A DNA stretch of 64,000 nt from Pseudoalteromonas sp. H105 (lineage in GTDB: Bacteria; Pseudomonadota; Gammaproteobacteria; Enterobacterales; Alteromonadaceae): the NCBI RefSeq assembly GCF_001469215.1, contig NZ_LOFH01000002.1, positions 186,001 through 250,000 on the forward strand, written 5' to 3'. The translations under genes and the position numbers were made by a program. Shown one piece after another: positions 1-64,000 of this stretch. Under the pieces are notes generated by a model. It saw only the letters and a list, made by a program, of their open reading frames with translations. It was not told the DNA's origin and did no database searches. Positions within the stretch are counted from its first letter, which is position 1, and each line of letters opens with the position of its first letter.

Positions 1-186
1 GTACCTAAGATCCAATTTGCCAGCGACGATTCACAATTACGTCATGGTAACGATGGTAGTCAATGGACTGCAGGGGTTGATTATGTTTTTGACAAACAAA
101 CACGTGCTTATTTGTTTTATACAGATTTAGATCTTGATCAACAAAGCGATAGCAGCCTTGCATTAGGCCTTAAGTACAAATTTTAA
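1..186 (+). CDS. C-terminal end of an outer-membrane porin (5' part outside window)
   Basis: The frame is open from the first base and ends at a TAA at 184-186. It encodes about 61 residues in the alternating pattern of outer-membrane beta-strands, including WTAGVDYVFDKQTRAYLFYT, and closes with ALGLKYKF. A terminal phenylalanine after a final amphipathic strand is the BAM recognition signature, and the pattern fits the general porin family (Porin_4 type) that forms trimeric diffusion channels. The start lies upstream of the window. The next gene begins only 10 bp later and encodes a dicarboxylate/anion symporter, so outer- and inner-membrane uptake of one substrate class may be cotranscribed. 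The substrate is unknown. Confidence 0.75.
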   Translation, partial: VPKIQFASDDSQLRHGNDGSQWTAGVDYVFDKQTRAYLFYTDLDLDQQSDSSLALGLKYKF

Positions 187-196
187 GGGGTAAGTG

Positions 197-1669
197 ATGA
201 GTGAATTAATCAATAACGATCAAGGTAAGTCACCGCTTATGCAGTATATTATGCTGTTGTTAGGTCCATGCATAATGTTAATCACCTGCCTAATGGATCC
301 TCCATCAGGGCTGAGTGTAGCCGCTTTTCGAACTGCTGGTTTAGCATTTTGGATGGCATCGTGGTGGGTAAGTGAAGTAGTGCCTATACCCGCGACATCA
401 CTTTTGCCGCTCGTGTTTTCACCTTTAGCGGATATTGCATCGATTAAAAGTGTTGCTGCACCTTATGCTCATCCTCTGATTTTTTTATTTTTGGGCGGGT
501 TTTTAATATCGATTGCCATGGAACGCTGGGGCCTACATAAACGTATAGCATTGAAAACAATGCTTTATGCGGGAACTAAGCCTAGTTACCAAATTTTAGC
601 GATGATGCTTGTAACTGCTTTTTTATCAATGTGGATGTCTAACACAGCGACCGCAGTGATGATGTTGCCGATTGCATTATCAATCACGCACCTAGTCCAA
701 CAGTCGAACCCTGATAACAATGGCTTTGGTAAAGCACTATTATTATCGATTGCGTATGGCGCAAGTATCGGTGGTATCGCTACATTGATTGGAACGCCAC
801 CTAATGCATTAATGGCAGCCTATTTATCGGATAGTTATCAAATTGAAATTGGTTTTTCACAATGGATGATGGTGGGTGTTCCTTTATCTCTCGTTATGTT
901 GTTTATTTGTTGGGTATGGCTCACACAGTTTGCGTATAAAGTTGATAGATCAGAGACAGGTACTGCAAAAATAGATACTAAATCACTTTTTAGTTCTCAG
1001 TTGATAGAGCTAGGTTCTATGCAACGTGCAGAAAAAGGTGTGCTAGTGGTATTTGCATTGGCAGCTGTGTGTTGGATTTTTAGGCCTTTACTTGGTGATG
1101 TCACGGGCTTGAAAATATCTGATACGGGAATTGCGATTGCTGCTGCATTACTGTTATTTGTTTTACCAGCAAACAAAGGCAGTAATGAGCGTATTTTAGA
1201 TTGGCAAAGTACATCAGGCGTACCTTGGGGCGTGTTATTGCTCTTTGGTGGCGGTTTAACTCTCGCTGCGCAAATAAAATCCTCTGGTTTAGCTGAATAC
1301 ATTGCGCACATGATTGAAGGAGCAGACACCATACCCTTAGTGTTGAGTGTATTGTTGGTGGCAACTTTAATCACATTTTTAACTGAAATAACCAGTAATA
1401 CAGCAACTGCTGCTGGCTTTTTACCATTACTAGGGCCGGTGGCAGAATCTATCACAGGCACACCATTAGTGTGGGTTATTCCTGCTGCAATTGCATGTAG
1501 TTGTGCCTTTATGATGCCTGTTGCAACGCCCCCTAACGCGATTGTCTTTGGCTCTGGTCAGATACAGATTCGCGATATGATTAAGTCAGGGTTCGTTTTA
1601 AACATCATCGCTATTGTGTTGATAACATTAGTTACAATGACGTTAGCAGCATCTATTTTTAAATTCTAA
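197..1669 (+). CDS. SLC13/DASS family sodium:anion (dicarboxylate) symporter
   Basis: A 490-residue inner-membrane protein with about a dozen hydrophobic segments. It carries the two repeated SNT signature motifs of the divalent anion:sodium symporters: SNTATAVMMLP near residue 148 and TSNTATAAGFLP near 399. Each is followed by a conserved proline-asparagine element, GTPPNALMA near 198 and ATPPNAIVFGSG near 444. The family imports succinate, malate, fumarate or related anions with sodium; the exact substrate cannot be read here. The ATG at 197 is preferred over the GTG at 194 because AAGGGG at 185-190 gives a well-spaced ribosome site. It lies just behind the porin gene and probably shares its transcript. 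Confidence 0.88.
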   Translation: MSELINNDQGKSPLMQYIMLLLGPCIMLITCLMDPPSGLSVAAFRTAGLAFWMASWWVSEVVPIPATSLLPLVFSPLADIASIKSVAAPYAHPLIFLFLGGFLISIAMERWGLHKRIALKTMLYAGTKPSYQILAMMLVTAFLSMWMSNTATAVMMLPIALSITHLVQQSNPDNNGFGKALLLSIAYGASIGGIATLIGTPPNALMAAYLSDSYQIEIGFSQWMMVGVPLSLVMLFICWVWLTQFAYKVDRSETGTAKIDTKSLFSSQLIELGSMQRAEKGVLVVFALAAVCWIFRPLLGDVTGLKISDTGIAIAAALLLFVLPANKGSNERILDWQSTSGVPWGVLLLFGGGLTLAAQIKSSGLAEYIAHMIEGADTIPLVLSVLLVATLITFLTEITSNTATAAGFLPLLGPVAESITGTPLVWVIPAAIACSCAFMMPVATPPNAIVFGSGQIQIRDMIKSGFVLNIIAIVLITLVTMTLAASIFKF

Positions 1670-1782
1670 ATCATAGTTACCCAACCCAGAGTGCTTAGGC
1701 GATGCATAAGCACTCTTTATTGCCCATCTAAGTAAACAAAGTTATAGTAATCCACTCCTTATTTTAATAAACAGGCATTCTT

Positions 1783-3204
1783 TTGACTGATAGTACGAGT
1801 ATTTCGGCTGATTTAACGTCTGCATTTACTGTAATGCAAACGCGTTTTAATGGTACTCCTTATCCCGCAATTAAAGATCGTATTACTTTACTCAAAATAC
1901 TTAAAAGCAAGATTATTTCATTGGAAGATGAGTTAGTAGCAGCAACGTCGAAGGACTTTGGGTATAGAACGGGTTTTGATACCGTAATGGGTGATATATT
2001 ACCGACAATAAAAGCAATTTCTCATAATATTAAACACCTTCCTAAGTGGTCAAAGGATACGCCTCGTCATGCGGGTATATCGTTAGCGCCTTCTTCAGTC
2101 TCTGTTAGTTACCAACCAATGGGAGTCGTGGGTATAATTTCTCCTTGGAACTATCCTATACAACTAGCCTTGGTCCCTGTTGCTACTGCGCTTGCAGCGG
2201 GTAACCGCGTGCTTCTTAAGCTGAGTGAATTTACGCCTCAGACTAACCAAATCATAAAGCGACTTTTTAGTGAAGAATTGAGTGAGCATTGCACGGTAAT
2301 AGAAGGTGAGGCGCCATTAAGTCAGCAATTTTCAAGTTTGCCATTTGCGCATTTATTTTTTACTGGGTCGACCAATGTTGGGCGCCATGTCATGGCTGCT
2401 GCGAGTAAAAACTTGACCCAAGTAACGCTAGAGTTAGGCGGGAAATCTCCTGTTTTGATCACACCAGTAACAGATATTGATAAAGCAGCCAAAGCGATTT
2501 TATTTGGTAAAATGTCAAATGCAGGTCAAATTTGTGTCGCACCGGATTATGTCTTAGTGCCTAACACTTTACAGCATCAGTTAACGCAAGCGTTGTGCAG
2601 GTTATATAAAAAGCATTATGGGCTTGGTGTTGAGGGAAAAAACTTAACATCTGTAATAAATGCGCACCATTATAAACGGCTAAGTTGTTTACTTGAGGAT
2701 GCAAAAAATAAAGGCGCACAAATAATACAGCCCCTTGATGAGAATATGACAGACCAGCAGAAGCATCGTATGGGTTTGCACATAGTGACACATGTGAATG
2801 ATGATATGTTGATGATGCAAGAAGAGTTATTTGGGCCGATATTACCCATTATGGGTTATGAGGCATTACCTGATGCAGTCGCATACATTAATAACCATCC
2901 TCAACCTTTGGCATTGTATGTAATGGGTCATGATAAGGAGATAAACCATTCTATTGAGATGCAAACACAAAGTGGTACATTAGCGCTCAATGATACGCTG
3001 ATGCAAGTGACAGCAGAAGATATTCCATTTGGTGGCTTAGGGCAATCTGGTATGGGGAATTATCATGGCAGAGAAGGGTTTATTACCTTTAGCCATGTAA
3101 GAAGTAAATTAGTAAGTGGTAAATTTAACCCGCGCTTAAATTTACTGTTATCACAAAATAGGTTGCTTATTAAGCTGCTTAGATGGATGTACTTTCGCAA
3201 TTAA
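1783..3204 (+). CDS. Coniferyl-aldehyde-type NAD(P)-dependent aldehyde dehydrogenase
   Basis: 473 residues, the length of the CALDH subgroup of class 3-like aldehyde dehydrogenases. YQPMGVVGIISPWNYPI near residue 110 is the subgroup's nucleotide-binding entry. The catalytic glutamate lies in LELGGKSP near 215 and the nucleophilic cysteine in GQICVAPDY near 250, followed by EELFGPILP and PFGGLGQSGMG. It should oxidise an aldehyde (aromatic or long-chain) to the acid in the cytoplasm. The frame opens with TTG at 1783 and a weak ribosome site; an ATG at 1834 is an alternative start that would remove 17 residues. A 113-bp gap separates it from the symporter, so co-transcription is uncertain. Confidence 0.85.
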   Translation: MTDSTSISADLTSAFTVMQTRFNGTPYPAIKDRITLLKILKSKIISLEDELVAATSKDFGYRTGFDTVMGDILPTIKAISHNIKHLPKWSKDTPRHAGISLAPSSVSVSYQPMGVVGIISPWNYPIQLALVPVATALAAGNRVLLKLSEFTPQTNQIIKRLFSEELSEHCTVIEGEAPLSQQFSSLPFAHLFFTGSTNVGRHVMAAASKNLTQVTLELGGKSPVLITPVTDIDKAAKAILFGKMSNAGQICVAPDYVLVPNTLQHQLTQALCRLYKKHYGLGVEGKNLTSVINAHHYKRLSCLLEDAKNKGAQIIQPLDENMTDQQKHRMGLHIVTHVNDDMLMMQEELFGPILPIMGYEALPDAVAYINNHPQPLALYVMGHDKEINHSIEMQTQSGTLALNDTLMQVTAEDIPFGGLGQSGMGNYHGREGFITFSHVRSKLVSGKFNPRLNLLLSQNRLLIKLLRWMYFRN

Positions 3205-3303
3205 AACACACCAGCGACGCAGTGATATTAAAATAATACACGCCCGATTCAACTTCTTTTAATTAGTTGTTGTAACGGGCAGGTTCATTAGGACTACTAA
3301 TTA

Positions 3304-4029
3304 TTAATATATTCTGCCTTCACCAGCGTAAAGACCAGCCTGAATTCGTTCGTATAATTCATTCGCTTTTTCTTTAGCTTCAGCTATTTCGGCTGGAAGC
3401 ATCTTTCTTTCATCAAGTTTACGGCTATGGCTGGCATTTAAATTGCCGTTAAACTCAGCCACTGAGTTCCAAATATACGATTTTTCGATATTTTTTTGTA
3501 CGCCTAGTCCTTCAAAATACATTAACGCAATATTGAATTGAGCGAGAGAGTAGTTATTGCCTGCCGCTTTCTCATACCATTTAAGTGCTTCTTTGTAGTC
3601 AAGTATAACGCCATCGCCATTTGAATACATAACACCTAAATTAAATTGCGCGGCTGGTAAGTTCTTTTCAGCAGCTTGTTTAAATAAAGACACGGCCATT
3701 TGTTTATCGAGCTTTACCCCTTTGCCTTCATCATAGAGCACAGCGAGCGCAAACATAGAGTCAACGTGCTTTTTCTTAACGGCTTGTTGGTAAAGTTCAG
3801 CCGCTTTACGATAATTTCGTGTTACACCGTGGCCATTTTCGTATAACTGTCCAAGTTCATAAATACCTGGTGCAAACCCTTTGTCTGCAAGGTAATTAAA
3901 CTCTTTTAATGCTTCTTCAAATTGCCCTTCATTGGCGGCTTTAATCCCTTCCTCTAAGCCCGCATGAGTAAAACTAGATATGCTTAACGCACCCATCATT
4001 AACAATACTTTTAATTTCGGTTGCCACAT
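3304..4029 (-). CDS. Exported Sel1-like repeat (SLR) protein
   Basis: 241 residues beginning with a signal peptide (about 23 residues ending SFTHA) and then about four Sel1/TPR-like units. These show the usual A..LG..Y..G.GV..D/N...A..WY..AA pattern, for example YELGQLYENGHGVTRNYRKA, FALAVLYDEGKGVKLDKQMA and FNLGVMYSNGDGVILDYKEA. Such solenoids act as periplasmic or secreted protein-binding scaffolds; no enzymatic motif is visible. It is convergent with the dehydrogenase gene. Upstream on the same strand lie the terminator and the Fur-controlled small RNA at 4155-4380, so it should have its own promoter in 4030-4154. The partner is unknown. Confidence 0.8.
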   Translation of the reverse strand: MWQPKLKVLLMMGALSISSFTHAGLEEGIKAANEGQFEEALKEFNYLADKGFAPGIYELGQLYENGHGVTRNYRKAAELYQQAVKKKHVDSMFALAVLYDEGKGVKLDKQMAVSLFKQAAEKNLPAAQFNLGVMYSNGDGVILDYKEALKWYEKAAGNNYSLAQFNIALMYFEGLGVQKNIEKSYIWNSVAEFNGNLNASHSRKLDERKMLPAEIAEAKEKANELYERIQAGLYAGEGRIY

Positions 4030-4154
4030 GACAAAACCTCCAATAAGTTGTAACTATGTAATTTTAGTTCTAAGCTGCAGAAAACCCCAACTTATAATTA
4101 AAAATCGTAATAATGAGGGTAAGATACAGATATTAAGGAATAAATTAAAGAAAT

Positions 4155-4380
4155 AAAAAAAGCCCCTGAGGGGCTTTTTGATTCATATCTACCGTCACCG
4201 ATATGAGCAATGTAGCAAGTAAGTGTGATCTTAAAATGAAACACATTGGGTCGAGTAAAGGGTTTCACTGAAGCGGCACGCTCTTCATCAACGCAAAATA
4301 TAATAGGTCCAGCATCCGTGCTGGTTACTCTATCCTTAGGCACTGAGGTCGGGACATAAAATAGTTTACTTTGCGATGAT
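4155..4380 (-). ncRNA. ryhB: Putative RyhB-type Fur-regulated small RNA
   Basis: On the minus strand a sigma-70 promoter (TTGACT at 4416-4411, 17-bp spacer, GATAAT at 4393-4388) predicts a start near 4380. The transcript would end in a factor-independent terminator, stem AGCCCC/GGGGCT at 4175-4161 followed by a run of seven U, giving about 225 nt. At plus 4204-4213 it contains, on the minus strand, ACATTGCTCA, identical to 10 nt of the conserved target-pairing core of E. coli RyhB as I remember it. Fur boxes overlap the promoter. Vibrio RyhB is also about 200 nt long. An 81-codon frame beginning at a GTG inside it runs through the terminator and is not credible. Confidence 0.72.
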
Positions 4381-4381
4381 G

Positions 4382-4443
4382 CAAATGATTATCACTTAGT
4401 TTGATTGTTTAGTCAACAACTAAGTGGTAATCATTATCATTTG
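4382..4443. promoter_or_regulatory. Twin Fur boxes and sigma-70 promoter
   Basis: Two Fur-box-like sequences lie in inverted orientation: one containing AATGATTATCA at 4384-4394 and one containing TAATCATTATCATTTG at 4428-4443. Their outer arms (CAAATGAT...CACTTAGTT) form a long near-palindrome across the region. The proximal box covers the -10 element of the minus-strand small RNA promoter, so iron-loaded Fur should block it. The distal box could also influence the plus-strand lipoprotein gene that starts at 4522. Confidence 0.7.
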
Positions 4444-4521
4444 TTTGTGATCTAAACACATTTATTTGTGGTATAACTAAAGTTAATTAAGTTATTGTTA
4501 GAATAACCGCGGGTCTATTAC

Positions 4522-5385
4522 ATGCATAAAAAAAATAATAAGTTAAATTTTAGAAATACTTTGTTGGTTGCGCTCATTGTGTTCCTAAGTGGATGCTCAG
4601 CAACTTTTACTTATAATAATATAGGGTGGTTGTCTGGTTTTTGGATTGATGATTATATCGACTTGAACAAACAGCAATCAAAAATAATGAAGTCGTTAGT
4701 AAAAGACACACGTGATTGGCATAGAGAAAGCCAGTTACCCCTCTATAAAACAGATCTTATTCATCTAGAAACGTTACTGAATAACTCCCCAACAGAGCAA
4801 GCATTGATTGAGCACTTTAATCGTTCAAGCGGTCATTGGCAGACATTGGTAAATCATATTGCGATGCCCTTAATTGAAGTGGCTAAAACGCTTGACGACA
4901 AGCAAAGAACACATCTTATTTCTACAATTCGTGATGATATGAATGAAGAGCAGGTAGAATACAATAAGCAAACAGACAGAGAACGAAGCGATTCGCGACT
5001 AAAAAAACAAATAGACACATACAAAGAGTGGTTAGGTAAGCTTTCTAAGCAACAAGTAACGCTCATTTCGATAGCAAATGATAATTATGTATCACGATTC
5101 AACCTGTGGCAAAGTTACAAAACGACACGGTTAGAGGCCTTGATCACTGTATTTGATGATCCAGCCATCACTCCGCCAGTATTTGAACAAAATATGATGC
5201 ATATTATTACCGATCGCGAGGCTTTTATGAGTGATGAGTTGATTGCGTTGAACAAGCAAAATCGCGCGCAGTACGCGAGACTATTAGTCTCATTACGTGA
5301 AACATTAACAGCAAAGCAGATAGAACATGCACAGGATAAGTTTAGCGATATGATTGAAGAAATAGATGACTTAATAGCCGATTAG
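4522..5385 (+). CDS. DUF6279 family lipoprotein
   Basis: 287 residues with a lipoprotein signal: a hydrophobic run and the lipobox FLSGC at about residues 22-26. The opening of the mature part, FTYNNIGWLSGFWIDDYIDL, is typical of the DUF6279 family found in marine Gammaproteobacteria. The rest is highly charged and mostly alpha-helical. The family has no established role; it is predicted to be anchored to the outer membrane and to face the periplasm. The Fur-box region ends about 80 bp upstream, so iron control is possible but not shown. No ribosome site is obvious before the ATG at 4522. Confidence 0.7.
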   Translation: MHKKNNKLNFRNTLLVALIVFLSGCSATFTYNNIGWLSGFWIDDYIDLNKQQSKIMKSLVKDTRDWHRESQLPLYKTDLIHLETLLNNSPTEQALIEHFNRSSGHWQTLVNHIAMPLIEVAKTLDDKQRTHLISTIRDDMNEEQVEYNKQTDRERSDSRLKKQIDTYKEWLGKLSKQQVTLISIANDNYVSRFNLWQSYKTTRLEALITVFDDPAITPPVFEQNMMHIITDREAFMSDELIALNKQNRAQYARLLVSLRETLTAKQIEHAQDKFSDMIEEIDDLIAD

Positions 5386-5627
5386 CCCGATCCGACGGTG
5401 GTAAGTCTACTGGTTAAGACTTTCTATTTTAGTTCGTTTCTTAAGTATTTTATTAATGAACAGCCTATAGCTACTAGGTAGTTCTGGGCGTTGCGCAATA
5501 TAAACAAATGAACTTCATTGTTACAGTGTTTAATGGCAGGTGCGACAAAGCAAAACGAAATAGCAGAAACCGTGTCATTATGGCACTGATAGAAGCTAAT
5601 TTTGATTAATAATCTTAAAAAGACGTC

Positions 5628-6575
5628 CTAACGCCCACGATACATACGATCAAAATCAGGCACATTTTTTTCCCAAAGTGGCGTGTCTTTGCCTAAATGT
5701 TCTCTTATAGCATCAAAGAAAAGACGTGTTCTAACGGGTAAATCTCGATGAGGATACACTGCGTACATTGCACTATACTCTGTAAGGTGTAGATCTGTTA
5801 ATAACGGTATTAATCGCCCTGAAGTGACCTCGTCATCTATTATAAATGCGGGGGCCAGCACATAAGTTGTACCAGAGAGCGTTTTATCCAGCAACACTTC
5901 GGCATCATTTGCTCTAAACACACTTTTTATTTTTTGCTCTTGGGCATCACCATATTGATCAAGGTAGCGTACTCCTTCGACCCTTAATGACGTACTTGAG
6001 TAGCTTGCGGCAGGTAAATCGGCCAAGTCTTCAATGCATTTAGGCATCCCATAAGTGCTTATAAATTCAGGTGACGCTAATAGTAATAATCTATTGCGTG
6101 CAATTTTACGGGCAATGAGCGAAGAGTCTTTGGGTTCACCAACACGAAAAGCCAAGTCAAACCCTTCAGATACTAAATCCACTAACTTATCATCAAGTCT
6201 CAATTCAACTTCTACTTGCGGAAAGCGTTTCTGAAAGTCGTTTATAACGGGTTGTAAGTAACGTCTGCCAATAATTGTAGAGGAGGTTATTTTAAGTACA
6301 CCGCGAGGTTCTTGATGGTAATTCTCAGCAAGGCGAACGGTTTCACCTAGCAGCTCTCTGAGCTCTGCCGCTTTCTTTATCATTTCAGCGCCAGCAGCGG
6401 TTAGCGAAAAAGACCGTGTTGTTCTATTTAGCAATCGAACACCTAAGTCATCTTCTAAGCGACTAATTTGTTTTGAGATCACTGAGCGGTCGATATTGCG
6501 TGTTTCAGCCGCTTTAGCAAACGATCCTCTCTCGACGACTTCTAATAGCATCAATAAACGACTCGTTGTGTCCAT
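5628..6575 (-). CDS. LysR-type transcriptional regulator of the divergent RND operon
   Basis: 315 residues from the ATG at 6575. The frame is open 30 codons further upstream, but MDTTSRLLMLLEVVERGSF is the normal LysR N-terminus. The winged helix-turn-helix is FAKAAETRNIDRSVISKQ at about residues 19-36, followed by the dimerisation helix and a periplasmic-binding-protein-like effector domain. It is divergent from the efflux operon with a 121-bp intergenic region, the classic arrangement for LysR activators such as MexT and OqxR-like regulators. It probably controls that operon and itself. The inducer is unknown. Confidence 0.88.
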   Translation of the reverse strand: MDTTSRLLMLLEVVERGSFAKAAETRNIDRSVISKQISRLEDDLGVRLLNRTTRSFSLTAAGAEMIKKAAELRELLGETVRLAENYHQEPRGVLKITSSTIIGRRYLQPVINDFQKRFPQVEVELRLDDKLVDLVSEGFDLAFRVGEPKDSSLIARKIARNRLLLLASPEFISTYGMPKCIEDLADLPAASYSSTSLRVEGVRYLDQYGDAQEQKIKSVFRANDAEVLLDKTLSGTTYVLAPAFIIDDEVTSGRLIPLLTDLHLTEYSAMYAVYPHRDLPVRTRLFFDAIREHLGKDTPLWEKNVPDFDRMYRGR

Positions 6576-6696
6576 AATTAATCCACTCAGCAATAATTGA
6601 TGCCATTTTGGCATTAATGAATTTGAAAATCTATGGTTTTTGTCCGCATGTTTGTTCCGTACCATTTAGCAATAGATAAAATGGAGAAGCGTCGAT

Positions 6697-7866
6697 ATGA
6701 ACAAACATTTAATAGCTACCGCAATTTTAGCGGCATTGTTAACTTTAAGCGGGTGTGCAGAAGAGCCAGCACAACAAAATTCACAACAACAACAGCTACA
6801 ACCCATAGATGTGGCAACGGTTGTTACAAAACCAGTGCAAAGCTGGCATACATACACAACACGCTTAGAGGCACCTGAGGAAGTCTCTTTGATGCCGCGT
6901 GTTTCGGGTGTCATTGAGAATATAGCGTTTGAAGAAGGGGATGCGGTTAAAAAAGGCGACTTATTATTTGAGCTAGATGCACGTCCTTACGCGGCTAATG
7001 TAGCAAGTTTGAAAGCGCAAGTCACCAGCGCCCAAGCTGCATTAGAACAAGCGCGCAGCGAAGCAAAAAGAGCTGAACGATTAACGCAGCGCAAAGCAAT
7101 TTCAACAGAACAAGCTGAATCACGCACTTCAACATTGCATCAACGCCAAGCACAGCTTACGGCTTATGAAGCGCAATTAACCGCAGCCGAGCTTGATTTG
7201 GCTTTTACTCAAATTCGCTCACCGATAGACGGTATTATCTCTCGCGCGAACATTACTAAAGGCAATAATGTGCAAGCTGGGCACTCTGTTTTAACCTCGA
7301 TTGTGTCGAATAAAACCATGTATGCGTATTTTGATGTAGACGAACGCACATGGAATCGTTCACTTAGCGATGTGACTCGCGAAGATAAGCAAGCGGTTGT
7401 GATGCAAAAAGTCGGTGAAGCAACATTTGACCATGCAGGGTATATCGATTTTATCGATAATCAGATTAACGTTGCGACAGGCACATTGCGCGTAAGAGCA
7501 CGTTTTGAACAATCGCAAAATGAATTACGTGCAGGGTCATTTGCGCGTATAAAACTCGCAGCTAATGTAGTGCAAGAGCACATAATTGTGCCTGATCGTG
7601 CTATTGGCACCGACCTTAAAAACCGTTTTGTATTAACCATTGGCGAGAACAATATTTTGCAGTACAAGTTGGTCACTGTGGGTGAACGGTATGGGCGTTT
7701 TAGGGTGGTAACGTCAGGCTTATCTGACACTGATGTTATTGCTGTCAATGGCCCTGCTAGAGTTGGCCCAGGGATGCCTGTAGCACCTAACACAGTAACA
7801 TTAGATACCTCGGGTATTGCCTTTACGTTACAACCGTCTTCTCATAACTTAATGGCTAAGAAGTAG
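6697..7866 (+). CDS. RND efflux periplasmic adaptor (membrane fusion) lipoprotein
   Basis: 389 residues with the lipobox TLSGC near residue 20. It has the HlyD/AcrA layout: a split lipoyl domain (PRVSGVIENIAFEEGDAVKKG and FTQIRSPIDGIISR) around an alpha-helical hairpin at about residues 95-165, then beta-barrel and membrane-proximal domains. It links the inner-membrane pump to the outer-membrane channel. It is the first gene of a three-gene operon with a GGAG ribosome site before the ATG, and only 8 bp separate it from the pump gene. It resembles the MexE/OqxA group. The substrate spectrum cannot be read from sequence. Confidence 0.9.
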   Translation: MNKHLIATAILAALLTLSGCAEEPAQQNSQQQQLQPIDVATVVTKPVQSWHTYTTRLEAPEEVSLMPRVSGVIENIAFEEGDAVKKGDLLFELDARPYAANVASLKAQVTSAQAALEQARSEAKRAERLTQRKAISTEQAESRTSTLHQRQAQLTAYEAQLTAAELDLAFTQIRSPIDGIISRANITKGNNVQAGHSVLTSIVSNKTMYAYFDVDERTWNRSLSDVTREDKQAVVMQKVGEATFDHAGYIDFIDNQINVATGTLRVRARFEQSQNELRAGSFARIKLAANVVQEHIIVPDRAIGTDLKNRFVLTIGENNILQYKLVTVGERYGRFRVVTSGLSDTDVIAVNGPARVGPGMPVAPNTVTLDTSGIAFTLQPSSHNLMAKK

Positions 7867-7874
7867 GACGCACC

Positions 7875-10800
7875 ATGAAATTTTCGCACTTTTTTATTCA
7901 GCGACCGATTTTTGCAGCGATGCTGTCGTTAATTATTCTCATTGCTGGTGGGATCTCCCTATTTCAGCTCCCCGTGAGTGAATATCCTGAAGTCGTTCCC
8001 CCTACCGTGGTTGTAACCGCTAACTACCCAGGTGCAAACCCAACGGTTATAGCTCAAACGGTGGCAACACCTTTGGAGCAAGAAATAAATGGTACTGAAA
8101 ACATGTTGTACATGTTTTCACAAGCGACCAGTGATGGCCGAATGACGCTAACGGTCACATTTGCGCTTGGTACCGATCTTGATAGAGCACAAGTACAAGT
8201 GCAAAACCGCGTAAACAGTGCGTTACCCCGCCTACCTCAAGAAGTTCAACGCTTGGGTGTGGTTGCAGAAAAATCATCGCCTGATTTGACCATGGTTGTA
8301 CATTTATATTCACCACAGAAAACACATGATACAGCCTACCTATCGAATTATGCTGATTTATATATTAAAGACCAGATCGCACGATTAGCGGGTGTGGGTG
8401 ATGTGCAGTTATTTGGCGGTGGCCAGTATTCTATGCGAGTGTGGCTAAACCCAGATGCATTGTCTGCCCGTGGTTTGACAGCCATGGATGTTGTTTCATC
8501 GCTTCGGGCTCAAAACAAACAAGTGGCGGCAGGGAGTTTAGGTGCACAGCCTGCGTCCACAGAGAGTCAATTTCAAGTATTGCTGAATGTTAAAGGGCGT
8601 TTGAACAGTGTTGAAGAATTTGAGCAGGTCATTATTAAAGTGGGTGAGCAGGGTCAGTTAACACGCTTGAGTGATGTTGCACGAGTGGATTTGGGGCAAA
8701 ACACGTACTCATTGCGTGCTGAGCTTGATAATCAACCTGCATTGGCTATGCCTATATTCCAACGACCGGGTTCAAATGCGATTGAGCTTTCGGATCAAGT
8801 GCGTGAGACTATGGCGCGATTATCAGAGGCGTTTCCTGCCGGTGTTGAGTACGATATCGTTTATGATCCGACCGTATTTGTACGTGGCTCAATCGATGCC
8901 GTTATTGCTACTTTACTTGAAGCCATTGCGCTGGTTGTGATTGTGGTCGTATTGTTTTTACAAACGTGGCGAGCATCGATTATCCCATTAATTGCTGTTC
9001 CAGTTTCGTTGATTGGTACGTTTGCGGTTATGCAATGGTTAGGTGTCTCAATTAATACATTATCGTTATTTGGTTTAGTCTTGGCTATTGGTATTGTGGT
9101 TGATGATGCGATTGTGGTGGTTGAAAATGTTGAGCGAAATATCGGCCAAGGGTTATCACCTATCGAAGCGACACGGGTGGCGATGACTGAAGTTACCGGT
9201 CCAATTATTGCGATTGCATTGGTATTGTGTGCCGTGTTTATTCCTACCGCGTTTATTAGTGGTCTATCGGGTCAATTTTATAAACAATTTGCATTAACGA
9301 TCACCATATCAACGGTCATCTCAGCCTTCAACTCTTTGACACTGTCACCTGCATTATCTGCTTTATTACTTAAAAGCCATGATGCAAAACCTGATGCATT
9401 AACACGTTTACTTAATCGCTTATTTGGTCGTTGGTTGTTTAATCCGTTTAATCGCCTATTTGACCGCGGCGCTAAGGGCTATCAAAAGCTGGTACAAAAA
9501 TTAATGCGTATGAGTGTGATCGTCATGGTTGTTTATATTGCATTAGTTGGCGGCACAATTAAGCTGTTTGATGCTGTTCCAGGTGGGTTTATTCCTGCGC
9601 AGGATAAACAATACTTAGTTGCCATCGCGCAGCTGCCTGATGCTGCAAGCCTTGATCGCACACAAGATGTTGTAAAGCAAATGCAAGAAATCGCATTAAA
9701 CGTGCCCGGTGTTGCAAATACAGTGGCGTTTCCTGGATTGTCTGTTAACGGATTCACGAATAGCCCCAACAGCGCCATTGTGTTTACTCCTTTAGATGCA
9801 TTTAGCGAAAGAGCAGATCCACATCTATCTGCCATGGCAATTGCCGCACAATTGAACCAGCGTTTTTCAGCAATTGATGAGGCATTTGTTGCTGTATTCC
9901 CGCCACCGCCAATTCAAGGTTTAGGGACTACGGGTGGCTTTAAACTACAAATTGAAGATCGTGCCAATAAAGGCTTTGAAGCCTTATTTAATAGCCTTCA
10001 AGCGGTGATTGGACAAGCACAGCAAGATCCTGCGTTAATGGGGATGTATTCAAGCTTTCGTATTCAAGTGCCGCAAATGGATATTGATATTGACCGTGAG
10101 CAAGCTTTAATACAGGGCATTCCTCTGGATGAAGTCTTTAATGCGTTGCAAATATACTTAGGTTCAATGTATGTAAATGATTTTAATATGTTTGGTCGTA
10201 CGTACCAAGTGAACGCGCAAGCAGATGCTCAATACAGGCTCGATCCAGAGCAGATATTAAACCTCAAAGTGCGTAATAATCAAGGCAACATGGTGCCACT
10301 TGGTTCTGTACTAACTGCCACTTCGACTATTGGGCCAGATCGCGTTATGCACTACAACGGTTACCCAAGTGCTGAACTCAATGGCAGTCCTGCACCTGGT
10401 TTTAGCTCTGATCAAGCACAGCAAGCAATTGAAGCTATTTTAGCCGATACACTTCCTACAGGCATTGAGTATGAATGGACTGAAGTGACATTCCAGCAAA
10501 TTTTAGCGGGTAACACCATGGTGTATGTCTTCCCATTAGTTGTTTTACTTGTGTTTATGGTATTAGCAGCGACGTATGAAAGTTTACGTTTGCCATTAGC
10601 TATTATTTTGATTGTACCCATGACGATATTCTCTGCATTAATGGGTGTGTGGTTAGTGGGCGATGATAATAATATTTTTACGCAAATTGCGTTAATTGTG
10701 TTAGTGGCACTGGCATCGAAAAATGCCATCTTGATGGTTGAATTTGCAAGAGATAAAACCAAACAGGACATGAGTCATTTTGACGCCATTTTAGAAGCCT

Positions 10801-11030
10801 GTCGGATGCGTTTACGTCCAATACTAATGACATCAATTGCTTTTACCGCTGGTGTTATTCCACTTGTGTTCGCAACAGGGGCTGGTGCTGAAATGCGTCA
10901 TGCAATGGGAAATGCGGTATTTTCAGGCATGATAGGGGTCACCGTGTTTGGCTTATTGTTTACGCCGGTATTTTATATCTTAGTAACCAAGACACGTAAA
11001 GCACCAGTAAAGGAACAAATTAATGAATAA
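7875..11030 (+). CDS. RND multidrug efflux pump, HAE-1 family (MexF/OqxB-like)
   Basis: 1051 residues, a standard HAE-1 length. It opens with FFIQRPIFAAMLSLIILIAG (TM1) and has two large periplasmic loops and twelve membrane segments. TM4 contains GIVVDDAIVVVENVERN with the paired aspartates of the proton relay, and a lysine lies in the TM10 element SKNAILMVEFA. The trimeric pump uses the proton gradient to expel drugs or metabolites from the periplasm. Its C-terminus overlaps the outer-membrane factor gene by 8 bp, so translation is probably coupled. It appears intact. Confidence 0.93.
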   Translation: MKFSHFFIQRPIFAAMLSLIILIAGGISLFQLPVSEYPEVVPPTVVVTANYPGANPTVIAQTVATPLEQEINGTENMLYMFSQATSDGRMTLTVTFALGTDLDRAQVQVQNRVNSALPRLPQEVQRLGVVAEKSSPDLTMVVHLYSPQKTHDTAYLSNYADLYIKDQIARLAGVGDVQLFGGGQYSMRVWLNPDALSARGLTAMDVVSSLRAQNKQVAAGSLGAQPASTESQFQVLLNVKGRLNSVEEFEQVIIKVGEQGQLTRLSDVARVDLGQNTYSLRAELDNQPALAMPIFQRPGSNAIELSDQVRETMARLSEAFPAGVEYDIVYDPTVFVRGSIDAVIATLLEAIALVVIVVVLFLQTWRASIIPLIAVPVSLIGTFAVMQWLGVSINTLSLFGLVLAIGIVVDDAIVVVENVERNIGQGLSPIEATRVAMTEVTGPIIAIALVLCAVFIPTAFISGLSGQFYKQFALTITISTVISAFNSLTLSPALSALLLKSHDAKPDALTRLLNRLFGRWLFNPFNRLFDRGAKGYQKLVQKLMRMSVIVMVVYIALVGGTIKLFDAVPGGFIPAQDKQYLVAIAQLPDAASLDRTQDVVKQMQEIALNVPGVANTVAFPGLSVNGFTNSPNSAIVFTPLDAFSERADPHLSAMAIAAQLNQRFSAIDEAFVAVFPPPPIQGLGTTGGFKLQIEDRANKGFEALFNSLQAVIGQAQQDPALMGMYSSFRIQVPQMDIDIDREQALIQGIPLDEVFNALQIYLGSMYVNDFNMFGRTYQVNAQADAQYRLDPEQILNLKVRNNQGNMVPLGSVLTATSTIGPDRVMHYNGYPSAELNGSPAPGFSSDQAQQAIEAILADTLPTGIEYEWTEVTFQQILAGNTMVYVFPLVVLLVFMVLAATYESLRLPLAIILIVPMTIFSALMGVWLVGDDNNIFTQIALIVLVALASKNAILMVEFARDKTKQDMSHFDAILEACRMRLRPILMTSIAFTAGVIPLVFATGAGAEMRHAMGNAVFSGMIGVTVFGLLFTPVFYILVTKTRKAPVKEQINE

Positions 11031-12399
11031 GTTACGATTAACGGCTGTGATTATTGCTGGTTTACTAAGCGGTTGTGCGAGCAAAATTGATGAGCAGCAG
11101 TATCAATCAGATTTACAGTCATTTGTTGAGAAAACGCAAATCGCACAGCAATTACAAGGGACCGATGAGCTCAATTGGTGGCAACAATTAGGCTCACAGC
11201 AACTCAATGACTTGGTGATGAAAGCACGCAGTAATAATTTTGATTTAAAAACCCGCCAGTTTGAATTACAAAGTGCGTTAGCGCGGTTAGGTGCCAAACG
11301 CGCGGAGTATTTACCGCAAGGGAATATTAGCGTAAGTGCGACACGTACCAGCGTTGGAAATAGTCAATCACAGCAATCGCAAGGTGGTGCTAATTTAGAT
11401 TGGCAAATAGACTTGTTTGGTAAAGTCACTGCACTGGTTGATGCTGCAAATGCCGGTGCAATGAGTCAAGCTGAGCAAGTAAGGGTATTGCAAATAGAAA
11501 CACTTTCTTCAGTGGTGAAAGGTTTTGTAAGTTACCAAGGTAACTTACAAAAAAGGCAAATCATCACGTTTCAAATAGACGCACTCTTACAAAGTATTGA
11601 TGTATTGAAAGCACGTGTTGAAGAAGGGATGGCAAGTGAGCTTGATTTGAATCGTACGCTAGCGCAGTTAAAGCAACAACAAGCATTGTTACCTGAGATT
11701 GAATTTGCTCAATTTAGTGACTTGTCTATGTTAGCTTTACTCACAGGGCAGCTTGCAAGTGACTTGACTATCGCGGACGAGAGAGACGTATTTACTCACC
11801 AATTTGCGGTCAGTTTGGTTAATCCAAGCGATGCGATTGCATTGAGGCCAGATATTAGCCGAGCACTGTTTGAATTTAGTCAAGCCAACTCACTTAGCGT
11901 GGCAGCAAGTAAAGCATTATTGCCTGATATTAGCTTAAATGCATTTGCAGGGGTTATTAGTTTAGGGAGTACTGGGTTATCGGATACACAACAGCAATGG
12001 CAGTTAACCCCGCAGGTCCAGTGGTCATTATTAAGCTACCCTGCTTTACTTGCTCAACGTGATGCCCAGCAATATTTAACGCAAGCGGCTTACAGTCAAT
12101 ACCAACAAGTCGTGTTAAATGCGATGAGCGAAAGTGAATTAGCGTTGCAGCGTTTAGTTAAACACGCTGAACAAAGTACGTACGCCAACGCGCGTTTTAA
12201 CTATGCAAATAATGCATTTCTACAAGCACAAGCGATGTATGAAGAAGGGCAAATACCCTACTTAGAGTTGTTAGATGCGCGACAGGATGTTTTAATAGCC
12301 CAAGAGAATGCAGTTGATTCAACCGTTTCATCGTTACTTGCTAAGGTAGCTACCTATCAAGTATTCAATGGACGTTGGAGCTATGCGCTAGTTAATTAG
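11023..12399 (+). CDS. RND outer-membrane factor lipoprotein (NodT/OprM type)
   Basis: 458 residues with the lipobox LLSGC near residue 18 and two homologous TolC-like halves. Each half has the long coiled-coil helices (for example residues 60-95 and 340-400), and LDWQIDLFGKVTALVDAA is a family hallmark. It forms the outer-membrane channel-tunnel of the tripartite pump encoded by the two preceding genes. An AAAGGAAC ribosome site lies inside the end of the pump gene. At 458 residues it is of normal size. Confidence 0.88.
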   Translation: MNKLRLTAVIIAGLLSGCASKIDEQQYQSDLQSFVEKTQIAQQLQGTDELNWWQQLGSQQLNDLVMKARSNNFDLKTRQFELQSALARLGAKRAEYLPQGNISVSATRTSVGNSQSQQSQGGANLDWQIDLFGKVTALVDAANAGAMSQAEQVRVLQIETLSSVVKGFVSYQGNLQKRQIITFQIDALLQSIDVLKARVEEGMASELDLNRTLAQLKQQQALLPEIEFAQFSDLSMLALLTGQLASDLTIADERDVFTHQFAVSLVNPSDAIALRPDISRALFEFSQANSLSVAASKALLPDISLNAFAGVISLGSTGLSDTQQQWQLTPQVQWSLLSYPALLAQRDAQQYLTQAAYSQYQQVVLNAMSESELALQRLVKHAEQSTYANARFNYANNAFLQAQAMYEEGQIPYLELLDARQDVLIAQENAVDSTVSSLLAKVATYQVFNGRWSYALVN

Positions 12400-12415
12400 T
12401 TAAATAGAGTCATTA

Positions 12416-13441
12416 ATGCCACATACTGATATTTTATCGACAATTCCAAGGTCCATGCGTGCAATTGTACTTGAGGAACCTAACGAGCAGATTTTACTTT
12501 GTGAACGTGAAATACCTGTGCCTGATGTATCAGGGAATGATTTGTTAATAAAAGTGGAGTATGTGGGGTTAAACCCCACGGATGCGCAGTTCGCTAAAAC
12601 GGGTTTTTGTAAATGGAGTTACCCACATACATTAGGCTTAGATGCTGTTGGTGTAGTGGTTAAGGCTGATAAAGGCGTGTTCCCCGGTGTAGGTAGCCGC
12701 GTGATGTTCCACGGAAATTTAGGTGAGCAAGGTGTGTTATCTGAATACGTAAAAGTCCCTAATTTTGCGGTGTCAGTGATCCCAGATTCGGTTAAATCAA
12801 GCCATGCTGCAACATTACCTTGCGCAGGAATGTCGGCATTAGTTGCGTTGGACAAATTGCAATTAAGCGAAGGGGATTCAATATTAATTGAGGCCGGAGC
12901 AGGTGCTGTTGGTCAATTTGCAATTCAGTTTGCTAAACAACGTGGTGCTACAGTGTTTACGACGGCGAGTAAACGAAACCATAAGCTTGTTAAGCAATTA
13001 GGCGCCGATGTTGCATTTGATTATCAAGATAAAAAATTAGCCGATAAAATTCGCCGAGAGCTTGGGCCGCAAGGCTTTGATGCCGTCCTAGATTCAATTG
13101 GGGGAGAAGCGACCATCCGTAATGTTGAGTTAATGCGTTTTTGTGGGCGCATCGCGTGTTTGAACCCGTTACCTGCCTTTGAGCAAGAGTTGATGTTTCG
13201 CCGAGCTCCCAATATCGGTATTGTTTCATTAGGTGGTGCGTGGCTTGCAAATAGCCTATGTGCACAGCAAAGAATGAGCTTTATGGGTAATTTGCTATTA
13301 GAAAGCCTTGCAAACAAAACATTGACCATTCCTTGTATTATTTCTGTTGAGTTTAATGCTTCTAATGTCTCTACAGCACTTAATAAACAGCTACAAGGTG
13401 GGTTTACTGGTAAGCAAGTTGTAAAGGTGAGCCAAAGTTAA
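12416..13441 (+). CDS. Medium-chain dehydrogenase/reductase, quinone oxidoreductase-like
   Basis: 341 residues of the MDR superfamily. The N-terminal GroES-like domain contains VEYVGLNPTDAQFAKTGF. The Rossmann fold has the nucleotide motif EAGAGAVGQFAIQFAKQRGA near residue 160, and LGADVAFDY follows. The structural-zinc cysteines of classical alcohol dehydrogenases are missing, so a zinc-independent NADPH quinone/enone reductase is likelier than an alcohol dehydrogenase. It starts 16 bp after the efflux operon with a weak ribosome site and may be its fourth gene, perhaps detoxifying electrophiles. The substrate is unknown. Confidence 0.78.
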   Translation: MPHTDILSTIPRSMRAIVLEEPNEQILLCEREIPVPDVSGNDLLIKVEYVGLNPTDAQFAKTGFCKWSYPHTLGLDAVGVVVKADKGVFPGVGSRVMFHGNLGEQGVLSEYVKVPNFAVSVIPDSVKSSHAATLPCAGMSALVALDKLQLSEGDSILIEAGAGAVGQFAIQFAKQRGATVFTTASKRNHKLVKQLGADVAFDYQDKKLADKIRRELGPQGFDAVLDSIGGEATIRNVELMRFCGRIACLNPLPAFEQELMFRRAPNIGIVSLGGAWLANSLCAQQRMSFMGNLLLESLANKTLTIPCIISVEFNASNVSTALNKQLQGGFTGKQVVKVSQS

Positions 13442-13463
13442 AAACGTGGGCATAAAGGATGTT

Positions 13464-13964
13464 ATGGATAATATCAAATCACAACGCTTAATAATGCGAA
13501 AAGGTCAATTGAGTGACAGCGTTTTTATTTTGATGCTGCTAAATCAGCCCTGTTTTTATGAAAACATTGCAGATAAAGGGATTTATACACGCGAGCAGGC
13601 GGAGGATTATATTCAAAACGCATTCATCAATTCCCATCAAATAAATGGCTTTGGCCCTTACATCGTAACACTTAAAGATTCTACACCGATTGGTATGGTC
13701 GGTCTGTTTAAGCGAGATTATTTACATTTTCCAGATATTGGTTATGCATTTTTATCACAATATACTGGGAGAGGCTACGCAACAGAGTCATGTGATATGT
13801 TGATTCGTCATGTAAAAAATCGTTTTAAAAAGATCACAGCAATTACATCAACAGGTAACACAGCGTCACAGCGAATACTTAAAAAGCTAAACTTTTCAAA
13901 GGTAACGGATGTTATAGCAAGTTCTGATAAACAGCCAATTAGCTTATATATTAGGGGGTTTTAA
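13464..13964 (+). CDS. GNAT family N-acetyltransferase (RimJ/RimL type)
   Basis: 166 residues from the ATG at 13464, which has AAAGGA a few bases upstream; a GTG at 13446 would add six residues. IKSQRLIMRKGQLSDSVFIL is the usual strand-helix opening of RimJ/RimL-like acetyltransferases. The acetyl-CoA pyrophosphate loop appears as SQYTGRGYATES near residue 98, followed by a typical last segment NTASQRILKKLNF. It transfers acetyl from acetyl-CoA to an amine, on either a protein N-terminus or a small molecule. Its end overlaps the convergent pqiC gene by 14 bp. Confidence 0.8.
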   Translation: MDNIKSQRLIMRKGQLSDSVFILMLLNQPCFYENIADKGIYTREQAEDYIQNAFINSHQINGFGPYIVTLKDSTPIGMVGLFKRDYLHFPDIGYAFLSQYTGRGYATESCDMLIRHVKNRFKKITAITSTGNTASQRILKKLNFSKVTDVIASSDKQPISLYIRGF

Positions 13965-14589
13965 TGTTAAGTTGGATTGCTTTCAATTGCGCCGCAACCT
14001 TTAAGTTAATAGTTAACCAAGTTTGTTCGAGGGTCTCAACGAGGCCACTATAATCATCATCCTTTAAGGGCGTAAGTTCACTAAAATAGTGAATTTCCTT
14101 TAATGTGCGGCCATTTTCGAATGTGCTGTGATACAAGCGCCATAATCCTGATATGTCTGCATTCCCTGCGTTGTCTCCATTGAAATGATGAATTTCATAT
14201 TCAATTTCATAAAAGCTTTGCTGATCGGTATCGGTTATGACAGGTAAGCCTTTTACGACCATCCACTTATCTAATTGACTAAACAGAGTTTGGTGTGCGC
14301 TTGCTGTTAGCATTTTATCTGGTGCTTCACTCCATAAGTGATAATTTGCAGCCGTGATCTGATTATTGTCAACTTCTAAGGCAATACCGCGATTGTTTAA
14401 TGCCCCCCGCAAATTGACGGTTAATATACGTAATTGAGCATCGGTATTATCGCTGGTGCGAACCATGGGGGTTATTTTTTGATTGAACTGAAAATACTTC
14501 ACTGGCGCATTTAATGCTTGGCTACAGCCGCCAATTCCAAGCATGCAGCAGGTAACGAGCAGCGTGTTTATTAACGTAGAAATGCGCAT
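13951..14589 (-). CDS. pqiC: PqiC-like auxiliary lipoprotein
   Basis: 212 residues with the lipobox GIGGC near residue 22, corresponding to the ABC-type transport auxiliary lipoprotein family (YmbA/PqiC). It is anchored to the outer membrane and in E. coli docks the PqiB needle at the outer membrane. The ATG at 14589 immediately abuts the pqiB stop codon at 14590, so the two are translationally linked. Sequence identity to the family is low and the assignment rests mainly on the operon position and the lipoprotein signal. Confidence 0.75.
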   Translation of the reverse strand: MRISTLINTLLVTCCMLGIGGCSQALNAPVKYFQFNQKITPMVRTSDNTDAQLRILTVNLRGALNNRGIALEVDNNQITAANYHLWSEAPDKMLTASAHQTLFSQLDKWMVVKGLPVITDTDQQSFYEIEYEIHHFNGDNAGNADISGLWRLYHSTFENGRTLKEIHYFSELTPLKDDDYSGLVETLEQTWLTINLKVAAQLKAIQLNIKTP

Positions 14590-16245
14590 TTATTGTTTCC
14601 TCGGTGTGGGATCGGCTGGTAGTGATTTATCAAAAATAAACATGTTTGGCTGTTCATTTAAGCCACGTGTTAAAGGTTGTAACTCTTCACTTAAGCGCTT
14701 AAATTCAGAAAGCGTTTGTTGTAATTGATGATGAAATTGCGAACCTTGCTGATAACTTGCCATGGTTTTTTCGAACTGTTTCATCGTGACATCAAATTGT
14801 TGCATGCTTTTGGTCATTTCTGCAAAATTACGATTAATATCGCCGGGCAAATCTTGTGTATCTTGTTGATTAAGCAAGTCACGCATTTCATTGGCAAGCG
14901 CTTGATAATCAGTGAATGTAGATTGCATTTGAGCAAGGCTGTCTTCAATCTTTAAGTTATTCACTTTATTGAGTACATCTGAGACTTGATCCGCCAAGAC
15001 CGTGATCCCACTGGAAACGCTTGGGAATACTTGGTATTGAGAAACCGTTGTTAGCTCTGCTTCGACGGCATCTTGGTAAATGTCAAAATCAACATAAACG
15101 GCACCAGTAAGCAGGTTTCCTGGTTTAAGAGAAGCTCGCAAACCATTTTTTATCCATCCGTCTACACTGTTCCGCCAAAAGTCACGGGCCTGATCACTGT
15201 TATGAGATATGCGGCCATATTCAATTTTTATCAGTGCAGGGACTGCGGTATTATCTGTTCTAAAGTGAGCGGGCACGCCGTCGATCATCACATTGGCAGG
15301 AGCCTCGACGACAGTACCAACGCGCATACCTCGATATTCAACGGGGGCACCTGCTCTTAAACCACGTATCGACTGTTCAAATTCAATCAGGTAGTAGTCA
15401 AAATCATAAAAGCGTTCTTCAAGGGCATGTTTATAACTTTTACTCAATGAAAACACATGACCATCATTGGCGCTGTCACCAGGGGCTTGCTGTTCTGGTA
15501 AGCCAACAGAAATACCGCCTTTAAGTAGTTTACTTAAAGACCCAGTATTGACGTTAATGCCATCGGCAGATAAGTCAATTTCTACTCCTGCATTCACCCA
15601 GAAGATTGAGTTAAGAGTAATTAAATTTTGATACGGCTCATTAATGAAGATGCCGTATTTCATCGCTTGGTTTTTCCAATCAAAGGTAGCGGTTTCTACT
15701 TGGCCAATTTTATAATTTTTATAATAAATACTGGTGCTAACATCCATTACCTCGGCATGATAGCTTTGTAATTCAAAGCGTCCACCTTTGACATCCTTGC
15801 CAATCAATGCCGGTTCATCTTGTAACGTAAAATGTTCTTTTGTTTGCTTGCTTTCTCCTGGGGCAAATTCTAAATACACACCAGATAACAAGGTGCTCAT
15901 GCCACTAATACCGGTTTCATCAATACGCGGTTTTACGACCCACATAGTGGCGTCTTCTGTCAGTAAACTATCGTAATGTTTTTCTATTTGCGCGCGCGCA
16001 ATGACGCTATTTGTATCATCAGAAAGTCGAATATGATCAATTTGGCCTATTTTGACACTACGCACTTTTATTTCCGTTTTACCGGCTATAATTCCTTCCG
16101 CTTGTGTCATGGTGATGTATATCGTCGCGCCCTTATTTGCTTGGTACTGGTATAACATCCACGTGCCCACAAATAACGCTATTATTGGGATAATCCAGAT
16201 AGCAGAAATTCGAGGCTCTTGTTTTACGTTGGCTGTTTCACTCAT
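14590..16245 (-). CDS. pqiB: PqiB-like MCE (MlaD) intermembrane transport protein
   Basis: 551 residues, close to E. coli PqiB (546). One N-terminal membrane anchor (about residues 14-33, WIIPIIALFVG) is followed by three MCE domains, whose starts are seen as EGIIAGKTEIKVRSVKIGQ, GRFELQSYHAEV and IRGLRAGAPVEYRGMRVGTV. A C-terminal helical stretch builds the needle of the hexameric tube. PqiB carries lipid or hydrophobic molecules between inner and outer membranes. The gene lies 9 bp from pqiA and abuts pqiC, giving a complete pqiABC set. Confidence 0.9.
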   Translation of the reverse strand: MSETANVKQEPRISAIWIIPIIALFVGTWMLYQYQANKGATIYITMTQAEGIIAGKTEIKVRSVKIGQIDHIRLSDDTNSVIARAQIEKHYDSLLTEDATMWVVKPRIDETGISGMSTLLSGVYLEFAPGESKQTKEHFTLQDEPALIGKDVKGGRFELQSYHAEVMDVSTSIYYKNYKIGQVETATFDWKNQAMKYGIFINEPYQNLITLNSIFWVNAGVEIDLSADGINVNTGSLSKLLKGGISVGLPEQQAPGDSANDGHVFSLSKSYKHALEERFYDFDYYLIEFEQSIRGLRAGAPVEYRGMRVGTVVEAPANVMIDGVPAHFRTDNTAVPALIKIEYGRISHNSDQARDFWRNSVDGWIKNGLRASLKPGNLLTGAVYVDFDIYQDAVEAELTTVSQYQVFPSVSSGITVLADQVSDVLNKVNNLKIEDSLAQMQSTFTDYQALANEMRDLLNQQDTQDLPGDINRNFAEMTKSMQQFDVTMKQFEKTMASYQQGSQFHHQLQQTLSEFKRLSEELQPLTRGLNEQPNMFIFDKSLPADPTPRKQ

Positions 16246-16254
16246 GCACTTTCT

Positions 16255-17487
16255 CTAATTACGTGTTACGTTATTTGGCGAATCCCAAAGAAGTCGAGGG
16301 TCGAATGCGTGTGCAGCCATCATTTGGCTGAGCACCATGGCAGTAAAAAACACAGTCCCGATACCCGGACTCACAGACATTAAATTACCCAACTGCACCA
16401 AGGCTACTAGAATTGCGACTACAAATACATCAATCATAGACCATTTACCAATAAACTCAGTTAATTGATACACTTTGGTATACCGTATTGACTGACTATT
16501 TGCTGGGTATTTCACGATAATACACAAAAAGATTAATATCAGCGCTTTTGCCAGTGGCACAACCACACTCGCTAGAAATATAATTATCGCGATAGGGTAG
16601 GAGCCTGCTTGCCATAGCACAATCACTCCACCGATTAGCGTAGACGCAGATTGATCCCCTAAGCTGGTGGTATACATTATTGGGTATACATTTGCAGGGA
16701 TATAACACGCTACGGAAGTTAACAACCACGCGAGCGCTTTTTGAATACTATTAGGGTTACGAACATGGGCCTTACTGTGGCAGCGAGGGCAATATTCATG
16801 TTCTGACAATTGATGACACACGTGGCATGCTCTAATATTTCTATCAATACCTCTGTCGCCGCTGTTTGCTTCACTAATATTAGCAAGTGGCCGCACCTGC
16901 TCCCATAGGCGTTGACGATTTAAATGTGTGAGGGCCGCAATATAAAAAATGACAAAACAGATATAAGCCCAAAAGCTAATCCCAAAGCTAATGTCCGCCA
17001 TCGACATTATTTTGACCATGCTGACAAGCACACCAATCAGAAAAATTTCTGACATGATCCATGGCTCTAACGCCAACGTGAATTTGAGTAAACGTTTTGC
17101 AATAGCAAACGGCAGTACTTTTAAAAGCCCTAAGTGAAGTGGAATGAGTAATGCAAGTAACGCCATGGGCAAACCAATGATGCTTACGTCAATAAAGATA
17201 CCGAGTAATTCACTGTCATAATTAAATAAAATTTTTGCTGCATCAGGTAACGTGATGGTTTGCGTAATACCGCTGCTACTGAATGAAATAAAAGGGTAGA
17301 ACATACTGCTTAAAAGCATGATTAATGCACTGATACTTAATGCAACAATAAGGATGTCATTGTTTGTATTTGCGCTAGACAATTTAGTGCGGCAATGAGG
17401 GCACACAGCTATCTGCTTGGCTGCTATTTGAGGTAGCTCAATAATTAAGTCACAGTTAGGACAAGCTGTTTGCAATGCGATGGCCAA
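16255..17487 (-). CDS. pqiA: PqiA-like inner-membrane protein
   Basis: 410 residues with two PqiA repeats, each opening with a rubredoxin-like zinc ribbon: CPNCDL..CPHCRTKL at residues 9-34 and CHVCHQL..CPRCHSK near 218-240. Each ribbon is followed by four membrane segments. PqiA is the inner-membrane partner of PqiB in lipid trafficking and envelope maintenance; in E. coli the operon responds to paraquat through SoxS. The frame starts with TTG at 17487 without a clear ribosome site, and no in-frame ATG precedes the first zinc motif. It is the first gene of the minus-strand pqiABC operon. Confidence 0.88.
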   Translation of the reverse strand: MAIALQTACPNCDLIIELPQIAAKQIAVCPHCRTKLSSANTNNDILIVALSISALIMLLSSMFYPFISFSSSGITQTITLPDAAKILFNYDSELLGIFIDVSIIGLPMALLALLIPLHLGLLKVLPFAIAKRLLKFTLALEPWIMSEIFLIGVLVSMVKIMSMADISFGISFWAYICFVIFYIAALTHLNRQRLWEQVRPLANISEANSGDRGIDRNIRACHVCHQLSEHEYCPRCHSKAHVRNPNSIQKALAWLLTSVACYIPANVYPIMYTTSLGDQSASTLIGGVIVLWQAGSYPIAIIIFLASVVVPLAKALILIFLCIIVKYPANSQSIRYTKVYQLTEFIGKWSMIDVFVVAILVALVQLGNLMSVSPGIGTVFFTAMVLSQMMAAHAFDPRLLWDSPNNVTRN

Positions 17488-17633
17488 ATAAAGTACACAC
17501 TAATTAAAGTCTGCATTAAATAAATATGAATTACAATTGGATGATTGTTTTAAATACACTATTATTAGTATTACAGTGAATAGAGTCATATACGTACGCA
17601 TTTGGGCGGAATCTATGCCTCAAGGGTCCATTT

Positions 17634-18409
17634 GTGAATAAATTATTTTGTTTCTGCCTCATTTTATTTTGCGTCAACACGCATGCTCTGACAGAGCAAA
17701 AATCGACTAATCCTATCAATATTGGCGTAAGCCCTTCATTACCTCCTTACGTATTTAGTAAAGACAATTCAGGTTTGCAGCTAGAACTAATCAAAGCGGC
17801 TTTTAAAAGCCAAGGCATCACTGATTTGAATATTATCTACATGTCTAATAAACGCGTAGAGTACTCCTTAGAGCAATCTGAAATAGATGTTGCGGTGAAT
17901 TACGCAGGCTCCGTATTATGGGAATCTACCCGAGTCAAAGCCTTTTGTCCTATCAAAATGTGGCAGTAAGCCTGACTAAAAATAATTTTAAGATAAATTC
18001 TGTTTATGCGTTAACAGGTAAAAGTGTATTAGCTTTTCAAAATGCCACTTCATTTTTACCTCATCCTTATAAAAGGGTGACTGCGAGATTAAATTACTAC
18101 GAAGAAGTTGTAAATCAGGAAGCCCAGGTTGATCATTTAATGAAAGAGTGGGTCGATGTAGTCGTACTCGAAAAGCGTGTATTTTTGTATTATCTACAGC
18201 AATATCAGCAAGACAACGACACAAAAGAGATAACAATACACCCTATATTCAGTGAAGCCGCGCGTCCTGCATATTTTAACAATAAGAAGTTGCAAGCGCT
18301 TTTTGATACGGGACTAGCCCATATCAAAAAAAGTGGTGAATATAACGCAATTATGGCCTTTGATGGCACTAATTATGCGATTGCCCCAGACGATGGCTTA
18401 GTCAAATAA
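17634..18409 (+). pseudogene. Frameshifted periplasmic solute-binding (SBP family 3-like) protein
   Basis: The first part (17634-17969, GTG start) encodes a signal peptide and INIGVSPSLPPYVFSKDNSG, the opening of amino-acid-type binding proteins, and runs to EIDVAVNYAGSVLWES. The second part (to 18409) continues in another frame with LLSYQNVAVSLTKNNF, a fold-completing domain, and IKKSGEYNAIM at the end. One missing base (or two extra) between about 17918 and 17969 would join them into a protein of about 257 residues. No transporter permease or ATPase lies nearby, so the intact form may have fed a sensor. A sequencing error cannot be excluded. Confidence 0.72.
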
Positions 18410-19213
18410 GGCCACAGTTTGTCGTGTTAGCGCAATGAGCTCACCGGATTGTGACCAAATAGCCCCATCTTCAAGTCCATACCCATCTTTACAATGATGG
18501 GTTATTGCTTCAAACCCTAGCCATTCACTCGCAGCTAATTGTGGTTCTTGCACGAATTCTAAATACCAAGACATACTGCTTGCCGGCGCAGGTTGCTGAA
18601 ACATTTGTAATAGAGTGGGGGGCCAAGCATCGGTAAGCGCGATAATGTGTGCTTCATTTAAATGTTGTGGAGTGTGCTTTAATTTCATCCAACCACCTAA
18701 ATGCGAAGTATCTGCACCAACAAACGGCATACCACCTTGTTGTGGACATAAATCGACATGTTGGAAAAATTCAGGCATGGCACCTGACTTAAAAGGAAGC
18801 GTATAGCGAGGATCCACAGGGGTTAAAGTCATTTCTTTTGACACGGGTACATGAATTCCAGAATTACGTGATTTAGCAAAACATGCTTGAACAATCACGC
18901 TTACTTGATCATTTTGCATGGCTTTTGCTAATACCTGTGTACTATTTTTACCTTCACGCAATATTTCAACATGCAATGAAAAATCTGTATCGGCTAATAA
19001 GGGACCGACAAAATTTGTGCTTAATGATAGTAAACGCCGCGATGGCTCAATTTGTTGGCGCATAGCTTGATAAAGTAGTGAAGCAGATAACCCGCCAAAT
19101 GCGGTTCTACCTTGGCACCAATTAGCTGGAAATTGCATGGTCGCTGATTTTTGCTCAAGCGCTGGCATGTTACCAATATTTGTTGCAGCGTGTAATAAAT
19201 CATCAAAGTGCAT
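18398..19213 (-). CDS. Acyl-CoA thioesterase, TesB-like double hotdog family
   Basis: 271 residues from the ATG at 19213, which has AGGAAC upstream; an upstream in-frame ATG at 19261 lacks comparable support. The N-terminal hotdog shows NWCQGRTAFGGLSASLLYQA, the helix-packing signature of TesB/4HBT_3 thioesterases, then LRLLSLSTNFVGP-type strands. A second hotdog holds SWYLEFVQEP. It should hydrolyse acyl-CoA to free acid in the cytoplasm. It converges with the solute-binding pseudogene, overlapping it by 12 bp. The chain-length preference is unknown. Confidence 0.8.
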   Translation of the reverse strand: MHFDDLLHAATNIGNMPALEQKSATMQFPANWCQGRTAFGGLSASLLYQAMRQQIEPSRRLLSLSTNFVGPLLADTDFSLHVEILREGKNSTQVLAKAMQNDQVSVIVQACFAKSRNSGIHVPVSKEMTLTPVDPRYTLPFKSGAMPEFFQHVDLCPQQGGMPFVGADTSHLGGWMKLKHTPQHLNEAHIIALTDAWPPTLLQMFQQPAPASSMSWYLEFVQEPQLAASEWLGFEAITHHCKDGYGLEDGAIWSQSGELIALTRQTVALFD

Positions 19214-19380
19214 AACTGTTCCTATTAATAATAAGTTGTTAACGTAATTTATATCACACAAAAACTGATCAGACCACTTGCGAAAACGGGCGGGAATGGT
19301 CTAAAAAACAGCAATCCACACTTCTTATAAGGTTATTTGCAAAATAAATGACAAAAAATTACTTTTTTTTCATTTTTACA

Positions 19381-19410
19381 GTTGAATTCAGTTTGGGGCA
19401 TCCCTATTTA
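19381..19410 (+). promoter_or_regulatory. Sigma-32-type heat-shock promoter of dnaK
   Basis: GTTGAA at 19381-19386, a 15-bp spacer and CCCTATTTA at 19402-19410 match the RpoH consensus (CTTGAA, then CCCCATNT). It lies 46 bp before the dnaK start and is the expected heat-shock element. The 5' leader contains the ribosome site GTTGGAGATG just before the ATG. Confidence 0.7.
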
Positions 19411-19455
19411 CTAGTCATCGAACGTATTAACGAATTTTGAAGTTGGAGATGATTC

Positions 19456-21375
19456 ATGGGTAAAATTATTGGAATCGATTTAGGTACTACTAACTCTTGT
19501 GTTGCAGTACTAGATGGCGATAAAGCACGCGTAATTGAAAATGCGGAAGGCGATCGCACAACACCGTCAATCATTGCGTACACGCAAGATGGTGAAACAT
19601 TAGTTGGTCAACCTGCAAAACGTCAAGCAGTGACAAATCCAACTAACACATTATTTGCGATTAAGCGTTTAATCGGCCGTCGTTTTGAAGACGAAGAAGT
19701 ACAACGTGATATCGGCATCATGCCTTTTGAAATTATCAAAGCAGATAATGGCGATGCATGGGTTGAAGCGGGCGGCGAAAAACGTGCTGCTCCACAAATT
19801 TCAGCAGAAGTACTTAAAAAAATGAAGAAGACGGCGGAAGACTTCTTAGGTGAAGAAGTAACAGAAGCGGTTATCACTGTACCTGCATACTTTAATGATT
19901 CACAACGTCAAGCAACAAAAGATGCGGGTCGTATTGCGGGTCTTGAAGTTAAACGTATTATCAATGAGCCAACAGCTGCTGCACTTGCATACGGCATGGA
20001 TAAAAATAAAGGCGAGAACATCGTTGCAGTATACGACTTAGGTGGTGGTACTTTTGATTTATCAATCATTGAAATTGATGAAGTTGAAGGTGAGCACACA
20101 TTTGAAGTACTTGCGACAAACGGTGATACTCACTTAGGTGGTGAAGATTTCGATAACCGTGTAATCAACTACTTAGTAGCTGAATTCAAGAAAGACCAAG
20201 GTATCGACTTAAAAACCGATCCACTTGCAATGCAACGTGTTAAAGAAGCAGCAGAAAAAGCAAAAATTGAACTTTCATCTGCACAATCAACAGAAGTAAA
20301 TCTTCCGTATGTAACAGCAGATGCAACAGGTCCTAAGCACATGAACGTGAAACTAACACGTGCTAAGCTTGAGTCACTTGTTGAAGATTTAGTTACTCAG
20401 TCAATTGAGCCGCTTAAACGCGCACTTGCTGATGCAGACTTATCTGTAAGCGACATCAACGACATCATTCTTGTTGGTGGTCAAACACGTATGCCATTAG
20501 TACAAAAAACTGTGGCTGAGTTCTTTGGTAAAGAGCCACGTAAAGATGTTAACCCAGATGAAGCAGTAGCCGTAGGCGCTGCAATTCAAGGTGGTGTACT
20601 TGCAGGTGACGTTAAAGACGTATTATTACTCGATGTTTCTCCACTGTCTTTAGGTATTGAGACGATGGGTTCAGTAATGACTGCGCTAATTGAGAAAAAT
20701 ACAACGATTCCTACTAAGAAATCGCAAACGTTCTCAACAGCTGAAGACAATCAAGCTGCGGTAACAATCCACGTCTTACAAGGTGAGCGTAAACGTTCTA
20801 GCGACAATAAATCTCTAGGTCAATTTAACCTAGAAGGTATTCGTCCAGCACAACGTGGTACACCACAAATCGAAGTTACTTTCGATGTAGATGCGGATGG
20901 TATCTTACATGTATCAGCGAAAGACAAAGATACAGGTAAAGAGCAAAAGATCACGATTCAAGCGTCTTCAGGCTTAAGCGATGAAGAAGTAGAGAAAATG
21001 GTTCGTGATGCAGAAGCTAACGCTGAAGAAGATAAAAAATTCGAAGAGCTAGTAGCGACACGTAACCAAGCTGATGCAATGGTTCACGGTACGCGTAAGC
21101 AAATCGATGAAGCTGGCGATGCACTGCCTAGTGAAGACAAAGAAGCAATTGAAGCGGCTGTTGTAGAACTAGAAGCGGCTATTAAGAGTGACAACAAAGA
21201 AGAGATTGAGGCTAAAACTCAAGCGCTTGCTGAAAAGTCACAAAAATTGATGGAAATCGCGCAAGCTAAAGCACAACAAACTGGCAGTGACGCTGGCGAG
21301 CAACCACAACAGTCAGCTAAACAAGATGACGACGTTGTAGATGCAGAGTTCGAAGAAGTAAAAGACGACAAGTAA
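19456..21375 (+). CDS. dnaK: Chaperone DnaK (Hsp70)
   Basis: 639 residues, essentially the length of E. coli DnaK. The ATPase domain starts with [17 protein letters not shown] and contains [18 protein letters not shown] and GGQTRMP. The linker [15 protein letters not shown] follows near residue 390, then the substrate-binding beta-sandwich and helical lid. The chain ends EEVKDDK, the canonical bacterial Hsp70 tail. It folds and protects nascent and stressed proteins with DnaJ and GrpE. It is followed by dnaJ after 212 bp containing a hairpin; codon use looks highly biased, as expected for an abundant protein. Confidence 0.99.
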
Positions 21376-21447
21376 TTGTTGCCAACGCTTCTCACTAATG
21401 CAAAACACCATGACTAAATTGGGTGTTTAAGTTAGGATGAACAAATG

Positions 21448-21480
21448 AGGCGCGTAGGCTAAAGCTTAACGCGCCTTTTG
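21448..21480 (+). terminator. Hairpin between dnaK and dnaJ
   Basis: AGGCGCGT at 21448-21455 pairs perfectly with ACGCGCCT at 21469-21476 across a 13-nt loop and is followed by TTT. It is probably a partial terminator that keeps dnaJ expression below dnaK. Nothing else is evident in the 212-bp intergenic stretch. Confidence 0.6.
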
Positions 21481-21587
21481 CATGTAAGACGTACATGTAA
21501 AATAGCTTAAAAATGAATGGTAAATCGATTTGATTTATCGGTTTATCCGCAGCCAAGCTGCAGTAGCAAAAGAGTAGTGTGATAGAT

Positions 21588-22730
21588 ATGTCAAAACGCG
21601 ATTATTATGAAGTTCTTGGTGTGGCAAAAGATGCCAGCGAAAGAGACATTAAAAAAGCGTATAAACGCTTAGCGATGAAATATCATCCAGATCGTACCGC
21701 CGGTGATAAAGAGCTTGAGAGTAAGTTTAAAGAAGTAAAAGAAGCGTACGAAATTTTAACCGACGATCAAAAGCGCCAAATGTATGACCAATATGGCCAT
21801 GCAGCCTTTGAACAAGGTGGTGGCGGTGGCCACGGTGGATTTGGTGGCGGCCAAGGTGATTTTGGTGATATTTTTGGTGATGTTTTCGGTGATATCTTTG
21901 GCGGAGGTGGCGGTGGACGTCGTCAATCTCGCCAACAACGTGGTGCCGATTTACGTTACAACATGGACTTAAGCTTAGAAGAAGCGGTTCGTGGTAAAGA
22001 AGTTGAAATTAAAGTGCCAACGTGGGTGAGTTGCTCTCCATGTGACGGCAGCGGTGCAAAACCTGGTTCTAAACCAAAAACATGTACAACGTGTCACGGT
22101 GCAGGCCAAGTACAAATGCGCCAAGGTTTCTTTGCAGTGCAGCAAACTTGTCCTACGTGTCATGGCACAGGCCAGATAATTTCTGATCCCTGTAACAGTT
22201 GTCATGGCCAAGGCCGTGTAGAGAAAACCAAAACTTTATCAGTTAAAATACCAGCGGGTGTTGATACGGGCGACCGTATTCGTTTGTCTGGTGAAGGTGA
22301 AGCGGGCGCTCATGGAGCACCTGCGGGTGACTTATATGTGCAAGTATCGGTACGTGAACACCCAATCTTCGTGCGTGATGGTAACAACCTCTACTGTGAA
22401 GTACCAATCGGTTACACCACAGCAGCCCTAGGCGGTGAGATTGAAGTACCTACGCTTGACGGTCGCGCTAAGCTTAAAATACCTGCGGAGAGCCAAACGG
22501 GCAAAATGTTCCGCATGCGTGGCAAAGGTGTTAAATCAGTGCGCAGTGGTGCAGTTGGTGATTTGCTTTGCAAAGTGGTTATTGAAACACCGGTTAACTT
22601 AAACGAACGTCAACGTGAATTACTTGAAGAGCTTGAGCTGAGCATGGGCAAAGATGGTTCAAAAAACCGCCCTAAAGAAAAAGGCTTCTTTGATGGCGTG
22701 AAAAAATTCTTTGATGATTTGACCAAGTAA
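21588..22730 (+). CDS. dnaJ: Chaperone DnaJ (Hsp40, type I)
   Basis: 380 residues from the ATG at 21588 ([11 protein letters not shown]); an upstream GTG at 21579 would add three residues. The J-domain carries the HPD tripeptide in YHPDRTAG. A glycine/phenylalanine-rich linker follows (about residues 75-110), then four CXXCXGXG zinc repeats ([32 protein letters not shown]), then the peptide-binding domains. It delivers clients to DnaK and stimulates its ATPase. It is fully intact and of normal type I layout. Confidence 0.98.
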
Positions 22731-22747
22731 CAATCGTTAAGTGATTT

Positions 22748-22777
22748 AAAAAATGGTGCCAAATGGCGCCATTTTTA
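22748..22777 (+). terminator. Factor-independent terminator after dnaJ
   Basis: An AAAAATGG/GCC stem around the loop AAAT pairs with GGCGCCATTTTT just after the dnaJ stop. The structure is symmetric and ends in a U-run. Confidence 0.75.
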
Positions 22778-23130
22778 ATATATTTTGAAAGAAATAGCGT
22801 GTGTATTCAATCATAAGTACGCGCTTATATTTAGCAGCACTCCCTCCGCCTAAGCGTTAACCTTCCCTGCATAAAATTAAAACCAGATTTTTATTTAACC
22901 TGAACTCTGGTTAAGAGATGTATCAATATACGGATATTAAATGATAAATTTTTACAAGTCGCCGCTGGAGATAAATTTATTATCCAGAATTCAGGTTATT
23001 TATAATGTTTTTTTTAGTGCAATGAATAACCAAATAAAAATCAACTTTTGCTTTATTGCTGGCCAAATATTCTACAAACTATGTAATCATTTGCAGTACG
23101 GTTAACGTACAGGTTTAAGGATAAATAATA
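22778..23130. repeat. Gene-free stretch with a dispersed-type inverted repeat
   Basis: No credible gene is present between the dnaJ terminator and ybaK. TAACCTGAACTCTGG at 22896-22910 and CCAGAATTCAGGTTA at 22984-22998 are inverted copies differing at one base, 73 bp apart. The left copy can also form a local hairpin, AACCAGA at 22881-22887 with TCTGGTT at 22906-22912. This looks like a small repeat or MITE-like remnant. The rest is AT-rich and probably holds the ybaK promoter. Confidence 0.5.
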
Positions 23131-23592
23131 ATGACACCGGCCATTATACTTTTAGAAAAAGAGCACATTAACTTTACCGTATTAAGTTATGAACATGATG
23201 CAACAGCAGCACACTTTGGACTCGAAGCGATTGAAAATCTTGAATTAAATGCAGAAAAAGTATTTAAAACGTTAGTGTTAGAAGCCAATAATAACAAACT
23301 CGTTGTAGCAATTACGCCGGTATCGCAGCAGGTCAATTTAAAGCAACTGGCTAAAGCATGTGGAGTTAAAAAAGTAGCGATGGGTGAACCAAAAAAAGTG
23401 ACTGCCAGTACGGGCTATATTTTAGGGGGAGTCAGCCCGCTTGGGCAAAAAAAGCGCCTTGATACGTATATTCATCACAGTGCCGAAAAGTTTAACACCA
23501 TTTATGTGAGTGCAGGTAAGCGCGGCCTTGAGATAGCGCTTTGTCCTTTCGATTTAAAAAAACTTACACAGGCAACGTTTGCGTGTTTTTGA
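23131..23592 (+). CDS. ybaK: YbaK-type Cys-tRNA(Pro)/Cys-tRNA deacylase
   Basis: 153 residues matching the YbaK/EbsC family. The invariant features are an early VLSYEHDATAAHFGLEA, the central lysine in EKVFKTLVL, VNLKQLAKACGVKKVAMG and TGYILGGVSPLGQKKRL. YbaK clears cysteine mischarged onto tRNA-Pro by prolyl-tRNA synthetase in the cytoplasm. It is a monocistronic gene with AAGGATAA before the ATG and its own terminator downstream. The length matches E. coli YbaK (159). Confidence 0.93.
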   Translation: MTPAIILLEKEHINFTVLSYEHDATAAHFGLEAIENLELNAEKVFKTLVLEANNNKLVVAITPVSQQVNLKQLAKACGVKKVAMGEPKKVTASTGYILGGVSPLGQKKRLDTYIHHSAEKFNTIYVSAGKRGLEIALCPFDLKKLTQATFACF

Positions 23593-23650
23593 TAAATAAG
23601 ATGATAGATTTGCGCTTTTATTGAACCAAAAATCAAAAATACCCTCAATT

Positions 23651-23675
23651 CAGCTTACACGTGTAAGCTGTTTTT
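23651..23675 (+). terminator. Factor-independent terminator after ybaK
   Basis: A perfect 20-bp palindrome, CAGCTTACACGTGTAAGCTG at 23651-23670, followed by TTTTT. Confidence 0.8.
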
Positions 23676-23784
23676 ATTCAATAACTTATGCATACCAAAA
23701 ATAAATAAATTGAAAAAAGTGTTAAAAAGTTGGTTAGAGCAATTGATCTAAAGCGATTTTTATGACGTAATAGTACTATAAATT

Positions 23785-23801
23785 ATCTGGTCGGATGAGT
23801 T
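23785..23801 (+). promoter_or_regulatory. FadR-like operator at the fadE start
   Basis: ATCTGGTCGGATGAGTT is close to the FadR palindrome (AACTGGTCNGACCAGTT): the left half is nearly exact and the right half is degraded. It lies just before the fadE ATG, where binding would block transcription or initiation. Fatty-acid control of an acyl-CoA dehydrogenase is what the site predicts. A fadR gene is not in the window. Confidence 0.5.
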
Positions 23802-23805
23802 AATC

Positions 23806-26061
23806 ATGAGTTTACGTACAAAATTAAAAAAAGTGTTACCTAGTATTTCTATTACTGAACAAGAAGCGCTTGATGCGGGTGATGTTTGGTTAGAGGGCTC
23901 TATCTACCAAGGTAAGCCTGATTTTAGCGCCTTGCGCGCTGTGCCAGCTGCAACATTAAGTGCAGACGAGCAAGCCTTTATAGATGGCCCGTTACAAGAA
24001 CTAATGGGTATGATTGATGATACAGAGATTCAAAATGGTATTCATTTACCTGATTACATTCTCGATTTTCTTAAAAAAGAACGTTTCTTTTCACTTATCA
24101 TCCCTAAGTCGTTCGGCGGGTTAGAGTTTAGCCCTTATGCTAACTCAACTATCGTAGGAACCATTGCGACTAAAAGCTCTGCGGTGGCGGTAACGGTAAT
24201 GGTACCTAACTCATTAGGTCCGGGTGAGTTACTCCTTCATTTTGGTACAAAAGAGCAACAAGCTCATTACTTACCACGCTTAGCAAATGGCCGTGATATT
24301 CCCTGTTTTGCATTGACTAGCCCAGAAGCGGGTTCTGATGCAGGCGGTATCCCTGATTTAGGCACCGTGACTAAAGGCATGTATAAAGGTGAAGAAGTAT
24401 TAGGCCTTGAAATTACATGGGACAAACGTTACATCACGTTAGCACCTATCGCGACTGTGCTTGGTTTAGCCTTTAAAGTAGTTGACCCTGATGGTCTACT
24501 TGGCGGCAAAGAAAACCTAGGCATTACCTGTGCGCTTATTCCAAAAGAGCACCCAGGTGTTGAGCTTGGTAATCGCCACGATCCTATGGGTATTCGCTTT
24601 TACAACGGTACTACCCGTGGTAACAAAGTATTTGTACCAATGGACTTCATTATTGGTGGTCAAAAGAACATCGGCCGCGGTTGGCAAATGCTTGTTAGCT
24701 GCTTAGGCGCTGGCCGTGGTATTTCATTACCGGCATTAGGTGTAAGTTCGTCACAAGTTGCATTTAAAGGTGCATCTGAGTATGCCGCAGTGCGTGAGCA
24801 ATTTGGCTTAGCCATTGGTCAGTTTGAAGGTATTCAAGAAAAACTAGCAGACATTGCAGGTAAAACATACCTTCAAGAAGCGATGCGAGTGCTGACAACT
24901 GAAGGCTTAGGCATGGGCTTAAAACCATCCGTTGTTACAGCGATTGCAAAATACCACATGACAGAGATTGGTCGCGATGTACTTGATTCAGCAATGGATA
25001 TCCAAGCAGGTAAAGCGATTCAAAATGGCCCGCAAAATACATTAGCCAGTGGCTATGTGGCACAGCCTATTGCTATCACGGTAGAAGGTGCAAACATTCT
25101 AACTCGTAACCTAATGATTTTTGGTCAAGGTGTTATGCGTTGCCACCCATATTTACAATCTATGGTTGAGTCAATCCACAGTGAAGATAAAAACGCAGAC
25201 AAAGAATTCAACAGCATACTACGTAAAACAGTTGGTTACAGTGTAGGTAACAGCTTACGTGCATTCCGTTTAGGTGTTTTACCATTTACCGCGGGTGCTG
25301 AGTCTAAATTGCCAGAAGTGCGCGAATACGAAAAAGCAGCGCAAAAGTTATCTGCTAAACTCGCTGTATATGCTGACTTCTCGTTACTAGTGCTTGGCGG
25401 TAAACTTAAGCAAGCTGAAATGCTTTCTGCACGCCTAGGTGATGTGATGAGCTTTTTATATGCGGCGATGGCATCAATCAAGTACTACGAGCAAAAAGTA
25501 GCGAGCAGTGAGCGTGAACAAGCAGCGCCATACTTCCACTATGCAACTCGTTTTGCTCTTCAAAGCGCTGAAGAAGCATTGCACAAGTTTTTAGATAACT
25601 TCCCAGCAAGTGGTACACGTAAGTTTATGCGTTTCATTACCATGAACTACTCAACTAAAATGCCAAAGATCAGTGATGACTTAATCCGTGAACTTTCTAA
25701 GCAAGCACAGCTAGATACAGCGTTTAAAAAGCAAATCACGCATTTAGTTAAGCCAGTTGAAGGCGACGGTCATCATATTAATGAACAAGCATACCAAGCT
25801 AAAATGGCGTGTTTAGACTTACTTGCAAAAGTTAAAAAAGCGTTGCGCAGCAAAACAATCAAGCCAGGTATCCGTTTTGCGTTAACACTTGATAATGCGC
25901 TTGTGGCTAACATCATCACAGAAGATGAGTATGCAAAACTAATTGATTACAACAAAAAGCGTGAACGCGCAATTCGTGTTGATGAGTTTGATTTTGACTT
26001 AAACTTGTTAGATGAAAATGCAAAGCCAGTAAACCCACTGAAAAGCGTTGTTAATCAGTAA
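23806..26061 (+). CDS. fadE: Acyl-CoA dehydrogenase FadE
   Basis: 751 residues of the FadE/YafH subgroup. E. coli FadE is about 814 residues; here the N-terminal hydrophobic extension is missing. It has the acyl-CoA dehydrogenase N-terminal helical domain (LIIPKSFGGLEFSPYANS), the flavin-contact element FALTSPEAGSDAGG near residue 170, the middle beta domain, and the C-terminal helical domain with VREQFGLAIGQFEGIQEKLA and VEGANILTRNLMIFGQGVMR. It catalyses the first step of fatty-acid beta-oxidation (acyl-CoA to trans-2-enoyl-CoA, FAD-dependent). A FadR-like site precedes it and two terminators follow. Confidence 0.94.
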   Translation: MSLRTKLKKVLPSISITEQEALDAGDVWLEGSIYQGKPDFSALRAVPAATLSADEQAFIDGPLQELMGMIDDTEIQNGIHLPDYILDFLKKERFFSLIIPKSFGGLEFSPYANSTIVGTIATKSSAVAVTVMVPNSLGPGELLLHFGTKEQQAHYLPRLANGRDIPCFALTSPEAGSDAGGIPDLGTVTKGMYKGEEVLGLEITWDKRYITLAPIATVLGLAFKVVDPDGLLGGKENLGITCALIPKEHPGVELGNRHDPMGIRFYNGTTRGNKVFVPMDFIIGGQKNIGRGWQMLVSCLGAGRGISLPALGVSSSQVAFKGASEYAAVREQFGLAIGQFEGIQEKLADIAGKTYLQEAMRVLTTEGLGMGLKPSVVTAIAKYHMTEIGRDVLDSAMDIQAGKAIQNGPQNTLASGYVAQPIAITVEGANILTRNLMIFGQGVMRCHPYLQSMVESIHSEDKNADKEFNSILRKTVGYSVGNSLRAFRLGVLPFTAGAESKLPEVREYEKAAQKLSAKLAVYADFSLLVLGGKLKQAEMLSARLGDVMSFLYAAMASIKYYEQKVASSEREQAAPYFHYATRFALQSAEEALHKFLDNFPASGTRKFMRFITMNYSTKMPKISDDLIRELSKQAQLDTAFKKQITHLVKPVEGDGHHINEQAYQAKMACLDLLAKVKKALRSKTIKPGIRFALTLDNALVANIITEDEYAKLIDYNKKRERAIRVDEFDFDLNLLDENAKPVNPLKSVVNQ

Positions 26062-26084
26062 TATTTGATTTAATTCAACAATGT

Positions 26085-26110
26085 AAGCGCCCAGCAGTTC
26101 GGGCGCTTTT
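26085..26110 (+). terminator. First terminator after fadE
   Basis: AAGCGCCC at 26085-26092 pairs with GGGCGCTT at 26101-26108, followed by TT. Confidence 0.75.
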
Positions 26111-26116
26111 ATATTC

Positions 26117-26148
26117 AAAAGCCCATACAAAATTGTGTGGGCTTTTTT
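26117..26148 (+). terminator. Second terminator after fadE
   Basis: AAAAGCCCATACAA pairs with TTGTGTGGGCTTTT (one G-U pair) followed by further T residues. The symmetric form would also stop transcription entering from the accessory island. Confidence 0.75.
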
Positions 26149-26184
26149 GTTCGCGGTTATTAAATTACTCGTGCCATTTAAAAC

Positions 26185-26402
26185 GAAATGGACAAGCCAA
26201 CACAAATTATAAAAGACGATAAAACCCTCACCTTTACGTATGGCCCACAGCACAGCGTAATTTTGACCCATTTGGTAAACCACGGCTAGCCAGTGGCGAG
26301 TTAAAGCCGTATGGCAATTCAAAACTTGATGACTTAGAGGATGCTAAAACACGAAGAGGCTTTACCGATCACGAACATTTAGATAATGTAGAGCTCATTC
26401 AT
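26185..26402 (+). pseudogene. RHS core remnant with internal deletion
   Basis: In one frame 26185-26256 reads KPTQIIKDDKTLTFTYGPQH, and after a frame change near 26262 it continues NFDPFGKPRLASGELKPYGN and RRGFTDHEHLDNVELIH into the gene at 26403. Both blocks are RHS/YD core sequence. In full-length RHS proteins they are separated by many residues (YD repeats and a DHLG-type segment), so the core has lost its middle and all of its N-terminal part. A stop at 26179 bounds it upstream. It is a relic that could serve only as homology for recombination. Confidence 0.7.
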
Positions 26403-27314
26403 ATGAACGGGCGGGTGTACGATTATAACCTTGGCAGGTTTATGAGTGTAGATCCGCTTATTCAGTCACCTGGAAATTCACAGTCGATAAACCCGTATTC
26501 GTATATTATGAATAATCCTCTGGCGGGGACTGATCCGACTGGGTATGCTAAAGAAGAGCTTACAAAAATAGAGCACACCAAAACCACAGAAAAAGTTGCT
26601 GTAACTGGATCAAGAATTAAACGTACAGTGACGACTGATGTGTCTGGTACTGCTACCTTTACAACGGGGAATGGGGCAACAAAGACACAATCTTTTTCAG
26701 CGACTTACAGCGGTGGCAAAGTCGCCAGTATGGATATAGGCAGTCAGAAAAATATTGCTCAAAAGTCGGGAGAAGGGAATGGTGGTACCAATCAAAGTCA
26801 AATATCTGTTACAGGCAGTGCTGAAGAGTCAACTAGTGCAAAACTTTCGGTACCCAGCAAAGATGTACTAGGTACAAAGGAAATGGACAGTCAAGCTACA
26901 GAAATAATCAATAACTTTGAAAGTGGTGGGACCAAGGAACAGGGGATTTTAGTTGATAAATCAGGGAAACACATAGAACCTGAGTCTTGCAATAATAAAG
27001 GTTGCAGTTTCGACTCACCTAAAAATATTCGTTTTGTAGCTCATTCACATGTTGAAAGCAACCATCCTCATAGTGGTATGGCAGAGGCAACTACAAAAAA
27101 AAGGGAAATGCCAGGACCTGGCGACCATTCGTTTCTGGTCAAAAAAAATGCGCCTAATTACTTTCGAACACCATCTGGAGTTATAAAGGTGCTCGAGTAC
27201 AAGGGTGGGCAGTATCAGGTCAGGACGTTAAGTACAGGCTCTATTTCTCCAAACTGGAATCCTTCGGACGCAAATTTATCAAGAAGAGAAATAAAAAAGG
27301 CACTGAAAAGATGA
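26403..27314 (+). CDS. RHS C-terminal tip with JAB/DUF4329-like toxin domain
   Basis: 303 residues from the ATG at 26403, although the RHS frame is open further 5'. It starts with the RHS-associated core end MNGRVYDYNLGRFMSVDPLI and NPYSYIMNNPLAGTDPTGYA, after which the polymorphic toxin begins. The tip contains KEQGILVDKSG, then FVAHSHVESNHP, and finally PGPGDHSFLVKKN plus YFRTPSGVIKVLEY. This is the order Glu, His-x-His, Asp seen in JAB/JAMM metallopeptidase folds and DUF4329-like tips; the enzymatic assignment is tentative. It overlaps the next gene by 4 bp (ATGA), as toxin-immunity pairs do. The truncated core means it is probably not delivered on its own. Confidence 0.65.
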   Translation: MNGRVYDYNLGRFMSVDPLIQSPGNSQSINPYSYIMNNPLAGTDPTGYAKEELTKIEHTKTTEKVAVTGSRIKRTVTTDVSGTATFTTGNGATKTQSFSATYSGGKVASMDIGSQKNIAQKSGEGNGGTNQSQISVTGSAEESTSAKLSVPSKDVLGTKEMDSQATEIINNFESGGTKEQGILVDKSGKHIEPESCNNKGCSFDSPKNIRFVAHSHVESNHPHSGMAEATTKKREMPGPGDHSFLVKKNAPNYFRTPSGVIKVLEYKGGQYQVRTLSTGSISPNWNPSDANLSRREIKKALKR

Positions 27315-27721
27315 AAAATTTTAAATTAATACTGATTTTAATGTTCATGTCGACTTCTTTATTCGTAAGGGGTCATGCAAAAAGTGATATAGAGGTTATT
27401 TCAGTTTCCATGTATGAAGTACTTGTTAGCCCAGATAAATTTCATGGAAAGAATATTGAGATAACTGGTGTATATAAATTTGATTTAGACTTGGCCACTC
27501 TATACCCTAGTAAGGAATATTTTATTGAAGACGTTTTTGAGTCATCACTAAGCATACACCTACCTGTATGGATTACCTCTGAAAACTTAGAGGGGCTTAC
27601 TGAATTAGATGGAGAGTATGTTAGGGTTACAGGGGAGTTTGATGCGAAAAACAGGGGCTATGGAGGGTTTAATAAAGGTCAAATATTCAATGTTAAACAG
27701 ATAATAAGGCACTCTAAGTAA
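27311..27721 (+). CDS. Candidate exported immunity protein of the RHS tip
   Basis: 136 residues with an N-terminal signal peptide (FKLILILMFMSTSLFV, cleavage probably after GHA). The mature part, SPDKFHGKNIEITGVYKFD and YVRVTGEFDAKNRG, suggests a small beta-barrel such as an OB-fold; no family is recognised with confidence. Its start overlaps the toxin stop by 4 bp, the usual linkage of toxin and immunity genes. The signal peptide implies that protection is needed in the periplasm. The function is inferred from position only. Confidence 0.6.
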   Translation: MKNFKLILILMFMSTSLFVRGHAKSDIEVISVSMYEVLVSPDKFHGKNIEITGVYKFDLDLATLYPSKEYFIEDVFESSLSIHLPVWITSENLEGLTELDGEYVRVTGEFDAKNRGYGGFNKGQIFNVKQIIRHSK

Positions 27722-27728
27722 CAGGTCT

Positions 27729-27758
27729 GTTACCTGTCACCTTATTGTGGCAGGTAAC
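27729..27758 (+). terminator. Hairpin after the first immunity gene
   Basis: GTTACCTG at 27729-27736 pairs with CAGGTAAC at 27751-27758, with an inner CAC/GTG pairing. It has no U-run, so it is either a weak terminator or a structural element of the recombination module. A comparable hairpin follows the second immunity gene at 30275. Confidence 0.5.
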
Positions 27759-27761
27759 CCA

Positions 27762-27821
27762 TCATCACCGTATAAAACATTCCCATTTTCGCGTATAATC
27801 GGGAAAGTTAACGGAGCCAAT
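27762..27821 (+). promoter_or_regulatory. Leader of the tyrosine recombinase, copy A
   Basis: The segment TCATCACCGTATAAAACATT onward is repeated almost identically at 30378-30437 in front of the truncated recombinase copy. It contains TATAAT at 27794-27799 inside an imperfect inverted repeat (ATTTTC ... GAAAGT) and ends in a GGAG ribosome site 6 bp before the ATG at 27822. It may serve as promoter, autoregulatory site or recombination site. Confidence 0.6.
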
Positions 27822-28454
27822 ATGAGTAAAGTTGTAGAGTTCAAGCATCATCACAGCACCACCCCAACCATCGAAAATCGGAAAGTTCTTCCAGTCCCAC
27901 CCAAATACAGCCAAGTTCGTGAACGTGAATATCTTCTACCCGATGAAGTAAATCGCATCATCAAAGCTGCAAAGAATGTCGGACGCCATGGTCACAGAGA
28001 TATGACAATGGTGATGATGAGTTACCGTCATGCATTGCGTGTGTCTGAGTTGGTCAATTTGAAGTGGTCGCAGATTGATTTGAACCAAGGTTTGATTCAT
28101 GTGAACCGACTGAAGAATGGCGTTGCCAGTGTTCATCCATTATCAGGTGACGAAATTCGGGCATTACGTAAACTGAAACGTGATTACCCCGACACCCAAT
28201 ACATTTTCATTACTGAACGAAAAAGCCCTATAACAACCAGTACAGTTCGTAAGATGATAAAACGTGCTGGTGATAAAGCTAAGTTACCATTCCCCATCCA
28301 TCATCACATGTTAAGACATAGCACTGGCTTTGCTCTCGTGAACTCTCAACAAGATACTCGTGCCATTCAGCATTACATGGGTCACAAGAATATCCAGCAC
28401 ACTGTTCGCTATACAGAGCTTGCTGTTGGTCGGTTCGATAACTTCTGGAATTAA
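27822..28454 (+). CDS. Small tyrosine recombinase (integrase/FimB-like)
   Basis: 210 residues from the ATG at 27822, which has GGAG upstream; the frame is open to 27747 but without support. Nearly the whole protein is the catalytic domain: Arg in HALRVSELVNLKW near residue 72, Lys in RLKNG, His and Arg in HMLRHSTG near 162-165, His in MGHKN, and the nucleophilic Tyr in RYTEL near 196. All active-site residues are present, so it should be able to cut and rejoin DNA. The arm-binding domain of phage integrases is lacking, as in FimB/FimE inversion enzymes. It sits between toxin-immunity cassettes. Confidence 0.88.
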   Translation: MSKVVEFKHHHSTTPTIENRKVLPVPPKYSQVREREYLLPDEVNRIIKAAKNVGRHGHRDMTMVMMSYRHALRVSELVNLKWSQIDLNQGLIHVNRLKNGVASVHPLSGDEIRALRKLKRDYPDTQYIFITERKSPITTSTVRKMIKRAGDKAKLPFPIHHHMLRHSTGFALVNSQQDTRAIQHYMGHKNIQHTVRYTELAVGRFDNFWN

Positions 28455-28469
28455 CATTACTAGCAATCT
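28455..28469 (+). repeat. 15-bp direct repeat CATTACTAGCAATCT, copy 1
   Basis: It begins at the base after the recombinase stop codon. The same 15 bp recur at 30363-30377, just before the leader of the truncated recombinase. Here the repeat is part of a larger imperfect palindrome (ACTAGCAAT ... ATTGCT ... ACTAGT, 28459-28488). The two copies bracket the second toxin-immunity pair. Confidence 0.6.
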
Positions 28470-28485
28470 GACATTGCTGATGACT

Positions 28486-28598
28486 AGTGTAGTTTTGGTG
28501 TAGCAGTGTAGTTTTAGCCCCCTTTTTTATAAACTATTCATAGAGAAAAATTTAAAATAGTTTTGTTAAATGAAAGGTAAAACTACACTAACTACACT
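28486..28598. repeat. Cluster of GTGTAG motifs in inverted arrangement
   Basis: AGTGTAGTTTT occurs twice and GGTGTAG once within 28486-28515. The inverted form AAAACTACACT followed by AACTACACT lies at 28579-28598. Five related heptamers facing each other directly behind the recombinase gene resemble arm-type binding sites. No gene is present here. Confidence 0.5.
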
Positions 28599-29047
28599 GA
28601 TGGTTGTTAGCTATGTGGTCGGTCTCTAGTCGGCTTGCAATAACCAGCATGAAAGCCAGTGAAGATAAGGGTTAGCGTAATTGCTGGTCGGTTTCTTCCG
28701 CAAGCAATGTAAAGTGTTCAATAGGCAACCTTGTCGTGCAGCGTCCAAGTCATACTTAATATTCAAACACCATTCATCATAATCACCACCCAGTCATCTC
28801 TACACATCATCACCATCTCCGCCACTTCAACTATCCAACCCCCTATCAGCAAGCATTAGGCGGTTTTAAATTGCTACTAATACCTTGATGATAAGTTGTG
28901 GCTCTTGAAGTCTTGATGATGCTAACCAAGATAAACGCATCATGGGGTCAACTTTTGTTGATGATGATGGGCAACTATGAAATGATTACTAACGGATTGA
29001 TGATGTTGGGAAATTGGGTAGGTTAGTGTTGGACTAGCGGTAGGTGA
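28599..29047. other. Gene-free, compositionally skewed spacer in the island
   Basis: No credible reading frame is found. The plus strand is rich in CATCATC/ACC-type sequence from about 28740 to 28850 and then switches to GATGATG/TTGG-type sequence from about 28880 to 29030, giving an imperfect large-scale inverted character. Near 29027-29075 one frame reads VSVGLAVGDTVVPVEKVMHH, which may be the frameshifted upstream part of the next toxin remnant. Confidence 0.4.
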
Positions 29048-29692
29048 TACTGTTGTACCAGTGGAGAAGGTCATGCACCATTGACTGCTGAGCAAAGGCA
29101 GTTTGCAGCCGACGGTAAAATGAAGGAATATTGGAACTCCCGTCACGAGAGTGGAGACCCGTGGTCATTAGCTGGGCTCGCATTGTGGGACCCTGAACAC
29201 TCGGCTGTAACTGATGCGCATAGGGATATGGCTCAAGTTTTAAAGGGTAGGTTAATATACGATGGCGTCATGTCTGGGAAGTTATCTTCAGATGCCAGTA
29301 TTGGTGATGTAAACTCTTTTATGGAAAATGTTGGGATTGCAGTAATGAGAGGTCATGCAACTGCAGTTCAAAGGGATTTCACTGGTAAGCTAGGTGAAAG
29401 GTGGGGAGTTCTAGATAAGTATCAAGCTGCTGTTTTTCATCATAAGGTATTCTAAAACCAAGGTTTAAGTCCACACGTTTACGGAGGAACTCCAATAGGG
29501 TTTGGAGGTTATGTTCCATTCGTATCAGCACAGGCGTGGATGACAAATAAAATAGCCAATTTACCAAGTTTTGGAATTTGGTTTCCAACCAGAAACGGCG
29601 CAACAAGAGTATTTGATTCTTGGTGTGGGCATATGTGCTTTGGACAAGGCTATATATCTAATGAAGACTCGCACCATGACCCAGCAAGGTAG
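29048..29692 (+). pseudogene. Second toxin tip, 5'-truncated with an in-frame stop
   Basis: One frame is open from 29048 and reads SGEGHAPLTAEQRQFAADGK, then YWNSRHESGDPWSLAGLALW, and stops at TAA 29453-29455. The very same frame then continues NQGLSPHVYGGTPIGFGGYV, FGIWFPTRNGATRVFDSWCG and ends at 29692, 5 bp before the next gene. A single C-to-T change (CAA to TAA) would explain the break. No start codon or RHS core precedes it. The C-terminal part has no recognised fold. It is read as a decayed polymorphic-toxin tip, supported by its exported partner downstream. Confidence 0.6.
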
Positions 29693-29697
29693 GTAAT

Positions 29698-30267
29698 ATG
29701 AATATAAACATGAGATTGCTTTGCGGGATGCTCGCATTAGTTTCTTTGGCTTCCTGTTCGTCAGAGACAGAGTTTGAATTAATATCAAACCAGAAAATAT
29801 GTGTTAGCAACGAACAACTTGTTGCTGCGGATATGCTGAATTCTAGTGTCACGAAAGAGGTCACAATCACTCAAGACTTAAATGACTGGAGTAGCAACCT
29901 TTCTGGTGATGTATATGTTCACATAACGGCATCAGATAAAGCCGTTACATCAAAGTTTTTTAGTGAGCTTGAGTCACACGTAGCCATGCTGGACAAAGAC
30001 CAGTTATCAACAGTCAACAATTTGGTGAAGGTGGAAGATGAGGAGTCTGTGGGTGTATTTCACCTATTTGATTCTTCAAGTTCGCTCTCAATGAAGGGCT
30101 ATATCGGTAGTTGCTTCACCTTATCCGATACTATGGGTGAATGCACGATAACAACCAACTCTGCTAAATATCATCTAAAGGCTGATATACCACTCGCTGC
30201 GCTTGATGAGTGGGGGTTAATAAAAAAGCACCTAACAAACCTACCTAGTAGATTAAGCTGTAAGTAA
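29698..30267 (+). CDS. Candidate immunity lipoprotein of the second toxin
   Basis: 189 residues with a lipobox (LVSLASC, cysteine near residue 20), so it is membrane-anchored in the periplasm. The start has AGGTAGG upstream and lies 5 bp after the second toxin remnant. No known family is recognised. The mature part is rich in Ser, Asp and Glu with several Cys residues (SNQKICVSN, GSCFTLSDTMGEC) that could form disulfides. It ends before a perfect 19-bp hairpin. The role as immunity protein is inferred from position and export signal alone. Confidence 0.55.
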   Translation: MNINMRLLCGMLALVSLASCSSETEFELISNQKICVSNEQLVAADMLNSSVTKEVTITQDLNDWSSNLSGDVYVHITASDKAVTSKFFSELESHVAMLDKDQLSTVNNLVKVEDEESVGVFHLFDSSSSLSMKGYIGSCFTLSDTMGECTITTNSAKYHLKADIPLAALDEWGLIKKHLTNLPSRLSCK

Positions 30268-30274
30268 CCTTCAA

Positions 30275-30315
30275 AAATGATCAAAATACCAGCTTTGCTG
30301 GTATTTTGATCATTT
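30275..30315 (+). terminator. Perfect 19-bp hairpin after the second immunity gene
   Basis: The 19-nt arms at 30275-30293 and 30297-30315 pair without mismatch around the loop TTT, with AAATGATC/GATCATTT at the base. It is followed by ACACCC, not a U-run, although the stem itself ends in ATTT. It may be a terminator or a recombination or packaging structure, in the same relative position as the hairpin at 27729. Confidence 0.55.
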
Positions 30316-30362
30316 ACACCCGTTTCAATTCATCCATCATCACAGCGTCACACCTTCTTCAG

Positions 30363-30377
30363 CATTACTAGCAATCT
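30363..30377 (+). repeat. 15-bp direct repeat CATTACTAGCAATCT, copy 2
   Basis: Identical to 28455-28469. It abuts the repeated recombinase leader at 30378, so this junction combines the sequence found after one recombinase gene with the sequence found before another. Confidence 0.6.
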
Positions 30378-30437
30378 TCATCACCGTATAAAACATTCCC
30401 ACTTTCAGCTATAATCTCGAAAGTTACGGAGAACCCG
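30378..30437 (+). promoter_or_regulatory. Leader of the truncated recombinase, copy B
   Basis: Homologous to 27762-27821. It has TATAAT at about 30410-30415 inside ACTTTC ... GAAAGT, here a perfect 6-bp inverted repeat, and ends with ACGGAG and an ATG at 30438. Confidence 0.6.
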
Positions 30438-30572
30438 ATGAGTAATATCAGCAACTTAGAAGATTACAGAACACCCACCCCAAACACCGAAAACTCGAAA
30501 GTTACCAATACCCGCAAATATAAAGATGTTCGTGAACGCAAAAACAAAGAAGACACCCATCTTAATGTTTGA
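30438..30572 (+). pseudogene. 5' remnant of a second tyrosine recombinase gene
   Basis: 44 codons. About the first 35 align with the N-terminus of the intact recombinase (MSN.../MSK..., PTPNTENSKV against TPTIENRKV, KYKDVRERK against KYSQVRERE). The frame then enters the 26-bp repeat at 30546 and stops at a TGA at 30570-30572, with NKEDTHLNV as its last residues. The catalytic domain is entirely absent. Confidence 0.75.
30546..30571 (+). repeat. 26-bp repeat AAAGAAGACACCCATC..., copy 1
   Basis: It matches 31092-31117 at 25 of 26 positions. It terminates the recombinase remnant and abuts the third toxin fragment. I read it as the end of a REP-like or transposase-associated element. Confidence 0.6.
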
Positions 30573-30961
30573 GGCTGGCTAGGGAGAAAATGACTTCATT
30601 TTGCGCTGCATCACCATCTGACTGCGCAGGCCTAAGTGTTGATGAGTTCGATAGCACCCCTTTTGAGTGGTCCAAGAACAAGGGCTCCCTACACCTAGAT
30701 GACAAAATATCCAAGAAAAAACATACTGGCGCTATAGTTGAGCGTTTTGGTCCAGACAAGAAAGTTAAGTCAGTTCAATTGTTTGCAGGAGGGATTGTTT
30801 TGCAAGGAAAGACAACTACATCGGGATTAGCTGAGGTTCTTCTGCATGAATACTGGCACACATCATCACCGGGCACCGCCGCCTTCAAAGGGGGAGGTGA
30901 TTTTGAAACTCCTGCATACAAGTGGTCTCAGGCGGTAATGAATCATGATACTGGAGAGTAA
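30569..30961 (+). pseudogene. Third toxin fragment with HEYWH metallopeptidase-like motif
   Basis: The frame is open from the end of the 26-bp repeat to 30961 (about 130 codons). An ATG at 30590 preceded by AGGGAG could give a 124-residue product. LAEVLLHEYWHTSSP contains a His-Glu-x-x-His zinc motif, followed by DFETPAYKWSQAVM with a possible third ligand. The chain lacks any RHS core and looks like an excised polymorphic-toxin tip. It is followed 4 bp later by a short exported frame. The metallopeptidase assignment rests on the motif alone. Whether it is expressed is unknown. Confidence 0.5.
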
Positions 30962-30965
30962 ATTT

Positions 30966-31139
30966 ATGAGAATTTTATTGTGGTTGGCTTTTTTTTCATT
31001 CGAGTGCTTTGGTGCAACTAAGTTTGTAGATTTGAATACTGGCTATACTCTTAATATCAATCAAAAGGCTGGTGAAATAAAGAAGAGAAATAAAGAAGAC
31101 ACCCATCCTAATGTTTGTATTTTTTATATTTTGCACTAA
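30966..31139 (+). pseudogene. Truncated exported partner (immunity) of the third toxin
   Basis: 57 codons beginning with a signal-like segment, RILLWLAFFSFECFGATK, then FVDLNTGYTLNINQKAGEI. At codon 42 the frame runs into the second copy of the 26-bp repeat and reads NKEDTHPNV, the same residues that end the recombinase remnant. The natural C-terminus has been replaced by the inserted element. Confidence 0.6.
31092..31117 (+). repeat. 26-bp repeat AAAGAAGACACCCATC..., copy 2
   Basis: This copy lies 58 bp before the Y1 transposase gene and probably marks the left end of that element. A shortened echo, GATTAGGGTGTC, occurs inverted at 31161-31172 next to the transposase start. Confidence 0.6.
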
Positions 31140-31160
31140 CTTTTAATTAGTGCAAAATAT
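31126..31160. repeat. Perfect 14-bp hairpin before the REP-associated transposase
   Basis: ATATTTTGCACTAA at 31126-31139 pairs with TTAGTGCAAAATAT at 31147-31160 around CTTTTAA. RAYT-type transposases recognise such REP palindromes beside their own genes, so this may be the cognate REP. It could also end transcription from the island. Confidence 0.6.
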
Positions 31161-31174
31161 GATTAGGGTGTCAC

Positions 31175-32220
31175 ATGGCAATTGCAAGAAAGCGTCAAGT
31201 AAGTTTGGCAGATACAAAGTATTATCACTGTATTTCACGTTGTGTTCGACGTGCTTTTTTGTGCGGTGAAGATCGTTTTACAGGTCAGTCTTTTGAGCAT
31301 CACAGAGGCTGGGTTGAAGATAAGCTGCTTGGATTAGCCAAGGTATTTTGCATTGATGTATGTGCTTATGCAGTCATGAGTAACCACACTCATTTAGTGC
31401 TGTATGTAGATGATAAAAAAGCCAACAGACTTAATGACAAAGCGATTGTTATTCGCTGGCATAAACTGTGTAAAGGCACCTTGTTAACGCAGAAATACGT
31501 ACAAGGTGAGAAGCTAAGTAAAGCAGAACTCATCTTTTTTAATCAAACGGTCAAACAGTATCGCGAACGCTTATCAAGTATTAGCTGGTTTATGCGTTTG
31601 CTAAATGAAGATATAGCGCGCAAAGCAAATAAAGAAGATAACTGCACAGGTAGGTTTTACTCGCTGCCATCCATGGCGCTCACCCTTCGGGCCGCCTAAG
31701 GCGTTCAAAGTTTTTCCTTACAACTTTGTGGGAAGGAAGGTTCAAGTCACAAGCCTTGCTTGATGAAGCCGCACTCGCCGCCTGTATGGCATACGTTGAT
31801 TTAAATCCTATCAGAGCAAAAATGGCGCAAACACCGGAAGCATCGGACCACACAAGCGTACAAAAACGATTAGAAAGCGTAACAGAAGGCAAGCAACCAA
31901 AAAAACTATTGCGTTTTGCCGGCATGCCACGTCAAATTATGCCAAAAGGATTACCGTTTGAACTTAAATCCTACCTTGAACTAGTTGAATTAACAGGGCG
32001 TTGTATACGAGAAGGTAAACGCGGGTATATTGAAAGCACACATTTACCTTTACTAGAAAGAGTCAATATTTCCCCAGAAAACTGGTTAAAACTGACTACG
32101 CAACTTACGCGGGTATTTCATGGCGCAGTAGGTAGGACGACCTCACAAGAGAGTTACTGTGAAAACTTGAACAGAAAACGGCGTAGCAACGTCAGCAACA
32201 GCGAAAAGCTGTTGGCATAA
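31175..32220 (+). pseudogene. REP-associated Y1 (IS200-like) transposase, interrupted
   Basis: The 5' part (31175-31658) encodes ADTKYYHCISRCVRRAFLCG, the HUH-type metal motif in VMSNHTHLVLY and the catalytic Tyr region TVKQYRERL, and stops being homologous after CTGRF. The 3' part (from 31729) resumes WEGRFKSQALLDEAALAACM and AYVDLNPIRAKMAQTPE to 32220. A 71-bp insertion between the two shifts the frame and brings in a stop. Without it the protein would have about 324 residues, normal for this PF01797 group. The enzyme would act on single-stranded REP ends; in its present form it should be inactive. Confidence 0.85.
31659..31728. mobile_element. 71-bp REP/MITE-like insertion in the transposase gene
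   Basis: The insert, with one duplicated T at the edge, separates two halves of a conserved coding block. It is GC-rich and folds into three small hairpins: GCCAT-CC-ATGGC, CGCC-TAA-GGCG, and CAAAGTT-(9 nt)-AACTTTG. It encodes nothing. The host sequence just before it is GGTAGGTTTT, which contains GTAG. Confidence 0.7.
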
Positions 32221-32246
32221 AGTTAAAAGTCCTCAATAAGAATGAA

Positions 32247-32270
32247 AACTGCAATCATGCAGTTATTTTT
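32247..32270 (+). terminator. Terminator after the transposase
   Basis: AACTGCA at 32247-32253 pairs with TGCAGTT at 32258-32264, followed by ATTTTTA. The remainder of the spacer to 32518 is AT-rich; a further CGCTCA...TGAGCG palindrome lies near 32300 and no gene is seen. Confidence 0.65.
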
Positions 32271-32518
32271 ATGCGTGTAATTTAGGTGTAACAGTGATAA
32301 ACGCTCACTTAATGAGCGATGTGTTAGTGAAAACAGAAAAGAAATAAGTTTTTAGTCCAAAAGAGTAAACTTAGTCGCACAGTCATATTTACTTAATTAA
32401 AGTGGCTGTCTAGTTTATTTACGATTCTAGAGCCCTATGCGCGGTTATATTTAGTTTTTTATGATAATTAGTGTGCTGCTTTTATACCTTTATACAAAAG
32501 CGGCACTCTGGATTTAAT

Positions 32519-34444
32519 TTATGATTTGCCTAACCAGTAGCTGTTTTGGTAGATATTTTCCTTGTACGTTGATTCGCTATAATCGTACACGCGTTGCCAA
32601 AACAAACGGTCTAACAAGTAGTTATTGCCATCTTTGTGGAGTAACTTAAAGTTAATAAGGGAAAGGTATGTACCTGTTTCATTTGCTAAAATGCTGGTTT
32701 TACAGGTTGTAAAATCAGTTGCTTCTGGGCAGTTTGACATCATTGCAAATGTAATGCTGTTATCTTCTTCAAATTGCCAGTATGTGTTTGGTTCTAAGCT
32801 AGAAGAATTTGTAAGCCCATTTTGTGCAAAACTTAGGAAAGAACCGGTATTGTCATCATTTAAATACCAGTAAGCTGAACTGTAGCCAGAGTTATAGTCT
32901 TCGCGCAGGTAATTAAAGAAATGTTTGTAATCTGCGAGTGTTACCTCTTCTTCATCGATTACCTCAAGAAGTGGGTAACCTAGCATAGTATGGCGTTGCT
33001 CTTTATTACGTGCATGCGCTACGATTGTTTGCCCATCAAAAAGCTCAAAGAAATGTAATGTCGATTCTTCACCATTGCCTGATACTTTGATTGTCTCGCC
33101 ATTATTATCAAGGCTTAAATGCCAATTAAACGTCTCGCCCGTTTTTGGGTTGTCAAAGGATACGGTTGCATTGTCATTTGCAGAGACTAAAAAGCTTGAA
33201 GGTACATACCGAATAGCAAGGCCTTCACCTGTGTCTACTTGCCCTTGTATGAGGCGCCCTGTATAGCGTTTGCCTGTTTCTAGTGTTGGCACTGCCATAG
33301 GCTTTATTACCCTTACAGCAAAAATGCTTTCTTGCGTGTCCATAGCAGCGAGTAGTTCAGGTGTTTCAAGAATGTTATTGGCTGTTAAGTCATCATGGTA
33401 GCTTAATGAATGAGATAACTTGAGCACGAGGAATTCATTAAATTGCGCTACCACATCGGCATGCTCTAGGTTTACATCAAACTGCGCATTAAACGTATTT
33501 CCTTCATTATTTTTTTGAAGCTTATCAATGGTGGCAACTGTTTTAGCTGAGTTTATTGTGAGTCGAGTACCTTGTAATACAGCAGAGAAGTCGACGTATT
33601 CTGCGTCTGTTGTTGTACCCGCGCTATCATACATAGGTAACGAAATTGCAATTTGCGTTTCAAAAAAGCTGTCTTCACTTTCTGCGTTTAAGTGACTCAC
33701 TATCTTGTATGATGAAATTGAGTGATTAGTGTAATACCCCGAAGAAATAGCCGAAGGAATATCTTTATAAAGCGTGACTACTTCACCTTTATCTTCAGTC
33801 ACATTAAAAAATTCAACGCGAATCGCATCATCACGCTTTGCAAGCACATCAATTTCTATTAGCTCTCTTTGCGCACAGCCGTCTCCAATACAATTTGGTA
33901 CGAACTGCGTGCTTAATGTAATGACATCAGGGTTAGCCCAAAGAAAACTGCTTAAAATAGTGTCATTGAATAGGATGCCTCTATCTTTGGTAGCGAACGA
34001 AATAAGCATGTTTTGGTCTTCGGTGTGCCAGTTTCCTATTATTTCACTATCGTTAAGTTCTATGGGCTGCCATGCATCTCTATTTTCTTCAACGTCAACA
34101 GTTAACTGATATTGGTTACTTGCTTGGCCATCAGATAATTCAACGATAAATGTATGGCTATCAACGTCAAAAAGACTGGGGTCAACATTAAAGGTTGCTT
34201 TGTTATCACGTGTGCTAACACTCACCCATTCAGGAGGGGTTATTAGCATAGCCGTGATTGCATCATTTTGGGCATCGTAAAGATCAACCTCTAAACTAAA
34301 AGGTTGTAAGGCTTTTGTTTTAATTGATAAAGGAGCTGAGAGCGTCGGTGCGGTATTCAACTCGATTGGGTCAGTCTCTTTTTTTGTATCTTCGCAGGCA
34401 GTTAATGCCACTGCAAGCAGTGAAATGCTAATCAGCTTTTTCAT
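32519..34444 (-). CDS. Large lipoprotein with cadherin/Ig-like N-terminal domain
   Basis: 641 residues with a lipobox (LTAC near residue 16). Residues 30-120 resemble a cadherin-like or Put_Ig domain: NTAPTLSAPLSIKTKALQPF, PPEWVSVSTRDNKATFNVDP, and HTFIVELSDGQASN. Most of the remaining 500 residues are beta-strand-like with many Trp, Tyr and Asn and no recognised family; ELIGNW-type repeats are not clear. It is likely exposed at the cell surface or in the periplasm. It lies alone between the island terminator and a divergent hydrolase gene 270 bp away. The function is unknown. Confidence 0.65.
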   Translation of the reverse strand: MKKLISISLLAVALTACEDTKKETDPIELNTAPTLSAPLSIKTKALQPFSLEVDLYDAQNDAITAMLITPPEWVSVSTRDNKATFNVDPSLFDVDSHTFIVELSDGQASNQYQLTVDVEENRDAWQPIELNDSEIIGNWHTEDQNMLISFATKDRGILFNDTILSSFLWANPDVITLSTQFVPNCIGDGCAQRELIEIDVLAKRDDAIRVEFFNVTEDKGEVVTLYKDIPSAISSGYYTNHSISSYKIVSHLNAESEDSFFETQIAISLPMYDSAGTTTDAEYVDFSAVLQGTRLTINSAKTVATIDKLQKNNEGNTFNAQFDVNLEHADVVAQFNEFLVLKLSHSLSYHDDLTANNILETPELLAAMDTQESIFAVRVIKPMAVPTLETGKRYTGRLIQGQVDTGEGLAIRYVPSSFLVSANDNATVSFDNPKTGETFNWHLSLDNNGETIKVSGNGEESTLHFFELFDGQTIVAHARNKEQRHTMLGYPLLEVIDEEEVTLADYKHFFNYLREDYNSGYSSAYWYLNDDNTGSFLSFAQNGLTNSSSLEPNTYWQFEEDNSITFAMMSNCPEATDFTTCKTSILANETGTYLSLINFKLLHKDGNNYLLDRLFWQRVYDYSESTYKENIYQNSYWLGKS

Positions 34445-34714
34445 TTACATCCTTTAATATTTTGTTGTTTTTTAGCAGCAGTAATTTACCTCAATAGGGT
34501 AAAGCCGTCAAAGGCACTATGTAACTAAAAGTAAACACTTTAATTAATATTATTACTTGGCAATCGATATTTATGATTAAAAGAACACACCTCTTTTAAA
34601 TACAAAAAACACTAATTGTTAAATTAAGTGAACATTTTCAAACAAATTGCCAACATTGCTGTTACGTAAGCTCTGATACGATTAATCCAATGATTGCTAG
34701 CGGAGTAAACCAAA

Positions 34715-35773
34715 ATGAATATTATGAAACCTTTGTTTAAATCACTTATCTTTTCAGTGATATCTCTCACTCTTATTGCCTGTACGAATGACAAAAAAGT
34801 AGAGGTGACAAAACCAAAAGAAAACCAGACATTAGCTGAGTATGTTGCAAGCCAAGATTTTTCGGGGTCAGTATTGGTTGCTAAAGATGGACACGTATTG
34901 CTGAGTCGGGGTTATGGTTATGCCGAGCGGCAAAACAAAGTCGAAAATACTCCCGATACGGTGTTTCGGATTGGTTCCATAACCAAACAATTTACATCAA
35001 TGGCGATGTTAATGCTCGAAGAGCGAGGTTTGTTATCACTTAATGATCCCCTATCAATGTATATCAATGATTACCCTAATGGCGATAATATTACGTTAAC
35101 TCACTTGCTAAACATGACCAGTGGGATTGTAAATTATACAGATCGCGATGATTTTAAGTCATATAAAAACAAGGCGCTTACCCCTCTTGCTTTAATTGAA
35201 AAATTTAAACATGAACCGCAAACGTTTGAGCCCGGCACCCAGTATACGTATTCCAATTCTAACTATGTACTTGCAGGGTATATAATTGAACAAGTATCAG
35301 GAATGACGTATGCCGATTTTATTGAGCAGTCTATATTTCAAAAGCTTGATATGGCCAATAGCAGTTACGGTAAAGATCGCATTGGCTATGATCAATTTGC
35401 ACAAGGCTACCGCAACGATAGCGCTGTAAGTAATTTATCTATGACAACACCCTATGCGGCTGGGTCATTAGTATCAACTGTGGAGGATTTGTATAAATGG
35501 CATCATGGGGTGACAAACCGTGCCTTGATTTCTGAAGAGTCGACGCAAAAAATGTATACCGTTGGCTTAAATGGCTACGCGCTTGGGTGGAGCGTCAGTA
35601 CTAATCGTCATGATGAGACATTTTATCAGCATGGTGGCGGGATTGATGGGTTTATTAGTTATATTTTGCGCTCAGAAGACAACGGTTACTTTGTTGCAGT
35701 GCTTGCTAATGAAGAGGAATTTCCATCCGATAGGCTTGCTTCTAACATTATGGGCTTAATTGACATAGACTAA
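34715..35773 (+). CDS. Beta-lactamase-fold serine hydrolase (class C-like), lipoprotein
   Basis: 352 residues with a lipoprotein signal (SLTLIAC near residue 23). The class C / DD-peptidase-like triad elements are all present: SITK (Ser-x-x-Lys) near residue 89, YSNSNY (Tyr-x-Asn) near 187, and QHGGGIDGF (the His-x-Gly variant of Lys-Thr-Gly) near 308. Members of this Beta-lactamase family (PF00144) act as esterases, peptidases or, rarely, lactamases in the periplasm. The HGG variant argues against true penicillinase activity. It is monogenic with a terminator downstream. The substrate is unknown. Confidence 0.85.
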   Translation: MNIMKPLFKSLIFSVISLTLIACTNDKKVEVTKPKENQTLAEYVASQDFSGSVLVAKDGHVLLSRGYGYAERQNKVENTPDTVFRIGSITKQFTSMAMLMLEERGLLSLNDPLSMYINDYPNGDNITLTHLLNMTSGIVNYTDRDDFKSYKNKALTPLALIEKFKHEPQTFEPGTQYTYSNSNYVLAGYIIEQVSGMTYADFIEQSIFQKLDMANSSYGKDRIGYDQFAQGYRNDSAVSNLSMTTPYAAGSLVSTVEDLYKWHHGVTNRALISEESTQKMYTVGLNGYALGWSVSTNRHDETFYQHGGGIDGFISYILRSEDNGYFVAVLANEEEFPSDRLASNIMGLIDID

Positions 35774-35781
35774 ACTTGAAC

Positions 35782-35812
35782 GGGCCAAGAGGAAATCATC
35801 GGGCCCTTTTTG
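35782..35812 (+). terminator. Terminator after the serine hydrolase gene
   Basis: GGGCC at 35782-35786 pairs with GGCCC at 35802-35806, followed by TTTTT. Confidence 0.65.
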
Positions 35813-35822
35813 TTTTTATTAG

Positions 35823-36126
35823 CTAGGGTCTGTTGACCTTTGCGGATTAAAATTTGTTCAAACTCGGGGCGTTTTGATCGCGGCGTGAGGTATGTAACCT
35901 AGTGGGCTAAGTCAAAACCGAGCTAAGTGCTCACGCCCCTTACCACCTCCATGTAGGCAACAAAGAGCTAATCGCCCTTAGGTAGAACCCGAATGGCAGC
36001 GCCTGTTTGGCATTGGTGCTGCGTTATCGCCTATTTATGGGGAATAGCACACCACATAGGCGCTGCCTTGCCTAAATATCAAACAGGTTGCTGTAAATTT
36101 AACCTTGAAAGGTAAACAGGCCCTAG
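35823..36126. mobile_element. MITE-like non-autonomous element, about 300 bp
   Basis: The left end CTAGGGTCTGTTGACCTTT and the right end (read on the minus strand) CTAGGGCCTGTTTACCTTT match at 17 of 19 positions. A TA lies just outside the GGG...CCC core on both sides, a possible 2-bp target duplication. The interior has no gene but does have further inverted sections (GCCTGTTTGG near 36006 and ATCAAACAGG near 36078). It fits an element mobilised in trans by an IS5-group or similar transposase; the family is not certain. It fills most of the 490-bp gap between the hydrolase and the signalling operon. Confidence 0.65.
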
Positions 36127-36215
36127 TAAGTTTAATCGCATTTTGCACTTTGTATTGTGTTTGGGTGGGTAAACAGCACACGCCTTTGAGTAAAAACAAT
36201 GAGCGCAGATTTTTA

Positions 36216-36256
36216 AAAAGCCACATAACGTACTCGATATTAAATGTGGTTTTTTT
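36216..36256 (-). terminator. Terminator of the signalling operon (bidirectional)
   Basis: CCACAT at 36221-36226 pairs with ATGTGG at 36244-36249, flanked by A-runs and T-runs on both sides. It directly follows the end of the REC-EAL gene on the minus strand. Confidence 0.6.
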
Positions 36257-36265
36257 ATATGTGAT

Positions 36266-37435
36266 TTAAAACAGTTTATTTAATTCATTAAACTCAAGGG
36301 GTTTAAAGTTATAGTAACCTTGGATAACTAAATTGCCCTTGTCTTTAAAGAAGTTTATTTGCTCTTGTGTTTCAACACCTTCTACAACAAGTCGATAATT
36401 AAGGCTCTTAGCAAGTCCGATAGTTGCATTTAAGATCGCTTGTGATTTGATGTTTTCTTTGACATCGACAATGAAACTTCGATCAATTTTTAATTCATCA
36501 AAAGGAAGATCCACTAATTGCCTGATAGATGAGTACCCAGTGCCAAAATCATCAATTGATAATGGAAACTCTGATACTTTTAATCGTGATATGGCATAGA
36601 GGGCTTCTTTATTCATATTAACGGCAGAGGACTCGGTCAGTTCTATAATCACTTGCTTTGGAGGAATATTATGTTGCGTTATTTTTAGACGAAATGAATC
36701 TGCAAATTGTTCAGTTAAACTAAGCGCAGACACATTGAATGAGCAGGATAAATTGCTATTATTAATCAATAACTGACTCAATTTATGTAACGCACAATCA
36801 AGCATTAACAGCGTATATTCGCTGATCAAATTAGCTGCCTCTAATAAATTAATAAAGGTTAGTGGCTGTAAGCTTTTTATGTCAGGGTGTTTTACTCTAA
36901 CTAAACATTCAATTCCAATTATTTTGTTTGTCGTAATACATACTTGAGGCTGAAAAACAGGGAAAATATACTCTTTTTTAAACCATTCATTTAACGTGCG
37001 AGAATCTAATAGAATCTGTGAATTTTCGATACCTAAAGAAGGGGACGTCTGATTAATTAATTCTTTAGGTTCAGTTCCAAGGAGCGTTATCACTTCTTTA
37101 AAACGCGCTGGCTTATTTAATCTGGGGAGTTGTTTTATTTGTAAAGACTCAATATAACAATACAATGGAGTAAGCACATTGTCTGATGCACCAGACATTA
37201 AACTTAAATATCCTTCATACCCTTGGCTTTCTAGTGCTGTAATGGTGTCTAGGCCATCTTCTCCAGTTAAATAAACATCTAGCAAAATTAAATCGGATGG
37301 TTTTAAATCAATTTCAAAGAGTGCGCGAGAGGTGGCAACCCCTTTATATTCAATGTTGAGGTGCTTAGAAAAATCGCTAAACATTTCTACATACAATGGG
37401 TCGTCGTCGAGTACGATTAAACGCTCAATTTTCAT
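36266..37435 (-). CDS. Receiver-EAL cyclic-di-GMP phosphodiesterase
   Basis: 389 residues. The receiver domain (1-120) has acidic residues LDDD near 8-11, the phosphoacceptor Asp in ILLDVYL near 54, and Lys in LNKPARF. The EAL domain spans about 145-389; its signature reads ECLVR instead of EALLR but keeps the glutamate. The other catalytic motifs are NVSAL, ELTESSA, SIDDFGTGYSS, LKIDRSFI and VEGVET, and QGYYNFKPL closes the domain. All metal ligands seem present, so it should hydrolyse c-di-GMP under phosphorylation control. It is the last gene of a four-gene operon, overlapping the receiver gene by 11 bp. Confidence 0.88.
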   Translation of the reverse strand: MKIERLIVLDDDPLYVEMFSDFSKHLNIEYKGVATSRALFEIDLKPSDLILLDVYLTGEDGLDTITALESQGYEGYLSLMSGASDNVLTPLYCYIESLQIKQLPRLNKPARFKEVITLLGTEPKELINQTSPSLGIENSQILLDSRTLNEWFKKEYIFPVFQPQVCITTNKIIGIECLVRVKHPDIKSLQPLTFINLLEAANLISEYTLLMLDCALHKLSQLLINNSNLSCSFNVSALSLTEQFADSFRLKITQHNIPPKQVIIELTESSAVNMNKEALYAISRLKVSEFPLSIDDFGTGYSSIRQLVDLPFDELKIDRSFIVDVKENIKSQAILNATIGLAKSLNYRLVVEGVETQEQINFFKDKGNLVIQGYYNFKPLEFNELNKLF

Positions 37436-37772
37436 GTTTATTAGCGCCTAATTTTTCAACAACATTAACCAGTTCATCAAGCTTAAATGGTTTGTTGATT
37501 ATATGACTGAATATAAAGTCGCTTTCAATTTTCAAATCGCCAGTCACTAAAACAACCGCAATACCGTGAGGTAATTGATGGGCAACTGCATCGCCTAACA
37601 TGCTTTCTAATCTATAATCGACAAAGAAGATATCAGGTGGGCTTTGCTGGCAATGTTTAATCGCGTCGTTTTCGTGGTTAAATGTAATGATAGTATGAGC
37701 AGAATCCTCAAAAACCAATTCAAAAATGTCCGTTAGGCATTTTTCATCGTCTAAATATACAATATTAGCCAT
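37425..37772 (-). CDS. Stand-alone receiver (CheY-like) protein
   Basis: 115 residues, a single receiver domain: VYLDDEKC near the N-terminus, the phosphoacceptor Asp in IFFVDYRL near residue 50, the Thr in LVTGDLK and the Lys in IINKPFKL. There is no output domain, so it must act by protein contact, either as a phosphorelay intermediate or as a diffusible signal. It lies 2 bp after the histidine kinase gene and overlaps the REC-EAL gene. Confidence 0.87.
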   Translation of the reverse strand: MANIVYLDDEKCLTDIFELVFEDSAHTIITFNHENDAIKHCQQSPPDIFFVDYRLESMLGDAVAHQLPHGIAVVLVTGDLKIESDFIFSHIINKPFKLDELVNVVEKLGANKHEN

Positions 37773-37774
37773 GG

Positions 37775-39571
37775 TTAACTTACCTCAGCTACATTAAACG
37801 TAACCCTGATTAGTGTGTTTGGTGATGAATCATCAATCTCAATGATTGCGTTATGGTCATCTACGATCCCTTTCGCAACAGAAAGACCAAGCCCTGTGCC
37901 TTTATTGGTTTCCTTGGTGGTGTAAAACGGTTCAAACATTTTAAGTTGGATATCTCTTGGTATGCCATCACCTGAATCTGTGACTTCAATTAATACTGAG
38001 TTTGCATGTACTTTTACCGCGATATTTAGCCAAGGTTCCTCCTGGCCATTTATTGCATCTATCGAATTGTTTAACAGGTTTATAATGACTTGCTCTATTT
38101 CTATTTCATTGCCGTAAATATAGGCTGGGCCATTCAAAGCAGGGGTAAACCTAATTAAACTGCGCTTTATTTTAGGCATGACCAATGAAATCGCTTCTTT
38201 AGTCAGTTCTGTTAATTCAAATCGGGTTTTTATAGGCTCATCATCTGTTCGCGAAAACCGCTTTAGGTTTTTTACAATATACGAGATACGGTCGCATGAT
38301 TTTAATATAGCGTCTAACTTTCCATTTGACTCACTGTTTCCCTGATACTTGAGTAATTCCGAGTAGCCCGAAATAATGCCCAGCGGGTTGTTAATCTCAT
38401 GGGCTATGCTTGCGGATAACTCTCCTAATGCAGCAAATTTAGCATTTTGAATGCTTTTTTGACGCTCCTGATTATATTTAATTTCAGTGATTTTTTTATC
38501 GTGAATATCTTGGATTGTGCCAGAAAGTGTTGCTACTTTGCCATCAATATAATTTGGTTTGCCATCGGTGAAAATCCATTTTATGTCACCGTCCTCAGAT
38601 TGTGCTTGAAGTTCAAGTTCGTAGGGTATGCCTAATTCAATCGCTTTTGAGACCGCTTCATCAATGAGAGGTTTATGTTCTTCCACAAATAAGCTAAGCC
38701 CTTGCGGTAAAACAGGTGTTTGACTATTCTTTTTTTCTACACCGAGTATTTTAAAGGTTTCATCTGTCCAAGAAAGTTCACCTGTTTTCACATCAAGTTC
38801 CCACCCACCTATCTTAGCGATGGAGCTTGTTTCGTTGAGTATTTTTAATATTTTTTTAGATTTGGCTTCAAATTCAATTTTGTCAGTAATATCAAAGCGA
38901 ATTGCTGTGTAACCTTCTATTTTTTTATTAATGTCAAATATGGGGATAATAATGCTTTCTAGGTAATAGAGGCGACCATCTTTTCTTTTATTGGTGATGG
39001 AACCAGTCCAGATATGGCCTTTAGAAATCGTCTTCCACATGTCTTTGAAAAAAGAGATATCATGGAAACCCGAGTTAACGATGCGATGCGTTTTACCAAT
39101 CAACTCCTCACGAGAGTATCCGCTGACCTGACAGAACTTATCATTTACTTGGGTGATGTTTCCTTTTAAATCGGTTGTTGCATAAATCACATTCTTGGTA
39201 AGTGCTGATTGTAATTGCACATAATTATTGTTGATTATTTTTTCGTCCGTTACATTGCGCGCTACAGCGTAAATCAACCCTGTATCTGTGTCGGGGAAGG
39301 CGTTCCACTCAATAAATAATATGTTGCCTGAACAATCCAAGTACCGATTTTGAAATTTCAGTGTTTGCCCACCACTAGACAGTTTTTCCATCTCTTTTAT
39401 TGTGGTTTCTTTGTCGTCGGGATGAATAAAATCTATAAACTTTTTGGATACCAATTCAGCTTTAGAGTAACCCAGTGTTTTTTCAAACGTACTGTTAACA
39501 TCGATAAAATAACCATCCATGTTGGCTATGCAAAGTAACTCATTAGAGTAATTAAAAAACTTTTTATACAT
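37775..39571 (-). CDS. PAS-domain sensor histidine kinase, cytoplasmic
   Basis: 598 residues without membrane segments. Three PAS/PAC modules occupy about residues 1-365: ANMDGYFIDVNSTFEKTLGY, TDLKGNITQVNDKFCQVSGY, and WELDVKTGELSWTDETFKIL. The kinase core follows, with the phosphoacceptor His in GELSASIAHEINNPL near 395, the N-box NLLNNSIDAI, EVTDSGDGIP and GTGLGLSVAKGI. HEINNPLG is typical of HisKA kinases of the NtrB-like type. It senses an intracellular cue, perhaps redox or a ligand bound to PAS. It is encoded with its probable targets, three receiver proteins. Confidence 0.9.
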   Translation of the reverse strand: MYKKFFNYSNELLCIANMDGYFIDVNSTFEKTLGYSKAELVSKKFIDFIHPDDKETTIKEMEKLSSGGQTLKFQNRYLDCSGNILFIEWNAFPDTDTGLIYAVARNVTDEKIINNNYVQLQSALTKNVIYATTDLKGNITQVNDKFCQVSGYSREELIGKTHRIVNSGFHDISFFKDMWKTISKGHIWTGSITNKRKDGRLYYLESIIIPIFDINKKIEGYTAIRFDITDKIEFEAKSKKILKILNETSSIAKIGGWELDVKTGELSWTDETFKILGVEKKNSQTPVLPQGLSLFVEEHKPLIDEAVSKAIELGIPYELELQAQSEDGDIKWIFTDGKPNYIDGKVATLSGTIQDIHDKKITEIKYNQERQKSIQNAKFAALGELSASIAHEINNPLGIISGYSELLKYQGNSESNGKLDAILKSCDRISYIVKNLKRFSRTDDEPIKTRFELTELTKEAISLVMPKIKRSLIRFTPALNGPAYIYGNEIEIEQVIINLLNNSIDAINGQEEPWLNIAVKVHANSVLIEVTDSGDGIPRDIQLKMFEPFYTTKETNKGTGLGLSVAKGIVDDHNAIIEIDDSSPNTLIRVTFNVAEVS

Positions 39572-39587
39572 ATTAACGTCTCTTAAT

Positions 39588-40756
39588 TTAAAACAGCTCT
39601 ATATCATCTGATGTTGCTTGTGATGAATCATGCCCGCCTTCGACTGCTTTTTGAACATTCAACATACTCGCTCTAATGCCCTCCAATCCGCCCATTATTG
39701 TCACTAAATGTTCTTCCGCTTTGCTTAAGTCATTTGTTGATTTTTCAACTAAACCACTAAGAAACACCTCTTGGGCATCAGTCATATCTAAGACGTGATA
39801 ACTACTGGCTATTTCTAACATCATATTAGACATTACAGAGTTTGTTATTTCATTGTGCGCGTTTACGCCTTGTTTTAGCGCTGTAATGTTTTCGGTTAAT
39901 TTTTTTATGGCTTCGTTCATGCCTAGCTGCGAATACAGTTCAAGTACTTTTGCTTCTAGGCCCTCGATGATGGCAGCGACATAATCGCGGATCTGCCCAA
40001 TGGCATGTTCATCGTCTGGCAATGCTTTGATTATAAATGAAACGTGTTTATCATTGATAATCATCCTGTTGGAAAAAGGAAATATTCGGCCTTTATCATG
40101 TAAGATTTCGAATACCTCTTTTTCTATCGGTGGTACGTCTGTTTTATTACTTTGAAAGTAGGCAATAGTGGGAAGCGCGATTCTTATAGAACAGGGAAGT
40201 TGAAAGCTATCCATCGTTGTAAAAAACAAATTAACCACTTCTTCAATTGATTGGCAATGGCTTAAATTCTTAAAAAAGCGCATTACAATGCTGTATTGCG
40301 ATGCTTGTTCCATGGTGGTGTGAATGAGCTTTTGACTATCTGTAATATCTTGTTTGTATGACTCTTCTTGGGCTTTTCTTTTGATACTACTTTTTACTTT
40401 GAAGAGTAACTCTTTAAGCTCAAATGGTTTAGTTATAAAGTCGGATGCACCGACCTCAAAAGCGGCTAACTTAATATTACTATCCGTTTCTCCTGATACA
40501 AAGATAATGTCTGGTTCTGTATTGTTAGTTGTTTGTGCTTTGAGTGCTTTACAAAAATCAATACCATTTAGGTCCGGTAAGTGTAAGTCTAAAACAATAA
40601 CTTTAGGTGACATTGACTCTAGTGCAGTGAGGGCATTACGCGCATTATCAAAACACACGCAGTTAAAATCATCTTTTAAGACTTCAGTGTAGAGCTCTGT
40701 GTAATGAATTTCATCTTCTATGATAAAGATGGGATCTTTGGGTACTGCCGCTGCCA
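39588..40756 (-). CDS. Response regulator with GAF-like and helical C-terminal regions
   Basis: 389 residues from the ATG at 40756, which has GGAG 6 bp upstream; another ATG at 40769 lacks this. The receiver domain (1-130) has IIEDEIHYTE, VIVLDLHLPDLNG and DFITKPFEL. Residues 150-280 look like a GAF-type or regulatory domain, and about 285-375 form long helices. The tail is ATSDDIELF. No DNA-binding or GGDEF/EAL output is seen. The helices and acidic tail ending in Phe resemble CheZ-like phosphatases in outline, but the match is weak. It is the first gene of the operon. Confidence 0.75.
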
Positions 40757-41129
40757 TTGAATACTCCATTAAAGCTGACGCTACAGTTAACGCCTATTTT
40801 ATTTATAGACTGTCTATGAGAAATTACAAACAGTTAAATAAATAAGGAATGGATAGATAAAAGGGGCAACCCCTTATTTTTTCAGAGCTAATCAGCGGGT
40901 TTACTCCGTTACTGTGCTTTAACCATGGTAACTGAATCTGTCAAATTGATATTTGAGGAACGTATTTGTCATTACTTTTTATTAATAATGAGTTTAAGAA
41001 TCAAGGTATAACCTGTGAATTAAATTAAAAGATTGATATATGGTCATGAGCGCTTGTGACATGATGACTTTTATACCTGTGACCATGTTTCGCTAAGCGA
41101 AACTCTTTACTTTTGGAGCCTATTGATAA
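40757..41129. other. Divergent intergenic region with an orphan hairpin
   Basis: No protein gene is supported. It contains the strong hairpin described separately at 40861-40882, a TGGTCA...TGACCA inverted pair within 41042-41087, and the palindrome GTTTCGCTAAGCGAAAC at 41088-41104. It must hold promoters for both flanking operons. Confidence 0.4.
40861..40882 (+). terminator. Terminator-like hairpin with no gene in front of it
   Basis: AAGGGG-CAA-CCCCTT followed by ATTTTTT is a compact, strong factor-independent terminator. It lies between two divergently transcribed genes. On the plus strand nothing recognisable precedes it, and on the minus strand it lies upstream of an operon. A small RNA ending here is possible. 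Confidence 0.55.
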
Positions 41130-42086
41130 ATGTACATCGAGTTATTAAACGCACACTTTAGTCGTGTCTGCATAGGGGAGACAATTACGTCACTGTGGAG
41201 TGGGTGTGGTGAAATAGTTAGGTGTTCATTAGATGATAAACCCTGTGTGTTAAAAGCGATTAACGTACCCGATCATATCAACCATCCCCGTATTACACAA
41301 AGTGCTGTGGCAATTGACCGCAAAAAACACTCTTATCACGTTGAATACAGCTGGTATCGTCGTTATAGCGACACACTACCGCTGCAATGCCGTGCTTTAA
41401 CGTGTTTTAACACATTAAAAAAAGACCAAAATTACGTACTTGTTTTTGCTGATTTTACACAGCAAGGTTTTACCCCGGCAGTCCCTTGCGATGAACACAT
41501 TTTGTCGATTGTTAAATGGCTGGCTTATTTTCATGCTTATCACCTGAATAATAATGGGGATGAACTCTGGAATGAGGGAAATTACTGGCATTTATCAACT
41601 CGCCCAGATGAATATGCAAACATGCCCAATGGGGAATTAAAGCAGTTAGCTCATAGAGTGGAAAATAAACTCAATACGTGTGAATACAATACACTCATTC
41701 ATGGAGATGCAAAACTGGCAAACTTTGCAATCAATAGCCAAACATTAGATGTATTAGGTTATGATTTTCAATATGTTGGTAAAGGAGTTGGCATTGTTGA
41801 TTTAATGTATTTTCTGGGGAGCTGTTTGGATGAACACGCCTTACTCACTCTCACGGATAAATACCTCGATGCATATTACTCTTTTTTAAGCTGTGCAATT
41901 AAACATTTTAATATACCTTGCGACGCTCAGTCAGTCATTACTCAATGGCAAGCACTTTGGCCTTATGCCTGGACCGATTTTTATCGTTTTTTAGCAGGCT
42001 GGAGCCCGGCGCATGGTAAAATAAACGCGTACATGCTTAAGCAATACGATACAGTTATTCACTATGAACAAACAGGACGAATATAA
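41130..42086 (+). CDS. Phosphotransferase (choline/aminoglycoside kinase-like, EcKinase type)
   Basis: 318 residues of the protein-kinase-like APH/choline-kinase fold. There is an N-lobe Lys in PCVLKAI, and the catalytic loop is LIHGDAKLANFAIN near residue 190, with the Brenner motif Asp and Asn. A metal-binding Asp lies in VLGYDFQYVGKGVGIVDLMY near 215. The enzyme phosphorylates the hydroxyl of a small molecule using ATP. The substrate is unknown; the fold group also includes ecdysteroid and choline kinases. Its stop codon directly abuts the next start, so the oxidoreductase is likely part of the same pathway. Confidence 0.75.
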   Translation: MYIELLNAHFSRVCIGETITSLWSGCGEIVRCSLDDKPCVLKAINVPDHINHPRITQSAVAIDRKKHSYHVEYSWYRRYSDTLPLQCRALTCFNTLKKDQNYVLVFADFTQQGFTPAVPCDEHILSIVKWLAYFHAYHLNNNGDELWNEGNYWHLSTRPDEYANMPNGELKQLAHRVENKLNTCEYNTLIHGDAKLANFAINSQTLDVLGYDFQYVGKGVGIVDLMYFLGSCLDEHALLTLTDKYLDAYYSFLSCAIKHFNIPCDAQSVITQWQALWPYAWTDFYRFLAGWSPAHGKINAYMLKQYDTVIHYEQTGRI

Positions 42087-43061
42087 ATGAGCAGCCAAGT
42101 CATACGCTGGGGAATGATAGGGTGTGGTGCCGTTACTGAAGTTAAAAGTGGCCCAGCCTATCAAAAAACAGACGCCTTTGAATTGTATGGTGTTACTCGT
42201 CGGGATAAGGCATTAGCCATTGAGTACGCTGCGCGCCATCAGATCCCCCATGTCTATCCAGATGCTGATGCATTAATTAATTGCCCTCATATAGATGCGG
42301 TGTACATTGCAACGCCTCCGGATAGCCATTTAGCCCTCGCATTAAAAGTGGCTGACGCAGGCAAACCTTGCTGTATCGAAAAACCACTTGCACCCACGTA
42401 CCAAGAAAGTTTACAAATTAATAACGCCTTTGCTGATAAAGGCCTTGCTGTATTTGTTGCGTATTATAGGCGTTCGTTACCTCGCTTTAATCACGTTAAA
42501 GCATTGCTTGATGCACAGGCCATTGGGGATGTCCGTCATATCAGTTGGCATCTCAACAAAGCACCTAACCCACTTGATTTATCAGGGCAGTATAATTGGC
42601 GAACCGATAAAAACATTGCGCCAGGTGGCTATTTTGATGACTTGGCCAGCCATGGGTTAGATTTGTTTGGCTTTTTATTTGGTGAGTATGAAAAAGTCAG
42701 CGGGATGGCGACTAATCAACAAGGTTTGTATGGCGCGTTTGATGCGATTACAGCATGCTGGCAGCACAAAAAAGGCGTAACTGGCTCTGGCAGCTGGAAC
42801 TTTGGTGGTTTTTCGCGTTTTGATGATGTGATTGTTTACGGCTCAAACGGCGAGATACGTTTTAGTGTGTTTGATGAGCGCCCTATAACGGTTACGAATG
42901 ATAAAGGGGTGCAACAACATGACATTGCTAATCCGCAAAATATTCAGCTTTATCATGTGCAAAATATGGCTGAATCACTTTTAAAGGGGCATACTCACCC
43001 GTCAACAGCGCACAGTGCGACGCACACAAGTTGGGTGATGCAGCAAATTCTTACTCCTTGA
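42087..43061 (+). CDS. Gfo/Idh/MocA family oxidoreductase
   Basis: 324 residues. The N-terminal Rossmann domain reads WGMIGCGAVTEVKSGPAYQK, followed by AVYIATPPDSHLALALKVAD and the signature GKPCCIEKPLAPTY with the catalytic Lys of the EKP motif near residue 96. The C-terminal alpha/beta domain contains GGYFDDLASHGLDLFGFLFG with the conserved Asp and His. NAD(P)-dependent oxidation or reduction of a sugar, inositol or related polyol is expected. There is no gap after the kinase gene and an 11-bp overlap with the convergent binding protein gene. Confidence 0.88.
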   Translation: MSSQVIRWGMIGCGAVTEVKSGPAYQKTDAFELYGVTRRDKALAIEYAARHQIPHVYPDADALINCPHIDAVYIATPPDSHLALALKVADAGKPCCIEKPLAPTYQESLQINNAFADKGLAVFVAYYRRSLPRFNHVKALLDAQAIGDVRHISWHLNKAPNPLDLSGQYNWRTDKNIAPGGYFDDLASHGLDLFGFLFGEYEKVSGMATNQQGLYGAFDAITACWQHKKGVTGSGSWNFGGFSRFDDVIVYGSNGEIRFSVFDERPITVTNDKGVQQHDIANPQNIQLYHVQNMAESLLKGHTHPSTAHSATHTSWVMQQILTP

Positions 43062-43896
43062 CTGGGACTTGATAGGCACGTTTTAGCGCACTAATCAATC
43101 GACGTTCTTCAGCTGAATCAAAAATATTAATGTGTGCGCTAATGACTTGTCGTTGAATATTTTCTTGCTGCAATACGTTATCAAACAGTTTTATTGCTTG
43201 CTTACCCTGTGGTGATTTTGAACATGCTATATAACCAAACAGTGTGTTACTTGCATTTTTTATCTCGATGTACTGCGCATCATTTATGCGGGGGTCTTTG
43301 TTGTGGCGCGAAAAAAAGACGGCGGTAAATTCAATAATGGCATCAATTTTTTTCTCAAATAGCATCCTGCTCAATCGGGCAGCGCTTGTTGTGCCTGCTA
43401 GAGCAATAAACGATCCAGAGTTTACGCTTAGGTAATTATCTATCTCTTCACCATAGGAACGACCACTGGTAAACCCTACTTTAAGCCTGTATTTGCCAAT
43501 GGCATCAGCCAAGGACATTTGTTTTGGGAGGTGAGGTTTATTAAGTGTGATCAAACGATTGGCGGGGAAGGCCATGATTGGATACTGATTAAAAATAGCA
43601 TTTTCTTCTCTTGCGGCGTTTTTTACTTTTCTATACAAGCACACATCTGGTGAAGTGTGAAGTTGCTTCCACTCTCGTAAGCGGCTTGCAGGTACAAATG
43701 CCAAGCTTAATTGGCCATCTAATGCTTTTTCTATGTCTAGCATGAGTTTGGTCGCAGCGTTTTGCGGCGTATCGTCTAGCTGTGGGGCAAAGTCTGTCAC
43801 AAGCTGAATATGCAAAGGGGCCACTTTACTTGCTGCATTGGCCATGTGTGTTGATGCGATAAAAAATAATAAAACATAGCAGAAAAAGTGAGGCAT
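43051..43896 (-). CDS. Periplasmic binding protein of the SBP family 3 type (orphan)
   Basis: 281 residues with a signal peptide (FFCYVLLFFIASTHMANA). The mature protein has the two-domain periplasmic-binding layout: LHIQLVTDFAP, VPASRLREWKQLHTSPDVCL, and FTSGRSYGEEIDNYLS marking the crossover. There is no permease or ATPase nearby. Such orphan proteins are frequent in Alteromonadales and may feed signalling. It resembles the frameshifted gene at 17634 only in fold. The ligand is unknown. Confidence 0.72.
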   Translation of the reverse strand: MPHFFCYVLLFFIASTHMANAASKVAPLHIQLVTDFAPQLDDTPQNAATKLMLDIEKALDGQLSLAFVPASRLREWKQLHTSPDVCLYRKVKNAAREENAIFNQYPIMAFPANRLITLNKPHLPKQMSLADAIGKYRLKVGFTSGRSYGEEIDNYLSVNSGSFIALAGTTSAARLSRMLFEKKIDAIIEFTAVFFSRHNKDPRINDAQYIEIKNASNTLFGYIACSKSPQGKQAIKLFDNVLQQENIQRQVISAHINIFDSAEERRLISALKRAYQVPVKE

Positions 43897-44084
43897 AGCG
43901 CATATTTCAGTGGCTGCATAATTATTGATTATAGTGCAATTAAAACAAAATGCGCTAAAGCGACCTATATCTGAGCGTTATGTGTATAGGTAGAAAATTT
44001 TATTGTTAATCTTTGGTTTTTTCAGCTTATTGTAATTTTTTACGTTAAAATAAATCATGTTTTTCTCCTTATCAGGCAACAATA

Positions 44085-44714
44085 ATGGCAATTCATGTAA
44101 TTAATCACCCTCTCGTTCAGCATAAACTTGGTTTAATGCGTGAATTTGGTATAAGCACAAAAAGTTTTCGTGAGCTCTCATCTGAAGTCGGCACGTTATT
44201 AACTTATGAGGCGACTAAAAATTTACCGCTTGAAAAGGTAGAAGTGCAAGGTTGGGATGGCAATAAATTAGACGTTGAGCACATTAAAGGTAAAAAAATT
44301 ACCGTGGTGCCTATTTTACGCGCAGGCCTTGGTATGATGGATGGCGTAATGCAACTGTTACCAGCTGCAAAAGTCAGTGTTGTGGGTTTACAACGTAACG
44401 AAGAGACCCTAGAGCCAATTCCATACTTTGAAAAGCTGGTGGGTAAAATTGATGAACGTTTAAGCTTAGTGATTGATCCGATGTTGGCAACGGGTGGATC
44501 GATGATTGCCACAATCGATATGCTAAAAAAAGCAGGCTGTAAAGAAATTAAAGTCATTGTACTTGTGGCGGCGCCTGAAGGGGTTGAAAAAACCTTGGCG
44601 GCACATCCTGATGTTGAGATTTTCACGGCTGCACTTGATTCACATTTAAATGAAAAGGGGTATATCATCCCTGGTCTAGGTGATGCTGGCGATAAAATAT
44701 TTGGTACTGTTTAG
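44085..44714 (+). CDS. upp: Uracil phosphoribosyltransferase
   Basis: 209 residues, almost the length of E. coli Upp (208). It carries [14 protein letters not shown] at the start, [12 protein letters not shown] near residue 75, the PRPP-binding loop [12 protein letters not shown] near 128-139, and [17 protein letters not shown] at the C-terminus. It converts uracil and PRPP to UMP for pyrimidine salvage in the cytoplasm. It lies 9 bp ahead of the uracil permease gene, the common upp-uraA arrangement. Confidence 0.98.
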
Positions 44715-44723
44715 GTTATTATT

Positions 44724-45974
44724 GTGACTAAAAGTAATGTGACGCAAGAGTCCTTTCTTTCTATAAAAACCATCTTAACGGGGGCGCAAATGTTATTTGT
44801 CGCTTTCGGTGCGCTGGTATTGGTGCCGCTGTTGACAGGCCTTGATCCGAATGTTGCTTTGTTTACAGCAGGGGTTGGCACTTTATTGTTTCACTTGGTC
44901 ACAAAAGGCCAAGTTCCCATTTTCTTAGCCTCTTCATTCGCATTTATTGCGCCTATTATTGCTTGCGTGCAGTTATGGGGAGTGCCTGCCACTATGGGCG
45001 GATTAATGGCTGCGGGTGCTGCATATATGTTGCTTGGTCTTTTGGTCAAACTAAAAGGCGTAGCAATGTTACATACAATACTTCCTCCCGTGGTGGTTGG
45101 CCCGGTGATTATGGTGATTGGCCTTGCGCTTGCGCCTGTTGCCGTCAATATGGCAATGGGTAAAAGTGGTGATGGCGCAGTGCAATTAGTTGCGTATGAC
45201 AAGGCAATTTGGGTGGCCGCTTTTTCTTTGTTGGTGACGCTTATTTTTGCTGTGTGGGGCAAAGGTGTTTTTAAATTAGTGCCGATTCTTGCCGGGGTAA
45301 TAGCCGGGTATAGTTTATCTTTGGTGTTAGGTTTAGTGCAGTTTGATGCAGTGGCTAACGCACAGTGGATAGCGATGCCTGCATTTACTTGGCCTGAATT
45401 TAAGTGGCAAGCAGTATTATTTATGGTTCCCGTTGCAATTGCACCTGCAATTGAGCACATTGGCGATATGATGGCAATAAGCCAAGTGACTCATAAAGAT
45501 TACCTTAAAAAGCCAGGTTTACATCGAACCTTATTTGGTGATGGTTTAGCAACTACGGCGGCATCATTATTTGGTGGGCCGCCAAATACGACCTACTCAG
45601 AAGTGACGGGGGCGGTCATGCTGACGCGTAATTTTAACCCTAAAGTAATGATGTGGACGGCGGTGATTGCCATTGTATTAGCGTTTGTGGCTAAGATGGG
45701 CGCAGGTTTGCAAACCATCCCAGTGCCAGTGATGGGTGGCATTATGATTTTACTATTTGGTTCTATTGCCGTCGTGGGGCTTAACTCGTTAGTAAAATCA
45801 GGGGAAGACCTTACTGCACCGCGTAATTTGTCCATTGTTGCACTTATTTTAGTGTGCGGGATTGGTGGTATGCATGTTGGTGGCAGTGAGTTCAGTCTAC
45901 AGGGTGTGAGTTTATGTGCAATTTTAGGCATTGTACTGAACCTTGCACTACCTAAGGCTGAAAAGTCCGCGTAG
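44724..45974 (+). CDS. uraA: Uracil:proton symporter (NCS2 family)
   Basis: 416 residues with about 14 membrane segments. The glutamates used for uracil binding in UraA are seen in PAIEHIGDMMAIS and TTYSEVTGAVMLTRN, and the NCS2 signature is AVNMAMGKSG and LFGGPPNTTYSE. It imports uracil for Upp, encoded 9 bp upstream. The start is GTG at 44724. A strong terminator follows at 46004. Confidence 0.95.
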   Translation: MTKSNVTQESFLSIKTILTGAQMLFVAFGALVLVPLLTGLDPNVALFTAGVGTLLFHLVTKGQVPIFLASSFAFIAPIIACVQLWGVPATMGGLMAAGAAYMLLGLLVKLKGVAMLHTILPPVVVGPVIMVIGLALAPVAVNMAMGKSGDGAVQLVAYDKAIWVAAFSLLVTLIFAVWGKGVFKLVPILAGVIAGYSLSLVLGLVQFDAVANAQWIAMPAFTWPEFKWQAVLFMVPVAIAPAIEHIGDMMAISQVTHKDYLKKPGLHRTLFGDGLATTAASLFGGPPNTTYSEVTGAVMLTRNFNPKVMMWTAVIAIVLAFVAKMGAGLQTIPVPVMGGIMILLFGSIAVVGLNSLVKSGEDLTAPRNLSIVALILVCGIGGMHVGGSEFSLQGVSLCAILGIVLNLALPKAEKSA

Positions 45975-46003
45975 TTTTGAACAGAATGTTAATTAATTGC
46001 ACC

Positions 46004-46035
46004 AAAATAGCGCATTAAATATGCGCTATTTTTTT
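46004..46035 (+). terminator. Terminator of upp-uraA
   Basis: The stem AAAATAGCGCAT pairs perfectly with ATGCGCTATTTT around TAAAT, followed by additional T residues. Confidence 0.85.
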
Positions 46036-46117
46036 AACTTGCTAAAATTAAAGTACTTTTAATATTGGTCTACAAACTGCATTTCTCTTTATATGTCATA
46101 CTGAGATAAGCGCTTTT

Positions 46118-47860
46118 ATGCAAGAGACCAATATAGTGGATATTACCCCGTTTTTAGCTAAGCACCAGCTTCCCCTTAAATATCAATATTTAAGTGAACA
46201 CTATTTTATTCCTTTAGCTGAAGATATTATTTCAGCTAAAGGCTCAACGCAGGCAATGCTTGTTGCTATTAATGGCTGCCAAGGATCAGGTAAAACAACC
46301 TTGGCGGATTTTTTAGTAACATGGATAAACACCAATACAGAGCTCAATTGTATGAGCCTTTCTGTGGATGATTTTTATCATAGCCGGGCTGTACGCGCCA
46401 AGTTAGCTGATGATATACACCCTTTATTTAGTTCAAGAGGGGTGCCAGGTACGCATGATACCGCGTTAATGCAGCAAACAATAAAAGATCTGTTGGCAGG
46501 CAAAGTGGACGTCTCTGTGCCTGAGTTTAATAAACAAACTGACGATCCTGCTCCGCGTGAGCAGTGGCACAAAAACACGAAACCCATCGATATCATTATT
46601 TTTGAGGGATGGTGTGTTGCAAGCAAAGCACAGCAGCCATATCAACTAGAGCAGCCAATAAATGAGCTGGAAGAAAAGCATGATCAAGACGGTATTTGGC
46701 GTCGCTGTGTAAATAGTTGTTTGGCGAATGAATATCAAGGTGTGTTCAATCTAATAGATTACACCATTATGTTGAAAGCCCCTTCATTTAAAGCTGTTTA
46801 TGGCTGGCGTCTTGAACAAGAACAAAAATTGCTTGCAAACAAAGGCGTTGGGCACGGTACATTTGATGAAACCAGCCTAGTCAGGTTTATTTCACATTTT
46901 GAACGCATTACTCGTGAAAACCTAAAAGTTATGCCTGAGCAGGTCAATGCATTACTCACATTGGATAAAGCCCGTGACATTGTGTCTATGTCTTTAAAAG
47001 CTGATTCAGTGCCTATGCCACTGATTTTTACTGATCTCGATGGCACGCTACTCAATCATGAAGATTACGATTGTGAAGCGATTACTCCATTTTTAGCTAG
47101 GCTCACTGAGGCAGCGATTCCTGTTGTGTTCAATACGAGCAAAACATTTGCTGAGGTAATACAGCTTCAACGATCGCTAAATCACCAGCAACCTTTTATT
47201 ACCGAAAATGGTTCAGCTGTGTATATTCCAAAAAATTATTTCACATTAAAGCCGATTGGGTGTGAAGAGCTTGAAGGGTATTGGCGATATGCGTTAGCGC
47301 CAAGTAATAAATCATTTCATGCCGATCTCATTGAGTATGCGTCTGATTTAAGCGCGAGTTTTAAGCTTTTTAGTGAGCTTTCCTGTCAAGAGGTCGCAAC
47401 CTTAACTGGGCTCAATGAAGCGCAAAGTAAATTGGCGTTAACTCGCGAATACTCAGATCCTATTTATTGGCAGGGGACAGAGCTGCAGCGCGGTGAGTTT
47501 ATCAAAAAAATGACGGCTGTCGGCTATGAAGTGCTTGCTGGGGGTCGGTTTATTCATTTGAATAAGCAAACTCATAAAGGGAAGGCACAAAACTGGTTAT
47601 TGAACCAATATAAAAACAACCATCGTCGTCCATTCACAACGATTGCATTGGGTGATAGCCATAATGACATGGCTATGCTTGATGCCGCAGATATCGCCAT
47701 ATTAATCAGCAACCCCCATAGCAAAGCAAAAGCTAAATTAGCACATAAACCATGGCTTGTTAGTGAGCGACCTGCACCGCTGGGCTGGATTGATGAGATC
47801 GCTGATTTACAAATAATTAAAACGCACTTAGCGCCAACAAAGGAGCAATCACATGGCTGA
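46118..47860 (+). CDS. Fused D-glycerate 3-kinase and glucosyl/mannosyl-3-phosphoglycerate phosphatase
   Basis: 580 residues with two enzymes. Residues 1-295 form a P-loop kinase of the YGR205W/plant glycerate kinase type: Walker A NGCQGSGKTT near 51-60, SLSVDDFYHS, SRGVPGTHDTAL and IIIFEGWCVA. Residues about 300-575 form a HAD IIB phosphatase: FTDLDGTLLN (nucleophile Asp), NTSKTFAEV, ITENGSAVYIP, and ALGDSHNDMAMLDAAD. This matches mannosyl/glucosyl-3-phosphoglycerate phosphatases. It would phosphorylate glycerate to 3-phosphoglycerate and dephosphorylate glucosyl-3-phosphoglycerate. It overlaps the synthase gene by 8 bp. The fusion is the notable feature; both active sites look complete. Confidence 0.85.
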   Translation: MQETNIVDITPFLAKHQLPLKYQYLSEHYFIPLAEDIISAKGSTQAMLVAINGCQGSGKTTLADFLVTWINTNTELNCMSLSVDDFYHSRAVRAKLADDIHPLFSSRGVPGTHDTALMQQTIKDLLAGKVDVSVPEFNKQTDDPAPREQWHKNTKPIDIIIFEGWCVASKAQQPYQLEQPINELEEKHDQDGIWRRCVNSCLANEYQGVFNLIDYTIMLKAPSFKAVYGWRLEQEQKLLANKGVGHGTFDETSLVRFISHFERITRENLKVMPEQVNALLTLDKARDIVSMSLKADSVPMPLIFTDLDGTLLNHEDYDCEAITPFLARLTEAAIPVVFNTSKTFAEVIQLQRSLNHQQPFITENGSAVYIPKNYFTLKPIGCEELEGYWRYALAPSNKSFHADLIEYASDLSASFKLFSELSCQEVATLTGLNEAQSKLALTREYSDPIYWQGTELQRGEFIKKMTAVGYEVLAGGRFIHLNKQTHKGKAQNWLLNQYKNNHRRPFTTIALGDSHNDMAMLDAADIAILISNPHSKAKAKLAHKPWLVSERPAPLGWIDEIADLQIIKTHLAPTKEQSHG

Positions 47861-49073
47861 TTTTTATCAAAACGGCATCATTACGACCTTACATAACATT
47901 GCAGACCGACCTGTAGAAGCGCTAGAAGCAGAACTTGTAGAGTTTTCAAAGCAGCGTCCGATGGGGCTTATTTTACCGTCGTTGTATAGTGAACTCGAAG
48001 GACCTGCGTTGCAAAATATAGTGAAGGAATTAAAGCATGTACCTTATTTATCACAAATTACTATTGGTTTAGACAGAGCAGATGAAAGTCAGTACCGAAG
48101 TGCATTAAGATTTTTTGCTGAGCTTGATCAGCCTCACAAAGTACTCTGGAACGAAGGGCCACGTCTCCAAGCCTTAGATAAAGAACTACAACAGTTAGGC
48201 GTTGCACCCAGAGAGTTAGGCAAAGGCCGTAATGTTTGGTATTGCATGGGGTATAAACTGGCGACGGCTAAGGTGGAGTCTATCGCGTTGCATGACTGTG
48301 ATATTTTAACCTATGACCGCGGATTGCTGGCTCGCTTAATTTACCCTGTTGCGCACCCGCGATTTAATTATGAGTTTTGCAAAGGTTTTTACCCACGCAC
48401 AGCCGATGGGAAAATAAATGGTCGTGTCTCACGTTTATTAGTAACTCCTTTGTTACGTTCATTTAAGACTATTTTAGGAACAACGGATTATTTAGAATAC
48501 ATGGACTCGTTCAGGTACCCACTTGCCGGTGAGTTTTCGTTTCGCCGAGACGTCCTCAATGATATTCGGATCCCAAGTGACTGGGGATTAGAAATTGGTG
48601 TGCTTTCTGAAATGTATCGCAACTATTCGCATAACCGTTTATGCCAAGTTGATATTGCTGACAATTATGATCATAAACACCAGAACTTATCACTTGATAA
48701 TCAAGCTGCTGGCTTATCAAAAATGTCTATTGATATTACAAAAGCGCTGTTTCGGAAGTTGGCTACACAGGGGGTGACCTTCACCACAGAGACCATTCGT
48801 TCATTAAAAGCGACTTACTACCGTATTGCGTTAGACTTTATCGAAACCTATCACAACGACGCCATGATGAATGGATTGACGCTCGATATTCACCAAGAGG
48901 AAAAAGCGGTTGAAATGTTCGCACAAAATATAATGAATGCGGGTCAGCACTTTTTACAGCACCCAATGGAAGCGCCATTCGTGCCGAGTTGGAACCGTGT
49001 AGCCTCTGCTATGCCTGATGTTTTTGCTCGCTTAGAAGAAGCTGTTGAACTTGATAACAATGAATTTTCATAA
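47853..49073 (+). CDS. gpgS: Glucosyl-3-phosphoglycerate synthase (GpgS-like glycosyltransferase)
   Basis: 406 residues of the GT-A fold. ILPSLYSELEGPALQNIVKE opens the nucleotide-sugar domain, the metal-binding DxD is ALHDCDILTYDRGLLARL near 150, and RLLVTPLLRS followed by YPLAGEFSFRRDVL completes the GpgS/MpgS signature. It joins glucose from an NDP-glucose to 3-phosphoglycerate. The product is the substrate of the phosphatase half of the preceding protein. The 8-bp overlap and the phosphorylase gene 77 bp downstream support a glucosylglycerate pathway. Mannosyl specificity cannot be excluded from sequence alone. Confidence 0.85.
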   Translation: MADFYQNGIITTLHNIADRPVEALEAELVEFSKQRPMGLILPSLYSELEGPALQNIVKELKHVPYLSQITIGLDRADESQYRSALRFFAELDQPHKVLWNEGPRLQALDKELQQLGVAPRELGKGRNVWYCMGYKLATAKVESIALHDCDILTYDRGLLARLIYPVAHPRFNYEFCKGFYPRTADGKINGRVSRLLVTPLLRSFKTILGTTDYLEYMDSFRYPLAGEFSFRRDVLNDIRIPSDWGLEIGVLSEMYRNYSHNRLCQVDIADNYDHKHQNLSLDNQAAGLSKMSIDITKALFRKLATQGVTFTTETIRSLKATYYRIALDFIETYHNDAMMNGLTLDIHQEEKAVEMFAQNIMNAGQHFLQHPMEAPFVPSWNRVASAMPDVFARLEEAVELDNNEFS

Positions 49074-49150
49074 TGTGAGAGTAGGTATAACTTATAAGAT
49101 AACCTCCGATTGGCATTTACAGCCACAGACTAAATATGAAAGGTAGGGCA

Positions 49151-50923
49151 ATGAACAAAGCGCTATTTGAACAACGAGTTGAGCAACATTTATCAAGCAT
49201 CTATGACGGTGTAGATTTATGTATGAGCATTAACGCATTGGCCAGCATGTTAATTACTACGATGTTAAAAGACGATGCGGTGAGGGATCCCACTCCACAC
49301 AAAAATAGATGGGATCAACAAGATATTGTGCTTATTGCGTATGGTGACTCAATTATGCGTCACGGTGATAAGGATCAGGCTGTCGCTGTGCCTAATGAGC
49401 CACCTTTGCATACGTTGCATCGATTTATAAAAAGTCAATGTGCAGGGAGCATTAACTCGTTGCATATTTTGCCTTTTTATCCATATAGTTCTGATGAAGG
49501 GTTTGCTGTGATGAACTATGTGCAAGTAAATGAGGCACTAGGCAGCTGGGATGACATACGCAGCATCGCAAAAGATGTCAAACTAATGGCTGATTTGGTG
49601 ATTAATCATTGTTCGAGTCGTAGTCGTTGGTTTGAGAATTTTTTGCAGGGCAAAGAGCCTGGCGTGAGTTACTTTAAAACGGCCAGCTTAGACGATGATC
49701 TTTCTAAAGTCGTGCGACCGCGAACATCGCCATTACTCAATACCGTTCAAACAGCGTTTGGTGAGCGCCATGTATGGTGTACGTTTAGCCCTGATCAAGT
49801 GGATTTGGACTTTGCAAACCCGTTAGTACTGAATGAGTTTATTGGTATCATCCGTCATTACTTAGATAATGGGGTAAAAATATTTCGGCTTGATGCGGTG
49901 GCTTTTCTTTGGAAAGAACTTAACACATCGTGCATTAATCTTGCGCAAACGCATGAGGTGATCAGGCTATTACGTACGCTGATTGAACATGTTGAGCCAA
50001 ACGCTATTATCATTACAGAAACCAATATTCCAAATAAAGAAAACCTATCCTATTTTGGTAACGCAAATGAAGCGCACTGTATTTATAACTTCTCGTTACC
50101 TCCTTTGCTACTTCACACGTTATTAAGCGGCGATAGCAAAGCCTTAAAGCATTGGATGATGAGCATGCCACCGGCCCAAAATGGCACGGCATACTTTAAT
50201 TTTATAGCTTCTCACGATGGTATCGGTTTACGCCCCGTTGAAGGGTTGCTCAGTGAAGATGAAATAGGCAATATTGTCAATACTGTTAGTTGCTTTGGTG
50301 CTAAGGTATCCATGCGTACAGCTAATAACGGGACGCGTTCACCTTATGAGTTAAACATCGCTTTATTTGATGCTTTACAAGGGACACACAAAGGCGTTGA
50401 CCAGTGGGGATTGAAGCGGTTTATATGTGCGCATGCCATTATGTTTGCCCTTGAAGGCATACCAGGGTTGTATATTCATAGCTTGCTTGGCACCACGAAT
50501 GATTATGAGCGTTTTGAAAACAGTCAACACAATCGTTGTATTAATCGTCACCGTTGGCAAGAAGCTGCATTACTTGATAAGTTAGCTGATGAGTCAAGTC
50601 ATCATCATCATGTGTTTAATAATATCAATACATTATTGGCTATACGCAAGCAACAAGATGCATTTCACCCGAATGCAACTCAATTTACTTTGCATTTAAG
50701 TGGTGCCTTATTTGGTTTTTGGCGACAAAGTATTGATCGCCGACAAAGTATATTTTGTGTTTATAATATCAGTGACAAAGTACAGACCTTGTTACTTGCG
50801 GATTTAAACTTAATAGACACTGAGCAATGGTTTGAGTTGATAAGCGGTGAGACGGTCAATGATGAGCATCAAAATATTGCGCTTTCACCTTATCAAGCGT
50901 TGTGGTTATCGAATCGGCAATAG
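49151..50923 (+). CDS. GH13_18 glycoside phosphorylase, probably glucosylglycerate phosphorylase
   Basis: 590 residues from the ATG at 49151, which has AGGTAGGG upstream; an ATG at 49136 is less well placed. The GH13 barrel shows [31 protein letters not shown], the nucleophile Asp in [13 protein letters not shown] near 246, the acid/base Glu in [10 protein letters not shown] near 288, and [12 protein letters not shown]. These are typical of the sucrose phosphorylase subfamily GH13_18, which includes YcjM-type glucosylglycerate phosphorylases. With GpgS and a glycerate kinase next door, phosphorolysis of glucosylglycerate to glucose 1-phosphate and glycerate is the best guess. Sucrose or glucosylglycerol phosphorylase are the alternatives. 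Confidence 0.82.
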
Positions 50924-51144
50924 TGCGGTCATTGTTCATATAATTGAAAGGCTTTTCAGCCCTATTAATCTGAGAAGCCTATACCTGTTGCTATTTGATA
51001 AAGAAGATCATCAGCACCACCTCCTTGAGTATAAATATTGGCTTAGCAGGTAAGCGCGAAGGAATAAGAAGTAAACTTTCAGGCTAAGTAACCAAAATGC
51101 TTCTTCCTCAAACTTTTTTCGGGCTGTGTCAGGTGTAAATAATG

Positions 51145-51171
51145 AAGACTGTAAATCCCCTTTACAGTCTT
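51145..51171. terminator. Bidirectional terminator
   Basis: AAGACTGTAAA pairs perfectly with TTTACAGTCTT around TCCCC. It lies between the end of the glucosylglycerate operon and the convergent binding-protein gene. Confidence 0.75.
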
Positions 51172-52246
51172 ATTTCTCAAGCTCTTTAAGGAGATTACCT
51201 ATAGTAAATGCTTGCCAATGTTCGGTTGTTTTGCTGAAATTTTTAAAATTAACGTCATCTAAGCTATTTTTATTGATAAGCGAAATTAATGCTTTATTTT
51301 CTGCTGTTAAACGAGTAAATATCGGGTAAGTGTTATGAGGTATAGGCCAAATTAGAGGTTTTTTATGGTGATCATATAAGATGACTAATGCATAAGCGCC
51401 CAGCAAAACATGACCTCCATATGAGGCATCAAGTGGTTTTAATGTTTTTGGTGTTGCATCCCAATTTATGCCGCCAACCTTTACTGTTGCTTCTTTATTG
51501 AGTTTTTTTAGGGCACGTTTAGCACCAAAGGCAATGGCATCATTTGCGCACCAAATAAGGTTTATTTCAGGGGCTAAATGTAAAAAAGCCACTGTTTTTA
51601 TAAAGCTTTCATTTTCAGACCAATTTGCCACATCTTTTGCAATTAGCGTGATCTTTGAGCGAGAAACGTAATCCATCAACCCTTCTGTGCGTTCAATTGA
51701 CGCAGGAGTTGAGTAATCACCAAGTAGCGCCAGCATATTGGCAGGCGCATCAGAATGGTTACTATGTTCCTCAAAAAGAGCTTGTGCGAGCATGCGACCC
51801 ACATTGCGGTTATCAGGACTCACACTTCCTATTATATTGAGCCCACGTTCTTTAAGCATTACCCGTTGATTTGGTGAGGGTGGGTTAAGTAGAAATAAAA
51901 TGGGAATATTATGGGTGTTTATTTTAGTTATAAAGTCACTGGAGACACTTTTTTCATCAACGAGTATTAAATAATCAGGCTGATCTTTAATTGCGTCTCG
52001 AATAAGCGCTTTCATCACAATATGATTTCGATTGGCATATTTGACGTTTAGTTTTATTCCTAAGTCATCAGCTGCATTATCCATTAGCTTAGCTACTTTA
52101 TACCAAAAATTACCTGTGCTGTTTTCTGATGTATTGTCTTCAGAATAGCCAGGGTTCACAAAAGTGACTTCAAGGGCGTGGCTATTTAATGTAAAAAATA
52201 AACAGAAAACACTCACTATAAAGCGAAGAATTTGGGTTAAATGCAT
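51170..52246 (-). CDS. Periplasmic sugar-binding-like protein (Peripla_BP_4 type), orphan
   Basis: 358 residues with a signal peptide (IVSVFCLFFTLNSHA). Its LacI/RbsB-like layout includes VTFVNPGYSEDN, LILVDEKSVSS, NIPILFLLNPPSPN, GSVSPDNRNVGRMLAQAL, LGDYSTPASIERTEGL and WCANDAIAFGAKRAL. These match ABC-type sugar or AI-2-like (LuxP/RbsB) binding proteins. No ABC permease or ATPase is adjacent, so it may partner with a membrane sensor instead. It is convergent with the glucosylglycerate operon across a shared terminator. The ligand is unknown. Confidence 0.8.
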   Translation of the reverse strand: MHLTQILRFIVSVFCLFFTLNSHALEVTFVNPGYSEDNTSENSTGNFWYKVAKLMDNAADDLGIKLNVKYANRNHIVMKALIRDAIKDQPDYLILVDEKSVSSDFITKINTHNIPILFLLNPPSPNQRVMLKERGLNIIGSVSPDNRNVGRMLAQALFEEHSNHSDAPANMLALLGDYSTPASIERTEGLMDYVSRSKITLIAKDVANWSENESFIKTVAFLHLAPEINLIWCANDAIAFGAKRALKKLNKEATVKVGGINWDATPKTLKPLDASYGGHVLLGAYALVILYDHHKKPLIWPIPHNTYPIFTRLTAENKALISLINKNSLDDVNFKNFSKTTEHWQAFTIGNLLKELEK

Positions 52247-52393
52247 TAGGACTCAATTAAAACTTATAATTTAAAGTGCGCTTGATTAAAGCACAACAAA
52301 GATGAACACAGCACAAAGGTTATATTTGCTAATAGGGTGCTATATAATACTAACCTTAGCATATCCACAGCAATCGTCTTTTAGGGTTATTAA

Positions 52394-52783
52394 ATGAAAG
52401 CATTTTTATACATTGTAGTACTTATGTTTAGTCATTCAGTATTGTCGGCTGAGGTTACTAAGTTGGGAACAACCATGAAAAATATGGGGCTTGCCTATAA
52501 GAAAAGTGTGCAAGCAACTGACGTTAAAAAGTTTAATCTCGCTATTGATGAGTTTATTAAGTTAGTAGAGGTAAGTCAGCTTACTAAGTTTAATAAAGAA
52601 GCAAAAAAATCAGTTCAAGGGCTTGATAAGGTATTAGTAAAAGCTAAGTATGCAAAAAAACTCGCAAATGAGCAGGGATTGGAGGCGGCTAAAGCGCCTT
52701 TAAAATTAATCGACGAATTACGTAAAGAGTATCATGAGCTGCATGAGCCGCCTGGTTTTTGGGAGATACTATTTGGAAAATAG
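52394..52783 (+). CDS. Cytochrome b562-like periplasmic protein
   Basis: 129 residues: a signal peptide (FLYIVVLMFSHSVLSA) and a four-helix bundle. The heme ligand Met of cytochrome b562 corresponds to KLGTTMKNMGLAY near residue 30, and the His to LRKEYHELHEPP near 114-117, close to the Tyr-His of the E. coli protein. There is no CXXCH, so heme would be held non-covalently. It may also be a heme-free member. Its role is likely electron transfer or a stress response in the periplasm. It is a single gene. Confidence 0.75.
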   Translation: MKAFLYIVVLMFSHSVLSAEVTKLGTTMKNMGLAYKKSVQATDVKKFNLAIDEFIKLVEVSQLTKFNKEAKKSVQGLDKVLVKAKYAKKLANEQGLEAAKAPLKLIDELRKEYHELHEPPGFWEILFGK

Positions 52784-52843
52784 TACTATTTGTTATGTGC
52801 GCTAATTATAAGCGCACATAGGTCCATGCAAAAATGACTACTT

Positions 52844-52981
52844 CTATCCTTTCTTTTTCATACCTTGTACGGCTTTAAAACGTGGATTGTCTTTACAAAT
52901 TACAAACACACGGCCTTTTCGTTTTACTATTTGACATCCTGGGCGGCTTTTAGCGCTCTTTAGTGAACTTAGTACTTTCAT
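52844..52981 (-). CDS. rpmJ2: 50S ribosomal protein L36 paralogue, zinc-independent (YkgO type)
   Basis: 45 residues, [20 protein letters not shown] and [16 protein letters not shown]. This is the YkgO form of L36, which has only two of the zinc-binding residues found in the housekeeping version. Such paralogues replace the zinc protein when zinc is scarce, freeing zinc. It is downstream of rpmE2 (9-bp gap) in the operon controlled from the Zur-like site at 53253. The gene is short but shows full-length homology to the family. Confidence 0.92.
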
Positions 52982-52990
52982 GGGTAACCC

Positions 52991-53242
52991 TTATTTCGCA
53001 GACAGGTTTTTAAAGCGGCGATTAAACGCAGCAACACGACCATCACTTGCCACTGTTTTTTGTTTACCTGTGTAGAAAGGATGAGAATCACTTGATACGT
53101 CAATTGGCACATATGGATATGTTTTACCGTCAAGCTCAATAGTACGATTGGTTTTTATAGTCGAACCAATAATAAAATAGCTGTCTGCTGCGGTGTCGTG
53201 AAAAGCAACGGTTTGGTAATCAGGGTGTATATTTGGTTTCAT
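52991..53242 (-). CDS. rpmE2: 50S ribosomal protein L31 paralogue, type B (YkgM type)
   Basis: 83 residues from the ATG at 53242 ([20 protein letters not shown]), the family start; in-frame ATGs upstream are unlikely. It contains [39 protein letters not shown] and ends [15 protein letters not shown]. The CXXC zinc motif of type A L31 is absent, as in the zinc-free paralogue. It replaces L31 in the ribosome under zinc limitation. It is the first gene of an operon with rpmJ2. Confidence 0.95.
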
Positions 53243-53252
53243 AATATGGCTC

Positions 53253-53272
53253 ATTGTTATGTGATAATGTAT
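53253..53272 (-). promoter_or_regulatory. Zur-box-like site before rpmE2
   Basis: ATTGTTATGTGATAATGTAT, immediately upstream of the rpmE2 start, resembles the gammaproteobacterial Zur palindrome (GTTATANTATAAC type). Zur repression of the zinc-free L31/L36 pair is an established theme. The score was judged by eye. Confidence 0.5.
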
Positions 53273-53451
53273 CTGTAATTTACAGTGAATAAGAATCGTT
53301 TGCAAAAAGTTTTTTGCTCATTAAATGATGGTGCTGTCTGTAATTTGTACAAATGATTCAAAAGATAAGCAGTCAGTACAAAAAAACTAGCTATTGAGGT
53401 TTAGCCTGTTATAAATAAGGTGTAACCGAGCAACAGGAGGCAAGCTTTATA

Positions 53452-53736
53452 ATGAGCGAACACACACAAGAGACTACCCACGTGCAAACTCAACAGATCG
53501 ATCAAGGTGTAATGGACACATTACGTAGTAGAGATAACTCATTACTCGCCCAGCAGATCGATCCTCTTAGTTGCACTCACAATGACATCGTAGAGTTACT
53601 CGCGCAATATTTAGCGCTGAGCGATCAGGATGACGATGACCTATTTGACGCTTGGTTTGATGGTTTAAATAAAGCGCAACACACCGTTTTAAAGGTGTTT
53701 GAAGTTTACCGCGGCCAGTTTGAGCATCAAGAATAA
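53452..53736 (+). CDS. Small acidic protein of unknown function
   Basis: 94 residues with no signal and no membrane segment, acidic and mainly helical, including LSDQDDDDLFDAWFDGLNK. GGAGG is seen before the ATG (ACAGGAGGCAAGC), a strong ribosome site, which supports expression. I recognise no family. Neighbours give no clue: the zinc ribosomal operon lies divergently upstream and an AraC regulator converges downstream after about 250 bp of gene-free sequence. Confidence 0.55.
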   Translation: MSEHTQETTHVQTQQIDQGVMDTLRSRDNSLLAQQIDPLSCTHNDIVELLAQYLALSDQDDDDLFDAWFDGLNKAQHTVLKVFEVYRGQFEHQE

Positions 53737-53986
53737 ACCCTTAACATACAATAGTTCGCGTTAATACGACGTTTTTATATTAAATCCGTGGTGTTTTCGC
53801 GAACAGTTGAGTCGATAATTCTTTCGCTCAGCAGAGCAATCTAGGTCTGGCTGTTTCCCTGTTACTGATAATCGGGCTCTGATACCTGAGATAATTAACG
53901 TAAAGGCGTCACGTTAAATGTTTATTTTCATAAAGCTCAATTAGGGTGTTCCCACTAATCTTTTGCACTTTTACTGTCTCATTACG

Positions 53987-54982
53987 CTAAATCTGGGTGT
54001 AATGTATACTAAACGCGTTTGGCGCACAGCCATACCAACGCTTAAATGCGCGATTAAACGAGCTTTGCTCATTAAAGCCAAGAACAGCGGCAATCTCTCC
54101 CAAGCTCAAAGTATCGGCCAATAAAGCATATCGTCGTTTTCGTTCTTGGTCGAGTAAATGAGCAAATGTGCAGTGCTCACGCTTTAGTTTTCGTTGTAAA
54201 GTGCGTGGGGTTAAATTTAATGCATTAGCAACGATAGGTTGGTTAACGCCATGTAAGTCTTGTTTGCTCATTAAAATGCTCATGACACGCTGTGAGACCC
54301 GTTGACCTGATTGAATATCAGTTAACTGCTCTTTTGAAAGTTGCGTTAACGTGTGATGCATTATTGGGTTATCACTAGAAAATTTAAATTGTAAATAATC
54401 ATGCGGAAAATCAATCTTATTCGAAGTCATGCCGCCTTTTACGTCACAGCCAAACCAGTTACTTAATTGGTGTAATTGTAGTTTGGTAAATGGGTGCACA
54501 AAGTGTAAACATTTGGGCGCTAGATCTGGGTCTAATAAGTGTCGTACAACAGCCACCCAAGCGGTCATATTGCGAAGAACGACTTGCTCTGAACATTGAT
54601 TTTTTGGTGTCCAACATATTGTTGCGATTTGTTTATTATAACTAAAGTTGGCTGTACCAATATCTGCCACTAAGGTGTCGTAGTGCAATAATGAGTCAAT
54701 GGCAGCCGCTAAGTCACGGCTAGATTCAATTAAATAACCCAGAACCCCGTAGTCTGCTGTACGTATATCTTGGCCTAAATGAAACCCAAATAGTGGGTCT
54801 TCACAGTTTTGCTTACCGAGCTCTAATAGTGCTTGGTAGTGAATTAATGAAACACGATCACCAATTACCTTTTCTTTAAACTCTGAAAAGCCTATTTGTT
54901 GTAAGCAAGTCTGCTTACATAACCCTTTTTGTGATAAGTAGTTGAGCACACTTGAAAAATAAATATCTGAGGTTGTATTCAT
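53987..54982 (-). CDS. AraC family transcriptional regulator (AraC_binding/OruR-like N-domain)
   Basis: 331 residues from the ATG at 54982. A longer frame to 55015 begins with TTG and would run into the divergent gene's leader. The N-terminal 210 residues match the Arabinose_bd-type ligand domain of OruR/FeaR-like regulators (DPLFGFHLGQDIRTADYGVL, GYLIESSRDLAAAIDSLLHY). The C-terminal HTH_18 domain has NLTPRTLQRKLKREH and SLGEIAAVLGFNEQSSFNRA followed by FKRWYGCAP. It is divergent from the SRPBCC/sterol desaturase pair and may regulate it. Confidence 0.85.
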   Translation of the reverse strand: MNTTSDIYFSSVLNYLSQKGLCKQTCLQQIGFSEFKEKVIGDRVSLIHYQALLELGKQNCEDPLFGFHLGQDIRTADYGVLGYLIESSRDLAAAIDSLLHYDTLVADIGTANFSYNKQIATICWTPKNQCSEQVVLRNMTAWVAVVRHLLDPDLAPKCLHFVHPFTKLQLHQLSNWFGCDVKGGMTSNKIDFPHDYLQFKFSSDNPIMHHTLTQLSKEQLTDIQSGQRVSQRVMSILMSKQDLHGVNQPIVANALNLTPRTLQRKLKREHCTFAHLLDQERKRRYALLADTLSLGEIAAVLGFNEQSSFNRAFKRWYGCAPNAFSIHYTQI

Positions 54983-55100
54983 AAATTGGTAATCATAGGT
55001 GTCGCCTAAAGACAAAAACTTGTCGCTTTATCACAAGTCTGCCAGCAATGTTCTGATTATGCTAGCGCTAATAGTTGGACACCGTTATGAGTCTATTTTA

Positions 55101-55511
55101 ATGGCAATTTGTATACTTCAATCACAGCATATTCACAGCTCAGCTGAAACAGTATTAAGTACTTTGTGCGATCACGTGCGGTTAAATCGATTTTTTAACG
55201 CCTCATTTTCAATTATTTCCGCAGAGGAAGGTGTCGTTCGGCGTCAGGTAACTATGCTAGGTTATCAGTTTATAGAACATGTAAAGCAAACTGATTTATA
55301 CACTCTGGAATATTATATTGCAGGGCCTTCACCGGTTAAAAATCATTCTGCGATGATTAAAGTAAACCCTTTAAAAGCGGGGTGTCAGTTAACTTATCTT
55401 ATCCACTGTGATGCCAAGTGGTGGCAACCTACTTGGTTGTTAAGATTGCTCATAACACATGATTTAAAAAAAGCATTAATAAAACTTAAGGCTTATTGCG
55501 ATGCGAGTTGA
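55101..55511 (+). CDS. SRPBCC family (START/polyketide-cyclase-like) protein
   Basis: 136 residues from the ATG at 55101; the upstream open frame from 54999 is low in coding character. AETVLSTLCDHVRLNRFF is the usual opening of the Bet v 1-like hydrophobic-cavity fold, and LTYLIHCDAKWWQPTWLLR is a late strand plus C-terminal helix. Such proteins bind lipids, sterols or act as cyclases. It overlaps the sterol desaturase-family gene by 11 bp, so the two should act together on a hydrophobic substrate. The specific ligand is unknown. Confidence 0.65.
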   Translation: MAICILQSQHIHSSAETVLSTLCDHVRLNRFFNASFSIISAEEGVVRRQVTMLGYQFIEHVKQTDLYTLEYYIAGPSPVKNHSAMIKVNPLKAGCQLTYLIHCDAKWWQPTWLLRLLITHDLKKALIKLKAYCDAS

Positions 55512-56358
55512 GCTGATATTACTGGCATTGAGCCCAATTTTTTTTGTATTCATCGTATTTGAGTTTATTAAATTTCGCCGTTATTACGAGGTCAAAGATT
55601 CACTGGCGAACACGATGCTTGCCTTAATGCATCAGTTAAGTGATGCATTATCTGTTTTACTACTACTTCCTTTTTTTTATTGGTTACATCAATACTCATT
55701 GTTTAGCATAGATTTGAACCCGTTTACTATTTTTATAGCGTTTATATTGCAGGATTTTTTATATTATTGGTTTCATCGTGCTTCTCATCATATTCATTGG
55801 TTTTGGGCTGCACATGTTGTGCATCATAGTTCAAAGAACATGAATTTTACGACTGCGTTCAGACAAAGTATTTTTTACCCTGTTGTCGGTATGTGGCTAT
55901 TCTGGTTACCCATGATCATAATTGGGTTTGAACCACGGTTTATGATCATGGTTGTTGGAATTAATTTAGCGTATCAATTTTTTATACACACTCAGATTGT
56001 TGGCAGGCTAGGGTGGCTAGAATATCTTTTTAATACACCTTCACATCATCGTGTTCATCACGCTATTAATAAGGGGTATATTGATAAAAACTTTGCAGGG
56101 GTATTAATTGTGTGGGATAAACTTTTTGGTACCTTTGCGCAAGAGCGTGATAAGGACCAAAATCAGTACGGTATTATGGGTGATTGTGATAGCACGAACC
56201 CTTGGACAATTAGTGTGATGCAATGGCGTATCATGCTAACACAGTTTAATTCAGCGACCCATTTGAAAGAAAAGTTAAAAGTGGTATTTGGTTACCCCAG
56301 TCATTTAGTAAAGACTAAAAATAAAAAAAGCATGTATAAACCACGACCCGATCGCTAA
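55501..56358 (+). CDS. Sterol desaturase/fatty-acid hydroxylase superfamily membrane enzyme
   Basis: 285 residues with about four to five membrane segments. The eight-histidine di-iron motifs are all visible: FHRASHHIHWFWAAHVVHHS (HxxxH and HxxHH) near residues 91-110 and FNTPSHHRVHH near 176-186. The superfamily inserts oxygen or double bonds into sterols, fatty acids or alkylglycerols. It is coupled to the SRPBCC protein and divergent from an AraC regulator. Bacterial members are often involved in lipid or hydroxylated fatty-acid modification; the substrate is unknown. Confidence 0.88.
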   Translation: MRVELILLALSPIFFVFIVFEFIKFRRYYEVKDSLANTMLALMHQLSDALSVLLLLPFFYWLHQYSLFSIDLNPFTIFIAFILQDFLYYWFHRASHHIHWFWAAHVVHHSSKNMNFTTAFRQSIFYPVVGMWLFWLPMIIIGFEPRFMIMVVGINLAYQFFIHTQIVGRLGWLEYLFNTPSHHRVHHAINKGYIDKNFAGVLIVWDKLFGTFAQERDKDQNQYGIMGDCDSTNPWTISVMQWRIMLTQFNSATHLKEKLKVVFGYPSHLVKTKNKKSMYKPRPDR

Positions 56359-56714
56359 CACTTAGTTGTATTTTCAGAGCCTTTATTTAATAAAAATAAA
56401 ATGATTAGTTCCGAGGAAGTAATCGCTGTTAGTTGCGATATAAAAATAAGCAATATCCCCATGCCAGCATGGATATCAAGTTCAATTCCAAAGACTAAAT
56501 AAGGCACGAATATAACACTTAAAATGGCAGAGCAGGCTCTTATACATGCCGTTTTAAAATCATGATAGTCCTTAGATAACAGATAGATAATAAGGTAAGG
56601 AGTAAGTAATATATAAAAACTTATTTCATTAGGCCTAAAATATTTAATGCAAATAGCAATAAATGAAATGACGGCTAAGGCCCTTACTGAGTAAGTTATT
56701 TTATTGTTATTCAT
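56355..56714 (-). CDS. Small integral membrane protein of unknown function
   Basis: 119 residues from the ATG at 56714, with AAGGA 6 bp upstream; an upstream in-frame ATG at 56750 lacks a site. About four hydrophobic helices are evident, for example ALAVISFIAICIKYF, FYILLTPYLIIYLL and ILLIFISQLTAI. No family is recognised. It converges with the sterol desaturase-family gene, overlapping its stop by 4 bp. It could be a small holin-like or transporter-like protein, but nothing shows that. Confidence 0.5.
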   Translation of the reverse strand: MNNNKITYSVRALAVISFIAICIKYFRPNEISFYILLTPYLIIYLLSKDYHDFKTACIRACSAILSVIFVPYLVFGIELDIHAGMGILLIFISQLTAITSSELIILFLLNKGSENTTKC

Positions 56715-57041
56715 AGCTTTCCTTAGCAATTGAGTTTTGAACTGTTGCAATATCTATTGCAAAAAAGGAGAAATATTCCACCTAATTATATTTTTATGTC
56801 ATTAATTATAGTTAGCACTGGGAGGCGTATAACAAGTCCCTATATATATCCAAATTAAGATTAGTTGCAAACACAGAAAATGCAAAAGTAAAGGCTATAT
56901 TTTTAGCAAAAATTATCATGGTTACTTTTTAGCGGCTAGATAAAACAATTAATATCAGCAACTTATAACTTTAATCGTTTATCAATATGATTGAAATAAT
57001 GACCAAAATACATTTCTAAGGGGTCAGCAGTATTAACGGCC
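56715..57041. other. AT-rich gene-free stretch
   Basis: I see no supported gene, repeat or clear terminator here. The sequence is strongly AT-rich, with many stops in all frames. Confidence 0.4.
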
Positions 57042-57695
57042 TTATTTAACCGATAAATCATACTTAAGAATCAGAGCCTCTATATAGTGTGTTCTTAATG
57101 TGTGTTGTTTTTCATGGTCTGCACCGTGGCTCAGTGCACGATTTAATAGTTTCATTGCTGGGTGAAGCTGTGTTCGCTCATCTTGGTTAAGGCTTGCTTT
57201 AGTGCGTAGCTCAGTAATGTCGTCCACCACTAAGCGTCCTATGTCGACCGCTGCTATTTCGTCAATTAAGCCATTTTGTGTAAGTACGCCATACTTACTG
57301 CATAAAAATTGTTGCCACACTTGTTGTAGATGTTCTTCAATGCCGCAGCCAAACAGCTCTTCGTTAAATTCAAACCCTTGTTGAGCCAGTTTACTAAGCG
57401 CAGCCATGTATTGTTGTGCGAAGAAATTAAACGCGTGACTCGACGATGTAATTTTTTGTTTTGCCAAGTTTTGCCCCCAATTAACACAGCCGCGTGGATA
57501 ATAGTCATCATATTCTTCACATTCATACAAACCAGAGTAAGAGCTGCAACTGAGCGTATTTTTAATGCAATAGCTTGGTTTTGGAAATAATCCTGATTCC
57601 TGCCACTGAGACAGCGTATCTTCATCAATCGCTAACGCTTGGCAAAGTTCTTCGCTATGGTAAAAATGGGTCGCTAAAAATCGTGATAAACGCAT
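57042..57695 (-). CDS. Uncharacterised protein, possibly DUF6058-like
   Basis: 217 residues, cytoplasmic. The N-terminus, RLSRFLATHFYHSEELCQAL followed by IDEDTLSQWQESGLFPKPSY, reads like a helix-turn-helix or MerR-like entry that recognises a fixed position (DUF6058 style). A Cys- and Tyr-rich patch, CSSYSGLYECEEYDDYYPRG, follows near residue 50 and could bind metal. The rest is helical. Divergently upstream is the DapA-family gene, 170 bp away. The function is not known. Confidence 0.6.
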   Translation of the reverse strand: MRLSRFLATHFYHSEELCQALAIDEDTLSQWQESGLFPKPSYCIKNTLSCSSYSGLYECEEYDDYYPRGCVNWGQNLAKQKITSSSHAFNFFAQQYMAALSKLAQQGFEFNEELFGCGIEEHLQQVWQQFLCSKYGVLTQNGLIDEIAAVDIGRLVVDDITELRTKASLNQDERTQLHPAMKLLNRALSHGADHEKQHTLRTHYIEALILKYDLSVK

Positions 57696-57864
57696 AAATT
57701 GACACTCAAAGTTAGAAAATAAAACAACTGTTTATTTGTACAGTGTTTATTTTGACCTAGGGCTTCATATAAAACAAGTAATTTTATTATTTCATTATGC
57801 AAAACTCCCAAAATAAAGTCAGTTATGGTACAACTACATCAAGTTTTTTTCAGAATATATATTT

Positions 57865-58782
57865 ATGCGCACCCTAGAACAAATTAAACAAGCAAGTCTT
57901 ATTACCGCAATCAAAACTCCTTACTTATCAACAGGTGAGATTGACCTAGGCACATACGATCAGTTAGTTGAGGAGCAAATAGCGGGTGGTGTTGACGGCA
58001 TTGTTGTTGGTGGCACGACCGGTGAAGGGCAATTAATGAACTGGGAAGAGCATTTAATGTTAATTGCTCACAGTGTTAATAAATACTCAGATAAACTCGT
58101 CATTGTAGGCAACACTGGAAGTAACAATACTCGTGAGGCAATCAAAGCAACGCAGTATGGGTTTGCAAGTGGAATGGATGCCTCATTACAAATTAATCCT
58201 TATTATGGGCGTACATCGATAACAGGTGTTAAAGAGCACTTTAATCGCGTTTTAGCCATAGGCCCAGCTTTTATCTACAATGTAGCAGGGCGAACTGGAC
58301 AAGATTTAACACCTGATATCATTGAGCCTTTAGCACAACATGAAAATTTTATCGGTGTTAAAGAGTGTGGCGGTAACGAGAGAATTAACCATTATGAACA
58401 ACAAGGTATTGCGTGTTGGTCAGGCAACGATGACGAAGCACATGATGCGCGTCATATTTATCAATCACATGGTGTGATTTCAGTCACGTCTAATTTGATC
58501 CCGGGGTTGTTTCGTCAGTTAATGGATACAAAGAGCGACGAGTTAAACACGACGTTACAACCATTAATCAGTTGGTTGTTTTGTGAACCTAATCCGATTG
58601 CAATAAACACGGCCTTAATGATGACCGGCGCAGTTAAGCCAGTATTTAGAATGCCTTACACGCCGCTTAACGATGAACAGCAGAATGAAGGAAAAGCCCT
58701 TATTAACCAGCTTAAAGGGCAAGATATTGTGGGGCATGTAGCTGAAAATCTTGATAAAGAGACTGTGTTGATTTTATCTTAG
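57865..58782 (+). CDS. DapA (dihydrodipicolinate synthase) family aldolase
   Basis: 305 residues of the Schiff-base lyase TIM barrel. Key residues are seen: VVGGTTGEGQLMNWEEH with the carboxylate-binding Thr-Thr near 50-52, QINPYYGRTS, FIYNVAGRTG with the proton-relay Tyr near 141, and IGVKECGGNE with the Schiff-base Lys near 168. It could be the true lysine-pathway enzyme (4-hydroxy-tetrahydrodipicolinate synthase) or a paralogue for another keto-acid. YNVAGRTG replaces the more usual YNVPGRT. No lysine pathway genes lie nearby, so a secondary role is possible. Confidence 0.82.
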   Translation: MRTLEQIKQASLITAIKTPYLSTGEIDLGTYDQLVEEQIAGGVDGIVVGGTTGEGQLMNWEEHLMLIAHSVNKYSDKLVIVGNTGSNNTREAIKATQYGFASGMDASLQINPYYGRTSITGVKEHFNRVLAIGPAFIYNVAGRTGQDLTPDIIEPLAQHENFIGVKECGGNERINHYEQQGIACWSGNDDEAHDARHIYQSHGVISVTSNLIPGLFRQLMDTKSDELNTTLQPLISWLFCEPNPIAINTALMMTGAVKPVFRMPYTPLNDEQQNEGKALINQLKGQDIVGHVAENLDKETVLILS

Positions 58783-58831
58783 CTTTTTACCCTACCTCTT
58801 CCAGCCCATACGCGATGGGCTGGATAACATA

Positions 58832-60649
58832 CTATTGCCAGTAGTAATTTAGTTTTATTTGCCACACTGATTCATGTGCATGGTTAATTGCAAACCTCAC
58901 ATCAAAATCTGGGGTTATAGGCATTGATACTTCTAGGTGTGCTGTTCCTGGCAATTCATTATGTAGGTAAGATTGCTCATATGATACCTTGAATTTTATA
59001 CCTGATTTATTGCCAGTCAGTATACCTGTTTCAATAGATGAGTCATAAAAGTGAGTGTTGATAGGTAAATCGCCTAAGGTGCCGTTAATCAGCATATATG
59101 CTATAAGATGGTTATTAATTTGCCATGATTGTCCAATTCCTCCCACAGCAAAAGCACTTTTGCATGAAGTACACAAAAAGTCTTGCCGCTCAAAGCCGAG
59201 GTTTATTTTCCAAGACCACTTTGTTTCATTGGCCCAGGCTAATACATTAGGATTATAAGACTCTAAATCTAACAGGTGAACTTTATTAACATAAATATTG
59301 TTATTATTAATGGCTATCTCTGTATCTAGCATTTCTAAGTTAGAAAAAGGAATACGCGCAAAATCAGAGGCAAGTGAATCAAAATAACTAAGCCTAAAGC
59401 CTGCTTTAAAATAATTATTAGCGGCACCATGGACTGCTGTAAAAGACGTACTCGATGCCTTTTGTGCTTTATGCGGAGGTTGTTTGGTATAGTTAAAATG
59501 ATGTTTATTCTCACCCATGGGTAACTTTAATCGCGCTTTTATCAAGGCTTTTTTTAAATTATTAGTCAGAATGGGTGATTGCTTTTGTATTTGTTTAAGT
59601 TGTACAAGTTCAAATAGTGCGCCAATGATTGCTTTTTGAGAGTGAATAGGTAAAGCCAAAAAGTTACTGTGTGAAAGCACCTTCGGGGACACGTAAATTT
59701 GCTGAACATAAGCGTTCTCTTCCTTTGTAAGGGCATCTAAATGTTTGTTAAATAAAGTCTGCCTAGAAGGCGTAAACTTAATTCTATTTACCGCTTTTTT
59801 GCCTTTATATTGCGCATTTTCCAAGCGTGAGAAAATAGTGGCAGGTATCACCCAAGGGGTACTGGATTGTGTCAGCTGATCACCGATAACTAATTCAATA
59901 ATTTGTGCAAGGTGGTATGCACAATTCTCATCAGCAAAATAATAATCAAACTCTGTACCTAACAGTTCCCATAAATGATTAGCGATAAAAGTCACATCTC
60001 GAGTTGAAAAATTAAGCGTGTACTCCCACAAATCCCTCAACTCTATTTCACCGTAGTTATGTTGATGGCGGTAAAAAAGCTGATCTGAAAAGCCTGCTTT
60101 ATAGCCACCAAATAAACCTTTTGTTATATAAATAAGGCCGTTCTCATTTTCTGGAACATGTGCCCCGTAATTAATACTGTAATCTAACAGTTGATTCTTT
60201 GTGTGTGTTGAGCGGTTCAACTTAAGTAACAGGTGACCGTATAACGATGCAGGATTACTCATATAGCCAGACGCAAACACGAGGCTAACAGAGTGAATCT
60301 TTTGGCTTTCACGCCATTTTTCTAGATCGGGACAGTCTACATCGTCTTGCTTAAAAGTGACCCCTTGTTCTATCAACCATTGATAGCGAGCAGGGTACTT
60401 ACACTGCATAGTTCTGTCAGTATCAAAGGCATGAAGCGTAGCTTTAAGCTCCGAAAGCGGGTTGTTTTTTCCATCTATAGCCAAAAAAAACGAGTTGTTG
60501 GTAATATAGCTATCGGATTTTGTGTTGCTCTTGTAATGGCCTAACTTTAACCACGTTGGATTTTTAGCTAGGGAGTCTGGTGAATTAATAGCGAAACTTG
60601 AAAAAGAGAGAAACAAAAAAAAACTAATGAGAGGGATATTTAAGTTCAT
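58832..60649 (-). CDS. DUF4105 (Lnb N-terminal periplasmic domain) exported protein
   Basis: 605 residues with a signal peptide (LISFFLFLSFSSFA). The DUF4105 domain at about residues 100-310 shows LVFASGYMSNPASLYGHLLL, DYSINYGAHVPE, GLFGGYKAGFSDQLFYRHQH and YYFADENCAYHLAQIIELVI, with Cys-His-type catalytic candidates as in NlpC/P60-like folds. The C-terminal third (about 400-605) is beta-rich and ends in VWQIKLNYYWQ, resembling an outer-membrane barrel. The family is uncharacterised in bacteria. It is followed 3' by nothing and preceded 40 bp upstream on the same strand by a DUF3015 gene. Confidence 0.75.
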   Translation of the reverse strand: MNLNIPLISFFLFLSFSSFAINSPDSLAKNPTWLKLGHYKSNTKSDSYITNNSFFLAIDGKNNPLSELKATLHAFDTDRTMQCKYPARYQWLIEQGVTFKQDDVDCPDLEKWRESQKIHSVSLVFASGYMSNPASLYGHLLLKLNRSTHTKNQLLDYSINYGAHVPENENGLIYITKGLFGGYKAGFSDQLFYRHQHNYGEIELRDLWEYTLNFSTRDVTFIANHLWELLGTEFDYYFADENCAYHLAQIIELVIGDQLTQSSTPWVIPATIFSRLENAQYKGKKAVNRIKFTPSRQTLFNKHLDALTKEENAYVQQIYVSPKVLSHSNFLALPIHSQKAIIGALFELVQLKQIQKQSPILTNNLKKALIKARLKLPMGENKHHFNYTKQPPHKAQKASSTSFTAVHGAANNYFKAGFRLSYFDSLASDFARIPFSNLEMLDTEIAINNNNIYVNKVHLLDLESYNPNVLAWANETKWSWKINLGFERQDFLCTSCKSAFAVGGIGQSWQINNHLIAYMLINGTLGDLPINTHFYDSSIETGILTGNKSGIKFKVSYEQSYLHNELPGTAHLEVSMPITPDFDVRFAINHAHESVWQIKLNYYWQ

Positions 60650-60689
60650 TTTTTAACCGAGAATAAAGGGCCGTTAAGCCCTTAAAGAT

Positions 60690-61157
60690 TTAGATCGCAG
60701 CGCATTCAGATGAAAAGTTAGTTGAAATGTTACTTTCTACTAATTCATAAAAGGCTTGTGCGTTATCTACAGGTGCATTGGCAAAGTTAGTTCGAACGTT
60801 GCTGATGATTTGTTGATGAGCAACTGCGTCACAACCACGTACATTTAACATTGCTGAAATGTATTCGCCTTCGCCTTGTGCAATTTCTTGCTCAAGTACT
60901 GGGAAAGTTTGCTGAATAAATTGCGCAGTTTTGACGTTTGCGCCTTCACAGCTGTCTACTGAAGAGATGTTTGATGAAACGGCCGTTGTACCTAAATCCC
61001 AAATCACGTTAGAGATTGCTGCAGCAACTCCATTTTCTGGGAACACCATTGCGCCAATACCACATTCTTGCCATGGGTTAATGCCATTATTTGCTTGTGA
61101 CGGCATAGAAATAAATGCAGTTGCTAAAACTGCAGCACCTAAACATCTTTTTATCAT
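60690..61157 (-). CDS. DUF3015 family exported protein
   Basis: 155 residues from the ATG at 61157, preceded by AAGGATAA; an upstream in-frame ATG at 61274 would add 39 residues that do not look natural. A signal peptide (CLGAAVLATAFISMPSQA) precedes NPWQECGIGAMVFPENGVAA and SVDSCEGANVKTAQFIQQTF, typical of DUF3015. Conserved Cys residues suggest disulfides in the periplasm. It is on the same strand as, and 40 bp ahead of, the DUF4105 gene, a pairing I have seen in marine Gammaproteobacteria. The function is unknown. Confidence 0.78.
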   Translation of the reverse strand: MIKRCLGAAVLATAFISMPSQANNGINPWQECGIGAMVFPENGVAAAISNVIWDLGTTAVSSNISSVDSCEGANVKTAQFIQQTFPVLEQEIAQGEGEYISAMLNVRGCDAVAHQQIISNVRTNFANAPVDNAQAFYELVESNISTNFSSECAAI

Positions 61158-61437
61158 TAGTTTATCCTTATTATAAATGAGGCCTTCTTTAAAGGCTGCT
61201 GGATAATACACATAACCTTTAATTAAATGCAATATTAGCCCTGTATAAAAATGTAAGAAAAGGTACGGGGACACGAAGTGCTGATGGGTGAGATTTAACC
61301 TGTTTCGTGTGACTTAAAAATCGGATTGTGGAATAGCCAAGGATAAACGAGTGTTTAAAGTTGTTTTAACTAACGGTTGTTTCATTTTTACTGTATAATT
61401 TGCGACCCCCTTGATATGTGGCCGTAGGTAATACAGC

Positions 61438-62739
61438 ATGAATTTTAAATCTTTTAGTTTTTCTCCTGAACTTATTCAGGCGTTAGATGAACTTAACTAT
61501 CACACCCTTACGCCCATTCAACGTGGTGCTATTCCTGCAGTACGTAAAGGCAAAGATGTTTTAGCTAGCGCCCAAACCGGGACAGGTAAAACGGCTGCGT
61601 TTTCATTGCCTATTATTCATAAATTATCTGAAGTTGCGCGCACTGCAACTAATGCGCCTCGTGCCTTAGTACTTGCACCTACACGTGAATTGGCAGAGCA
61701 AATTGCGAATAATATTAAAGATTTTGCTAAATACACATCACTTAAAACCGTGTGTTTATTTGGCGGCGTAAACATTGCCGGACAAGCCAATGGCTTAAAA
61801 GAAGGTGTTGATATCGTTGTTGCTACACCGGGTCGATTACTTGACCATATACGGTTAGGTAATTTGAGTCTTGCGCAGGTTAAACATTTGGTACTTGATG
61901 AAGCAGACCGTATGCTTGATATGGGTTTTATTACTGACATGCAGACCGTCATCAATGGCTGTGCAGAAGAACGTCAAATTTTATTGTTTTCAGCAACTTT
62001 CCCTGCGGCCATTAAACAGTTTGCTAGTAAAGTGTTAACACAAGCTGAAATAGTGCGAGTTGATCAAACAAACAGTACTGCAGCAACGGTGAATCATGTT
62101 GTTTACCCTGTTGAAGAGCGTCGTAAACAAGAGCTCTTATCTGAACTTATTGGTAAGAAAAATTGGCAGCAAGTTCTAGTTTTCGTAAACATGAAAGACA
62201 CGGCTGATGTACTAGTAAAAGAGCTAAATCTTGATGGTATCCCAGCGGCCGTATGCCATGGCGATAAAACACAAGGTAATCGACGCCGTGCACTTCGTGA
62301 CTTTAAAGAAGGTAAAGTACGTGTTCTAGTTGCCACTGAAGTGGCTGCTCGTGGCATCGATATTGATGGCCTTCCTCGCGTTATTAATATTGACCTACCG
62401 TGGCTTGCTGAAGATTATGTCCATCGTATAGGTAGAACGGGTCGTGCGGGGAATCATGGTGAAGCAATCTCGTTTGTCAGCCGTGAAGAAGAGAACATGT
62501 TGTTTGAAATCGAAACATTAATTGGTCAAAAAATAAAACGCCAGTTTTTACAAGGCTATGAAGTGAGTAACCGCGACGTATTGATTGATAAAATTGGTAA
62601 AAAGCCATCGCATTTACGCCGCAGCCATACAAATAAACCATCCGGACAAGCAACTGGTGAAGCGAGAGCTAAAAATCGCTCACGTATTTCTGGTGTCAGA
62701 AAATCCCTTAAAGGTGAAAAGTTAGCGCTAAAAAAATAG
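61438..62739 (+). CDS. rhlE: DEAD-box RNA helicase, RhlE type
   Basis: 433 residues with every helicase motif: Q motif (LNYHTLTPIQRGAIP), I (ASAQTGTGKT), Ia (LAPTRELAEQ), Ib (TPGR), II (LDEADRMLDMGF), III (FSATF), IV (VLVFVNMKDT), V (ATEVAARGIDI) and VI (HRIGRTGRAG). A short basic C-terminal tail (HLRRSHTNKPSG...) suits the RhlE group. It unwinds RNA duplexes in ribosome assembly, RNA decay or cold adaptation. It is a single gene with its own terminator. SrmB or RhlB are less likely because of length and tail. Confidence 0.9.
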   Translation: MNFKSFSFSPELIQALDELNYHTLTPIQRGAIPAVRKGKDVLASAQTGTGKTAAFSLPIIHKLSEVARTATNAPRALVLAPTRELAEQIANNIKDFAKYTSLKTVCLFGGVNIAGQANGLKEGVDIVVATPGRLLDHIRLGNLSLAQVKHLVLDEADRMLDMGFITDMQTVINGCAEERQILLFSATFPAAIKQFASKVLTQAEIVRVDQTNSTAATVNHVVYPVEERRKQELLSELIGKKNWQQVLVFVNMKDTADVLVKELNLDGIPAAVCHGDKTQGNRRRALRDFKEGKVRVLVATEVAARGIDIDGLPRVINIDLPWLAEDYVHRIGRTGRAGNHGEAISFVSREEENMLFEIETLIGQKIKRQFLQGYEVSNRDVLIDKIGKKPSHLRRSHTNKPSGQATGEARAKNRSRISGVRKSLKGEKLALKK

Positions 62740-62756
62740 TGTTACGTGGTGTTTAT

Positions 62757-62796
62757 AGTAATAAAAAAGCCTGAGTAATCAGGCTTTTTTATTACG
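62757..62796. terminator. Bidirectional terminator between rhlE and the FAD dehydrogenase gene
   Basis: AAAAAAGCCTGA pairs with TCAGGCTTTTTT around GTAA, with GTAAT/ATTAC extending the stem. It serves both convergent genes. Confidence 0.88.
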
Positions 62797-62844
62797 CTAC
62801 ATTGACTCAAGCATACTGAGTCAATGATTTTTTTAGTTGTGAGT

Positions 62845-64000
62845 TTAGCGATGCTTTTCAAGCATCGATAATGCAAGTGCTTCGGCTGCTTTAATACCAT
62901 CAATACCTGCAGATAGAATCCCGCCAGCATAACCTGCACCTTCCCCTGCTGGATACAACCCTTGCGTATTAATACTTTGCATCGTTTTATCGCGTTTGAT
63001 ACAAATAGGTGAAGAGGTCCGTGTTTCAACACCGGTTAACAGGCCATCATTGGTTGAAAACCCGCGAATTTTTTTGTTAAATGCGGGGATCGCTTCTCTA
63101 ATCGCTTCAATAGCAAATTTAGGCAAAACATTCCCTAAATCAGTCAGTTTAATGCCGGGAGTATAAGACGGTTTAACATCACCGATATCACTAGAATCTT
63201 TGCCTTTTAAGAAATCACCAATTAACTGCGCGGGAGCATCATAGCTGCTCCCACCAAGTTCATAGGCTTGTTCTTCCAATTTACGCTGTAAATCAATGCC
63301 TGCCAGCGGATGACCTGGGAAATCTTTTTCAGGCGAAATACCAACAACGATTGCGCTGTTTGCGTTTCGTTCATTACGCGAGTATTGACTCATACCATTA
63401 GTTACAACGCGGCCTTCTTCTGAGGTTGCAGCAACCACAGTGCCACCTGGGCACATACAAAAACTATAAACCGTGCGTCCATTATCACAGTGGTGAACAA
63501 GTTTATAATCCGCAGCACCTAAGATTGGATTACCGGCATTGTCACCAAAACGGCATTCGTCAATCATTGATTGCTTGTGTTCGATTCTAAACCCGACAGA
63601 AAACGGCTTCGCTTCAACATAAATACCTTTGTCATGGACCATTTTAAATGTATCGCGTGCACTGTGCCCTACAGCAAGTACAACATGCTGCGTATCAATT
63701 TGCTCACCATTAGAGAGTTTTAAACCTGTCACTTGGCCTTCATCGAGTAAGATATCATCAACGCGAGTGCTAAAACGTATCTCACCGCCAAGCTCTTCAA
63801 TGCGTGCACGCATTTTTTCAATCATGGTCACTAACTTAAATGTTCCGATATGGGGCTTGCTGACATACATAATTTCTTCAGGTGCACCTGCTTCAACAAA
63901 CTCTGTAATAACTTTACGGCCATAATGTTTTGGGTCTTTAACTTGGCTGTAAAGTTTACCGTCTGAAAAAGTACCTGCGCCACCTTCACCAAACTGAACA
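62845..64000 (-). CDS. FAD-dependent dehydrogenase (COG2509 type), 5' end beyond window
   Basis: The frame is open from 64000 to the stop at 62845 (about 384 residues). The first visible part, FGEGGAGTFSDGKLYSQVKD, is the substrate-site signature of COG2509 uncharacterised FAD-dependent dehydrogenases. VVLAVGHSARDTFKMV is a Rossmann/flavin element and GLYPAGEGAGYAGGILSAGI near the C-terminus contains the second GxGxxG-like FAD contact. The N-terminal dinucleotide fold is missing only because the window ends. An internal ATG at 63870 is not the start. It shares the terminator with rhlE. Its substrate is unknown. Confidence 0.85.
   Translation of the reverse strand, partial: VQFGEGGAGTFSDGKLYSQVKDPKHYGRKVITEFVEAGAPEEIMYVSKPHIGTFKLVTMIEKMRARIEELGGEIRFSTRVDDILLDEGQVTGLKLSNGEQIDTQHVVLAVGHSARDTFKMVHDKGIYVEAKPFSVGFRIEHKQSMIDECRFGDNAGNPILGAADYKLVHHCDNGRTVYSFCMCPGGTVVAATSEEGRVVTNGMSQYSRNERNANSAIVVGISPEKDFPGHPLAGIDLQRKLEEQAYELGGSSYDAPAQLIGDFLKGKDSSDIGDVKPSYTPGIKLTDLGNVLPKFAIEAIREAIPAFNKKIRGFSTNDGLLTGVETRTSSPICIKRDKTMQSINTQGLYPAGEGAGYAGGILSAGIDGIKAAEALALSMLEKHR

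Follow-up and report, generated by a model that had tools for sequence, protein, structure and literature searches.

A multi-copy small RNA family of Pseudoalteromonas with a predicted RyhB-like iron-sparing function

PrrF, NrrF and FsrA are Fur-repressed small RNAs (sRNAs) that are analogues of RyhB, and PrrF1 and PrrF2 of Pseudomonas are iron-sparing RNAs arranged in tandem. The mRNA of fumarase is a known target of RNAs of the RyhB type. SodB, Sdh and aconitase are described as further RyhB-type targets in PMC2964681 and, according to the same paper, over-expression of the 168-nt RyhB of S. oneidensis left TCA cycle genes unaffected, so that RyhB-type RNAs can differ in their targets. In the genomes that we examined of Pseudoalteromonas, a common marine genus, the RyhB model of Rfam 15 gave nothing over its cut-off. 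A search of open-licence literature by title and abstract returned no paper on an iron-related sRNA in Pseudoalteromonas.

Here, we analysed a locus in a 64-kb stretch of Pseudoalteromonas DNA (64,000 nucleotides; hereafter the window) which an earlier note had read as the gene of a RyhB orthologue. The Fur-like boxes, terminator, core and target complementarity found here support an sRNA gene with targets of the RyhB type; against orthology stand the unmatched Rfam RyhB model (RF00057) and a gene order that is not shared. Based on sequence comparison, we consider that the locus probably encodes a trans-acting, Fur-repressed, iron-sparing sRNA working like RyhB, and assign this reading a probability of roughly 0.8.

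Gene anatomy, promoter and conservation

The sRNA gene is located on the minus strand between a Sel1-repeat gene (3304-4029, minus strand) and a DUF6279 gene (4522-5385, plus strand), which is the position that had been claimed for it. Read along the minus strand, a Fur-like box is followed by the -35 element, the -10 element within a second Fur-like box, a variable 5' half, the conserved core, a short linker and the terminator. The features were as follows.

4425..4439: the upstream one of two Fur-like boxes, with a single mismatch to TGATAATNATTATCA and its start 23 nt ahead of the -35 element
4411..4416, minus strand: -35 element TTGACT
4388..4393, minus strand: -10 element GATAAT, 17 nt from the -35 element
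4380..4394: second Fur-like box, 2 mismatches to TGATAATNATTATCA, overlapping the -10 element
4155..4380, minus strand: sRNA gene, predicted transcript of 226 nt, its start inferred from the -10 element
4184..4222, minus strand: conserved core TTACTTGCTACATTGCTCATATCGGTGACGGTAGATATG, 39 nt (82 distinct copies; alignment of 63)
4215..4222, minus strand: UUACUUGC, complement of GCAAGUAA at -10..-3 of sdhC (GTG start assumed) in 12/12 genomes
4204..4213, minus strand: ACATTGCTCA, 10 nt common to RyhB cores, exact in 80/82 copies
4184..4205, minus strand: hairpin CAUAUC-GGUGACGGUA-GAUAUG, with complementarity to sodB and fumA (and acnB) in its loop region
4157..4179, minus strand: intrinsic terminator stem-loop, then a U run to 4155

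Much of this anatomy had been described in the earlier note and was recovered here: the promoter (TTGACT, 17 bp, GATAAT) at 4416-4411 and 4393-4388, a Fur box over the -10 element (in the 15-bp form, with 2 mismatches), the 10-nt ACATTGCTCA of the RyhB core at 4213-4204, and an intrinsic terminator giving an RNA of about 225 nt (terminator-like site at 4179-4157; predicted transcript of 226 nt). The terminator is rho-independent with a U tail and reads AAAAAGCCCC-TCA-GGGGCTTTTT on the minus strand (4179-4157), with a stem of 10 pairs and a T run to 4155. Over an 801-base stretch, one terminator-like site was found with 0.5 expected, and three promoter-like sites were found with 3.2 expected by chance. 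Since promoter-like sites were no rarer than chance, the weight of the evidence lies on conservation, and we consider the sRNA feature on the minus strand to be real.

No match to the 19-bp Fur consensus was found in the 64-kb window at up to 3 mismatches. The 15-bp form TGATAATNATTATCA, at up to 2 mismatches, matched three times in the 64 kb (0.7 expected), a number reached in 4 of 100 shuffles. Two of these three matches lie at the sRNA promoter, 45 bp apart, and the better of them, upstream of the -35 element with 1 mismatch, had been absent from the earlier list of features. The promoter pattern TTGAC-N16..19-NATAAT was present in 79 of the 82 distinct copies of the gene described below. 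Among these 79, 69 had an upstream Fur-like box scoring at least 12 out of a maximum of 15 (N position counted) and 75 had one over the -10 element, a score reached by 1% of shuffled 45-mers; the upstream box was placed 23 nt before TTGAC in 68. From the Fur box to the -35 element, the copies agreed with a Vibrio-like RyhB gene at 12-28 of 31 nt (median 24; window copy 25), the reference being the gene in loci L255 and L256 (family f21), which was taken as Vibrio-like. The distance from the upstream Fur-like box (4425-4439) to the start of the divergent DUF6279 gene (4522-5385) is 83-97 nt, and this gene may be iron-regulated too.

Homology was searched with a 321-nt stretch against 60 genomes, comprising the genome of the window, 35 genomes from its genus and 24 from the order. 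A match was obtained in 34 of the 35 genus relatives with an E value of 7e-18 or better, the best matches being centred on the last 82 nt; the remaining relative (G015, rated 100% complete) gave no match to the 321-nt stretch. The window's own genome (4.47 Mb in 26 contigs) holds three copies: one is the window copy, and the other two lie in tandem with a spacing of about 300 bp, flanked by the genes of a YlqF GTPase (NCBIfam TIGR03596) and a PAS/histidine kinase (Pfam). A total of 82 copies of distinct sequence were collected from the fetched loci, copy numbers thus being lower bounds. Their core is nearly invariant and the sequence 5' of it diverges; the near-invariant 3' part consists of UUACUUGCUACAUUGCU, the hairpin and the terminator. 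ACTTGCT and TGACGGT were exact in 82/82 copies, and ACATTGCTCA and GTGACGGT in 80/82 each. The earlier note had proposed to look for conservation of the core and terminator in relatives, and both were nearly invariant across the distinct copies; a ACATTGCTCA block lost within a conserved flank is the opposite of what was observed, namely an exact ACATTGCTCA next to a diverging 5' flank. The predicted transcripts range from 157 to 292 nt, with a median of 217 (79 copies).

The exact core 21-mer was found in 115 named stretches, all of them Pseudoalteromonas records. Within these stretches, which are at most 8 kb long so that neighbours can be missed, two to four copies were present in 46, a ylqF homologue in 59, and homologues of both sel1 and DUF6279 in 27. 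The family occurs as one to four copies, often next to ylqF, with a further copy at sel1 and DUF6279 in many genomes. Judged by this distribution, the window gene is one member of a multi-copy Pseudoalteromonas family. C-rich motifs recur in the 5' halves, with CTCGACCC in 51/79 copies (at 4248-4255 in the window copy) and CGCCCCT in 62/79, often at similar distances; these may serve as further seeds for pairing with G-rich ribosome sites.

The core together with the terminator (68 nt) folded better than all 200 shuffles (z -3.6). The fold of a 220-nt RNA was less clear than that of the 68-nt part (z -2.1, 4/200 shuffles as good). In the predicted core fold, a short open segment precedes the hairpin CAUAUC-GGUGACGGUA-GAUAUG and the terminator. 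The hairpin was paired in all 63 aligned sequences, the alignment comprising 63 of 64 sequences with the incomplete L041:3774-3833 left out. Five of its six pairs were invariant, and the sixth was C-G in 60 sequences, U-A in 2 and U-G in 1. Support for the hairpin from covariation is real but small.

Complementarity to the mRNAs of iron-containing enzymes

Complementarity was examined from -100 to +45 of translation starts in 12 Pseudoalteromonas genomes, for target families picked beforehand as known RyhB-type targets rather than by a blind search, and with target starts set by protein motif. Families were named with NCBIfam on one member each: SdhC, the fumarase domain and AcnB were over a cut-off, and Fe-SOD and Mn-SOD were assigned by best match, both under the cut-off. 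The background consisted of 386 starts with start codons chosen by a simple rule, and shuffled cores (300) were dinucleotide-shuffled. The duplex energies reported here disregard the cost of opening the hairpin.

In sodB (Fe), an exact 10-nt complement, CTACCGTCAC, was present at +12..+21 in all 12 genomes. It lies over 4 consecutive invariant codons, a run unsurpassed in 190 codons with only 15 of 134 synonymous positions frozen; this is a within-gene comparison made among related genomes. In sdhC, the 8-nt GCAAGTAA was found at -10..-3 in 12/12 genomes with GTG taken as the start; this start is uncertain because an in-frame upstream ATG is present in some species. A 7-10 nt part of ACCGTCACCG was present in fumA in 11/12 genomes and TACCGTC in the remaining one, the complement reaching at least 8 nt in 8/12 and 10 nt in 3/12, at positions varying from -70 to 0. 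In acnB, CGTCACC near -21 was the longest match in 7/10 genomes and was present in 9/10. The loop GGUGACGGU, which is complementary to sodB and fumA, had gone unnoticed in the earlier note. In the predicted folds of four fumA leaders, the complementary ACCGUCAC fell within the loop of a small mRNA hairpin; 7 to 35 of 200 shuffles folded as well, and since the hairpin is no more stable than many shuffles, a loop-to-loop contact between the sRNA and fumA is only a suggestion. In the search for aconitases, the window's own genome (G000) gave only the second aconitase type, and a TIGR00117-like aconitase was matched over the whole profile in 10 of 11 relatives and in part in G016.

Among the 386 background starts, exact complements of at least 7, 8, 9 and 10 nt were found in 23%, 5.7%, 2.1% and 0.5%, and the mean duplex energy was -18.7 kcal/mol (sd 3.5). 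Family mean energies were -25.6 kcal/mol for sodB, -26.3 for sdhC, -26.7 for fumA and -23.3 for acnB. The best 5% of the background was reached in only 10/12 (sodB), 9/12 (sdhC), 10/12 (fumA) and 4/10 regions (acnB), and the best 1% in 0/12, 4/12, 3/12 and 0/10, respectively. Compared to shuffled cores, the native core gave a four-family mean of -25.5 versus -18.7 (sd 0.9), and none of 300 shuffles was as low. Taken singly, shuffled cores were as good in 0 (sodB), 0 (sdhC), 0 (fumA) and 6 (acnB) of 300 cases. On start regions at large, the native core has a slight advantage in binding over shuffles (10/140 as low on the background); after subtraction of each core's own background, 0/140 were as good for the four families together, 0 for sodB, 0 for fumA, 3 for sdhC and 10 for acnB.

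Three other families were used as controls, with shuffled cores as good in 6/300 for MnSOD (background-corrected, 3/140), 6/300 for the second aconitase (5/140) and 74/300 for the second SdhC (46/140). MnSOD is the sole clean control because the second aconitase and the second SdhC are also iron proteins. By energy, acnB was no better than the controls and sdhC was near MnSOD. The controls were not silent; thus energy alone singles out sodB and fumA, and sdhC rests on its fixed site in 12/12 genomes, the background-corrected control having weakened the support for both acnB and sdhC. Complementarity of the core to the translation starts of iron proteins is accordingly graded as clear for sodB and fumA, at a fixed place for sdhC and doubtful for acnB.

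A scan of the window's own genome for complements of the core with up to 3 mismatches gave 64 places, compared to 27 for the reversed pattern. Among these 64 were all three copies of the sRNA gene, and one repeated sequence accounted for seven more. The 61 places outside the gene copies included eight start-proximal entries at seven distinct sites, of which one was thiC. The sequence AGCAATGAGG, complementary to CAUUGCU of the core, was present at the ribosome site of thiC in 4/5 genes read (L311, L390, L392-L394), these having been picked by pattern from 12 loci. The product of thiC is an Fe-S enzyme, and thiC is a possible further target.

Relation to RyhB and other explanations

The earlier note had proposed the Rfam RyhB model as a check, and this check went against it. 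RF00057 had no match at its gathering score in the window, and it was missing from the Rfam matches up to E 10 in 3900-4650; against the window's own genome it found 8 weak places, all of them outside the sRNA locus. Rfam as a whole gave no gathering-score match in the window or in eight related stretches. Across the order, 119 of 394 genomes passed the RF00057 cut-off, and the four Pseudoalteromonas genomes among the 394 gave no match at E 0.01; a class-wide search of 185 genomes, a thinly spread sample, yielded one weak match. All 21 Rfam matches in 3900-4650 up to E 10 were under their gathering scores and were set aside as chance. Of those displayed as alignments, most rest on the terminator (STnc130, STnc420, MicC, Phe_leader), and one, to a microRNA model, lies over the Fur boxes.

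In other families, the usual RyhB core is GACATTGCTCACATTGCTTCC, and in one family it is GACTATTGCTCACATTGCTATTTT. Neither GACATTGCTCACATTGCTTCC nor a close form of it was found in the present core; 10 nt are shared, and this ACATTGCTCA accounts for little of the conserved core. At RyhB loci of other families (L225-L257 and L260-L270, 3-8 kb each), ylqF, the histidine kinase, sel1 and DUF6279 had no tblastn match at 1e-8. Tandem RyhB copies below the Rfam cut-off were seen in two genomes, three copies 364 bp apart in one (G388: L264, L267, L270) and two copies 229 bp apart in the other (G370: L261, L266).

An RNA with these properties could be a true RyhB orthologue, in which case an ancestral gene common to the enteric bacteria and Vibrio would have drifted in its core in the Pseudoalteromonas line and been duplicated, and to this we give close to even odds. 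The segment TTGCT-ACATTGCT aligns to the Vibrio-like RyhB core with gaps only; however, shuffled RyhB aligned equally well in 56/2000 cases, and the similarity of the cores is weak. Likewise, the layout from the Fur box to the -35 element resembles that of the Vibrio-like promoter (median 24/31), but Fur-controlled promoters are alike by function. Tandem RyhB copies in other families of the order and the same kinds of target fit shared descent, against which stand RF00057, unmatched at the locus, in related stretches and in four genus members, and the lack of shared neighbours within 3 to 8 kb of the RyhB loci of other families. Convergence, in which a Fur-repressed sRNA with its own seeds recruited the same targets independently, is a tentative reading that falls short of even odds. 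It would account for a model of the core and terminator whose strong matches among 394 genomes of the order were confined to the 4 of Pseudoalteromonas (next best E 0.001, under strict filters that may lose weak matches), for the confinement of the exact 21-mer to Pseudoalteromonas (115/115 named stretches) and for a main seed, the loop GGUGACGGU, that is absent from the RyhB cores of the other families examined. Against it stand the promoter layout and the 10 identical nt of ACATTGCTCA, both common to Vibrio-like RyhB.

It is very improbable that the locus is a small coding gene, or the leader of a neighbouring gene, rather than a regulatory RNA. An 81-codon GTG frame overlaps the sRNA locus and one frame is open across the core in 80/82 copies, but an upstream start is present in only 45/80, at scattered distances, the frame in the window reads through the terminator, and conservation runs continuously through the bases of the core with no third-position change; the small-protein reading was rejected on these grounds. 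A Csr-type sponge RNA similar to Pf1, Pf2 and Pf3 of Pseudoalteromonas fuliginea was also rejected and is barely credible. These are likewise multi-copy sRNAs of the genus, and PMC11882849 counts 111 sRNAs in CsrA targetomes, among which the present RNA could be included. They differ from it in being GGA-rich, CsrA-binding RNAs with 9-25 GGA motifs (PMC11882849), whereas the conserved core has none and the window RNA three, all in its 5' half. The conserved Fur-like boxes also argue against a sponge.

Proposed role and comparison with known systems

We return to the preferred reading, a Fur-repressed iron-sparing sRNA acting in trans, whose RyhB-type function is well supported in silico. In the presence of iron, Fe-Fur on the two boxes around the -35 and -10 elements would block transcription. 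When iron is scarce, the 226-nt RNA would be made, as would sister RNAs from the tandem pair, all with one common 3' core. Pairing by the loop GGUGACGGU with flanking AUUGC would then cover codons 5-7 of sodB, which encodes Fe-SOD, as well as the leader or start of fumA, the gene of the class I fumarase. The open segment UUACUUGC would pair directly before the start of sdhC; acnB would perhaps be a weaker target. Iron-rich enzymes would consequently not be made and iron would be saved, probably through a translational block or mRNA decay. Hfq and RNase E have roles in the action of RyhB and may have them here.

The observed anatomy of the gene, its conservation and its conserved complementarity make it a candidate for the missing iron-sparing RNA of Pseudoalteromonas, with testable seeds and targets. 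They also provide a case for asking if the function of RyhB was kept as its core was rewritten, or was reinvented. A more speculative reading, which we would sooner doubt than accept, is that a genus-wide multi-copy family took over iron sparing with GGUGACGGU as a hairpin-loop seed, which may meet fumA loop-to-loop, and froze synonymous codons of sodB. The C-rich motifs (CUCGACCC, CGCCCCU) in the variable 5' halves may, if this is true, give each copy extra targets of its own. Pairing can be tested directly at the frozen codons of sodB and at the loop site of fumA.

The likeness to PrrF1 and PrrF2 is one of description, Rfam as a whole having given the sRNA no match. With RyhB, the present sRNA has in common a Fur-boxed promoter of similar layout, a terminator, the kinds of target and ACATTGCTCA. 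According to PMC2964681, RyhB of V. cholerae is a long transcript of 215 nt, like the present sRNA, and RyhB of S. amazonensis occurs as two tandem copies, like the present tandem pair. In contrast to RyhB, the present sRNA is without a match to RF00057 and without the GACATTGCTCACATTGCTTCC block of most RyhB loci examined, and it has an extra conserved hairpin, the loop of which is predicted to be its main seed.
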